From Candidatus Euphemobacter frigidus (GTDB lineage: Bacteria; Auribacterota; Erginobacteria; Erginobacterales; Erginobacteraceae), in NCBI GenBank assembly GCA_030765805.1, contig JAVCDH010000090.1, positions 1 to 35,132 of the forward strand: a stretch of 35,132 nt of DNA. Direction: 5' to 3'. Every line of letters begins with the position of its first letter. The first letter of the stretch is position 1. Shown here in pieces: positions 1 to 35,132 of this stretch. A program made the position numbers and the translations under genes. Under the pieces are notes generated by a model. It made no database searches. It worked only from the letters and a program-made list of their open reading frames with translations, and was not told the DNA's origin.

Positions 1-677
1 TTAGCAACCGATTCGGCGGATAAGCGCCCCAATGACCGGTTGATAAACACCGGATCTCTATCCGCCTTCTCCGGAGAGTGTTTCAGATAATCACGAAGCG
101 CCCGAAGGGCGTAACTCCCGAGGAGGCAGAGGCGCTCCTTCTTTCCTTTTTCCCGCACCTTCACCACCTCTCCGATCAGGTCGATATCTCTCCGGTTCAT
201 GGAGACCAGAGCTCCCACCCGCATCCCCGTGCTGTAGAGGGTCTCCAGAATGGCCCGGTCTCTCAAACCCAGCAACGTGTTCCGGTCCGGGGCGTCCAAG
301 AGGGACTTGATCTCTTCCTGAATCAGAAAAGTGGGGAGTTTTTTATCCTGCCGTGGGAGCCAAACCTGGCGAGCCGGGTTGATCTCCAGGACACCTTCTC
401 GGCGCAGAAACCGGAAGAAGGAACGGAGGGTTGATATCTTCCGGGAGAGGGAGCGCTTGCCGATCCCGGTCTGTTGCAGAAATGCCATATACCCCCGGAG
501 GGTAAGACGATCGATCTTCTTTATTCCGATCGTGCCGGCGGTCTCCTGCGACTCCAGAAAGCCCTGAAACTGCCGGAGGTCCGACCGGTAATTACGGAGC
601 GTATGGGGGGAGGCATTCCGTTCCAGCCGCAGATACCGCATGAAGGCGTCGATGTATGACTCAAAATTAGTCGGCAC
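1..677 (-). CDS. Tyrosine recombinase XerC/XerD family, C-terminus cut off by window edge
   Basis: Site-specific recombinase of the phage-integrase family. Its relatives resolve chromosome dimers at dif in the cytoplasm. The 225 visible residues hold the SAM-like core-binding domain (about 1-95, with an SPHTLRNYRSDL-type helix near residue 23) and the first half of the catalytic domain. The first catalytic Arg is R153 in LYSTGMRVGAL. The beta-hairpin with the catalytic Lys is REKGKKERLCLLG (about 175-187). The HxxR box, the His/Trp and the nucleophilic Tyr would lie left of position 1 and cannot be checked. I use the GTG at 675-677 because an in-frame stop lies four codons upstream and no other start codon lies between; a GGTAGGTAG stretch precedes it. 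The gene begins 9 bp after the dprA stop, so they are probably co-transcribed. XerC versus XerD, or a mobile-element recombinase, cannot be decided from this part; dprA linkage favours a housekeeping Xer. Confidence 0.9.
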   Translation of the reverse strand, partial: MPTNFESYIDAFMRYLRLERNASPHTLRNYRSDLRQFQGFLESQETAGTIGIKKIDRLTLRGYMAFLQQTGIGKRSLSRKISTLRSFFRFLRREGVLEINPARQVWLPRQDKKLPTFLIQEEIKSLLDAPDRNTLLGLRDRAILETLYSTGMRVGALVSMNRRDIDLIGEVVKVREKGKKERLCLLGSYALRALRDYLKHSPEKADRDPVFINRSLGRLSAESVA

Positions 678-686
678 AAGAACTAC

Positions 687-1793
687 CTACCGGTTTAAAT
701 TTCTGATAAATATCTTTCCCGGCAACCGCTTGATCAACCGCTTGAGCTCCAGGGAGATCAGGGCCGAGGAGATGACCGGTGATGAGAGCCCGGTCTCCGA
801 GAGTATCCGCTCCATCCCCGTCTCTTCTTCCGAGAGGAGGCTATAGACCAGTTGCTCCTCGGAAGAGAGATTTTTTAACAGACCCTCCACCGGGCGGTCC
901 GGAGCGGTGGGAGTGGTCCGGGGGAAGAGATACTCAAACTCTTCCAGAATATCGTCAATACCACTCACCATCTTGGCCCCATCCCGGATCAGGGCATTGG
1001 TTCCCCGGGCGGAGAAGCTGTCGATCCGCCCCGGGATCGCCATTACCGGCCGGCCCTGATCCATGGCCAACCGGGCCGTAATCAGGGCCCCGCTTCTCTG
1101 TGCCGCCTCCACCACCAGAACCCCCATTGAGAGGCCGCTCACCACCCGGTTTCTAAGGGGGAAGTTCTGCCGGTCCGGAACCGCCCGAAGGGGGAATTCA
1201 GAGATTACCGCCCCGGAGGCAGCAATTTCCCGGGCTAATCTCACGTTCTCCGGGGGATAGATATTGCCCAATCCGCTCCCGAGAACCGCGATCGTTCTGC
1301 CCCCGGCTGCCAGCGCCCCCCGATGGGCCCGGGAATCGATCCCGCGGGCCATTCCGCTCACCACCGTAAAACCGCGGGCGGCCAGTTGATGGGAGATATT
1401 TTGCGCTGTCTGCAGCCCGTAATGCGACGCGCGCCGGGAGCCAACGACGGCCAGGGCCGGTTTATCCTCCGGGATCAGGTTCCCCCGTATATAAAGCACG
1501 ATCGGCGGGTCGTAAATCTCTTTCAGATTTTCAGGATAACCGGGATCAAAGACCGTCAGAATATTGATATTTAATTTTTTTATCAGCCGAAACTCTTCCC
1601 GGTACTCCAGTTCCTCCCAGCGGTTGATGGACCGCGCCAGGTGAGGACCGATCCCAACAACCCTTTCCAGAGAGGACGTCGGCTGTTTGATGATCTCTCC
1701 GGCCGAGCCGAAATGCTCCATCAGACTTCGAATCCTGATCGAGCCCAATCCCCGAACCAGATTCAGGATAATAAGATGCTCTTGTTCGTGCAT
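687..1793 (-). CDS. dprA: DNA processing protein DprA/Smf
   Basis: DprA binds incoming single-stranded DNA and loads RecA during natural transformation; in non-competent bacteria its role is less clear. The 368 residues show the full family layout. An N-terminal helix-hairpin-helix region (about 8-60) is followed by the Rossmann-like DprA fold: AVVGSRRAS at 115-123, SGMARGIDSRAH at 146-157, LGSGLGNIYPPEN at 171-183, and the long SEFP...RNRVVSGLS and GALITARLA segments at 198-243. A C-terminal winged helix (about 305-365) ends the protein. Nothing is truncated. No good Shine-Dalgarno sequence precedes the ATG at 1793. The xer gene follows 9 bp downstream. Identification is very safe; whether the cell is competent cannot be told, because no com genes are in the window. 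Confidence 0.97.
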   Translation of the reverse strand: MHEQEHLIILNLVRGLGSIRIRSLMEHFGSAGEIIKQPTSSLERVVGIGPHLARSINRWEELEYREEFRLIKKLNINILTVFDPGYPENLKEIYDPPIVLYIRGNLIPEDKPALAVVGSRRASHYGLQTAQNISHQLAARGFTVVSGMARGIDSRAHRGALAAGGRTIAVLGSGLGNIYPPENVRLAREIAASGAVISEFPLRAVPDRQNFPLRNRVVSGLSMGVLVVEAAQRSGALITARLAMDQGRPVMAIPGRIDSFSARGTNALIRDGAKMVSGIDDILEEFEYLFPRTTPTAPDRPVEGLLKNLSSEEQLVYSLLSEEETGMERILSETGLSSPVISSALISLELKRLIKRLPGKIFIRNLNR

Positions 1794-1810
1794 AATAAAT
1801 TAGCGTTTCG

Positions 1811-1840
1811 GCTATACAGCATCTTAATATAATGTTTCAA
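1811..1840 (-). promoter_or_regulatory. Candidate sigma70-type promoter of dprA-xer
   Basis: On the minus strand TTGAAA (1835-1840) is separated by 18 bp from TATAGC (1811-1816), 17 bp upstream of the dprA ATG. The match is 5/6 and 4/6 to consensus. It is the only promoter-like pair I see in the 53-bp gap to cstA. Confidence 0.3.
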
Positions 1841-1846
1841 GCATAG

Positions 1847-3673
1847 CTATATCTTCCTCGCCGCTTCTTTACGGGCGGAACGAAACAAGCGGAACAGGAC
1901 AAAGGCTTCCACCAAGAGCCAGAGGGAAAGGATAAAGATAGCGGCCCCGGTAATGATCAGAGGGATGTCCTTGTGCTCCCAGAACTCAATCAATTTAAAG
2001 ATCATAGCGGTCAGGGTAACGGCCAGCATAAATCCCATCGGGAGGATATACGGAATGACGTTTCGCCTGATCTCGAAGAGGTAAACACTGACCGCCAATA
2101 ATCCTAAAGCGGACAGGAGCTGATTGGTGGTCCCGAAGAGTTCCCAGAGTGTCATTCCGGCCGGATGGCCGCCGATCTTCATCAAGGCAAAGTATCCGAT
2201 CGCGACGACACCAATCAGGCTGGAGAGATACCGGTTTTTCAGAGGCTTGATCTTAAAGGTCGAGCCTAAAGCCTCAATATTATACCGCATCAGACGGGTC
2301 CCCGAGTCAAGGGTGGTCATGGCAAAGGATACTACTACAACTGAGATAAGACCGATGGCAAAATCGTACGGAATCCCCAGGCTGGAGATAAAGGTTCCGG
2401 AACCTTCAATGAAGATATTGAGCTTCGGCCCCAGGCTGTTCATCGCGGAAAAATCTCCGTATTGGCTCAACCAAGCGGCCCGGGTCCCGAAGGTAGCCGT
2501 ACAGGTGATAATCACCACTACCGCCAGCAACCCTTCCGCCAGCATCCCGCCATAGCCGATAAATCGCGCGTCACCGATCCGGCCCAGCTGACGGACCGTG
2601 GTGCCGGAAGCCACCAGATTATGGAAGCCGGAGATAGCCCCGCAGGCAATGATAACAAAGAGGAAGGGGAAGAGATGTGGCACACCCGGGACACCCAGAT
2701 GAAGAGGAGGAGCCACCACTTCCGGCCGGATGATAAAGATTCCTATATAGATCAGAATCATGCCAACATAAAGTTCGAATGAGTTGAGATAATCGCGGGG
2801 CTGGAGAAGAAACCAGACCGGAAGCACGGACGCGAAGAAAGCATAGATGAGGAGTAGGTAAATCCAGAGATCTATCGAGCGGAGACGGGCCTGATTGATC
2901 AATCGGATGGATTCTTCATCACCGGCTTTATTAAAAAATTCGGCGACCGGAGCGGGCCGAGAAATATCACTAAGGCGCCCGGTCTCATGCAATTTGACGA
3001 TTCGGTTCCAATCATCGCGGGGAAGAAACCGTTGATAGATAGAAATCGGATGTTGAAGCCCCACCTCAATCATTCCGAACATGAGGATAACACCGATGAT
3101 AGTGGCGATAAACGGGGCGACGTTCCGTTTATACATCATATACCCAACCATCATGGCGATCGGGATTAACGAAAAGATCGGAATTATAGCTATCGGGTGA
3201 AAATCGGTAAAGAGAACCGCGATGAGCAGGGCAAATACCCCCATCGCCAGAGCCAGCAGGAAGAAGATAACCAGCATGAAGAGGGTTCCGGCCCGAAATC
3301 CGATCAGGTCCCGCACCACCTCCCCGATTGGGTGTCCCTCATTACGCAGAGAGATAATCAACGATCCGAAATCATGGACCGCGCCAAGAAATATGGTCCC
3401 GAAGAAGACCCAGAGAAAAGCCGGCAACCATCCCCAGATCACCCCAATGGCCGGTCCCATAATCGGACCAAGCCCGGCAATGGAGACAAAATGATGGCTG
3501 AACAGGATACTTCTCCGGGTGGGAACAAAATCAATGCCGTCTTCCCGCTGCCGTGAGGGCATCTTCTCATCCGGTCGGAGACGAAATATCTTCTCCTGGA
3601 GAAAACGGGCGTAGAGGAAGTAGGCCAGTACAAACCCGACAATCGAGACCAAGGCAAGAAAGAGCGCGCTCAT
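1847..3673 (-). CDS. cstA: Carbon starvation protein A family transporter (peptide/pyruvate)
   Basis: Polytopic inner-membrane transporter of the CstA family, whose studied members take up peptides or pyruvate during carbon limitation. The 608 residues start with a membrane helix (about 3-23). The family signature FVPTRRSILFSHHF at 49-62 follows, then SIAGLGPIMGPAIG at 64-77 and GAVHDFGSL at 98-105. About sixteen further hydrophobic segments follow; the segment near 215-265 is polar and probably an extramembrane loop. Length is in the range of the shorter CstA group. The gene starts 8 bp after the stop of adenine deaminase, so the pair is likely one transcript. No strong Shine-Dalgarno sequence is visible. 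The substrate is inferred from the family; pairing with ade fits scavenging of carbon and nitrogen from biomass. Confidence 0.93.
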   Translation of the reverse strand: MSALFLALVSIVGFVLAYFLYARFLQEKIFRLRPDEKMPSRQREDGIDFVPTRRSILFSHHFVSIAGLGPIMGPAIGVIWGWLPAFLWVFFGTIFLGAVHDFGSLIISLRNEGHPIGEVVRDLIGFRAGTLFMLVIFFLLALAMGVFALLIAVLFTDFHPIAIIPIFSLIPIAMMVGYMMYKRNVAPFIATIIGVILMFGMIEVGLQHPISIYQRFLPRDDWNRIVKLHETGRLSDISRPAPVAEFFNKAGDEESIRLINQARLRSIDLWIYLLLIYAFFASVLPVWFLLQPRDYLNSFELYVGMILIYIGIFIIRPEVVAPPLHLGVPGVPHLFPFLFVIIACGAISGFHNLVASGTTVRQLGRIGDARFIGYGGMLAEGLLAVVVIITCTATFGTRAAWLSQYGDFSAMNSLGPKLNIFIEGSGTFISSLGIPYDFAIGLISVVVVSFAMTTLDSGTRLMRYNIEALGSTFKIKPLKNRYLSSLIGVVAIGYFALMKIGGHPAGMTLWELFGTTNQLLSALGLLAVSVYLFEIRRNVIPYILPMGFMLAVTLTAMIFKLIEFWEHKDIPLIITGAAIFILSLWLLVEAFVLFRLFRSARKEAARKI

Positions 3674-3681
3674 TTGCTATA

Positions 3682-5394
3682 TTAGTTATCCTTGAAAAGG
3701 GGAACAATTTTGAACCGGATGGTATCCACCAACCCCTTATCGGTTATTTTGAGCGCGGGGATAGGAGGGAGCGCCATGAAAGAGAGCGTCATAAAAGGAT
3801 CTTTCAGGGCACACCCCAGTGAATGGGCGGCTTTGTTCAGGCGGATAATAGCGCGGCGGACTTCGGAGAGCGGTTTGGGAGAGATAAGGCCGGCGATGGG
3901 AAGGGGGAGTGCGGCTTTAATCATGTCTTGATCGACCACAACCTGTCCCCCACCAAGACGAACAATCTCAATGACCGCGGTCATCATATCTTCGTCAGTG
4001 GTGCCGACAATGATTATGTTGTGTGAGTCATGGGCAACCGAGGAAGCGATGGCGCCGGAGCGCAGACCAAAGCCCCGCACAAAACCCAGACCAACATTCC
4101 CGGAAGCCGTGTGCCGCTCGATCACGGCGATCTTTAAGATGTCCCGTCGGATGTCGGAGACCGCCCGGCCGTTATTCGACTTCAATGATAGCATCAACTG
4201 CCTGGTGATAAGCTGACCCGGCACCACACCGATCACCCTGGCCTTCCCCTTTTGAGCTTTGACGGAGAGATCATCCATCCCGGCCCAGTTGACATTGATA
4301 GATCCGCGGAGCAGGGGGAGCTCCGGCTCCCAGCCTTTTATAACCATCTTCCCGTTCTTCGCTACCAGTCGCCCGTCCTTAAATACCTGTTCTATCTTGA
4401 ATTCCTTAAAATTATTAAATACCACCAGGTCGGCCTGATAGCCGGGAGCAATCGCGCCCAGATGATCCAGGCCAAAGTAACGGGCCGGATTGAGCGTTCC
4501 CATCCGGACGGCGTCGACCGGATCGATCCCCTCCCCGATCGCAGTCCGGATCAAAAAATCAATATGCCCCTCAGTCAGAAGGTCCCCGGGGTGGCGATCA
4601 TCTGTAGCCAGGAGGCAGCGGCGGTTGGCGGTGGGCGTGCAAAGGGGCAACAGAGCCTTTAAGTTCTTGGCCGCGGTACCTTCCCGGAGCATGATGAACA
4701 TCCCCCGAGCAAGTTTTTCCCGCGCTTCAGAAAGTGTCGAGCACTCGTGGTCGGAGCGCATCCCGGCCGCCACATAGGCGTTGAGATCCTTCCCCGTCAA
4801 CCCGGGTGCGTGCCCGTCGATCGGACGTTCCCCCGCCGCTTTAAGCTTGGCCATAACTTCCGGATCCCGGCTCAGAACCCCGGGGTAGTTCATCATCTCG
4901 GCCAGCCCCAGGACCTGCTCCTCACCCCAGAGAAACGAGAGATCCCGGCTGGTCAGATCAGCCCCCGAGGTCTCAAGATCGCTGGCCGGCACACAGGAAG
5001 AGAGCATGACAAAGACATTGAGCGGGCAGCCGTGGCTGGCATTTATCATATAACGAATCCCGTTGATCCCGAAGACATTGGCGATCTCGTGGGGATCGAT
5101 GATGACCGTGGTCGTGCCGCGGGGGACAACGGCCCGGGCGTATTCGGGGACGGTAACCATGCTGGACTCGATATGGACATGGGCGTCCATAAAACCGGGT
5201 GCCAGGTAAGCTCCCTTCAGATCGATGGTCTTTTTGGTCCGGTAATCACCGATCCCCACCACGACCTCTCCGGCAATGGCGACCGATGTCTTCTCAATCT
5301 GTCCGGAGAAAACATTGACCAACCGGCAGTTTTTCAGGAGGAGATCGGCTTTCTTTTCTCCCCGGGCCAACGCAATCTTCTTTTCTAAATCCAT
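3682..5394 (-). CDS. ade: Adenine deaminase
   Basis: Amidohydrolase-superfamily enzyme that converts adenine to hypoxanthine and ammonia in the cytoplasm. The 570 residues are typical for the Ade/AdeC family. An N-terminal beta domain (1-65) is followed by the metal-binding HVHIES motif at 72-77, the PHEIANVFG segment at 101-109, the DGHAPGL motif at 193-199, SDHE at 214-217 and ATDDRHPGD at 263-271. The C-terminal adenine-deaminase-specific domain contains GTTDEDM and GGGQVVV. All expected metal and substrate residues that I can place are present. It heads a two-gene unit with cstA. The ATG at 5394 lacks a clear Shine-Dalgarno sequence. With the phosphorylase at 10.5 kb it suggests purine salvage or catabolism: adenine released there could be deaminated here. 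Confidence 0.96.
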   Translation of the reverse strand: MDLEKKIALARGEKKADLLLKNCRLVNVFSGQIEKTSVAIAGEVVVGIGDYRTKKTIDLKGAYLAPGFMDAHVHIESSMVTVPEYARAVVPRGTTTVIIDPHEIANVFGINGIRYMINASHGCPLNVFVMLSSCVPASDLETSGADLTSRDLSFLWGEEQVLGLAEMMNYPGVLSRDPEVMAKLKAAGERPIDGHAPGLTGKDLNAYVAAGMRSDHECSTLSEAREKLARGMFIMLREGTAAKNLKALLPLCTPTANRRCLLATDDRHPGDLLTEGHIDFLIRTAIGEGIDPVDAVRMGTLNPARYFGLDHLGAIAPGYQADLVVFNNFKEFKIEQVFKDGRLVAKNGKMVIKGWEPELPLLRGSINVNWAGMDDLSVKAQKGKARVIGVVPGQLITRQLMLSLKSNNGRAVSDIRRDILKIAVIERHTASGNVGLGFVRGFGLRSGAIASSVAHDSHNIIIVGTTDEDMMTAVIEIVRLGGGQVVVDQDMIKAALPLPIAGLISPKPLSEVRRAIIRLNKAAHSLGCALKDPFMTLSFMALPPIPALKITDKGLVDTIRFKIVPLFKDN

Positions 5395-5445
5395 TTGTAA
5401 GTTATCTTCTGCGGCGCTAAGTTACTGCTGCTGAATTAAAATAAC

Positions 5446-5527
5446 TGTAGTGACAGAGCTCGCTCTGCTCCACGTCGAGCAAGCTCGACCACTACAATAT
5501 TTGTAGTCGCCCCGCCAAAGGTGGGGC
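5446..5527. repeat. Composite palindromic intergenic repeat
   Basis: The 167-bp gap between the barrel gene and ade holds a palindromic unit. TGTAGTG at 5446-5452 is matched by CACTACA at 5490-5496. Inside are a CAGAG/CTCTG hairpin and a perfect GTCGAGC-aa-GCTCGAC hairpin (5474-5489). A second unit, TGTAGTCGCCCCGCC, begins at 5502 and folds as GCCCCGCC-aaa-GGTGGGGC (5509-5527). The second hairpin has no T-tract, so it is probably a dispersed repeat rather than a terminator. The rest of the gap (5395-5445, 5528-5561) shows nothing else. Confidence 0.7.
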
Positions 5528-5561
5528 TAAGTTCTAAACTTAATATAAAAATTTTTGACGT

Positions 5562-6323
5562 TTAAAAGACCAAGCCGAACTTGCAGCCGTAGTAGTTGCT
5601 GGCGTTCTCCGGTTCCATAGAACCATCCTTGACATCGGATTTCTGGATCTTCCAATATTCACCAAAGATCTCCAACTTCAACCCTATCTTATCGTTAATA
5701 TCATAACGGATATAAGGGGTAAAGCGAAACCCATAGCCGTTTTGCCCGGTAAATTTAGTATCGCCACTTTTGTTATAGCCATAGAACATCCAGTCAAACT
5801 CACTTTTTAACCCGATCTTCCATTGTTTGTTACTTGAAACAGGGAGAGAAAGATCCAATCCCAGGGGCAGATAGACATAAGTTTGGTCGCGTTTATAACC
5901 TCCCGGACCTGGTAAATCATTCAGGTCATTACTGAGAAAGCGATAACCAAAACCACTGTAAGGCATAATGCAAACTCCATCTTCATCTATCATAAAGCCC
6001 GCAATACCTCGAAAATTATAGATAAAATTGGATGTGTCTCCCTTAAGGGAACCACCCCCCTGGTATCCCCCATCATACTCCACATCACCGCCGACCATCG
6101 ACATATAGAACTGAAAGTACCAGGGCCGGGCGGCCAGAACCGCGATCGATCCATAAATACCGCCCTGGACGCCGTCTTCCCGCATAAAGTGGGACTCCCT
6201 ATAATGAAAATCTCCGATTTCCAGGCCGGCCTCCATCTCAACATTCTCGATTATCCCGGCGGCGGCGATCGAACCGATCGCCAGGCCACATAAGATAACC
6301 GCCATAGATACTGTCTTTCTCAT
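5562..6323 (-). CDS. Outer-membrane beta-barrel protein, unknown function
   Basis: Small predicted outer-membrane barrel of 253 residues. The start is the ATG at 6323, not the in-frame ATG at 6341: a GAAGGAGAAGGAAA Shine-Dalgarno stretch lies just before 6323 and none before 6341. A Sec signal peptide (MRKTVSMAVILCGLAIGSIA, cleavage near AAA at 20-22) leads a chain rich in alternating aromatic and hydrophobic residues, typical of amphipathic strands (for example WYFQFYMSM, GFRFTPYIRYDI, KIGLKLEIFGEYW). The chain ends in ...GLVF; a terminal Phe is the usual BAM recognition signal. No enzymatic motif is seen. I do not recognise the family; a porin-like or structural barrel is likely. It is flanked by a repeat on one side and the CorC-like gene on the other and is probably monocistronic. 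Confidence 0.75.
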   Translation of the reverse strand: MRKTVSMAVILCGLAIGSIAAAGIIENVEMEAGLEIGDFHYRESHFMREDGVQGGIYGSIAVLAARPWYFQFYMSMVGGDVEYDGGYQGGGSLKGDTSNFIYNFRGIAGFMIDEDGVCIMPYSGFGYRFLSNDLNDLPGPGGYKRDQTYVYLPLGLDLSLPVSSNKQWKIGLKSEFDWMFYGYNKSGDTKFTGQNGYGFRFTPYIRYDINDKIGLKLEIFGEYWKIQKSDVKDGSMEPENASNYYGCKFGLVF

Positions 6324-6369
6324 TTTCCTTCTCCTTCTCATTACTATTATGTATTCATATCAGGTTTGA

Positions 6370-7668
6370 TCAGTATTCCGCTCCGCTATCACCTCCTTTT
6401 TCAATCTTGTTTCTTCTCTCTTCAACTGCCGGGCCGGTGATCTCCAACCGGACCACCCGGCGATCGGTTGCCTGGGTGATCGTAAAGAGATGATCGCCAT
6501 AGTTGATCTTCTCTCCGGCAGACGGGATCTTGCCCAGCAGATCGATTAAAAAACCGGCGATCGTCTCCTCCTCTTTGTCTTCCGGGAGGTCAAGGTTCAA
6601 AATATCGTTCAGTTCATCCAGTCTCATCCGCCCGGAGACCTCCGCCGCGTTTCCTTTCATCCTGAACAGTGAAACCTCATCCAAATCATACTCGTCACGG
6701 ATCTCCCCCACGATCTCCTCGATGATGTTCTCCAGGGTCGCGATCCCCGCTACTCCACCATACTCATCAACCACAATCGCCATATTTACATCATTGTTAC
6801 GTAACTCTTCCAGAAGTTCATCCAGGGGCTTGCTCTCGGGAACAATATATGGCTCCCGGATCAGGGTAGCGATATTATGGTTGCCCGGAGTCATCAACAG
6901 GTCGGTGACCTGGACGGTGCCGATGATCTTATCCACCCGTTCCCGATAGATAGGGATCCTGGTATGCCCGCTCTCGCTGATTATCCTCCGGATATTATCC
7001 ACGGTTGAATCCTCGGGCGCGACGGTAACGTCGATCAGAGGCAACATAATTTCAGAGACTTCGGTCTCGCCAAAGTCGAAGACCCGGGCAATCATCTTCT
7101 CTTCATCTTCCGTCAGGACCCCTTGTTTCCTCCCTTCTTCCATCAGCAGGCGGATATCATCCACCGAGGTAAAGAGCTTGCTCTTCGCCGGGGATATTCC
7201 GAGAAGCCCCAGGAAGCGCCGGGAGAGCCAGGAGACAACCTGGACCAGGGGATAGAAAAGGTAATAGAACACCTGGAGGGGGAAGCTCAAGAGAAGGCTG
7301 ACCCGGGTTGCGCGGGGGCGGACAAGATTCTTGGGAATAATCTCGGCAAAGATCAGAATCAACGGCAGCATAATGACGGCGGCCAGGAATGCCCCCCGAT
7401 CTTCGAGCTGAAAACGATAGGAGAGAAGATAGGACGCTATGGTCGCACCGAGGACCAAGAAGAGGTTGACCCCCACAAGGGTGGTGGAGAGAAATTTTTC
7501 CGGGGCTTCCAGCAAGGCCTGGATCACCTGGGCCCGGCGACTCCCGGAGTCGGCCAGGTGACGAACGCGAAGCCGATTGGCGGAGACAAGTGCCATCTCC
7601 GAAGCACAGAAGAACGCCTGTAAAAGCAGACACCCGACAATAATGATAAGACAGACTCCGATAGTCAT
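6370..7668 (-). CDS. HlyC/CorC family membrane protein (DUF21-CBS-CorC_HlyC), second of pair
   Basis: Inner-membrane protein of the CorC/MpfA/CNNM type, associated with Mg2+ or other cation efflux and stress tolerance. The 432 residues begin with a DUF21 transmembrane domain (about 1-180; FFCASEMALVSANRLRVRHL is the signature near 19-38, and IFAEIIPKNL sits at the third helix). A tandem CBS pair follows (about 195-325, with TEVSEIMLPL, GHTRIPIYRE and VVDEYGGVAGIATLENIIEEIVGEI) and a CorC_HlyC transporter-associated domain ends it (about 340-415). Its ATG overlaps the stop of the preceding homologue by 4 bp (ATGA type), which implies translational coupling. The two are paralogues and could form a heteromer. 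The exact transported ion is not known. Confidence 0.9.
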   Translation of the reverse strand: MTIGVCLIIIVGCLLLQAFFCASEMALVSANRLRVRHLADSGSRRAQVIQALLEAPEKFLSTTLVGVNLFLVLGATIASYLLSYRFQLEDRGAFLAAVIMLPLILIFAEIIPKNLVRPRATRVSLLLSFPLQVFYYLFYPLVQVVSWLSRRFLGLLGISPAKSKLFTSVDDIRLLMEEGRKQGVLTEDEEKMIARVFDFGETEVSEIMLPLIDVTVAPEDSTVDNIRRIISESGHTRIPIYRERVDKIIGTVQVTDLLMTPGNHNIATLIREPYIVPESKPLDELLEELRNNDVNMAIVVDEYGGVAGIATLENIIEEIVGEIRDEYDLDEVSLFRMKGNAAEVSGRMRLDELNDILNLDLPEDKEEETIAGFLIDLLGKIPSAGEKINYGDHLFTITQATDRRVVRLEITGPAVEERRNKIEKGGDSGAEY

Positions 7669-8960
7669 GATCTATCCAGGGGACGAATCCCGGCCTCCTT
7701 CCCGATTCCCTTCCGGCTTATCAAAACCTGTCCGATCCGGCGCCCCTTTAAGTTAACCACCTTAAACCAGAGGCTCCCTTCCTGATAGGTTTCACCGGGC
7801 TGGGGAATATGTCCGAGCTTTTCACAGAGATACCCTCCCAGGGTCACATTCTTATCTCCGGTCAAGTCAAGATCAAACTCATCATTTACATAATCCAGTT
7901 CCATCCGGCCCCGGAGCTGAATGGTATCCTCATTCAATATCTCGAAGTCCGGAGGGGCTTCTCCCCGTTCTCTGATCTCGCCCACTATCTCCTCGATCAG
8001 GTCATCCAGGGTAATCAATCCTGAGATTCCCCCATACTCATCCACCACCAGGGCGATGTGGATCTTTCTCGCCAGAAACTCCTTGAGCAATCGGGAGGCC
8101 TTCATGATCTCGGGGACAAAGTATGGTTTGCGGAGACAATCCCCCAGGGCAATCCGTTCCACCCTCCGGGCCAGGGTCATGACCAGATCTTTGGGATAAA
8201 AAATGCCGATCACGTTCTCCACCTTGCCGGAATAGATCGGGATCCGGGAATATTCCTTTTCCTTGATCACGGCGGCTATCTCTTCCAGGGGCGTATCGAC
8301 CTCAAATGAAACAATCTCATTGCGAGGGGTCATCAACTGCCGAATACTTTTATCCCCAAGATTGAATATCTCCGTGATCATTTCTTTTTCCTCCCCGTTC
8401 AGGGTCCCCTCCCGGGATCCCAGGTGGAGAGCGGTCGTTAATTCTTCCCTGGTCAGTGGTGTATCCGGAGAAGGTTTCTTCTTCTCGAAGAGGGAGATAA
8501 CCCGGTCGCTGGTAAAATGCACCACGGTTCTGATCGGCGCCACCACTTTTTCCAAAATGGAGATCGCCGGCGCCACAGCCAGGGAAAAGCTCTCGGCCCG
8601 GTTGATGGCCAGTATCTTCGGGGCCACTTCGCCCAGAATCAGGATGAGAAAGGTCATCACGATAGTGGAGAAAACCCAGGCCAGGGAACTAAGCGGTCCG
8701 GAAGAGAAGATACCGGCGGAGGCACGTTCGGCGATAGTGGAAGAGAGTATATTGACCAGCATGTTCCCCACCACGATCGAGACCAGAAGGCGACGGGGGT
8801 TGCCGAGCAAACGGGAGATAATAAGCCCGCGCTCCGGCTTGATGTGCTTCAACTTCTCAACCGCCAAATGATTGAGAGAGAAGAGTGCCGTCTCCGATCC
8901 GGAGAAGAAGGCGGAAAATCCGAGCAAAATCACCAGAAATAATAAGAGCATTACTATCAT
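7665..8960 (-). CDS. HlyC/CorC family membrane protein (DUF21-CBS-CorC_HlyC), first of pair
   Basis: Paralogue of the downstream gene with the same order of parts: DUF21 membrane domain (signature FFSGSETALFSLNHLAVEKL close to the N-terminus, LILGEVAPKILA further in), a CBS pair (IRQLMTPRNE, YSRIPIYSGK, VVDEYGGISGLITLDDLIEEIVGEI) and a C-terminal CorC_HlyC domain. I place the start at the ATG at 8960 (MIVMLLLFLV, 431 residues) because the frame upstream encodes 85 non-conserved, non-hydrophobic residues, and the DUF21 domain begins with this first helix. A second ATG at 8951 is possible. No clear Shine-Dalgarno sequence is seen. The gene diverges from the J-domain gene; the about 105-bp gap must hold both promoters. 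Ion specificity is unknown. Confidence 0.9.
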   Translation of the reverse strand: MIVMLLLFLVILLGFSAFFSGSETALFSLNHLAVEKLKHIKPERGLIISRLLGNPRRLLVSIVVGNMLVNILSSTIAERASAGIFSSGPLSSLAWVFSTIVMTFLILILGEVAPKILAINRAESFSLAVAPAISILEKVVAPIRTVVHFTSDRVISLFEKKKPSPDTPLTREELTTALHLGSREGTLNGEEKEMITEIFNLGDKSIRQLMTPRNEIVSFEVDTPLEEIAAVIKEKEYSRIPIYSGKVENVIGIFYPKDLVMTLARRVERIALGDCLRKPYFVPEIMKASRLLKEFLARKIHIALVVDEYGGISGLITLDDLIEEIVGEIRERGEAPPDFEILNEDTIQLRGRMELDYVNDEFDLDLTGDKNVTLGGYLCEKLGHIPQPGETYQEGSLWFKVVNLKGRRIGQVLISRKGIGKEAGIRPLDRS

Positions 8961-9017
8961 TGTTAGAGATTTAAATATATCATATCCATGGTTTGAGGGA
9001 AAGAAAATTTCCGGAGT

Positions 9018-9046
9018 TTTACTTGCTCCCAATTTTATGGTATTAT
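9018..9046 (+). promoter_or_regulatory. Candidate promoter of the J-domain gene
   Basis: TTTACT (9018-9023) and TATTAT (9041-9046) are 17 bp apart, matching 4/6 and 5/6 of the sigma70 consensus. Transcription from here would start near 9053. That would leave out the in-frame ATG at 9045 and supports the ATG at 9066 as the true start. Confidence 0.35.
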
Positions 9047-9065
9047 GCCGGCGGTATTTTGTTTC

Positions 9066-9872
9066 ATGAGAGCATTTAAAAATTACTACCGGATTCTGAA
9101 TGTCGGTCCTTCCGCATCCCGTAAGAGTATCCGGGCTTCTTTCCGGAGGCTGGCCAAGAAATATCACCCCGACACCAGCCACCTCGATCCGGAAACCGCG
9201 ACCAGCCGGATGCATATTCTGATAGAGGCGTACCGTATCTTAATGGATGTGGACAAACGGACCGCTTATGATCTCCGTTTTAAACCCCAAAGAAGTGATC
9301 GAGGCCGTTCCTACCGGGATTCTCTAGAAAAACGAGGAGACGATCCTTACGCCCGGGCGCTCCTGATCTTCTACGATCTCCTTAATGGAGCTGCCAACCG
9401 GGCGATATTTAACTATAATCAGTTAATGAAACGCGATGGTGATTCCATCGATCTGCTCAGTCTGCTCGGCTTTGCCGACTATCTGGACTGCACTTTTCTC
9501 CTGGCCGAGGTCTATCAGCGGCAATGCCGGTATGAAGAGGCGGCCCGGTATTATGAGGATGCATTCCAAGAAGACCTGAAATGGAACTACTTCCGTCATT
9601 TCCGTTCTGAATTGCAGCAGCGGATCAGAGATATCTATTGTCGGAAATTAGCCCGACAAGCCAAGCCCCGCGTCGCCATCGGCTACTACCGAAAGCTGTT
9701 GAGGGAATACAGCTTCCCCAAAAAAGAGCGAGCCTTCTTTCATAAGAAAATCGCTGAATGCTACTATAATCTCAATGATCTGAAGAGAGCCCGATCGCAC
9801 TTCGCAAAAGCCCTCCGGCTCCAGCCCAATCTTTCGGGGACACAGAAGATTCGTAAGAACCTTGATATTTAA
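9066..9872 (+). CDS. J-domain protein with C-terminal TPR-like helices
   Basis: Probable DnaK co-chaperone of non-canonical (type III) form. Residues 7-71 of 268 form a J domain: YYRILNVGPSASRKSIRASF, then the HPD tripeptide at 34-36 in KKYHPDTS, then AYRILMDVDKRTAYD. There is no Gly/Phe linker, zinc finger or DnaJ C-terminal domain. Instead residues about 95-260 form helical repeats, including a clear TPR-like stretch (ECYYNLNDLKRARSHFAKALRLQP at the end, and VYQRQCRYEEAARYYEDAF at about 149-167). The start at 9066 is chosen over 9045 because homology begins there and a candidate -10 box overlaps 9045. A 29-bp gap and a good Shine-Dalgarno sequence link it to the MazG-like gene. The client is unknown; the TPR part probably selects it. 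Confidence 0.85.
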   Translation: MRAFKNYYRILNVGPSASRKSIRASFRRLAKKYHPDTSHLDPETATSRMHILIEAYRILMDVDKRTAYDLRFKPQRSDRGRSYRDSLEKRGDDPYARALLIFYDLLNGAANRAIFNYNQLMKRDGDSIDLLSLLGFADYLDCTFLLAEVYQRQCRYEEAARYYEDAFQEDLKWNYFRHFRSELQQRIRDIYCRKLARQAKPRVAIGYYRKLLREYSFPKKERAFFHKKIAECYYNLNDLKRARSHFAKALRLQPNLSGTQKIRKNLDI

Positions 9873-9901
9873 ACCTAAATTGATACTGTATAGAGGAAAA
9901 G

Positions 9902-10198
9902 ATGGAAAAACTGGTTCGAGACAAGATACCGGAGATCGTCTCCGCGGCCCGGGGAGAGAGAGCTCCCTTCCGGATAGCCTCGCGGACCGAATATCTCCGC
10001 CTCCTGGGAGACAAGCTTAAGGAAGAGGTGGCGGAGTTCCTGGAAAGACGAGAGCCGGGTGAGCTGGCCGATATTCTGGAGGTAGTAAATCAACTGGGAC
10101 GGGAAGTCGGTCTGACCCCGGCGGATTTAGAGAAGATGCGCCGGGAGAAAGCGGCCATACGGGGCGGATTCGACCGGCGGATTGTGATGGATTTCTAA
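9902..10198 (+). CDS. MazG-superfamily (phosphoribosyl-ATP pyrophosphohydrolase-like) house-cleaning protein
   Basis: Small all-alpha nucleotide pyrophosphohydrolase of 98 residues. Members split nucleoside triphosphates or related compounds into the monophosphate and pyrophosphate. The start MEKLVRDKIPEIV is characteristic of the short COG4997-like group. The metal-binding pattern EExxE...ExxD is present as E41, E42, E45 and E54, D57 in KLKEEVAEFLERREPGELADILE. The ATG has a good Shine-Dalgarno sequence (AGAGGAAAAG). It follows the J-domain gene by 29 bp and its stop overlaps the convergent gene at 10195 by 4 bp. Substrate is unknown; a clean-up role for abnormal nucleotides is inferred from the family and would complement the nearby dUTPase. 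Confidence 0.85.
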   Translation: MEKLVRDKIPEIVSAARGERAPFRIASRTEYLRLLGDKLKEEVAEFLERREPGELADILEVVNQLGREVGLTPADLEKMRREKAAIRGGFDRRIVMDF

Positions 10199-10500
10199 TC
10201 GCGGTCTTCCTCTATGTCGTCGGCGATATCCTGCTTCTCCGTCTCCTTGATGACATCAAGCGGCCTATCTTTCTCCGGGAAGATCTTCCACCAGCCAGCC
10301 TGATCTTTCTTTAAGTAGATCTTGACTTCTTTTCCATCCGGTTCCTTGACAACGGCACGGGCGAAAGAACCTTTCTGGTAGATGGAGAGAACAGTATAAT
10401 TATCCTGGAGCACCTGCCTGATCGCTTCCGTCTCCTGGGCCATTAAAAACTGCGGAAAGAATCCGGCAATAATTATCGCAACCACGATTAATTTTTTCAT
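10195..10500 (-). CDS. Small exported protein, unknown function
   Basis: A 101-residue protein with a Sec signal peptide (MKKLIVVAIIIAGFFPQFLMAQ, cleavage probably after LMA at 18-20). The mature part is about 80 residues, mixed alpha/beta, with the segment YQKGSFARAVVKEPDGKEV suggesting beta strands and an acidic C-terminus (DIADDIEEDRD). I do not recognise a family. It begins 15 bp after the stop of the phosphorylase gene on the same strand, so it is probably the last gene of that unit, and overlaps the convergent MazG-like gene by 4 bp. There is no Cys at the cleavage site, so it is not a lipoprotein. Likely periplasmic. Confidence 0.7.
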   Translation of the reverse strand: MKKLIVVAIIIAGFFPQFLMAQETEAIRQVLQDNYTVLSIYQKGSFARAVVKEPDGKEVKIYLKKDQAGWWKIFPEKDRPLDVIKETEKQDIADDIEEDRD

Positions 10501-10515
10501 ACTACTTTGCCCAAT

Positions 10516-11388
10516 TCAAATATATTTCCCAATTATCAGGGCCAGACGCTGGCGGGCCTGGGGCGTGATCACCGAGGGCTCCGTCATGATCGCGTTCTTC
10601 AGGGCGTTGGCACACACCGGATCAGGTTCCTCCGGAATTCTCGGTACAACTGTTTGAATGATTTGAAGAGAGAGATATATATTATTGCGCAGATTCGTCA
10701 ATATGGTTTCAACGGAGACATCATCTATCCCCTCATGATGCCTCCAGCAGTCGTAGTCGGTCACCATGGCCATGGTCTGATAAGCTATCTCGGCTTCGCG
10801 GGATAACCTGGCTTCCAACAAGGCAGTCATTCCGATAATATCCATTCCCCATTGACGATAAACATTTGATTCCGCCCGTGTGGAGAAAGCGGGTCCCTCC
10901 ATATTGAGATAGACTCCTCCCAGGTGAACAACAGCCCCCAATTCAACTGCGGCCTGATAAATAATATCCCTTAAAATTTTTGACATCGGGTCAGCGAAAG
11001 CGATATGAGCAACCACTCCGTCTCCGAAGAAAGTGCTTTTCCGTTCCTGATTGGTGCGATCAAAGAACTGATCGGGAAGAACTATAGCCATCGGCTTCAA
11101 TTCTTCTTTCAAGCTCCCGACAGCGCTAACGCCAATAATCCATTCCACCCCCAGCTTTTTGAATCCCCAGATATTGGCCCGATAGTTAAGTTCGCTGGGA
11201 AAATATCGATGCCCTCGGCCATGGCGGGAGAGGAAGGCAACTTCCCGGCCGTTGAGGGTACCCAGCAGATAGGCATCGGATGGCTCACCAAAAGGTGTCT
11301 CAATATTCTCTTCCCGTGGGTTTTGAAGTTCATCCATCTGATATAACCCGCTGCCGCCGATAATTCCGATCTTCGCTTCCGCCATCAT
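10516..11388 (-). CDS. mtnP: S-methyl-5'-thioadenosine / purine-nucleoside phosphorylase
   Basis: Phosphorolytic enzyme that splits methylthioadenosine (or a purine nucleoside) into the base and a sugar 1-phosphate. The 290 residues show the PNP/MTAP family motifs: IGIIGGSGLYQ near the N-terminus, SRHGRGHRYFPSEL, ANIWGFKKLGVEWII, NMEGPAFSTRAES, and GMTALLEARLSREAEIAY with AMVTDYDCW. The frame extends upstream to 11436, but that part is encoded by an inverted-repeat element. The ATG at 11388 is preceded by AAAGGAGATAGT (11391-11400); the adjacent ATG at 11385 is equally possible. In place of the usual PEA segment it has LEA, so substrate preference between MTA and inosine/guanosine is open. 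It follows dut, separated only by the element, which may also carry its promoter. Confidence 0.94.
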   Translation of the reverse strand: MMAEAKIGIIGGSGLYQMDELQNPREENIETPFGEPSDAYLLGTLNGREVAFLSRHGRGHRYFPSELNYRANIWGFKKLGVEWIIGVSAVGSLKEELKPMAIVLPDQFFDRTNQERKSTFFGDGVVAHIAFADPMSKILRDIIYQAAVELGAVVHLGGVYLNMEGPAFSTRAESNVYRQWGMDIIGMTALLEARLSREAEIAYQTMAMVTDYDCWRHHEGIDDVSVETILTNLRNNIYLSLQIIQTVVPRIPEEPDPVCANALKNAIMTEPSVITPQARQRLALIIGKYI

Positions 11389-11407
11389 ACTATCTCCTTT
11401 AAAATGT

Positions 11408-11565
11408 AATAATGGGGTCAAACCTACACTAGTCACTAAACATATTAAAATTTTTATTTTTTTATACGGTCAAACTAAGACTAATCATAAAATATATAAT
11501 TATATTATTAATTTAATTAAAAAACAAATACTCGTAGTGACTAGTGTAGGTTTGACCCCATTATT
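11408..11565. mobile_element. MITE-like element with perfect 31-bp terminal inverted repeats
   Basis: A 158-bp element. The left end (11408-11438, AATAATGGGGTCAAACC...) is the exact reverse complement of the right end (11535-11565), 31 of 31 bases. The interior (11439-11534) is very AT-rich and has no coding capacity. It occupies the whole gap between dut and the phosphorylase gene; its right tip provides the TAA stop of dut (11561-11563). No target-site duplication is evident in the flanks. Ends of the GGGGTCAAACCT...AGTCACTA type often accompany REP-associated or IS200-like transposases, from memory; no transposase is in the window. A third, imperfect copy of the end lies at 12042-12069. 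Confidence 0.85.
11444..11473 (-). promoter_or_regulatory. Candidate outward promoter inside the inverted-repeat element
   Basis: On the minus strand TTGACC (11468-11473) and TTTAAT (11444-11449) are 18 bp apart, each 5/6 to consensus. Transcription would run out of the element into the phosphorylase gene. AT-rich DNA yields such matches easily, so this is tentative. Confidence 0.35.
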
Positions 11566-12010
11566 GTCCGGTATGGCCGAACCCGCCGGAATCACGGGGG
11601 GTTTGATCAAGTTCACCGACCTCCTTCCATCTCCCCCTCACCACTTCCTGGATGACCATCTGGGCGATCCTCATCCCCCGATGGATCAAAACCGGATCCT
11701 TCCCCAGATTAATCATAATCACGCCAATCTCCCCTCGGTAATCAGAGTCGACTGTCCCCGGCGAGTTAACTATGCTCAAGCCGTTTTTCAGGGCTAAGCC
11801 ACTGCGGGGCCTCAGTTGCGCCTCATATCCAGGGGGTAATGCTATATAAATCCCGGCGGGAATAAACTTTATCTCTCCCGGTTGAAGGGAGATACCTTCT
11901 TCTACTGCCGCCAGCAGATCCATCCCAGCCGCGCCATTACTCATGTAACGCGGGAGTTCCAGGTCTTCAAAACCCGGTTTCTTCCTCACCTCTATCCGGA
12001 TTATATTCAC
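11561..12010 (-). CDS. dut: Deoxyuridine 5'-triphosphate nucleotidohydrolase
   Basis: Trimeric dUTPase: hydrolyses dUTP to dUMP and pyrophosphate, keeping uracil out of DNA. The 149 residues contain all five motifs: [11 protein letters not shown] (26-35), [10 protein letters not shown] (68-75), [16 protein letters not shown] (85-97, with the catalytic Asp in VDSDYRG), IV RIAQMVI (114-120) and [11 protein letters not shown] (139-148). The start codon is GTG at 12010. The C-terminus ends one residue after motif V, and the stop TAA is the first codon contributed by the inverted-repeat element, so the element sits exactly at the gene end without disrupting the flexible motif-V arm. A partial copy of the same repeat lies upstream of the start. 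Confidence 0.95.
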
Positions 12011-12041
12011 GCTAATTAAGACCTAAATTATCAAGGGGCGT

Positions 12042-12069
12042 TAGTGACTAGTGAAGGTTTGACCCCAAT
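12042..12069. repeat. Partial copy of the 31-bp repeat end
   Basis: TAGTGACTAGTGAAGGTTTG followed by ACCCCAAT matches the right end of the 11408-11565 element at 26 of 28 positions and is in the same orientation as that end. It sits between the HIT gene and dut, so dut lies between two direct copies of the repeat end. The partner inverted end is missing; it is probably a solo or decayed copy. Confidence 0.7.
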
Positions 12070-12078
12070 TTACCCATA

Positions 12079-12420
12079 TTAACCCGGGGGCCAGCTCATG
12101 CTTCTTCCCCCTAAAAGGTGGAAGTGAAGATGATCGACTGCCTGGCCGGCATCGGGACCGGAGTTGACGACCAGACGAAAGCCACTGCGGGCGATTGATT
12201 CCTGCCGGGCGATCCGGGCGGCGACCCGGCAGATCCGGCCGATTAACTCCCGGTCTTCTTCGTCGATCTCGGAGAGGCTCAGGATATGCTTCTTCGGAAT
12301 GATTAAAATATGAACCGGCGCCCGGGGATCGGCATCCCGGAATGCCATGATATCCTCATCTTCATAAACGATCTCCGCCGGGACCTTCTTCTCGCGGATA
12401 TCACAAAAAATACAACTCAT
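12079..12420 (-). CDS. HIT family nucleotide hydrolase (HinT-like)
   Basis: Cytoplasmic histidine-triad protein of 113 residues. HinT proteins hydrolyse nucleoside phosphoramidates and acyl-adenylates. The HIT motif HLHFHLLGG is at 97-105. The N-terminal CIFCDI (Cys3, Cys6), together with His45 in PKKHIL and His97, is the zinc-site arrangement of bacterial HinT. DADPRAPVHILIIPKKHI (29-46) is the typical beta-hairpin of the family. It overlaps the stop of the preceding lipoprotein gene by 4 bp (ATGA), so it is translationally coupled. Substrate is not predictable. Length and motif order are normal. Confidence 0.93.
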   Translation of the reverse strand: MSCIFCDIREKKVPAEIVYEDEDIMAFRDADPRAPVHILIIPKKHILSLSEIDEEDRELIGRICRVAARIARQESIARSGFRLVVNSGPDAGQAVDHLHFHLLGGRSMSWPPG

Positions 12421-13199
12421 CGTTCCTCTTCCTCTTCGTGGACAACGGGACGGGAGAAGCGGATCCGGCTTAACTGGTCCACGTTCAGAGTGACCAGCTG
12501 GTCATCAGAGATCAACATCTTAACCTGCGTCGGTTCCATAAACCCGCTGATAATATCCCCGTTCTTCAGCTTGGCAATTTGCTGGAGGACTTCCGATTCC
12601 CGGTCGATCAGAATCTCCAAAATCAAGTCCCGATCCAGAATCAAGGTCCCATATGCAGTCCGGATCTTAAAATGAGTTGCCTGCAGTTCACCGGAGATGA
12701 TATCGCCGTCAAAAGTAACAAACCGGTCCTCGGTATCAGGGAGAGGTATGATCGGAGGGATAAAGCTGGAATCCCCTCCCACCACCGGCCGGCCGTCTTC
12801 ATCCACGAAGACTATTCCCCGCACCAGGGTAGCGTTAATCTCAACGGGGCCATGCTCCGACCAACCCATCAGGTTGTAATCATCAACAAAAAATTCAGTA
12901 AAATCGTCATCGGCTCCGTCCCGGAACTTAACGCGGGTGATAAACCTTCCGATCTTCCGGGCCGAGGCGACCTCCTCAAAGGGCAACCTTACCAATTTTA
13001 GACTCTGCCTCCAACGGGCGCTGAACTCCTCGCTTTCCAAGTTATAGTTCTTCTCGAATACTTTAAAATTACAGAGATTAATCTGCTGATTATCAACGGT
13101 ATGAACCTGAACACTGTACGAGCGGGGAGGGGGTGGAGTCGCGCAGGAGAAAAGAACGGGAGAGAGAGCAAACAATAACAATAAATGTCGATATTTCAT
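12417..13199 (-). CDS. Lipoprotein with two GDIISG-type beta repeats, unknown function
   Basis: A 260-residue predicted lipoprotein. The signal peptide ends in the lipobox LFSC (Cys19), followed by a Pro-rich spacer. Residues about 163-200 and 212-250 are two copies of one beta unit: FDGDIISGELQ...TAYGTLILDRDLILEILIDR and KNGDIISGFME...ISDDQLVTLNVDQLSRIRFSR. The middle part (about 27-150) is also strand-rich with VKFRDGADDDFTEFFVDDYN. The C-terminus is strongly acidic. I do not recognise the family. An AGAGGTC Shine-Dalgarno sequence precedes the ATG, and the gene is coupled to the HIT gene by a 4-bp overlap. It is probably anchored in the periplasm or outer membrane; residue 20 is Ala, which argues against the +2 Asp retention signal. 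Confidence 0.75.
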   Translation of the reverse strand: MKYRHLLLLFALSPVLFSCATPPPPRSYSVQVHTVDNQQINLCNFKVFEKNYNLESEEFSARWRQSLKLVRLPFEEVASARKIGRFITRVKFRDGADDDFTEFFVDDYNLMGWSEHGPVEINATLVRGIVFVDEDGRPVVGGDSSFIPPIIPLPDTEDRFVTFDGDIISGELQATHFKIRTAYGTLILDRDLILEILIDRESEVLQQIAKLKNGDIISGFMEPTQVKMLISDDQLVTLNVDQLSRIRFSRPVVHEEEEER

Positions 13200-13258
13200 A
13201 TTGACCTCTTGTTTTTTTTAGAACTTCGCTCTCACTGAGTTTACATTGGGGAACTCGA

Positions 13259-13264
13259 ATTATA
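13259..13264 (-). promoter_or_regulatory. Possible -10 box for the lipoprotein-HIT unit
   Basis: A perfect TATAAT on the minus strand, 59 bp upstream of the lipoprotein start. No convincing -35 box lies at 16-18 bp, so this is weak. The rest of the 121-bp gap (13200-13320) shows nothing else. Confidence 0.25.
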
Positions 13265-13320
13265 GTACGATCGTTGAAGATGGTTTGTTCACAATAAATA
13301 ATAAGGGAAAATTTTACCAC

Positions 13321-14712
13321 TCATTTTTTCCGGCAATCAAAGAAGATAATTCTCTCTCTGGGTTCCTCAAAGACAGCCACTGGCTCATACCGGGAGAGGA
13401 AAGCCTGAATCCGGGGGTCAAGCCAGAAGCGGCTCTCCTGGATAATAAAATACTTCAAGCGGGGTTGAGCCGCTAATCTGTCGAACATCTCCTCGATCCG
13501 CGCCAGACCGGCCTTAAACCGCATATGATTTGTATCCACCATGTCCAGAGCGATATCACGACCGGTGAGGAGGGCCAGGAGGGGAACGGTCGTAACATGG
13601 CCGAAGAGGAGATCGTCTTCAGTGGAGTTGCGGAGGATAAAATCCCGGCACTGCTCCCGGGTCGTGAATCCGGTCCCCTTCTCATGCACCAGATAACGGC
13701 GGAGGTCATCCCCGCTGAAGACCGCGAGGATAAGTATCGCGACGATCAGGCCGGACACTCGTGACCAACGCGCCGGGAATTGCCGGATTTTCGCGGCCAA
13801 CCCGACCGCTCCGATCCAGGAGAGAAACGGCAGGGGAAGCATAAAATACTGGGTAAAGAGCGGATTGAGCGCCGCCAGGAAGATTAGGTAAACCAACCCA
13901 GCCCCCAGGACGGCGGTCCGCTTCGCGGACCAGGGAACCCAGAAATAGAGAAACGGAAGAAAGAATACGAGGATATTCCTCCGGATCACCCTGATGTAGA
14001 TATCAGCCACCAGCTCGGTACCCCGGGGCTTGAGAAAGTGGTAGACAAAGACCGGGGTGAGGTATCTATCTCCAAATAAGATGAGGAAGATGCCGTTTAC
14101 CCCTCCGAAGATCACCAGGAAGCCACCTAAAAACCTCGCTGTGGTCCTCAGCCGATCCCGGCGAAGAAGATAATACCCGAACGGCACCACTCCCCAGGGA
14201 AGGGCGTAGAGGCCCGTCACGGAGGCTAGTCCCCAGAGAATTCCGCAGGGAAGCGGGCGGTCTTCCAGAAAATAATAGAGGCTGAGGAGGAGGAAGAACG
14301 CGGTCAGATTGAGCCCGAAGGGATGGGTGGTGATCTTGAGCAGTTCATAGTTAAAAAGAAATATGATCAGAAAGAAGATCCCGGTCAGGCCGTTCCTCCT
14401 CTTCCAGAACCAGAGGTAGATAACAATGGCGCCAGCCAGAACCGGCAGGATGGCCGTCAACTTGAGCGCTACCAGGTGAAATCCAAAGATGAGATAGACT
14501 GAAGAGAGAAGGAGCAACTGGAGGGGCGGATGGGCAAAGAAAAAATCCCGGTAGAAGAGCTTGCCCTCGCTCATCAGTCGGGCCATATAGAAGTAGGTGT
14601 TCTCATCCCCCCCTACCGAATAGTGGAACCCGAAGGTCTTGGCCCAGATAAATCCCCCGCCGATCAGAATCAGGAGCGGCCATTTGATATATGCGAACCG
14701 GAATTTCATCAT
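13321..14712 (-). CDS. GT39/PMT-like membrane glycosyltransferase (GT-C fold)
   Basis: Integral membrane protein of 463 residues with about ten to eleven hydrophobic helices. It resembles the dolichyl/undecaprenyl-phosphate-sugar transferases of the ArnT/PMT group. The first extracytoplasmic loop carries the acidic pair expected of GT-C enzymes, D36-E37 in VGGDENTYFYMARLMSEGK, followed by YRDFFFAHPPL (54-64), which is typical of this group. The C-terminal about 110 residues are soluble (DDLLFGHVTTVPLLALLTGR... to FFDCRKK) and probably periplasmic. No Shine-Dalgarno sequence precedes the double ATG at 14712/14709. The donor is probably a polyprenyl-phosphate sugar; the acceptor (lipid A, protein or glycan) is unknown. 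It follows a terminator, so it has its own promoter or relies on read-through. Confidence 0.8.
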   Translation of the reverse strand: MMKFRFAYIKWPLLILIGGGFIWAKTFGFHYSVGGDENTYFYMARLMSEGKLFYRDFFFAHPPLQLLLLSSVYLIFGFHLVALKLTAILPVLAGAIVIYLWFWKRRNGLTGIFFLIIFLFNYELLKITTHPFGLNLTAFFLLLSLYYFLEDRPLPCGILWGLASVTGLYALPWGVVPFGYYLLRRDRLRTTARFLGGFLVIFGGVNGIFLILFGDRYLTPVFVYHFLKPRGTELVADIYIRVIRRNILVFFLPFLYFWVPWSAKRTAVLGAGLVYLIFLAALNPLFTQYFMLPLPFLSWIGAVGLAAKIRQFPARWSRVSGLIVAILILAVFSGDDLRRYLVHEKGTGFTTREQCRDFILRNSTEDDLLFGHVTTVPLLALLTGRDIALDMVDTNHMRFKAGLARIEEMFDRLAAQPRLKYFIIQESRFWLDPRIQAFLSRYEPVAVFEEPRERIIFFDCRKK

Positions 14713-14768
14713 TAATATTTTTTTAAACCGGATAAGTCAGGACTGCAATAACTTCTATCCCTTCAAAT

Positions 14769-14812
14769 AAAAAAGCCGCCCACACCATTGCCGGCGGGGG
14801 CGGCTTTTTTAT
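14769..14812 (-). terminator. Rho-independent terminator of the porin gene
   Basis: GCCGCCC and GGGCGGC arms with flanking A-run and T-run (AAAAAAGCCGCCC ... GGGCGGCTTTTTT) around a 16-base loop. It lies 26 bp after the porin stop codon. Because A and T tracts flank both sides it would work in both directions; only the minus-strand gene ends here. Confidence 0.85.
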
Positions 14813-14837
14813 TTTTATGTTCTCCGAAACGGATAAT

Positions 14838-16160
14838 TTAAAAGCTGGCCAGAACCTGCGCCCGGATTTCGACAACATCATCCGGATCTTCATCGTTGGT
14901 GGGAAGATCATAGGCTTTACCGGGTTTGAACCAGGCTCCCACAAGCTGGAGACTCACGTCTTCAGTGTAATCATACTCCAGGATGGCATCAAGCTCCATT
15001 CCCAGTGCCTTGTCCTCCCCGTTGGTCTTCGCGCTCACACCGCCGTTGTCCATGTCTTCATTGCCCATGGGCATCGCCCGGTCTTTTGACTGAGTGTAGT
15101 AATAAAAATCAATGATAAAAGCGACGGCTTCAGATGGGAGAACACTCAGCTGGGCATTGAGGATGCCGATGTTGGATAACTTCGGGCTGTAGGCGTAGCC
15201 GTAATAGTTGTAATTAAAGAGCGGATCAAAAGTCTTCTGATCGGGGTTGGCGGCGTCTTCGCCCTTATCGCCGGAGCCATAGGTGTAAGAGAGGGCGATC
15301 GCCGGCTGCCAGGCAACATCGAAGACATAGACCGCGCCCAGGTCGAATCCGAAGGCCCTCATGCTCTCATCCTCAGCCATTGTGGTGGACTGGTACTTTC
15401 CTAACTCGTAGGCGAACTCACCCCAGATATCGAAGGCCTCTACCGGGGAAGCATCGAACCTGATCCCAACCGCGATCGGGGCCTGTTTCGCGTCTCCGTA
15501 ATCTTCTCCAAACTGATCCCGCTTGCCGAAGACATATCCCTCCAGCGTCCAATAGTCGGCCTGATAGTTCAAGTTAAGACCGAAGAGATCCTCATCATCG
15601 GCCGCCTTGACGATACCACCACCCATAGCTGCCCGGTCCGACTCAACCAGACGGGAGTAGAAGAGGTCGATCGTCCAAGGGAAGAAGTCCAGGATATTTC
15701 TCCAGCAGTCAAACTTATACTCCCATTCCCGGCTGCTGATCAGAAAGCCCCGGCCGTAATTAAGATACTGGCGACCGAGCTTGGCAGTCCAGCGGCTGTA
15801 AACTATCTCGCTGAGCTGAATATAAGCCTCGGCGACATTAACATCCCATTCATTCCTCTCCTTAGTATACCCGGTGGCATCTTGCTTCACCACCTGCTGT
15901 CCCCAGACACCGTCGGCTTCCACCGTGGATACCACCCAGATCTGGTCGGTCAAATCAGCCTCGGCGGAGACACGAGTTCTCTGGCGGAAGAAGAAGTCGT
16001 CCTGATCATCCTCCTGGTCCACACTATAGAGATTCTTAGTATAATACATCCGGGTCCGGATATCCCCACCCAGGCGCACATTCTGTACCTCAGCCTTCAG
16101 CGTGGCCGAGAAAGCCGCAAGCATCCCGAGAACCAGTAATGCCGTTATTAATCTTCTCAT
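14838..16160 (-). CDS. Porin-like outer-membrane beta-barrel (alginate-export/phosphate-porin type)
   Basis: Predicted outer-membrane channel of 440 residues. The Sec signal peptide (MRRLITALLVLGMLAAFSAT) ends near LKA-E24. The mature chain is a run of amphipathic strands with aromatic girdles: NVRLGGDIRTRMYYTKN, FFFRQRTRVSAEADLTDQIW, WTAKLGRQYLNYGRGFLIS. Acidic loops follow, and the chain ends in ...QVLASF with the terminal Phe of BAM substrates. The GRQYLNYGRGFLIS-type segment resembles alginate-export-family and related porins, but the solute is unknown. A strong AAGGAGGTC Shine-Dalgarno sequence, a good upstream promoter and a terminator make it a compact, probably highly expressed single-gene unit. 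Confidence 0.8.
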   Translation of the reverse strand: MRRLITALLVLGMLAAFSATLKAEVQNVRLGGDIRTRMYYTKNLYSVDQEDDQDDFFFRQRTRVSAEADLTDQIWVVSTVEADGVWGQQVVKQDATGYTKERNEWDVNVAEAYIQLSEIVYSRWTAKLGRQYLNYGRGFLISSREWEYKFDCWRNILDFFPWTIDLFYSRLVESDRAAMGGGIVKAADDEDLFGLNLNYQADYWTLEGYVFGKRDQFGEDYGDAKQAPIAVGIRFDASPVEAFDIWGEFAYELGKYQSTTMAEDESMRAFGFDLGAVYVFDVAWQPAIALSYTYGSGDKGEDAANPDQKTFDPLFNYNYYGYAYSPKLSNIGILNAQLSVLPSEAVAFIIDFYYYTQSKDRAMPMGNEDMDNGGVSAKTNGEDKALGMELDAILEYDYTEDVSLQLVGAWFKPGKAYDLPTNDEDPDDVVEIRAQVLASF

Positions 16161-16201
16161 TCAAAGACCTCCTTATTTTAAATTATTTTCCAAGTGGCAC
16201 A

Positions 16202-16230
16202 AAGTTACCAGCAACACAGTTTTCCGTCAA
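16202..16230 (-). promoter_or_regulatory. Promoter of the porin gene
   Basis: TTGACG (16225-16230) is followed by a 17-bp spacer and TAACTT (16202-16207). The -10 match is poor (3/6), but a TGG directly before it gives an extended -10. The start would fall near 16195, leaving a leader of about 35 nt that contains the AAGGAGG Shine-Dalgarno sequence. Confidence 0.45.
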
Positions 16231-16257
16231 CCGTAAATTAGCGTCGGCGGTGTTATT

Positions 16258-16905
16258 TTAATTTTTGGCTTTTAAAAACAGCAAATTGACCATTTCTTCC
16301 CGGGCTAGACCGGCATAGAGGCTTTGGGGAAAGCGTTCGATAACTTCGCGATAGCTCTCGATCGCCTCCACGGCCTGACCCTGCCGGGCCTGGCACCGTC
16401 CCTTATTAATACCGGCTTCCGGAATGAGCGAAGACGCGGGATAGATCTCTCCCACCCGGACATATTCGCCCACCGCTTCTTCCAGCTTTCCCCGGCTCTC
16501 CAAACAATAAGCCTTCCCCATCTGCGCGAAAGACGCCAGAGGATGTCCGGGATACCGTTTCAGAAATAATTTATATGCTTCCCCGGCCGATTCGAACTCG
16601 GCATCATCATACAGTATGGCGGCGAACTGAATCAGGGCCAGAGGGGCGGCGGGGGATTCCGGATACTCTTCATAGATACCGCTCAAGGCCTCCTTCGAAC
16701 GAGCCTGGCTGAGTTCAGTCGCCGCCTGTTTGGTCATGCTGGAAGAATGATAAGAGGTAGCCGCAATGATAACGACGATGATGACCAGAACCACCCCCAG
16801 GGTAAAAAAGATCCCCCGGTATCTCTGCATGAAGCCGGCGGTGGTGGCGACAGCCTCGACCAGGCCATCGTGCTTCATATCTTTAACTGTTATCTTCTTT
16901 GCCAT
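16258..16905 (-). CDS. Membrane-anchored TPR protein (YfgM/YbgF-like)
   Basis: A 215-residue protein with one N-terminal membrane helix (about 31-50, FFTLGVVLVIIVVIIAATSY) after a short basic cytoplasmic tail. A periplasmic domain of four to five TPR units follows, for example FESAGEAYKLFLKRYPGHPLA, LEEAVGEYVRVGEIYPASSL and AVEAIESYREVIERFPQSLYA. This layout matches YfgM-type ancillary proteins of the Sec translocon and related scaffold proteins. No enzymatic motif is present. It precedes the porin on the same strand, but the porin has its own promoter. No Shine-Dalgarno sequence is visible. The role is probably scaffolding in envelope assembly; the partner is unknown. Confidence 0.8.
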   Translation of the reverse strand: MAKKITVKDMKHDGLVEAVATTAGFMQRYRGIFFTLGVVLVIIVVIIAATSYHSSSMTKQAATELSQARSKEALSGIYEEYPESPAAPLALIQFAAILYDDAEFESAGEAYKLFLKRYPGHPLASFAQMGKAYCLESRGKLEEAVGEYVRVGEIYPASSLIPEAGINKGRCQARQGQAVEAIESYREVIERFPQSLYAGLAREEMVNLLFLKAKN

Positions 16906-17137
16906 TAAAATTTGGGGAATAGGGATTGGTTCACCTAATTCTTATAAAATGTTGCCTATTCAATAGTTTTATTGTCCCGATATATAGAATTGAACAAATC
17001 CCGATTTCTGTCGGGATGGATATCGGGAAAATTCCGAAGCAGCAAGTTGTTTGCCGATTAAACAACGTTCAACCATTATTTTTCGCTGAAAAATAATGCT
17101 GTTTTATCTAATTTGTAACTCAGAAACAAGCTTAAAC
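16906..17137. other. Intergenic region with two small hairpins, no gene seen
   Basis: Two palindromes stand out. ATCCCGA/TCGGGAT (16998-17004 with 17011-17017, loop TTTCTG) is of a type often dispersed in genomes. CATTATTTTT/AAAAATAATG (17074-17083 with 17089-17098, loop CGCTG) is perfect but lacks a following T-run; it could end transcription of the large gene at 17138, about 40 bp beyond its stop. GGGGAATAGGGATTGG at 16914-16929 resembles the G-rich repeat at 28100. Confidence 0.4.
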
Positions 17138-20100
17138 TTATTTTTTTATTGGGGCCACCTGATAGACCATATAAGCCTCATTCACGGAGAGGTCACGCTC
17201 ATAATGAAGAAGACGAAAATGTTTCAGGTTCCGGAGGTTGGGAAGATCGAGAAGCCGGTAGAGTGTGCTCTCCTTGAGCTGTGTTATATTGTTGATGCCC
17301 ATCTGCTGGGGCTGGAAGATTATGTCCGGCGAGAAACTGTACTGAAACTGGCCGGTCTGCGTATTGTAGCGGATGAGCTTGAAGTACTTGGAGGAGATAA
17401 TAATATAATTCAGACCTCGGGCCGCCAGGGCACGGGCCGCGGTCTCCTCCGACTTCCAGTAGAGCTGGGGAAACTGAAAATCGATATTATCCGGGGAGAG
17501 TTCCGAATCGAGACCGGATATCGCTTCGGCCATATATCCGTCACTCCAGGGGACAAAGATTCGCCCACCGGCCGGCGCGTGATCATTCAGCCATTTATAG
17601 ATCCGATACTCTCCTTCGGTGCTCTTCGCGGTCTGATTCATGGAAGGGATAATCGTGGCAAAGAGCCAGCAAACCACCGCCACACCCCAGAGATGATTCC
17701 TGATCTCCCCGTTCTTCCGGGACCGGATCAGAAGAAAGATCAGAACCCCGAAGAAGGGGGGGGCGATCAGATAGAGATTAGCCCAGAACTTTCCGGCGCC
17801 CAGAAAGAGGAAAAGGAGACCCAGTACAGGCAGGAGGCAAAAGGCGCCCTTCTCGAGCATAGAGGAGCTTTGCTTTCTGGCTTTCCTGTCTTTCAAAGGC
17901 CTGGTCAAGGCCAGGAGGATCATCAGGAATCCCGGAACAAGAAGGCAGACCTGGACCGACCAATAATTCCGAATGGTTTTTATATACAAGCTAAGCCGGG
18001 GGAGGATCTTGTTAATCACCTCCACCTGCCGGGCCGGCTCAAGCGTCCTGATCCCATCAAGGAGTTTAAGATTGTCCGGCTGCCCCAGTTCCTTGACCTG
18101 GAAGATCAGACCGCCAAAGACCGCGCCTATCAGCATCCAGAGGGCGGTGAGGGAGAAGATCGCCCAGATCCACTTCGGTTTTTTCCCGTCCCTAATCCAG
18201 AGCTTCCCGAGATAGATAAATAAACCTGTTACAACCAGTGAAAAGAACATAAAGAGATAAGCGAAACCGGGAGCGGACCGGAGGAGCCCTCCGGGGATAC
18301 CGGGCAGGTCGAAGATGCCGAGGCTGTCTCTCAGGGACGGCAACGGCAGGAAGATAAGAACGGCCCCAATCCCGATGAGGCTCGCGGCCACGGTCATCAG
18401 GCTGAGGATCGAGCGCCGGTCCTCTTTCGGCCATTGGATGGAATAATAGATGAAGAGCGCCGCGACCGGGAAGAAGACGGCGTATTCCGTCGAGTACTTG
18501 CCTCCGAAGAGGCCGATGATGAAGCACATCCAGGCCGCCAGGATCCAGCTGTAGGCGGAACGCCAGTTGACAAATGCCAACGCCCCCATCAGGGCAAAGC
18601 CGAAAGTCAGGGGTCGGGTCCCCCGGTCGGCCGTCCGGGAGGCCAGAAAAGCCACCATCAGCAACGCCAATCCCAGCATATCTTTCTTCTTGAGAGCCAG
18701 ATAGAGACCGATCGGAAGGAAGAAGAGGAGAAAGTTGAACCGGAGCCAGTAATCGCCCAGAGAACTGGCCAGAAGATCGCCGGAACCGGCCTTGATCTGG
18801 CTCAGGACATTGATTCCCCTGTTTCCCAACGCCAGATTGAAAGTCTTCTCCATCAATACCGGCATGACTTCCAGGTAGAGCAGAACCAGCAGGCCCACAG
18901 TCATTACCAGAAAACAGACCACCGACAGATATTTAAAGCCCTTCCTTATGAAAAACAAGTGCCAGAACAGAAAGAAGATCAAGCCGGCCGCCGCGGCGAT
19001 AAGGATGAACTGAGAACTGAAACCACTGATCTTCAGATCGTCAGCGCCGGAAAGAATCAAGACCGGGTTTGTTCCCCATACCACCTGACCTCGGGCGCTG
19101 ACAAGCTTTCCCGTGAAAAACGCAGCGGCGTTATAAGGAAACTTTGCCAGATCGGCTTTCTGGATTACCAGGCTTAGAGGAGGATCAGGCTCCCCCTTGA
19201 ACTTAAGGAGCAGATCGCCGGCCGGCGAGGTCAGCCGGGTATTCTTGATTATCCCTCTCACCGTTGCCGGTTTTCTTATATATTCGGCCCGCCAGGTCAC
19301 CGAACCGGTTGTATCCGCCAGACTCTGATAGATAAAGAACAGCAGCGGAAGAGCCGCGACTGTTATCAGCGCCGCCCCCCACCGGTACAACTCGCGGGTG
19401 GAGATGAACCGGACCAGTTGCCATATAATAAAAGTATATAAGACGAAAATAACCGTGAGATAAATTAACCGGAAGGGATATCGGACAACCTGCAGATCTT
19501 CAAGATTGTCAATCAGCAGGACCGGGTCGGGGGTATAGTCGATCTTCCCGTAAGCAGTTACCGTCTTACCCTTGAAGAAATTAGAAGGATCCGGAGTGAT
19601 TCGGGACGCCACTTGAGAGGATATCTTGATGGAGATGGCATCCGGATCATCTTTATCAAAATACAATGTGATTTCCCCGGTCGAAAAAGATTGATCAGCC
19701 CCGGTGATCTTTCCGCTGACCGAGAATCTCTGCCCGGGAGGTTTAGAGTGGCTGCCCAGGTAGTCGGGCACGTATCTCCAGTAGATAGATTTACTTACAT
19801 AATAAAGTTCTTTGTACCCCAGCGATACCAGTGGAACTGCCGCCAGCAGTATAATTACCAGCACAGAGTATCTTTTAACCGGTCTGGAGCTAAGAAAAGC
19901 TCGGATGCCCTGCCAGAGCAGGAAGATAATAATAGTTCCCCCTCCAACCATTATCGTCGGGCCGACATGTCTTCCCAGGAAAAGAGAGAACAGGCAGAGG
20001 AAACCATAAAAAAGCCGGCTCCATCCTTGCCGCTTAAAGACCATCAGAACTCCATAGAGGGAAATAATCAGATAGGGGTACGCGAAGATATCATGGGTCA

Positions 20101-20521
20101 CGGTACCGGCGCTGTTGAACATCGGGAGAACCATTGAGCCATAGATCAGCCCGGCCAGAAAGCCCGTCTTTTTGTTGTGAAGTTCCGAGACGAAGAGACA
20201 GAAGAGAGCGGCGTTGAGAGATGAACTGAGGGAAGAGGTCAGGTAAGTTCCATAAAGGAGAGCCGGCCCGCTCAGGAACGCTCCCAGGACCTTCAGTATC
20301 CACCAGCTGGGATCCCAGACGGAGTAGAGGTCGAAGGTTCCCTTGGCCACGCCGTAGTAAAACCAGAGTTCGATCCCGCTGACCGTGTGCCATCCCCAGC
20401 GGAGAAAGAATATCAGGGTAACGACCAGACGTTCGGAGAGGGCAAAGAGAAACACATAAAGAATAAGTCTCCAGAGAGGGCAACCCTCGATCCTCTCCCA
20501 GAATGTCGTTTCGCCGTTCAT
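17138..20521 (-). CDS. Large STT3/AglB-like membrane glycosyltransferase with two inserted OB-like domains
   Basis: An 1127-residue polytopic protein that looks like a GT-C oligosaccharyltransferase relative. Roughly twenty hydrophobic helices run from residue 18 to about 960. A soluble C-terminal domain follows (about 965-1127) with YKWLNDHAPAGGRIFVPWSDGYM; the WSDGYM at 992-997 sits where STT3 and AglB carry WWDYG. Possible catalytic acids are E51 (GIELWFYYG) in the first loop and D144 (THDIFAYP) in the second. Unusually, two extracytoplasmic beta domains interrupt the helices, at about 263-346 and 416-498. They are duplicates: FFKGKTVTAYGKI...PVLLI and FFTGKLVSARGQV...PVLIL align directly. 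The length exceeds AglB (about 850-970), mainly because of these inserts. The start has no Shine-Dalgarno sequence and lies just after a tandem repeat. Function inferred: transfer of a lipid-linked glycan outside the membrane. Confidence 0.72.
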   Translation of the reverse strand: MNGETTFWERIEGCPLWRLILYVFLFALSERLVVTLIFFLRWGWHTVSGIELWFYYGVAKGTFDLYSVWDPSWWILKVLGAFLSGPALLYGTYLTSSLSSSLNAALFCLFVSELHNKKTGFLAGLIYGSMVLPMFNSAGTVTHDIFAYPYLIISLYGVLMVFKRQGWSRLFYGFLCLFSLFLGRHVGPTIMVGGGTIIIFLLWQGIRAFLSSRPVKRYSVLVIILLAAVPLVSLGYKELYYVSKSIYWRYVPDYLGSHSKPPGQRFSVSGKITGADQSFSTGEITLYFDKDDPDAISIKISSQVASRITPDPSNFFKGKTVTAYGKIDYTPDPVLLIDNLEDLQVVRYPFRLIYLTVIFVLYTFIIWQLVRFISTRELYRWGAALITVAALPLLFFIYQSLADTTGSVTWRAEYIRKPATVRGIIKNTRLTSPAGDLLLKFKGEPDPPLSLVIQKADLAKFPYNAAAFFTGKLVSARGQVVWGTNPVLILSGADDLKISGFSSQFILIAAAAGLIFFLFWHLFFIRKGFKYLSVVCFLVMTVGLLVLLYLEVMPVLMEKTFNLALGNRGINVLSQIKAGSGDLLASSLGDYWLRFNFLLFFLPIGLYLALKKKDMLGLALLMVAFLASRTADRGTRPLTFGFALMGALAFVNWRSAYSWILAAWMCFIIGLFGGKYSTEYAVFFPVAALFIYYSIQWPKEDRRSILSLMTVAASLIGIGAVLIFLPLPSLRDSLGIFDLPGIPGGLLRSAPGFAYLFMFFSLVVTGLFIYLGKLWIRDGKKPKWIWAIFSLTALWMLIGAVFGGLIFQVKELGQPDNLKLLDGIRTLEPARQVEVINKILPRLSLYIKTIRNYWSVQVCLLVPGFLMILLALTRPLKDRKARKQSSSMLEKGAFCLLPVLGLLFLFLGAGKFWANLYLIAPPFFGVLIFLLIRSRKNGEIRNHLWGVAVVCWLFATIIPSMNQTAKSTEGEYRIYKWLNDHAPAGGRIFVPWSDGYMAEAISGLDSELSPDNIDFQFPQLYWKSEETAARALAARGLNYIIISSKYFKLIRYNTQTGQFQYSFSPDIIFQPQQMGINNITQLKESTLYRLLDLPNLRNLKHFRLLHYERDLSVNEAYMVYQVAPIKK

Positions 20522-20525
20522 TCTG

Positions 20526-20576
20526 AAGTGCCTAAAGTGAACTAAAGTGAACTAAAGTGACTAAAGTGAACTAAAG
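20526..20576. repeat. Tandem CTAAAGTGAA repeat upstream of the STT3-like gene
   Basis: Five copies of CTAAAGTGA(A), with period 10, 10, 9 and 10 bp, begin at 20532, 20542, 20552, 20561 and 20571. The first is preceded by AAGTGC. Read on the minus strand, TTCACTTTAG units end with CACTTTAGGCACTT only 5 bp before the ATG at 20521. The first 15 bases (AAGTGCCTAAAGTGA, 20526-20540) recur exactly at 22364-22378. The copies touch each other without spacers, so it is not a CRISPR. Confidence 0.8.
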
Positions 20577-20608
20577 CTAAAATACTAACTGCTCGGGTTA
20601 ATTGCAAC

Positions 20609-22354
20609 TTATAAACCCGGGTCCAACCGTCTTAGAATCGCGCGGGCCTTGTCCGCCCGTTCTCCTTCCGGGCGAAGTTCGATAAAAGCCCGCAGGTTCT
20701 CTTTCGCGGCTTTGCTATTCCCCTCCCGGTAGTCAAGAATTCCCAGGGCATACCGGGCCGGGCCGTAATTCTCCTTGAGTTCAATCGCCTTCCGGAAGGA
20801 TCGGCGGGCCTGGTCCGGTCGGCCAAGCCGGTTACAGGCCCATCCCTTCCTGGTGAGCAGCCGGGGCATCCGCCAGGGGTTATAATTTTCTTCTTCCAAT
20901 ACCCCGTACTCCTCCACCGCCTTCTCATATCTATGGAGAAAATATAACGATTCGGCCAGCAGAAAACGCGCCTCAAGGTCATCCGAATTGACGCGGAGAA
21001 GTCCTTCTAGAATCAGGGCCGCCGAGGCATATTTTCTCTCTTCGAACTTCTCCCGGGCCTCTTCCAGAGTGGTGAGTTTCTTCACCCAGGCACAGAAATC
21101 GGGGGCGGACTCCGCCAGGGAAACAACCGGGACCAGCGGCACGGAGAGCTTCCGCAGAGCCCATCCCGGGGGGGAAGCCATAATCTCCCCCCGGGCTCTC
21201 CGGACCGGGAGAAACTCCCGGATCAGGTGAAGCGGGAGGTCGATTACGGCGCTGAAGTCCGGGAGAGAGCGCCGGGGTATCCCCACCAATTTGCCGATCG
21301 CTTCGCGGACCCGCGGTCTCCCCTCCAGCCACTCTCCGAGCGCGGGGACCTCCCGGGCGGCCTCGGCCGGATCCAGGGTCGGGGGGATCAAAGATATAAT
21401 CTCCGGCAACCGATCATCCTTGATCTTCCAAACTCCGGTGACATCCCGGAGGGCCTGACGGACGTCTATAATCACCGGCCTACTACTGAAGACTGCTCCA
21501 TCCTCCGGGCGAAAGGCTTCGGAGGACTTAACCATCTGTATCCCGTCCAGATCCACCCGACATTGCCGGGCGATCTCCATCGTTATATCGTAATACTCCG
21601 GCGGGAACCCCAGTACCCGCATCTCTTCTTCGCTTTTAAGATAATAATTGCGGACACCAAGCTCAAAGTCCGTCGGGTAGCCAAATCGAGTCTTGATCAG
21701 GATATCATGGAACCGCCAGTCCCGGGCCAGCCGATAGTGGGAGTCGTTGGTAACCACCGGCGTCACCCCGAATCGTTTCGAGAGGGCGATCAGCCCTTCG
21801 TTCGCTTTCTCCTCGTCGGTGATCCCGTGCCGTCCCAGTTCGGGATAAAAATCGCGGCCGAAAATATCATAGTAGCGCCGGAACTCTTTCTCCGCAGCCT
21901 CCATCCCGCCGGTGATATATTTCTGAGGGAGCGATCCCCAGAAACATCCGCTCAGCGCGATCAGGCCATCGTGAAACTCCTCCAGGAGCTTCCAATCCAC
22001 CAATCCACGGGTCTCACCGAAGTTGTTCTCCAGCCAGCTGCGATTGTTCAGCCGGACCAGGTTACGGAATCCCTCGTTGTCCCGGGCCAGCAGTATCAGG
22101 TGGTTCCGATAAGAATCGTTCGTCTCGATACTTTTCCGGGCATCGTCAACAAAGTAGACCTCGCAACCGAGGACCGGGTGGAGACCGACCCGGCGGCAGG
22201 ACCAGTAAAAAGGATAACAGTAATCAAGCACCCCGTGATCGGTGATGGCGACCGCCTCCTGTCCCATCTCTTTGATGTATGAGAGGTCCCGGTCAGGGTC
22301 CAGGAGGCTGTCCGAGTACGAACCGAAAAAATGACAGTGGAGGTGGGCGAACAT
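20609..22354 (-). CDS. DnaE-derived PHP phosphoesterase with degenerate polymerase remnant and TPR tail
   Basis: A 581-residue protein related to the N-terminus of bacterial DNA polymerase III alpha. Residues 1-245 are a DnaE-type PHP domain with an apparently complete metal site: HLHCH (4-8), TDH (38-40), GCEVYF with E65, H85 in NHLILLA, C137 in LIALSGC, H176 in GRHG, and ND-SH at 203-206. Residues about 295-415 still resemble the DnaE polymerase core (ALRDVTGVW...LIPPT, LVGIPRRS, LIREFLPVRRARGE). The palm, with its GRGSAAGS loop and PDxDxDF aspartates, is absent, so it cannot be a polymerase. Residues about 425-575 are TPR repeats (KYASAALILEGLLRVNSDDLEARFLLAESL and following). It may be a nuclease or phosphoesterase with a scaffold. 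It lies 26 bp after rnhC and shares its upstream repeat with the next gene. Confidence 0.85.
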   Translation of the reverse strand: MFAHLHCHFFGSYSDSLLDPDRDLSYIKEMGQEAVAITDHGVLDYCYPFYWSCRRVGLHPVLGCEVYFVDDARKSIETNDSYRNHLILLARDNEGFRNLVRLNNRSWLENNFGETRGLVDWKLLEEFHDGLIALSGCFWGSLPQKYITGGMEAAEKEFRRYYDIFGRDFYPELGRHGITDEEKANEGLIALSKRFGVTPVVTNDSHYRLARDWRFHDILIKTRFGYPTDFELGVRNYYLKSEEEMRVLGFPPEYYDITMEIARQCRVDLDGIQMVKSSEAFRPEDGAVFSSRPVIIDVRQALRDVTGVWKIKDDRLPEIISLIPPTLDPAEAAREVPALGEWLEGRPRVREAIGKLVGIPRRSLPDFSAVIDLPLHLIREFLPVRRARGEIMASPPGWALRKLSVPLVPVVSLAESAPDFCAWVKKLTTLEEAREKFEERKYASAALILEGLLRVNSDDLEARFLLAESLYFLHRYEKAVEEYGVLEEENYNPWRMPRLLTRKGWACNRLGRPDQARRSFRKAIELKENYGPARYALGILDYREGNSKAAKENLRAFIELRPEGERADKARAILRRLDPGL

Positions 22355-22363
22355 GACGGAGAA

Positions 22364-22378
22364 AAGTGCCTAAAGTGA
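22364..22378. repeat. Second copy of the AAGTGCCTAAAGTGA motif
   Basis: An exact 15-bp direct repeat of 20526-20540. It fills most of the gap between rnhC and the PHP-TPR gene and ends 10 bp before that ATG. Both genes that follow a copy lack a Shine-Dalgarno sequence, so it may be a regulatory or dispersed element. Confidence 0.6.
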
Positions 22379-22380
22379 GT

Positions 22381-23298
22381 TTAAATGACCGCCAGAATCT
22401 CTTTAGTAGTCTTGAAGTGTATCTTCCCCACCTTGACCAGCGCTTCCATTCCCGCCTTTTTGATGATGTTCTTGCCCGCCGCGATCACCACATCCTTCTT
22501 GTTCCCCAGAGGAAGTTTTACCCCGAACTCGTCCGATAGTTTCTTCAGGCGAAGGACGAACTCTCCCCGGGCCAAGACGGAGGCGGCCGCCACCGCCAGA
22601 TCCGATTCGCCGCGGACTTTCTGCACGATTTCAATCGACCGGCCTTTCTTCATCAACGCTTTCAGCACCAGGTCTTTCTTGCCGAATTGATCCAGGATCG
22701 CTTTGTGGCAGCTGGTCTTGGTCAGAATATTTTCAATCACCCGCGCGTGCCCCCAGGCTAAAATCCGGTTCAGATTACCCATAGTAATATAGAGCTGGTT
22801 ATAGCGCTCGGGCCCGATAGCGACAATGGAGTAGCGGCAATCCCGGCGGATAACCGTCCGCAGTTCCCGAATCCGGCGATCGGAGATTCTTTTGCTGTCC
22901 CGCACATTCAAGTCTCGTAATTTCTTTTCTCTCTCAGCATCGAGAAAGACCCCGGCTATCACGAGCGGGCCGAAATAATCTCCCTTGCCGCTCTCATCAA
23001 CCCCAATCCGCTCGCCCTGGAAACTTTCGAGGATATTCTCATAACCAAACCGAATCTCTTTTAATATCTCCGGCTCCAGGAAGAACTGAACAAAATCAAC
23101 GGTATCCTTCCCCTGAATTAAAAGCTTTCCCGATTTATACAGAGTAAGGGAGAGGTGCCCCAGGGAAGCGCCGAAGTGGGCATGAGGAACGGTCTTGAAA
23201 ATAAAATCCTTCTTCTCCAAACCAAACTTCAACCGAGCAGCCTGATCCCGATTGAGCTTAACGGTATAGGAGGTTATGGGTTTTGTTAAATGGTCCAT
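22381..23298 (-). CDS. rnhC: Ribonuclease HIII
   Basis: Endonuclease that cuts the RNA strand of RNA-DNA hybrids. The 305 residues carry an N-terminal TBP-like substrate-binding domain (about 10-85) specific to RNase HIII. The catalytic domain opens with IGVDESGKGDYFGPLV (98-113; D101 and E102 catalytic). The other carboxylates are D203 in AILDQFG and E231/D233 in KVRGESDLAVAAASVLAR. The GKGDYFGPL variant distinguishes HIII from HII. Its first 13 bp overlap the end of sppA in another frame. Length is normal. It sits in a same-strand run with sppA and the PHP-TPR gene; the link with a DnaE-derived protein may hint at a nucleic-acid role, but the run also includes unrelated genes. Confidence 0.93.
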   Translation of the reverse strand: MDHLTKPITSYTVKLNRDQAARLKFGLEKKDFIFKTVPHAHFGASLGHLSLTLYKSGKLLIQGKDTVDFVQFFLEPEILKEIRFGYENILESFQGERIGVDESGKGDYFGPLVIAGVFLDAEREKKLRDLNVRDSKRISDRRIRELRTVIRRDCRYSIVAIGPERYNQLYITMGNLNRILAWGHARVIENILTKTSCHKAILDQFGKKDLVLKALMKKGRSIEIVQKVRGESDLAVAAASVLARGEFVLRLKKLSDEFGVKLPLGNKKDVVIAAGKNIIKKAGMEALVKVGKIHFKTTKEILAVI

Positions 23299-24323
23299 AG
23301 GTATAACAGGCGGGGGGTTTGAGGTTCAAAGAGTTGCTGAAAATCCAATCCGGTCGGAAGAGAAAGACCCCGGGAGAGCTGACTGCGGAAGAGGTCGAAA
23401 AGGGAATATACCTTGCGGTACTCGATCACCCGGGCTTCTTCCAGTCCGGCCAACTCAAGAGCCTTATCGACCGCCGCATCCTGATAACCGATCGTGTCCA
23501 CCAGGCCGTTGGCCAGAGCCTGAGTCCCGGTGAAGATACGCCCCCCCGCTATATCTTCCAGCTCTTCCCGGTCCATCTGCCGCCCCTCGGCCACGACCAG
23601 GAGGAATCGCTCGTACATCTCATCCACCACTCCCTGGAGCATCTTCCTTTCTTCCGGGGTAAGGCTTCGGAACGGAGAAAGGAGATCCTTCTCTTTCCCC
23701 TGCTTAACGGTGACATCCTTGATCCCGATCTTCCCCATCAAGCCTTCCAGATTAAACGACTGGATAATTACCCCGATGCTCCCGGTAATGGTGGTGGGAT
23801 AGGCGACAATGCAGTCCGCCGGGCAGGCCACATAATATCCCCCCGAAGCGGCCAGATCACCGAGGGCGGCCACCACCTTCTTCCCGGCCGCTTGAAGTTC
23901 CTTCACCCGGTGATAGATAACATCACTGGCGGTGATGCCTCCCCCCGGACTATCAATCTTTAAGATGACGGCTTTAACCGCCGGATCGTCCTCCGCGGCC
24001 CGGAGTCTCTCCAGCACCAGGTCGGCCATGCTCTCTCTCTTCCAGATGCTCTCCGAACCGGTAAAACTGATAAGGCCCCTGATCGGGATGATGACAATCT
24101 TATTGTCCCCCTCTCCTTCTACCAGCACCTCCGAGAAGCGGTCCCGGCCGACCCGGACCGCGCCCTTTCGGGCGCTCCCCTTGATCAGAACAATATTGGC
24201 CACCAGACTTATCAGGAGGCCCCCGGCCAGCATTACGATGAGGAGCCCGGCGATTATCCACGGCCAGACGCTCTTCTTCTTCTGGATATATACCGGATGA
24301 TTCAACTGAGTATGCTGCTGCAT
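23286..24323 (-). CDS. sppA: Signal peptide peptidase SppA (S49 family)
   Basis: Membrane-bound serine protease that degrades cleaved signal peptides. The 345 residues are the short, single-domain form of the family. One N-terminal membrane helix (about 21-47) anchors it with the protease domain outside. The oxyanion-region motif KIDSPGGG is at 122-129. The catalytic Ser is S160 in LAASGGYYVA, and the catalytic Lys is K212 in GKEKDLLSPFR, the equivalent of the YKD Lys in the Bacillus enzyme. TGSIGVI follows at 180-186. The C-terminal end overlaps the rnhC start by 13 bp, and deoC ends 9 bp upstream. Nothing is missing. It lies in the deoC transcription unit without an obvious metabolic link. 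Confidence 0.95.
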   Translation of the reverse strand: MQQHTQLNHPVYIQKKKSVWPWIIAGLLIVMLAGGLLISLVANIVLIKGSARKGAVRVGRDRFSEVLVEGEGDNKIVIIPIRGLISFTGSESIWKRESMADLVLERLRAAEDDPAVKAVILKIDSPGGGITASDVIYHRVKELQAAGKKVVAALGDLAASGGYYVACPADCIVAYPTTITGSIGVIIQSFNLEGLMGKIGIKDVTVKQGKEKDLLSPFRSLTPEERKMLQGVVDEMYERFLLVVAEGRQMDREELEDIAGGRIFTGTQALANGLVDTIGYQDAAVDKALELAGLEEARVIEYRKVYSLFDLFRSQLSRGLSLPTGLDFQQLFEPQTPRLLYLWTI

Positions 24324-24332
24324 CGAAGGTCG

Positions 24333-25229
24333 CTACTTTATACCGGACGAACCGCCGGCATCCTTGACCCGGATAATCTTAAGACTGGCGCTGGCCCCCA
24401 GGCGGGTGGCCCCGGCCTGGACCATGGCCTGGGCATCATCAAAGCTCCGCACTCCTCCGGACGCCTTAACCCCGATCTCCGGCCCCACTACCTTCCTCAT
24501 CAGGGCGATGTCCTCAACCGTGGCTCCCCCGGTACTGAACCCGGTGGAAGTCTTGACAAAATCGGCGCCGGCCTCGACACTCAGCTCGCAGGCCTTGACC
24601 TTTTCTTCATCGGTCAGCAGGCAGGTCTCCAGAATCACCTTGACCAGAATATTAGGGCGGGTGGCGCGGACTACCCCCCGGATGTCCTCCTCGACCCGAC
24701 GATACTGCCTCGACTTTATAAGGCCAACGTTGATCACCATATCTATCTCGGTGGCGCCCTTAGCGATAGCATCTCTGGTCTCGTAAGCTTTGGTCTCGGA
24801 GGTATCGGCGCCGAGAGGGAAGCCGATCACCGTACAGACATTGACCCCGGAACGCCTCAATAACTTCGCCGAGAGTTCGATCCAGACCGGGTTGATGCAG
24901 ACCGAGGCGAAACAGTACGTGGACGCTTCCCGGCAGAGCTGCCGGATCTGGTCCTCGGTCGCCTCCGGCTTGAGCAGGGTGTGATCGATCATATGGGCGA
25001 TCTTCGCTTCAACTTCGCCGATCCCCAGCTGGGTGCTGATCCGGCAGACGCCGTTTAAGATCAGGGCATTGATCAAGCCGGGGCGATTGGTCACGCACTG
25101 GCCGCATTCCAAGCAGGAGGCGCCGTTCTCCACGGCACAGGCCGAGGCGGATAGAGCGGACGGGGCGTCGCCCTCCAGGGCCGCCATTACTTCTTTAGTC
25201 ACTCGTTCAATCAATGCTTGAGTATCCAT
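24333..25229 (-). CDS. deoC: Deoxyribose-phosphate aldolase with BMC encapsulation peptide and Cys-rich linker
   Basis: Class I aldolase that splits 2-deoxyribose 5-phosphate into glyceraldehyde 3-phosphate and acetaldehyde. At 298 residues it is about 75 longer than ordinary DeoC. Residues 1-19 ([17 protein letters not shown]) form an amphipathic helix typical of peptides that direct enzymes into bacterial microcompartments. A linker (20-45) holds Cys31, Cys39, Cys42 and Cys45, the last three as CxxCxxC, and Cys62 follows. The aldolase barrel is intact: D163 in EIDMVIN, the Schiff-base Lys K226 in DFVKTSTG and K255 in GVKASGGVR. It follows the RpiB-like gene by 53 bp and shares its promoter. 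With the three BMC-P genes nearby it defines a sugar-phosphate type BMC locus. The Cys cluster could bind a metal or Fe-S centre; that is inference. Confidence 0.95.
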
Positions 25230-25282
25230 TTACTTTTCCCTCATAAAATTTGAATAATTCTGTAGTGAAGCTTCGCGCTAAT

Positions 25283-25846
25283 TTACCGTTTTCTCTCGAT
25301 GGCCATGATCTTATTGACCCGGGGCCAGTGTCGGCCGCCGGCGAAATCGGTGGTCAGCCAGAGGCTGACGATCTCCCCCGCCAGGGCCGCGTCCACCACC
25401 TTCCCTCCCAGGGTCAAGACATTGGCGTCATTATGTTCCCGGCTGGATCGGGCGGTGGTCAGGTCATAGCACATGGCCGCCCGGATCCCCCGGACTTTGT
25501 TGGCCGCCATCGCGGAAGCCATCCCGATGCTGTCGATCATGATTCCCCGGTCACAGTCGCCGGAAGCGACCGCCCGGGCGACTTTCTCGGCGAAATCGGG
25601 ATAATCAACCGCCTCGGTACTGTCGGTCCCCAGGTCTTTTATGATATAACCCTTCGCCTCCAGGAAGCGAACCAGTTCCTCCTTGAGCGGGAAACCGCCG
25701 TGATCGGAACCAATGGCGATCCGTTTTACCATCCCTCTCTTTTGGGTTACACTGGTCATGGGAACCTCGTTGGCGGCACCTTTCACGATTGGGGTCGCCT
25801 GTTTGATAACTTCCTCTACGATTCTTTCAATCTTGTTCTGTTCCAT
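25283..25846 (-). CDS. RpiB/LacAB-family isomerase with BMC encapsulation peptide and altered active site
   Basis: Sugar-phosphate isomerase of the ribose-5-phosphate isomerase B fold, 187 residues against about 145 for free RpiB. The extra N-terminus begins with EQNKIERIVEEVIKQA (2-17), an amphipathic helix of the same type as in DeoC, then a flexible linker. The core opens at KRIAIGSDHGGFPLKEEL (41-58) and includes REHNDANVLTLGG (136-148). The usual catalytic loop ICGTGIGMS is replaced by MIDSIGMASA (103-112), so Asp105 stands where RpiB has its general-base Cys. Other phosphate- and sugar-binding residues look conserved. It is the first gene of a unit with deoC and has a strong promoter. 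The substrate could be ribose-5-phosphate or another aldose phosphate; the changed loop makes standard RpiB activity uncertain. Confidence 0.9.
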   Translation of the reverse strand: MEQNKIERIVEEVIKQATPIVKGAANEVPMTSVTQKRGMVKRIAIGSDHGGFPLKEELVRFLEAKGYIIKDLGTDSTEAVDYPDFAEKVARAVASGDCDRGIMIDSIGMASAMAANKVRGIRAAMCYDLTTARSSREHNDANVLTLGGKVVDAALAGEIVSLWLTTDFAGGRHWPRVNKIMAIERKR

Positions 25847-25900
25847 GTTCTTTTATTTAATCTTAGCAATTTTCTTCACCCATCTCGCATGAGTTTTGTT

Positions 25901-25929
25901 ATTATTAGCCGAAATAACACCCCCGTCAA
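25901..25929 (-). promoter_or_regulatory. Promoter of the rpiB-like/deoC unit
   Basis: On the minus strand TTGACG (25924-25929), a 17-bp spacer and AATAAT (25901-25906) match sigma70 boxes at 5/6 each. The start would lie near 25894, giving a leader of about 48 nt. It occupies the divergent gap to the GlcD gene, which is one reason for starting that gene at 26004. Confidence 0.6.
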
Positions 25930-26003
25930 CAATTTATTTGCTCAAATTTTTTAATAACGTATCATTGTTAAAATTCTTACTCTTCCAAAAACGGCGAATC
26001 ACC

Positions 26004-27398
26004 ATGTATCAAAAGCTAAACAGCAAGCTGATAAACAAACTGCGGGAGATCGTGGGAGCGCAACATCTTCTGACCGGGAAGGAGCAGATGGAGGATTACT
26101 CCCACGACGAGAACCCCAACTTCTTCGCCCGCCCCGAGGCGGTCGCCAAACCGGCTTCCGCCGGGGAGATATCCCAACTCCTGTTGCTGGCCAACCGGGA
26201 GCGATTCCCGGTAGTGGCCCGAGGCAGCGGCACGGGTGTCACCGGGGGCGCCCTTCCTCTCTTCGGGGGGCTGGTTATCAGCCTGGAGCGGATGAACCGT
26301 ATCCTGGAGATCGACGAGGAGAACATGATGGCGGTCGTCGAGCCGGGGATTATTACCGGGGAACTGCATAAGGCGGTTGAAGCAAAGGGGTTATACTACC
26401 CTCCCGATCCGGCCAGTCTCGAGGACTGCACGCTGGGGGGAAATCTGGCCGAGGACGCGGGTGGACCCCGGGCAGTCAAGTATGGGGTAACCCGTGATTA
26501 TATCAGCGGAATCAAAGCCGTTCTTCCCACCGGAGAGATCATCGAATACGGCGGAAAACTGGCCAAGAACGTGACCGGCTACAATCTTCTCCATCTCCTG
26601 GTCGGCTCCGAGGGGACACTGGGCGTCATCACGGAGATCACAGTCCGGTTGCTGGTAAAACCCCAACACCGGGTCGACCTCCTGGTCCCCTTCCCTTCCT
26701 ATCGATCCGCCGTCCACTGCGTGGCCGCCATCATTCGCCGGCACTTCCGCCCTACCGCCATCGAGTTCATGGACCGGAAGTGCCTCCGGATCAGCCGGGA
26801 GGTGCTGGGTGAAGGCATCAGCGCCGCGGACGCGGAGGCCCATCTTCTGATCGAGATGGATGGGATGGAAAAAGACGACGTGGAACGTCGGTACGAGGCG
26901 ATCGGGGAGGTCTGCCTCGCGGAGGGGGCGGGGGATGTGATGGTGGCCGACTCGCCGACATACCAGGAAAAAATCTGGGCCACCCGGCGTAAACTAAGGG
27001 ACTCGCTCCGGGCGGTCAGTCCGATCATCTCCGCCCAGGATGTGGTGGTCCCCCGGATGGAGATCGCCGCGCTCCTCGACGGAGCCGATAAGATCGGCCG
27101 GAAGCACGGCCTGGAGATCGTCTCTTTCGGGCACGCCGGGGACGGGAACGTCCACGTCAACTTTTTAAAGAGGAACCTGGACGAAAAAAGCTGGAAGAAG
27201 GCTCTCCACCAGGCGACCACGGATCTCTTCACCCTGTCCATCAAGCTGGGAGGAACGATCTCGGGAGAACACGGAATTGGCATCAGCAAAAAGGATTACC
27301 TGCCGCTGGCTCTCAAGCCGGCCGCGATCGAGTCCATGCGCCGGATCAAGCGCGCCCTTGATCCGGCTAATATCCTCAATCCGGGGAAGATATTTTAA
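26004..27398 (+). CDS. GlcD-type FAD-binding 2-hydroxyacid dehydrogenase (D-lactate/glycolate)
   Basis: Flavoenzyme of the PCMH-type FAD family that oxidises D-2-hydroxyacids such as D-lactate or glycolate. From the ATG at 26004 it has 464 residues. The FAD-binding domain carries PVVARGSGTGVTGGALP (69-85), NLAEDAGGPRAVKYGVTRDY (147-166) and VGSEGTLGVITEI (200-212). The C-terminal FAD-oxidase domain has the metal-site motifs GHAGDGNVHVNF and GTISGEHGIG and ends in DPANILNPGKIF. The longer frame from 25896 is rejected because those residues are not conserved and overlap the opposing promoter. No separate Fe-S GlcF partner or encapsulation peptide is seen. It diverges from the RpiB-like gene and precedes the BMC-P genes by 123 bp, so it may handle a 2-hydroxyacid linked to the compartment pathway. 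Confidence 0.88.
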   Translation: MYQKLNSKLINKLREIVGAQHLLTGKEQMEDYSHDENPNFFARPEAVAKPASAGEISQLLLLANRERFPVVARGSGTGVTGGALPLFGGLVISLERMNRILEIDEENMMAVVEPGIITGELHKAVEAKGLYYPPDPASLEDCTLGGNLAEDAGGPRAVKYGVTRDYISGIKAVLPTGEIIEYGGKLAKNVTGYNLLHLLVGSEGTLGVITEITVRLLVKPQHRVDLLVPFPSYRSAVHCVAAIIRRHFRPTAIEFMDRKCLRISREVLGEGISAADAEAHLLIEMDGMEKDDVERRYEAIGEVCLAEGAGDVMVADSPTYQEKIWATRRKLRDSLRAVSPIISAQDVVVPRMEIAALLDGADKIGRKHGLEIVSFGHAGDGNVHVNFLKRNLDEKSWKKALHQATTDLFTLSIKLGGTISGEHGIGISKKDYLPLALKPAAIESMRRIKRALDPANILNPGKIF

Positions 27399-27521
27399 CA
27401 TAGCAGCAACGGCGCGGATCATTTTTTTCTTTACAACCCCCCCGGGGGCTATTTAATCTGTATCCTGTATCAATCGCAATCAGCAAAGCGCAAGCAAACG
27501 CTTCCGGAGTAGAGTATTATT

Positions 27522-27842
27522 ATGCAACTGGCTCGGGTAGTGGGTACGGTTGTCTCCACCAGGAAGGACGAGAAGATGGTGGGGGTTCCCTTCATGGTTC
27601 TGAGAGACCTGGACCTGGAGAACCAACTCTCCGGCGGCTCGATAATAGCCGCCGACCCGATGGGAGTCGACCGGGGGGAGGTGGTCCTCTACTCCAAGGG
27701 GAGTTCCGCCCGCCAGACCGAGATGACCCGGGACCGTCCCAACGACGCTGTAATCCTCGGTGTGGTGGACCAGTGGGAAGTCGGCGGGGTGGAGAAGTAT
27801 CACAAGTTCAAAACCATCACCCCGAAGAAGTCTCCAAAATGA
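27522..27842 (+). CDS. BMC vertex protein (BMC-P, EutN/CcmL family), copy 1
   Basis: Pentameric shell protein that caps the vertices of a polyhedral bacterial microcompartment. The 106 residues fit the Pfam EutN_CcmL fold: an N-terminal ARVVGTVVSTRKDEKMVG strand-turn-strand, FMVLRDLD, then DPMGVDRGEVVLYSKGSSAR, the phosphate-loop-like segment of the family, and DAVILGVVDQW. The C-terminal about 15 residues (KYHKFKTITPKKSPK) are a basic tail not present in copies 2 and 3. The stop overlaps the next start (ATGA). A GGAG lies about 12 nt before the ATG. Three BMC-P paralogues in a row are usual for SPU- and PVM-type loci, and each may sit at different vertices. The 123-bp upstream gap has a C7/G5 palindrome near 27437 but no clear promoter. 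Confidence 0.92.
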   Translation: MQLARVVGTVVSTRKDEKMVGVPFMVLRDLDLENQLSGGSIIAADPMGVDRGEVVLYSKGSSARQTEMTRDRPNDAVILGVVDQWEVGGVEKYHKFKTITPKKSPK

Positions 27843-28099
27843 ACCTGGGCAAAGTCATCGGGACCGTCGTCAGCTCAAAGAAGGTTGAGTCCCTGGTGGG
27901 GGTCAAGCTGCTGATTGTTCAGCCCCTGGATGAGGATCTAAATCCGTCCGGCGCCCCCGTGGTCGCCTGCGACAGCCAGCAGGCCGGACCGGGCCAGATC
28001 GTAACCTATATCGGCGGGAGGGAGGCCTCGCTCCCCCTGCCGGACCCCTTCAACCCCTCGGACGCCACCATCACCTCGATCGTCGACGAGGTTGATTAG
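27839..28099 (+). CDS. BMC vertex protein (BMC-P, EutN/CcmL family), copy 2
   Basis: Second pentameric shell protein, 86 residues. It starts NLGKVIGTVVSSKKVESLVG, nearly the same as copies 1 and 3, followed by KLLIVQPLDEDLNPSG, VACDSQQAGPGQIVTYIGGREA and the closing strand DATITSIVDEVD. The start is the ATG at 27839, whose last two bases lie in the TGA stop of copy 1, so translation is coupled. The length is the family norm. The segment before the end (SLPLPDPFNPSD) is richer in Pro than in the other copies, which may alter the exposed loop. It has no sign of decay. Confidence 0.92.
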   Translation: MNLGKVIGTVVSSKKVESLVGVKLLIVQPLDEDLNPSGAPVVACDSQQAGPGQIVTYIGGREASLPLPDPFNPSDATITSIVDEVD

Positions 28100-28125
28100 G
28101 GATTGGGGAATGGGGATTGGGGAAT
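28100..28125. repeat. G-rich direct repeat between BMC-P copies 2 and 3
   Basis: GGATTGGGGAAT occurs at 28100-28111 and again at 28114-28125. A related stretch is at 16914-16929. It forms most of the 37-bp gap before copy 3. Four G-runs lie within 28 bases, so a G-quadruplex is conceivable, but a simple dispersed repeat is more likely. Confidence 0.4.
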
Positions 28126-28136
28126 AGTAACATCCA

Positions 28137-28412
28137 ATGAAGATAGGAAAAGTCATCGGAACCGTCGTCTCGACACTGAAGCTCGAGCAGTACATCGGGG
28201 AGAAGATGCTCCTGGTCAAGATCCTCGATCCGGACGGTACTGAAACTTCCGAGACCCTGGTCGCCTTCGACCGGTGCCAGGCGGGAAAAGATGACGTCGT
28301 TTTACTGATCGACGAAGGGAACAGCGCCCGGCAGGTCCTCGAGACCGGCCCGACCGGGGTGGTCCGGGCGGTCTGCGTCGGCTACGTGGACTCGGTCAAC
28401 CTCTATAAGTAG
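28137..28412 (+). CDS. BMC vertex protein (BMC-P, EutN/CcmL family), copy 3
   Basis: Third pentameric shell protein, 91 residues. KIGKVIGTVVSTLKLEQYIG opens the fold, LLVKILDPDGTETSE and VAFDRCQAGKDDVVLLIDEGNSAR follow, and AVCVGYVDSVNLYK closes it. The GNSAR motif is the standard one in EutN/CcmL and resembles GSSAR of copy 1; copy 2 has GGREA instead. A short G-rich repeat separates it from copy 2, and only a weak Shine-Dalgarno sequence (GGAATAG) is visible. No shell hexamer (BMC-H) or trimer (BMC-T) gene follows; the next genes are on the other strand and unrelated. Confidence 0.92.
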   Translation: MKIGKVIGTVVSTLKLEQYIGEKMLLVKILDPDGTETSETLVAFDRCQAGKDDVVLLIDEGNSARQVLETGPTGVVRAVCVGYVDSVNLYK

Positions 28413-28451
28413 ATTAAACCGGAAAGTTGTTAACTCTCCCCGCGCACCATC

Positions 28452-28479
28452 CACTTCCCACTGCCCACTCCCCACTGCC
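28452..28479. repeat. Low-complexity CCCACT-rich stretch
   Basis: CACTTCCCACTGCCCACTCCCCACTGCC-type sequence with four CCCACT/CCACTG units, in the gap between BMC-P copy 3 and the mini-protein. It looks like a short dispersed or slippage-derived repeat. The rest of 28413-28533 shows nothing. Confidence 0.3.
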
Positions 28480-28533
28480 TATCTTGTCACCGGCACATCT
28501 CCACTCCCACCAAAATAGAGCCGGGTGAATTCT

Positions 28534-28632
28534 CTAACCGCCCAGAGGCCCCCTGCCATGGCGGGGCGAAAGATAGGACGCATAAACGGCCACGATAGCG
28601 GCAGCCACGATGATAACGACTGTCTTCCTCAT
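28534..28632 (-). CDS. 32-residue hydrophobic mini-protein
   Basis: A short reading frame with a near-perfect Shine-Dalgarno sequence (AGGAGGTCGAAG-ATG, at 28637-28644). It encodes MRKTVVIIVAAAIVAVYASY and then a short basic, Gly-rich tail ending GPLGG. Residues about 4-20 would make one membrane helix; it could also be a signal peptide of a decayed gene. The ATG is 32 bp downstream of the stop of the DUF4416 gene on the same strand, so it may be its last cistron. I recognise no family. The strong ribosome site and hydrophobic pattern argue for expression; the shortness leaves doubt. Confidence 0.5.
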   Translation of the reverse strand: MRKTVVIIVAAAIVAVYASYLSPRHGRGPLGG

Positions 28633-28664
28633 CTTCGACCTCCTGTAAAATTATACCATGAATG

Positions 28665-29189
28665 TCAGGTGCGCGCTTGCTTTTTATAATCGCTTCTCAC
28701 CCGGTTGAAGAAGGAGATCGCGGCATCGGTTCGGTAATCGGCATAGGTCCATTCCCAGGGGTGGTAGGTGCCCCCCTGAAAATAATAAGTCGACTGGGCG
28801 AAGATGCCATCGAAGAGATATACACGGTAGGTGGCGTCCTTGGTGGTGGCCAGAACCATCTTGGAAAGATCGACGTAGCCGGGGTCAAGATTGACTCTCC
28901 TCACTCCTGACTCGGAGAGGTCCTCCTCCATCCGGTTGGTAGTAAGCTTGATCGCAGACAGGTCTTCGGGGGAGATAAGCTCTCCGAATGAGACGTACCG
29001 GCGGAGGATCTCCGGCCCCAGCTCTTTCTCATAATACGAGGTGAAGTCAAACGGGATGATCTCGCTCTCCAGATCGATCGGCCCGAACCGCCCGGCCAAC
29101 GCCTCCCGCGCACGGGAGAGCCAAACCGGGTCCGCCGCCAGTAAACCGCAGATCAGCTTGACCGGATCCGATATTTTAATCTCACCCAT
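28665..29189 (-). CDS. DUF4416 family protein
   Basis: A 174-residue cytoplasmic protein that fits DUF4416 by overall sequence. It starts PVKLICGLLAADPVWL; the middle has EIIPFDFTSYYEKELGPEILR and SFGELISPEDL, and the C-terminus has NLDPGYVDLSKMVLATTKD, then RVYLFDGIFAQSTYYFQGG, HPWEWTYADYRT. These polar and aromatic motifs (FDFTSYYE, NLDPGY, YHPWEWTYPDYR) are the hallmark of the family, which is found mostly in anaerobes and candidate phyla and has no established function. The many conserved Tyr, Trp and Asp residues suggest ligand binding. The ATG has AAGAAGGTT upstream. The neighbours (ParB-like, mini-protein) give no functional hint. Confidence 0.85.
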   Translation of the reverse strand: MGEIKISDPVKLICGLLAADPVWLSRAREALAGRFGPIDLESEIIPFDFTSYYEKELGPEILRRYVSFGELISPEDLSAIKLTTNRMEEDLSESGVRRVNLDPGYVDLSKMVLATTKDATYRVYLFDGIFAQSTYYFQGGTYHPWEWTYADYRTDAAISFFNRVRSDYKKQART

Positions 29190-29253
29190 CTCTAACCTTC
29201 TTTTCTTGTCAATCCGGCGGCGCGTTTTCTCTACGCAGCGTGGTTATAAATCG

Positions 29254-30105
29254 TTATTGACCAGCATTTTGAGACAAAGTGGTGCGAAATTCACCACTTT
29301 TTACCATCTCTGCCAGCAGTAAAATCAATCTCTTAAATCGGCTCAAATTTGTATAGGTCAGAGTACATTTACTTTTGTTGACAAGGTCCGAGATGATGAT
29401 CTCTTCATCCAGCAGATCCTTAATCCGTTCATCTTTCTCGGCGATCTGCCGCAATAATTCCCGGTCCCCGCTCAGCCAGCGTTCATCCAGGCGGTTAGCC
29501 AGTTCCCGGGCCTCGGTTGATTTTAACTTGTTCCGAATGATCGCCTGGTAGAGCGCCCGCATCGCCTGCCGGTTCGGCATACTGTAAAAGTACTGCAGGT
29601 GAGCTTGCTTAAGATCTCCGTTCTCAAACGCCTGGAGGATCTCTTTCGGAAACCGTTCAAATATATTGATCGAACGGATCACCGACGTATGAGACTTTCC
29701 GACTACTGAAGCCAGATCACGATAGCTCTTGAAATACCCGGTCTCCCAGGCCTGCTTATACCCCTTGGCTTTCTCGTAGGGGGTGAGGTCCTTCCGATTC
29801 TCATTGATCGCCACCTGGCGGCTGATCGCTTCTTTCGGCGTCATCTCCTCCACGATAGCCGGTATCCCGATCCACTTTCGCCCTTCCGCTTCAAAGAGCA
29901 TCCGATAGGCCCGGAGACGCCGTTCACCGTCCACCAGCTCATATCTCCCCTTCCCCACCGGCCGGACGATGATCCGGACCAGGAGGCCGGCCGAGAGAAT
30001 CGAATCGGAGAGCTTCTTCAAAGCCTTCTCGTCAACGCTCTGAACGCGGATATGGTTCTTGGGGATAGAGATGGCCTCCAGAGGTATAGTCTCCAGCTTA
30101 TCCAT
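29254..30105 (-). CDS. ParB/Noc-like DNA-binding protein, orphan (no ParA nearby)
   Basis: A 283-residue ParB-superfamily protein. Residues 5-95 form the ParB/Srx-like N-terminal domain with IPLEAISIPKNHIRV and the nucleotide-binding GERRLRAYRML at 60-70 (the GxRR box). QVAINENRKDLTPYEKAKGY (97-116) is the conserved second motif. A helix-turn-helix follows at about 125-150 (SYRDLASVVGKSHTSVIRSI). The C-terminal third is helical and Arg/Glu-rich, without the standard ParB dimer domain being obvious. An excellent Shine-Dalgarno sequence (GGGAGGATG) precedes the ATG. No parA or parS-like palindrome was noticed. It could be a plasmid- or phage-derived regulator or a second chromosomal ParB; it lies right beside a mobile inverted-repeat element. 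Confidence 0.87.
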   Translation of the reverse strand: MDKLETIPLEAISIPKNHIRVQSVDEKALKKLSDSILSAGLLVRIIVRPVGKGRYELVDGERRLRAYRMLFEAEGRKWIGIPAIVEEMTPKEAISRQVAINENRKDLTPYEKAKGYKQAWETGYFKSYRDLASVVGKSHTSVIRSINIFERFPKEILQAFENGDLKQAHLQYFYSMPNRQAMRALYQAIIRNKLKSTEARELANRLDERWLSGDRELLRQIAEKDERIKDLLDEEIIISDLVNKSKCTLTYTNLSRFKRLILLLAEMVKSGEFRTTLSQNAGQ

Positions 30106-30147
30106 AACATCCTCCCGGTTATGACATTTTTCATTCAGTATTTATTT

Positions 30148-30360
30148 ATTGGGGGTATGCACTTGTCTCAGGTAACGCATTATAATATATATATTGTTTC
30201 ACTTTGTCATTGCGAGGAGCGCAGCGACGAAGCAATCCCTTTGATATAACCTATTGAGATTGCTTCGCTAACGCTCGCAATGACAGTATTATTGATATTT
30301 TATTTTCCAATGCATAACGAGCAATACCGGCTTAACCTGAGACAAGTGCATACCCCCAAT
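30148..30360. mobile_element. MITE-like element with 26-bp terminal inverted repeats
   Basis: A 213-bp element. ATTGGGGGTATGCACTTGTC... at 30148-30173 is matched exactly in reverse complement at 30335-30360, 26 of 26 bases. It lies between the ParB-like gene and the gene at 30381. It has no coding capacity and contains a second palindromic repeat (30206-30284). The end sequence differs from that of the 11408-11565 element, so it is another family. No clear target-site duplication is seen. The ends stop 20 bp before the next start codon. Confidence 0.78.
30206..30284. repeat. GTCATTGCGAGGAGCGCAGC-type palindromic repeat nested in the element
   Basis: The left arm GTCATTGCGAGGAGCGCAGC... (30206-30237) and the right arm GATTGCTTCGCTAACGCTCG... 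(30258-30284) are imperfect inverted copies. This is a widely dispersed bacterial intergenic repeat type (from memory). Its position inside the 26-bp inverted-repeat element suggests a nested insertion or a composite unit. Confidence 0.75.
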
Positions 30361-30380
30361 TATATTAAAGAGGATATTTC

Positions 30381-30875
30381 ATGAAAGGCGGTGCCTGGAT
30401 CTGGATCTTGATCGCTCTTTTTATGGTCTTCCGGCTCCTCCTCCTGGCCGGCAAGAAGAAAAAAGAAGAGGCAAGCCCCAAACCCACCCCGCCTCGACCG
30501 GGGCCCCACCCGCATCCTCCTCAACCCGGACGAGGAGAGGAGGTCGATGAGCTCAAGTCTTTTATCGATCTGCTCTCCGGGAAGTTCAGGCAGCAACCGG
30601 AACCCCCGGAGATGCACATTCCTCAGCCGGAAGAGATGGAGCGACCGCCACCCCCCATCCGAAAACGGGACCGGGTTAAGAAAACAATCCCAATTCATAA
30701 GCCGCCGTCGGCCCTGACTACCCCCGCGCCAGATGAAGGGAGAGGACGGATCCAGTTTGCTTTCGTCGATAATCCCATCGTTCAGGGGATTATCCTCTCG
30801 GAGGTCCTCGGCCCCCCCCGCGGGCTGCAAGGGCGTGGCCGGCTGCCCTCAGACTCATCCACGCAGCGCCGGTGA
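30381..30875 (+). CDS. Membrane-anchored proline-rich protein, unknown function
   Basis: A 164-residue protein with an AGAGGA ribosome site before the ATG. The N-terminal helix (about 5-23, AWIWILIALFMVFRLLLLAG) is followed by a basic KKKKEE stop-transfer cluster, so the chain after it is probably cytoplasmic. A long Pro-rich linker (about 32-57) precedes a helical segment (VDELKSFIDLLSGKFRQQ), a second Pro-rich part and a C-terminal motif NPIVQGIILSEVLGPPRGL (about 132-150) that looks like a conserved end, possibly a docking helix. I recall similar small proteins in candidate-phylum genomes but no function. It starts 20 bp after the inverted-repeat element, which may influence its expression. 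The EF-hand lipoprotein follows 19 bp downstream. Confidence 0.65.
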   Translation: MKGGAWIWILIALFMVFRLLLLAGKKKKEEASPKPTPPRPGPHPHPPQPGRGEEVDELKSFIDLLSGKFRQQPEPPEMHIPQPEEMERPPPPIRKRDRVKKTIPIHKPPSALTTPAPDEGRGRIQFAFVDNPIVQGIILSEVLGPPRGLQGRGRLPSDSSTQRR

Positions 30876-30894
30876 CGGAGCTAAAAGAAAATCA

Positions 30895-31137
30895 ATGAGA
30901 GAGAATATCCTTATCGGGATCGCGGCGACAATGTTTATAGTCGGCTGCGCGTCAACTCCATCGACCACTGATAAGTTCAGCAGGATCGATACCAACTCTG
31001 ACTCTTATATCACCTGGGAGGAATACAAGGTTTACTACCCGAACGCGAAAAAAAGTTCCTTCATTCGAGTTGACGAGAGCCAGGACGAGAAACTAGATAT
31101 CGGCGAGTGGCGCATAGGTGCCGGTTACTCTTTTTAG
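30895..31137 (+). CDS. EF-hand calcium-binding lipoprotein
   Basis: An 80-residue protein. The start is the ATG at 30895, since the frame upstream to 30733 overlaps the previous gene and lacks coding character. The signal peptide ends in the lipobox IVGC (Cys18). The mature part is essentially one EF-hand pair: loop 1 DTNSDSYITWEE at 32-43 (D32, N34, D36 and E43 at ligand positions) and loop 2 DESQDEKLDIGE at 60-71 (D60, S62, D64 and E71). The helices around them are short. It is probably anchored in the outer membrane or inner-membrane periplasmic face and binds Ca2+; the partner is unknown. It is likely co-transcribed with the Pro-rich gene. Confidence 0.72.
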   Translation: MRENILIGIAATMFIVGCASTPSTTDKFSRIDTNSDSYITWEEYKVYYPNAKKSSFIRVDESQDEKLDIGEWRIGAGYSF

Positions 31138-31216
31138 CCAGGATGAAGTTCTTCAAACGAGCGCTGGGTCCGCCGGACGCGCTGGGGAGACCGTATCACC
31201 GGGAAGCAAGGGAAGA

Positions 31217-32491
31217 TTAGTGGACGGAGCAGGAGATGCAGGGATCATACGCCCGGACCAGCATCTCACTTAGCCGGGTGATCTCCATATCGTTCTTATT
31301 CTGTTTCAGAGACTGCTGAACCAGCGCGGCCATATCGTGGTGGATATTGGCGTTATTCTGGGTGGTGGGGATGATGCAGTTGGCCTTGGTGATCACTCCC
31401 TTCCGGTTCAGGATGTAGCTATGGTACAGTATCCCCCGGGGCGCTCCCACCGCTCCCACCCCTTCTCCCGCTTTGACCCGGAAACCCGCGCGGATCCGGT
31501 CCAGCCTGTTATCCAGGAGCTTATCGAGAATATCTATCGCCTCCAGCATCACGTGGTAACACTCGATAACCTGGGCGATGTTGTTCATGAAGGGGTTATA
31601 ATTCACCGGCTGCAGGTTGAGCTTCCGGGCGGCGGCTTTTACTCTATCCGGCAGGAACCGGTAATTGTTGTTGAACCGGGCCAGGGCTCCCACCGCGAAC
31701 GACTCCCGGCTCAGCCGGGTAAACTTGGAAGTGGTAAAATCCTCCTTGTACTCATTGGTCATGGCCAGGTAATCATCTTCCTTCTTTATCACCCCGTCGC
31801 TGGAGACCAGTTCGCCGCCGATCCAGGGATAGTCTCTCTTCCCCTTCAGGGAGACAAACTCGGTCTCTCTCACAAAGTCCGGGATGGAGAGAGTCCGGAA
31901 GAGTTCCACGGTCGCCTGGATATCCGGGAGCCTCTCGATAATCTCTTCTTTCAATGTTTCCAGCTCCTTCTTCTCAGGGACCTTGCTTACCCCGCCGACT
32001 ACCAGGGACACCGGGTGCGTGGTCCGGCCGGTGATTAGATCGCAGATCCGGTTGGCCAGTTCTTTGAGCCGCAAGGCCAGACCGGCGACTTCCGGATGTG
32101 ACTTTATCAGGGGGATAACGCTGGAAACCCCGAACAAATCGGGGGCGGCTAGGAAGAAGATATGAAGGATATGACTCTGGAGGGTCTCACCATGCTTGGC
32201 CAGGAGGCGGAGTAACTTCGCGGCCCGGGGGATATTCACCTTCATTGCCCGCTCTACCGCCCGGAGGCTGGCCAGAGTATGACTGATCGAACAGATGCCG
32301 CAGATCCTCGAGGATAAGGTTGGAGCCATGTTATAAGATATCCCCTTGAGCATGGCTTCAAAGAAGCGGGGGGTCTCGACCACCGCCCATTGCGCTTCCA
32401 CGAGCTTCCCGTCTTTTACCCGGATGTTAATATTGCCATGTCCTTCCACGCGGGTCAGGTGGTGAACATCGATCTTCATCTCAACTTTCAT
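31217..32491 (-). CDS. hydA: [NiFe] hydrogenase large (alpha) subunit, group 3b type, no C-terminal extension
   Basis: Catalytic subunit with the NiFe(CN)2CO site. The 424 residues include [11 protein letters not shown] (11-21, E16), the L1 motif [10 protein letters not shown] (62-71; Cys64 and Cys67) and the C-terminal L2 motif DPCISCSVH (416-424; Cys418 and Cys421). The last residue is that His, followed directly by TAA; ordinary large subunits carry a further peptide removed by a maturation protease. The gene is the last of four in the order beta-gamma-delta-alpha, as in Pyrococcus hydBGDA. The start is uncertain: ATG at 32491 is used; TTG at 32494 and ATG at 32479 are alternatives, overlapping or nearly touching the end of the delta gene. 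The enzyme probably couples NAD(P)H and H2 in the cytoplasm. No maturation (hyp) gene is in the window. Confidence 0.93.
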
Positions 32492-33248
32492 CAATCATCA
32501 TCTCGGGCAGGGCGTTAAAAAAATTAATTTTTTCCATCACCTCGGCGGTGGAAAAACCGTGGTCTTTCAATATCTGCCGGAAGGATTCATAGTTAGCTTC
32601 CTCGGCCGGGCCCCGGCATCCCAGGCACCCGACCTTGCCGGTCGGGCAGGGGGCGCCGCAGCCCGCCCGGGTGATCGGGCCGAGGCAGATCTGGCCCAGG
32701 TCGAAGACGCAGGTATTGAGTTTTTGGCGGCACTCCACGCAGACCGGGTACTTAGGGAATTTGATCTCCGCTCCGTTGACGATATTAACGACGATCTTTT
32801 CCACTTCCTCCTTGGATACCGGGCAACCGGGGATCTGGAGATCGACCTTCACGACGTCGCCGAGCGCCCGGACCTGGCCGGTCTCCACCCTGTCTTTCCC
32901 GTAGACCTCCTCTACCACCTCCCGGAGCGGAAATTTGTTTTTCAGAGTGTTGACGCCTCCGAAACAGGCGCAGGAGCCGAGGGCGACCAGAATCTTTGCC
33001 CTCTTCCTGATCTCCTTCAGCCTCTCAACCTCATCCTCACGGGTGATACTTCCCTCGATCAGCGCGATGTCATAGTCATCGCCCCGGTCCGACGATATTT
33101 CCCGGAAGTTAACCACATCAAGAAGCGCCAGGAAGTCAACCAGGGTTCCTTCCTTGTTGGCCAGTTGAAGCTCGCAGCCTCCACAGCCGGTGAAATCAAA
33201 TACTCCGATCTTGATCTTTTCGGGTTCTATCCCGAGATACTTCAACAT
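32481..33248 (-). CDS. hydD: [NiFe] hydrogenase small (delta) subunit
   Basis: Electron-transfer subunit that binds the Fe-S relay next to the NiFe site. The 255 residues start with [15 protein letters not shown] (17-31; Cys22 and Cys25 for the proximal cluster), followed by LGSCACFGG and [11 protein letters not shown], which supply the other proximal ligands. Two additional clusters are indicated by [26 protein letters not shown] and CLGC in the C-terminal half. The length and pattern are those of group 3 soluble hydrogenases, not of membrane-bound group 1, and there is no Tat signal. A near-ideal Shine-Dalgarno sequence (AAAGGAGGTT) precedes the ATG. Its end overlaps the alpha start. Confidence 0.93.
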
Positions 33249-33279
33249 AACCTCCTTTAACGAGCTCTGCGATTAAGCT

Positions 33280-34188
33280 CTAAATCGCTTCCTTCAAGTT
33301 CAGGACCGACCAGTAATCAAAGACCGGGCCATCGACACAGGTAAAGGTCGATCCCACCATACACCGGCAGCACTTGCCCATGCCGCAGTGCATCCTCCTC
33401 TCCAGTGAGACAAACATCCGGTTCATCGGAATACCCGCCGCGTCCAGACGATCGCAGACAAACTTGAACATGATCGGCGGCCCACAGACGATGGCATAGG
33501 TGTTGTCGGGAACGATGGTTATCTCCTGGAAAAGCTCGGTAATCAACCCGATCCGGCCTTTCCAGTTTTTATCCCCCTTATCAACGATGGTAAAGAGTTT
33601 GATATTATTGACCTTCTCCCACCCGTCATACTGGTAAGTGAAAAGCATCGATGCCGGATCTTTTGTGCCGTAGAGCAAGTAGACATCCTTGTACTCGTCC
33701 CGACGTTCATTGATCCAGTATAACGGGGCGCGGAGAGGGGCCAATCCCAGACCCCCGGCGATCAGCAGAATGTTATGTCCGACCATCTCCTCCATCGGGA
33801 AGGAGGTGCCGAAGGGGCCGCGGATCCCGACCCGAGCACCCTTCCGGGCCTGATGCAGCATATCAGTCACGCGGCCCACCTTTCTGATACAGAGAGCGAT
33901 AAACTCCTTGTTATTGCTGGAGCTGGCGATGGAGATGGGGATCTCCCCGAAGCCGGGCACTTCCAGCATGACGAACTGTCCGGGCCGGAAATCAAAGATC
34001 TGCCGCTCGGCCTCGTCCAGGATTTTCAGATGGAAGAGCTTCTCGATCTCGGTCAGTTCGATGATGTTGATGATCTCGCATTTATAGACCATATCGGTCC
34101 GCATGATAACGTTCTTCAAATTAAAGCGGGGAGGGCGTGACATGAAAGGCTTCAGGTTGATATCTTGCTTGGGGATCTTATACTTCAT
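33280..34188 (-). CDS. hydG: Hydrogenase gamma subunit, FAD/NAD(P)- and 2Fe-2S-binding
   Basis: Diaphorase-like subunit of the ferredoxin-NADP reductase family that exchanges electrons with NAD(P)H. In the 302 residues, [12 protein letters not shown] is the FAD-binding start, followed by EIPISIASS. The nucleotide site is [15 protein letters not shown] and the nicotinamide end is [12 protein letters not shown]. The C-terminal 2Fe-2S cluster is [12 protein letters not shown]...TC. This is the arrangement of hydG in group 3b hydrogenases and of AsrB-type sulfite reductase subunits; the neighbouring delta and alpha genes decide for hydrogenase. GAGAGGGCGG precedes the ATG, and the start overlaps the end of the beta gene by 11 bp. 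NADP versus NAD preference cannot be told from sequence alone. Confidence 0.92.
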
Positions 34189-35132
34189 CCGCCCTCTCCA
34201 GTATCAGATCGTTGATAACGTCCTTGGGATTGATCCCGGCCAGGCAAGCCCGCCCGCACCGGTTACAGCCCACGCAGATCTGTTTGTTGGCGTTCTCGGC
34301 GAAACCGTGGTAATGATGATAAAACCGATACTTGAGACGGTCTTCCTTGAAGGGCCGGAAGTTATGTCCCCCCGCGACTTCGGCGAAATCTACCAGTGTG
34401 CAGGAGTACTGAAATCGCTCTTTCCGGGAGGACTTCAGGCTGACGGCGATGGTCTCCTCGATTCCATAGCAGTAGCAGGTGGGACAGACCATGGCGCAGG
34501 TGCCGCAGTTGAGACACTTGTCGCCCCATTTCTTCCAGATCGGCGACTCGAATTCAATATCCAGGAGGTTCGGCAACGCGTTGACTTCAACATGAGTCTT
34601 GAAGCTCTTTTTGATAAACTTCTTTCTCTCGATCCATTTCTTGTCATCACTCTGGGTGGGGTCGCTGGTCTTGACATTTCTCAGGAAATTGAACGCCTTG
34701 GATGAATTAATGGAGAGGTAGTACCGGTCACCGATATCGGTACAGAAGAGATTGAAGCCGCACCGGACGTCCAGTTGTCCCAGCGATTCGCAGAAACAGT
34801 CTTCCAGGGGTATATGATCCAGGCCGATCAGGAAGGTGTTCTTCCTCCTCGTAATGTAATAGGGAGAAGGGAAGGTGCCGTGGATAAAGATATCGTCCAG
34901 TTTGCAGAGGGCGTTGATGTCGCAGGCCCGGACGCCGACGATGACCCGGGGGTTGACCCGGTACTCGATCTCCTGCTTCCAGTCATCGCCCGAGTAAGAG
35001 TACCGGGAGAGAGTTTCGCGGAAAGGGAGGAAGAAGTTCTTTAACGAAGAATAGGTCAGGGTATAATCGAGATCCATCTCGTTGAATGAATGGACCTCCC
35101 GGAACTGGTAGATCGGCTTGCCGTTCTTGTCC
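34178..35132 (-). CDS. hydB: Hydrogenase beta subunit, 4Fe-4S protein, N-terminus outside the window
   Basis: Iron-sulfur subunit linking the gamma flavoprotein to the delta subunit. The reading frame stays open to the window edge (18 further codons beyond the ATG at 35077), so the true start lies to the right of 35132; about 317 residues are visible. Two ferredoxin-type 4Fe-4S motifs lie in the C-terminal half: [16 protein letters not shown] and [14 protein letters not shown]. Upstream is the [18 protein letters not shown] segment of the AsrA/HydB family, and [18 protein letters not shown] follows the first cluster. The 11-bp overlap with the gamma gene indicates translational coupling. It is probably the first gene of the operon; its promoter is outside the window. 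AsrA is the alternative but the operon argues against it. Confidence 0.92.

Follow-up and report, generated by a model that had tools for sequence, protein, structure and literature searches.

The gene and its neighborhood

The window, that is, the whole 35,132-nucleotide stretch of DNA that was analyzed, comes from a MAG of Candidatus Euphemobacter frigidus, a member of the little-known phylum Auribacterota; the assembly consists of 116 contigs. The gene singled out in the preliminary description is an intact open reading frame on the minus strand. It starts with ATG, has no internal stop codons, and encodes a membrane protein of 1,127 residues (P0001), laid out as follows.

17138..20521, minus strand: coding sequence of P0001, an STT3-like GT-C protein with OB inserts, 1,127 aa (reading frame, orthologs, and paralogs)
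19874..20521, minus strand: putative N-terminal GT-C half, residues 1 to 216, with TM1, EL1 carrying E51, and EL2 carrying H143-D144 (relatives, topology, and model)
18929..19873, minus strand: insert, residues 217 to 531, predicted as TM-OB1-TM, a short cytoplasmic loop, and TM-OB2-TM (relatives and topology)
17630..18928, minus strand: predicted second membrane part, residues 532 to 964, with the EL5-type loop (D582), R633/R636, and extra helices (relatives and topology)
17153..17629, minus strand: predicted C-terminal globular domain of the STT3/AglB type, residues 965 to 1123 (profile and model match)

Three conserved neighbors flank the gene.

16258..16905, minus strand: TPR protein (YbgF/BamD-like), downstream (Pfam, NCBIfam, and synteny)
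14838..16160, minus strand: Alginate_exp outer-membrane barrel, downstream (Pfam and synteny)
20609..22354, minus strand: PHP domain plus TPR gene, upstream (Pfam and synteny)

Searched by itself, P0001 retrieved very little: no Pfam or NCBIfam family at E ≤ 1, a single chance match in the PDB (E = 1.2), and no match in a first contig scan with P0001 as the sole query. An Rfam search likewise gave no match. The profile and alignment comparisons below use a set of nine relatives, made up of P0001, four orthologs, and four paralogs. The extra helices of the second membrane part are common to the orthologs and absent from the paralogs. Synteny is intact on either side of the gene, and the TPR protein followed by the Alginate_exp barrel lies downstream in all four orthologs. 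A second GT-C-like gene (13321 to 14712), with a weak PMT_2 match, comes after these two; it is also found in both ortholog loci with a sufficiently long contig, L053 (partly) and L054. No glycan gene cluster surrounds the P0001 gene, and no polymerase or export cluster lies nearby. A search of the genome for lipid-linked oligosaccharide genes, as proposed in the preliminary description, did retrieve donor-side families (PF02397, n = 2; PF00953, n = 1; PF01943, n = 4), all of them generic.

Two OB units within the membrane part

The insert comprises the following elements.

19814..19870, minus strand: predicted helix 1, residues 218 to 236 (topology analysis)
19472..19756, minus strand: putative OB1 domain, residues 256 to 350 (homology to OB2, profile)
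19412..19468, minus strand: predicted helix 2, residues 352 to 370 (topology analysis)
19319..19375, minus strand: predicted helix 3, residues 383 to 401, homologous to helix 1 (topology and pairwise scores)
19016..19306, minus strand: OB2 domain, residues 406 to 502, predicted OB fold (homology to OB1, profile, and model)
18953..19009, minus strand: predicted helix 4, residues 505 to 523 (topology analysis)

Two duplicated, OB-like beta domains had been noticed previously, and the duplication is borne out at about residues 256 to 350 and 406 to 502. OB1 and OB2 align with a score of 89, whereas 2,000 shuffles averaged 25 and peaked at 53 (Z 14), and unit 1 recovered unit 2 at E = 1.6e-9 when used as a query against the whole genome. 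Local BLASTP of residues 207 to 382 versus 371 to 531 gave 28% identity over 162 aa (E = 2e-16, for a very small search space). The homology takes in the first flanking helix (Z 6.6) and is undetectable between the second flanking helices (Z 1.0). A duplication that included the native helix following the insert was rejected (Z 1.5 and 1.2). Judged by these scores, the insert (residues about 217 to 531) is two diverged copies of one TM-OB-TM unit.

The short flanking loops carry four (residues 207 to 217), three (371 to 382), and three (524 to 531) Lys/Arg residues, and hydropathy and charge together predict that the two OB loops are non-cytoplasmic, in agreement with the extracytoplasmic location proposed earlier. 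The AlphaFold model of OB2 (pLDDT 81.8) is a predicted five-strand OB barrel; the best matches listed by Foldseek and by a second structural comparison were OB-domain proteins (e.g., AsnRS, RPA, PriB, and MCM-N), mainly nucleic-acid-binding OB folds. OB1 is assigned a putative OB fold through its homology to OB2.

The insert is absent from 4/4 syntenic orthologs and 4/4 paralogs and occurs in one of the five ortholog-bearing genomes, a single MAG. An STT3-like core with two inserted OB modules is a layout unseen among the relatives found, and the earlier view of the inserts as unusual holds to that extent. Because all four syntenic orthologs lack it, the insert was most likely gained in the lineage of the Ca. 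Euphemobacter frigidus genome. Its codon usage (0.56) is at the low end of, but within, the spread shown by 19 genes of the window (0.45 to 0.88); it was therefore not counted as a sign of recent transfer or foreign origin.

By profile, the same OB family (f12) occurs in exported Auribacterota proteins (E = 1e-46 to 1e-4), in which OB domains accompany an HhH/ComEA-type domain and a zinc ribbon, a PLD domain, or an acid phosphatase. The OB profile retrieved only unrelated proteins from the PDB (best E = 0.18) and nothing meaningful from NCBIfam. In the sister family (genome G009), two exported OB genes adjoin the insert-less ortholog, between it and the PHP/TPR gene. Direct descent of the inserts from these genes is unsupported, since the f12 OB domains are as close or closer in pairwise comparison (Z 10 to 20, versus Z 10 to 11 for OBa of G009). 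An OB tree was built with 16 rows, of which G017_1, G017_2, and G018_C80 were wrong-strand and invalid (G018_C80 was dropped and the other two were kept); of its 12 inner branches, 9 stayed open, and those leading to the OB rows of P0001 were very long, so no conclusion on the descent of the inserts is drawn from it. Among the listed neighbors of the f12 OB genes, no recurrent one was recognized as GT-C, and the listing gives no hint of a general link between the OB family and this enzyme.

Core fold and candidate catalytic residues

In a PDB profile search with the nine relatives, the top three matches were STT3/AglB C-terminal domains (3vu0, E = 0.0056; 3vgp, E = 0.049; 2lgz, E = 0.06). Residues 965 to 1123 of the P0001 model superimpose on the AfAglB-S2 domain with Z 15.4 (rmsd 2.8, 141 residues). 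Profile and model thus agree on a periplasmic domain like that of AglB/STT3 at the C terminus, as had been suggested from the stretch WLNDHAPAGGRIFVPWSDGYM, which is present at residues 977 to 997. With the full model, 7/7 listed Foldseek matches at E ≤ 1e-3 were STT3 or AglB, and the best 10 rows of the second structural comparison were STT3/PglB (Z 20.8 to 21.6 over 450 to 473 residues); STT3/AglB/PglB structures as a group gave Z 20 to 21.6 over about 450 to 470 residues. PMT structures match the membrane part about equally well (Z 19 to 20.5; the best, Pmt4, 9i5k_A, at 20.5, lies about 1 Z unit from STT3), and ArnT and AftD also match (Z 15 to 16). The GT-C helix pattern noted in the preliminary description is consistent with these matches, although the call of a GT-C multi-spanning core is provisional because the mean pLDDT of the full model is only 52.6. 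Neither of the findings that would have spoken against that description, a missing GT-C core or inserts unrelated to each other, emerged.

The proposed STT3 HMM search was negative for P0001: PF02516 matched only C31 and C54 in the genome, below the cutoff, and not C16. A profile comparison against three STT3 proteins of Auribacterota gave a negligible match (Prob 0.4, E = 0.15), in which the one aligned piece was the C-terminal-domain region. Overall, profile and model support the STT3/AglB reading for fold and ancestry, but not for strict membership. Since Pfam STT3 misses the protein, WWDYG is unconserved, and the lipid-linked-glycan genes are generic, P0001 is STT3-like rather than a demonstrated oligosaccharyltransferase.

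Several positions of potential catalytic importance stand out in the alignment.

20369..20371, minus strand: E51, invariant in 9/9, candidate first catalytic acid (D56 of PglB; alignment, with a putative role drawn from PMC7226087)
20090..20095, minus strand: H143-D144, invariant in 9/9, candidate metal ligands in place of the second DXD (alignment)
18776..18778, minus strand: D582, invariant in 9/9, candidate for the EL5 Glu (alignment and spacing)
18614..18625, minus strand: R633 and R636, invariant in 9/9, candidate Arg binding the lipid-linked pyrophosphate (alignment)
17534..17551, minus strand: PWSDGY, residues 991 to 996, where WWDYGY would stand (profile and alignment)

E51 sits in the expected EL1 loop, as Glu where PglB has Asp. 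The loop corresponding to the second DXD/DXE/DXH motif retains one acid in all nine relatives. D582 is an Asp, not a Glu; its ungapped distance to a shared Pro, P603 (21 residues), is that from E351 to P372 in STT3A, E351 being the equivalent of E319 in PglB. The WWDYG motif binds the sequon Ser/Thr. At its position, the orthologs have PWSDG or PWSNG and the paralogs AWNQG; the alteration remarked on earlier is PWSDG in P0001, and this makes ordinary N-X-S/T recognition doubtful.

Proposed function and known systems

We tentatively favor, at slightly under an even chance, a reading of P0001 as a divergent inner-membrane STT3-like GT-C transferase with a polyprenyl donor and an OB pair that docks the acceptor. 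Sequence and model give the protein a multi-helix membrane core and an STT3/AglB-type periplasmic domain at its C terminus; its two homologous TM-OB-TM hairpins enter at a single cytoplasmic loop, so that both OB barrels are predicted to face the periplasm. A glycan might be taken from a polyprenyl-(pyro)phosphate donor via E51, H143/D144, D582, and R636 and passed to a periplasmic acceptor; with the WWD pocket lost, this acceptor is presumably not the customary N-X-S/T sequon. The two OB domains, apparently gained only in this lineage, could form a built-in docking module and so provide within a single chain what elsewhere takes a separate adaptor subunit or, in PMTs, the MIR domain; their predicted fold and their location are what suggest this role. 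The profile and structural matches, the invariant residues, the linkage of OB genes to the locus in the sister family, and the donor-side genes in the genome count in favor. The blank Pfam/NCBIfam searches, the negligible match to the Auribacterota STT3 proteins, the low pLDDT, the closeness to PMT, the single acid at the second DXD, and the lack of a glycan cluster count against, as do, for docking, the mainly nucleic-acid-binding matches of the OB fold.

Less probable, but a serious competitor, is that the same core modifies a polysaccharide or glycolipid bound for the outer membrane, as do ArnT and the arabinosyltransferases, working with the TPR protein and the barrel while the OB pair holds the glycan. 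The conserved downstream pair, the second GT-C-like gene beyond it, the loss of the protein-sequon-reading WWD, and the ArnT and AftD matches are all in line with such an acceptor. The C-terminal domain, however, is specifically STT3/AglB-like, a polymerase or export cluster is absent nearby, and barrels of the Alginate_exp type might be porins of a general kind. We consider it rather improbable that P0001 is catalytically weakened or dead and that the insert is a drifting neutral passenger. The restriction of the insert to one of five genomes, its long-branched OB domains in an unresolved tree, its low-end codon usage, and the changes to WWDYG and to one acid of the second DXD would fit this, but the candidate catalytic residues are invariant in all nine relatives, P0001 included, and the units, at only 28% identity to each other, still preserve the reading frame, an even helix count, and the OB fold.

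The OB family otherwise occurs in Auribacterota on exported DNA-uptake-related (ComEA-type HhH) proteins, PLD-type hydrolases, and acid phosphatases. A very improbable reading in this context is that the OB pair binds nucleic acid; the enzyme would then attach glycans to extracytoplasmic nucleic acid or work on acceptors bound to nucleic acid, and the insert would have arisen from an absorbed neighboring OB gene. An assembly chimera or binning artifact is scarcely credible: the insert is known from a single MAG in 116 contigs and from no second genome, but the divergence of the units, the preserved frame and membrane topology, the intact synteny on both flanks, and the codon usage inside the window range all oppose it.

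If P0001 is active, an STT3-type core can acquire new periplasmic modules in the form of TM-domain-TM hairpins that leave the topology unchanged, and it can do without the sequon-reading WWD. The ortholog and paralog sets in Erginobacterales point to a branch of oligosaccharyltransferase-like enzymes in bacteria that has not been described. Orthologs with and without the OB pair, sharing one synteny, offer a natural comparison for the role of such modules.

With STT3/AglB/PglB (GT66, PF02516), P0001 shares a modeled GT-C membrane core and the predicted STT3/AglB-type periplasmic domain at the C terminus; candidate counterparts are an acid in EL1 (Glu), an acid where EL5 has its Glu (Asp), and a TM Arg. 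It differs in lacking a PF02516 match, in having PWSDG for WWDYG and H-D for the second DXD, and in its two TM-OB-TM hairpins and the extra helices before the C-terminal domain. The PMTs (GT39) resemble it in the modeled GT-C membrane part (Z up to 20.5) and, according to PMC7759382, in having a luminal beta domain (MIR) inserted within a pair of helices (LL4, which joins TMH7 to TMH8). The MIR domain, however, is a single beta-trefoil, whereas P0001, which has no Pfam match, carries two OB domains (OB2 by model, OB1 by homology), each flanked by a helix pair of its own, and a C-terminal domain of STT3 type. The exported Auribacterota proteins share the OB family but are soluble and mostly carry one OB domain, whereas P0001 holds two within a polytopic enzyme.

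Predicted GT-C fold of the enzyme core

P0001, the STT3-like membrane protein under study, is encoded by a single intact open reading frame (1127 residues, 17138-20521, minus strand) and had no match in Pfam or NCBIfam up to an E value of 1. The window corresponds to contig 16 of a MAG (2.26 Mb, 94.7% complete, 1.1% contaminated) and is most likely placed in or near Erginobacterales. When a profile of nine relatives was compared with the PDB, the three best matches were all STT3/AglB C-terminal domains. The full P0001 model had a mean pLDDT of 52.6 (<50 in the OB region) and a pTM of 0.52, and all Foldseek matches at E ≤ 1e-3 (7/7) were STT3 or AglB. In a second structural comparison, with 771 chains aligned, the ten best were STT3/PglB (Z 20.8 to 21.6), followed by Pmt4 (Z 20.5), which aligned over residues 6-963 only; ArnT, AftD, and AftA scored a Z of ∼16. 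Thus, the membrane core, as modeled, is GT-C, and the C-terminal domain is the feature pointing specifically to STT3.

Bacterial STT3 homologs are known and have been placed inside the euryarchaeal clade (PMC4973528). PF02516 exceeded its cutoff in 12/44 phylum genomes, with none of the matches listed lying at the P0001 gene or its orthologs. Three members of another Auribacterota family (G040 to G042; loci L045, L047, and L048) encode STT3 proteins (open frames of 812 to 838 amino acids) that keep an intact WWDYG or WWDFG. By fold and ancestry, we class P0001 as STT3-like; the Pfam and WWDYG results place it outside strict STT3.

Relatives and gene neighborhood

Among the 44 phylum genomes, including its own, a P0001 search found full orthologs in four others: three from the same family (G006, G007, and G008) and one from the same order (G009). 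Their lengths are 846, 814, 814, and 716 amino acids, the first counted from an internal Met inside a 913-residue ORF. These four genomes also carry a paralogous copy-set (592 to 616 amino acids, ∼30% identical); P0001 and family-profile searches of the window's own genome revealed no paralog. In five further genomes (G019 to G023), the P0001 match was confined to the OB domain. The family profile matched 6/44 genomes, including a weak sixth match in G024 (E = 1.6e-4).

All four ortholog loci have DeoC, RNase HIII, and PHP/TPR genes upstream and TPR and Alginate_exp barrel genes downstream, as identified by Pfam and NCBIfam; an SppA gene lies nearby in 3/4. Genes of the window besides P0001 include the following:

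6370-9215, minus strand: tandem pair of adjoining CNNM/CBS/CorC_HlyC transporters
13321-14712, minus strand: second GT-C-like protein (463 amino acids; weak PMT_2 match, E = 0.003, below cutoff), conserved close to the orthologs in L053 and L054
20609-22354, minus strand: the upstream PHP/TPR gene, encoding a PHP domain of the DNA polymerase III alpha type (NCBIfam E = 6e-57 against the N-terminal 270 residues), joined to TPR repeats, the remaining polymerase being absent

The paralogs (L057 to L060) read AWNQGY/F where STT3 has WWDYGY. At the two paralog loci checked by Pfam (L058 and L060), PAC2 lies on one side and FMN_bind-cyclophilin genes on the other, the latter followed by a matrixin-like protease gene.

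The OB insert and its possible source

Alignment with the four orthologs and four paralogs showed that residues ∼217-531 are unique to P0001; in all eight relatives, the cytoplasmic loop after residue 216 joins the helix at 532 directly. The insert consists of four hydrophobic helices and two soluble loops and, the helix number being even, leaves the topology of the remaining protein unchanged. From the positive charge of the short loops, the OB loops are predicted to lie on the non-cytoplasmic side. The two halves are homologous (28% identity over 162 residues), with Z scores of 14 for OB1 versus OB2 and 6.6 for the first helices; homology between the second helices was not detectable (Z 1.0). 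A predicted model of OB2 (pLDDT 81.8, from an alignment of four sequences) matched OB domains best, with AsnRS first (Z 9.0, rmsd 3.0, 88 residues), followed by RPA, PriB, MCM-N, and PolC.

The insert was found in only one of the 44 phylum genomes. Because the insert is missing from the outgroup G009 as well as from the three members of the same family, the simplest reading is that it was acquired within the window genome's own lineage. We found no fusion of an OB fold with an oligosaccharyltransferase in the open-licence literature, judged partly by titles.

A profile built from eight OB domains matched 12/44 genomes. Judged from the N-termini in the part of the 23 matches that was read through, OB-family proteins other than P0001 are exported. 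Partner domains include ComEA-type HhH with a zinc-ribbon-like stretch, PLD (L068), and acid phosphatase. The last (HAD IIIB, with a C-terminal OB of the same family) occurs in L081:700-1794, L072:691-1779, and L080:721-1779, and one of these genes is located on contig 7 of the window genome. The OB profile also retrieved two exported proteins in G009:

L056:7189-7923 and L056:6378-7343 (frame coordinates), minus strand: exported OB genes, each encoding a zinc-ribbon-like CxxC pair and an OB domain

This tandem pair is flanked on one side by the PHP/TPR gene and on the other by the insert-less ortholog, from which it is divergent, with starts ∼90 bases apart. At the ortholog loci of G006, G007, and G008, tblastn (E ≤ 1e-4) detected no OB domain. 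Given two OB loci in a genome of several thousand genes, our rough, uncomputed figure for the probability of this adjacency is well below 1%. The arrangement hints at a functional or mechanistic link between OB genes and enzyme, a lead only; pairwise scores did not favor the G009 copies as the insert source.

Candidate catalytic residues and acceptor

Six residues (E51, H143, D144, D582, R633, and R636) are invariant in 9/9 family members. D582 precedes P603 (of FLPIG) by 21 residues, equal to the spacing of E351 and P372 (of FPVG) in STT3A. R636 lies 33 residues past P603, presumably the same spacing as that of STT3A R405. In PglB, the residues that hold the acceptor Asn are D56 and E319; R147, D154, and D156 contribute to metal holding; and R375 (R404 in yeast) binds pyrophosphate (PMC7226087). 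The counterpart of WWDYGY in the nine relatives is PWSDGY, PWSNGF, or AWNQGY/F. W992 and G995 are kept; WWDYG has lost its first Trp and its Asp. WWD forms the Ser/Thr pocket (PMC3703281); that two of these three residues are missing speaks against use of the standard sequon but does not disfavor glycan transfer.

We propose that a polyprenyl-linked glycan would pass from the membrane into the active site of the GT-C core; donor-side genes in the same genome are generic (PF02397, n = 2; PF00953, n = 1; PF01943, n = 4). A periplasmic acceptor would then be gripped by the C-terminal domain and, in the window genome's lineage, also by the OB pair. That the acceptor is instead a polysaccharide or glycolipid is a serious rival reading, given the conserved TPR and barrel neighbors. 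An extracytoplasmic beta domain such as those of the OB pair has its nearest precedent among GT-C enzymes in the MIR domain of PMTs, which sits between TMH7 and TMH8 and binds mannose ligands (PMC7759382).

Follow-up and report, generated by a model that had tools for sequence, protein, structure and literature searches.

The reuse of paralogues of replicative or translesion DNA polymerases is a theme already familiar from DnaE2 and ImuB-type repair factors, of which ImuB is catalytically dead. In DnaE2, it is usually the PHP site that is lost, with the polymerase retained (PMC12926913). Surveys of C-family polymerases (including PMC12926913) report decay of the PHP site alongside a retained polymerase. 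The 2026 survey, which covered >3000 complete genomes, defined four C-family groups, all of them polymerases, and found the nuclease to be more conserved than the polymerase only in PolX, with no such group in the C family (PMC12926913). A survey from 2013, searched by keyword, contains no mention of a form with PHP kept and polymerase lost (PMC3919608).

Noncanonical PolX and PolX-like proteins are the nearest biochemical precedent for the protein described below. They have lost polymerase activity, keep the PHP 3'-5' exonuclease site (PMC9226535, PMC12926913), and act as 3'-5' exonucleases (PMC9226535). However, they belong to family X rather than C, carry a PHP domain of another subfamily, and are linked to double-strand break repair and not to cyclase or CheR contexts; TPR repeats are not reported in the accessible portions of the cited descriptions (PMC9226535, PMC12926913).

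The gene studied here is located in a 35,132-nucleotide stretch of the genome of Candidatus Euphemobacter frigidus, hereafter the window, and its product displays the reverse of the DnaE2 pattern. Profiles, structure models, a phylogenetic tree, and orthologues support its identification as a DnaE homologue in which the PHP site was kept, the polymerase centre was lost, and a TPR tail was gained, as the original prediction had proposed. With this protein, the outcome in which the nuclease outlives the polymerase, so far known from PolX, is now seen in a replicative polymerase family. The features of the locus are as follows.

20609..22354, minus strand: whole gene for a protein composed of PHP, DnaE-thumb remnant, and TPR parts; intact open reading frame with ATG start, 581 aa
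21545..22354, minus strand: DnaE-type PHP domain, residues 1-270; Pfam PF02811 and DnaE models, nine ligands present
21503..21544, minus strand: junction, residues 271-284, where ~140 DnaE palm residues are missing; defined by profile-match boundaries and the degenerate-palm relatives L008-L011
21101..21502, minus strand: polymerase-core remnant, thumb and start of the second palm half, residues 285-418; hhalign and fold of the fragment
20624..21082, minus strand: TPR tail, roughly residues 425-577; Pfam TPR_19 and TPR_8, helical hairpins in the model, TPR structure matches
22381..23298, minus strand: upstream neighbour rnhC, encoding RNase HIII; NCBIfam rnhC, 237 bits

PHP domain and polymerase remnant

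PF02811 matched residues 4-176 with 111.5 bits (cut-off 26.4), and NCBIfam DnaE models covered residues 2-270 only, the best of them scoring 193 bits. The expected PHP domain of DNA polymerase III alpha is therefore present at the N-terminus, although it extends to about residue 270 instead of 245. Pfam and NCBIfam searches gave no PolX family match for the protein; all polymerase matches were to DnaE or PolC. Nine metal ligands were identified: H6, H8, D15, H40, E65, H85, C137, D204, and H206. They spell HHDHEHCDH and thus match the signature 'HHDHEH[C/H]DH', published for calling a PHP site active (PMC12926913). Their make-up of five His, three acidic residues, and one Cys equals that of the trinuclear zinc centre of Mtb DnaE1 (5 His, 3 Asp/Glu, and 1 Cys; PMC5636811). 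Each of the nine ligands is kept in 19/19 family members, among relatives diverging to 26% identity. The claim of a complete ligand set was correct, but not the list itself: D15 had been missed, and H176, which is kept in only 15/19 relatives, is ruled out as a metal ligand.

Rough dN/dS values for the PHP domain were in the range of 0.06-0.19. For the pair P0001 and L003, the values were 0.06 (PHP), 0.18 (thumb), and 0.14 (TPR), all of them rough and obtained at saturated dS. The ratio is <1 in every part of the protein, and the PHP domain is the slowest-evolving one. These sequence comparisons indicate that the PHP domain is under purifying selection. A non-catalytic scaffold, in which the TPRs act as the adaptor and the PHP-thumb part as an inert platform, would be compatible with the TPR tail and with the variable C-terminal partners found in this family. 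We consider such a role very improbable in view of the perfect retention of nine catalytic ligands and the strongest constraint acting on PHP. The search for specificity-determining residues that distinguish the dead family from DnaE revealed only two soft positions, F68 and F230; the pocket therefore does not reveal the substrate.

The profile of residues 285-418 aligned to residues 417-544 of the organism's own DnaE, which we take to be the thumb and the start of the second palm half, following the domain names of Pol III alpha. The hhalign probability was 99.0 and the score 93, compared with scores of ≤12.9 for 30 column-shuffled controls and 3.1 for a reversed one. When modelled alone, this 134-residue remnant had a pLDDT of 91.4. 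A Foldseek search of the model against 350,542 PDB chains retrieved DnaE first (3e0d, TM 0.72, rmsd 3.3, probability 1.00), and the first 16 of 41 PDB matches were all C-family polymerases. Both hhalign and fold matches thus show a relation to the DnaE core within the region of residues 250-420, and the similarity originally noticed at residues ~295-415 holds for 285-418.

The match to DnaE covers residues up to ~270 (DnaE up to ~275) and resumes at residue 285, which corresponds to DnaE 417. The missing stretch, approximately DnaE 275-417 (~140 residues), is the segment with GRGSxAGS and PDxDxD. The reported disappearance of the GRGSAAGS loop and the PDxDxDF aspartates is, therefore, the absence of this segment, and no Asp occurs at the third catalytic position. 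The retained part is the thumb with the start of the second palm half, and the excised part is the first, catalytic half of the palm. The fingers, (HhH)2, beta-binding (clamp), OB, and C-terminal domains are absent as well. They are replaced, in agreement with the original description, by TPR repeats at residues ~425-577: TPR_19 and TPR_8 scored above cut-off, several Pfam TPR models matched from about residue 430, and the structure model contains helices in this region. Conserved residues of the DnaE thumb, among them the HAAG motif, are no longer present. The net charge of thumb and PHP shows no consistent shift.

The AlphaFold2 model of the whole 581-aa protein, for which the input was ten sequences (window and locus), had a pLDDT of 91.5 and a pTM of 0.86. 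Its top PDB matches were DnaE structures, with a query TM of ~0.6 versus ~0.42 for PHP-only constructs. The closest solved structure by sequence was Taq Pol III alpha (E=3.9e-43, residues 2-278); a second segment, from residue 299 onward against Taq 501-593, was collinear but insignificant. With DnaE1/Pol III alpha of Taq (2hpi, 3e0d) and Mtb (7pu7), the window protein shares the nine-ligand PHP domain, the thumb, the start of the second palm half, and the order of these parts. In contrast to DnaE1, it is devoid of the first palm half with GRGSxAGS and the catalytic aspartates, and has the TPR tail where DnaE1 has the fingers, HhH, beta-binding, OB, and C-terminal domains.

Stand-alone PHP phosphoesterases, such as RNase AM (7ug9), 3o0f, histidinol phosphatase, and CpsB-type tyrosine phosphatases, share the PHP fold and the type of metal site with the window protein. 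They are, however, weaker structural matches (E 1e-5 for 7ug9 versus 1e-25 for DnaE) and have no DnaE thumb. PHP tyrosine phosphatases control exopolysaccharide (PMC10816263, PMC2364625), and genes for an alginate-export-type porin and a large membrane protein are located downstream of the window gene. These facts would fit a protein or small-molecule phosphomonoesterase similar to the capsule-linked PHP tyrosine phosphatases. Since the PHP domain is of the DnaE type by both sequence and fold and the thumb is kept, there is little chance that the protein belongs to this category.

Orthologues, intermediate forms, and distribution

A separate full dnaE is present in the same genome (G000:C17). 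This 1165-codon open reading frame matches PF07733 with 345 bits and has GRGSSAGS, PDIDMD, and the full PHP ligand set intact. Orthologues with the same architecture as the window gene occur in independent MAGs (G001, G002, G004, and G031, the latter being Ca. Tritonobacter), so the gene is not an assembly artefact. Two named relatives, Ca. Erginobacter occultus and Ca. Tritonobacter lacicola, assign the window to Ca. Auribacterota. Every genome of the family and order that was searched (G001-G004) contained an orthologue; that in G003 has no TPR tail. The G003 gene (L006:1501-2745(+)) ends after the thumb, and the next gene starts ~65 nt later, so the tail was lost and not cut by assembly. 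Truncation of a DnaE-like sequence is what would be expected of a pseudogene or a mis-assembled dnaE. This explanation is refuted by the intact separate dnaE, the independent genomes with the same architecture, the purifying selection, and the well-folded model, and we give it virtually no credence.

The INTERMEDIATE stage is represented by four genomes from another family of the Auribacterota. Their relatives of the window protein are 530-550 residues long and have the palm in place but dead. In these proteins (L008-L011), CPDPEAS occupies the position of MPDIDMD in their own DnaE; in one of them, GSGAGG replaces GRGSxAGS. L008 still passes the DNA_pol3_alpha model (43.7 bits, cut-off 23.9). 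The branch with the degenerate palm is an intermediate stage, and the endpoint is a protein with the palm removed and TPR repeats or a cyclase added.

In the PHP-based tree, all dead members were placed on one side of a branch separating them from 34 DnaE sequences (support 100/100, 100% of bootstrap trees), and the same separation was obtained with 64 DnaE. This tree rules out that the gene arose locally by decay of the dnaE in the same genome. The tree is unrooted, and the palm may have been excised once or several times. Among 386 sampled genomes, only the Auribacterota and four other groups matched beyond PHP, with three candidates scored per genome, so that a wider presence is possible. 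These four groups are small and of phylum level; members were detected in 2/2, 2/2, 2/3, and 7/7 of their genomes. The TPR tail is missing in the seven-genome phylum, as it is in G003.

Given the purifying selection on PHP and the spread over several phyla, our results support an ancient polymerase-dead family. The term 'degenerate', initially used for this gene, is best read as referring to such a family and not to a decaying gene. Relatives are found in several little-known phyla, often near signalling genes, and the family therefore looks like an ancient, hitherto undescribed reuse of a replication enzyme. It suggests the existence of a regulated phosphoesterase, so far unstudied and almost universal in certain candidate phyla. 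These natural stand-alone PHP-thumb proteins also make the debated PHP activity of DnaE measurable without polymerase activity. G059 seems to add a PolC-like polymerase, with PHP inside a long open reading frame (L082, G059:C21), to its DnaE and PHP-TPR protein.

Gene neighbourhoods and predicted function

The gene order in the window, rpiB-deoC-sppA-rnhC-PHP/TPR-membrane protein-TPR-porin, is largely conserved in five genomes; in the G004 version of this neighbourhood, no sppA match was found. The rnhC gene is located directly upstream of the PHP/TPR gene on the same strand, with a gap of 26 nt that contains no obvious Shine-Dalgarno sequence. The adjacency to RNase HIII pointed out earlier is thus real, but it is kept only in the window's order (5/5 genomes) and is absent in Tritonobacter and other clades. 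Accordingly, the partnership with RNase HIII is ruled out as a general explanation, and this neighbour is a weak, order-specific hint.

One potential role is that of a replication or repair nuclease, which would either serve DnaE in trans by trimming 3' ends (primer or mismatched) or process RNA primers and R-loops jointly with RNase HIII. The ancestry from a DnaE proofreader, the conserved rnhC gene, and an rmuC gene adjoining the intermediate form in L037 would agree with this role. On the other hand, the loss of the fingers, beta-binding, OB, and C-terminal domains, as well as the absence of replication neighbours in other clades, make it unlikely. Also, the PHP domain of the organism's own DnaE carries the full ligand set, so that help in trans is not needed. 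The idea of a replication-linked adaptor, included in the original prediction, is weak for the same reason of order-limited rnhC adjacency and in view of the signalling neighbours found elsewhere.

In Tritonobacter, the PHP/TPR gene is located near hydrogenase-maturation genes, while in G059 and G060 (L039, L040) it lies between argC-like and ackA-like genes, as judged by sequence. In G060, a second family member carries a fusion to two Guanylate_cyc domains and AAA_16. The PHP gene of G091 has a homologous cyclase-AAA-TPR gene as its immediate neighbour (E=1e-76 over ~840 columns); a protein of the cyclase-AAA-TPR architecture is also encoded near the PHP gene in G160. G171 and G431 share the gene order TPR, DUF4388-TPR, CheR, PilT-like ATPase, and PHP-thumb, and the PHP-thumb gene occurs in 7/7 genomes of the phylum with this CheR-PilT order. 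Because signalling enzymes and TPR partners, the latter either in cis or encoded by nearby genes, recur in these contexts, the neighbourhoods suggest regulated signalling and not the replisome.

The proximity to soluble-adenylyl-cyclase-like proteins, fused or adjacent, and a GGDEF gene two genes from the PHP gene in G130 would be explained if PHP degraded a cyclic nucleotide or dinucleotide made by a linked cyclase. The window genome (94.7% complete), however, keeps the gene with neither PF00211 (class III cyclase) nor a GGDEF domain detected, and no class III cyclase was detected in G003 and G004; the relatives G001 and G002 have both. Cyclic AMP, cyclic GMP, or c-di-GMP is therefore an unlikely substrate of the window protein. 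This sets back a role as cAMP/c-di-GMP phosphodiesterase, and a second-messenger phosphodiesterase appears decidedly improbable to us.

We are inclined, by a narrow preference, to regard the window protein as a polymerase-dead DnaE paralogue turned stand-alone PHP phosphoesterase. From sequence and model, we predict that it most likely acts as a Zn/Mn phosphodiesterase or 3'-5' exonuclease tethered by its TPRs. A point against the phosphodiesterase reading is that phosphomonoesterases and protein tyrosine phosphatases are found among PHP enzymes as well. The disappearance of the HAAG motif from the thumb and the absence of the TPR tail in some members are further points against it. In addition, the contexts vary among clades, so that a common function for all members is conjectural.

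The results support descent from DnaE within one ancient lineage, now spread over several phyla, in which the nine-ligand PHP site and the thumb were kept, the catalytic palm half and everything past the start of the second one were lost, and the TPR tail was gained. The PHP site would bind three Zn or Mn ions and hydrolyse a phosphodiester in nucleic acids or nucleotides, most likely in the 3'-to-5' direction on nucleic-acid ends as do PHP-proficient DnaE and PolX. In Mtb DnaE1, whose PHP exonuclease is a precedent, the thumb stands between the polymerase site and the exonuclease site (PMC5636811). In the window protein, the thumb may stay as a wall or lid of the nuclease cleft. Recruitment or gating of the enzyme, in a setting of regulated signalling or stress outside the replisome, would fall to the TPRs or to partners encoded by neighbouring genes. 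A bolder and only tentative proposal is that the PHP-thumb module of this phylum-spanning lineage, acting on a nucleic-acid or nucleotide substrate, serves as the output or off-switch of TPR, cyclase-AAA, or CheR-PilT sensors, i.e. that a replicative proofreading nuclease was moved from the replisome to signal transduction.

Several further observations were made on these loci. The natural fusion in G060 (L103:5-4027(-), G060:C511) has the order PHP-thumb-(TPR-like)-cyclase-cyclase-AAA_16 and ends at the contig edge. Its second cyclase domain seems to be without the first metal Asp (NISGF), while NxxxR is kept; the pair resembles the pseudo-heterodimer of soluble adenylyl cyclases. A search of open-access papers found none on a PHP-cyclase-TPR fusion. 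The conserved order of TPR, DUF4388/TPR, CheR, PilT-like ATPase, and PHP-thumb genes was located at L141:266-7134 and L142:6242-13031. A Rfam search of four family loci gave no match. In L104:6542-9055(-) and L140:7001-9583(+), the C-terminal ~350 residues have no Pfam match and, by eye, look STAS- and PilZ-like. The 1127-aa membrane protein in the window (17138-20521(-)) contains ~265 extra residues (~239-505) that are unmatched in the L032, L033, and L035 orthologues; by eye, they form two similar soluble modules and read as a duplicated insert.
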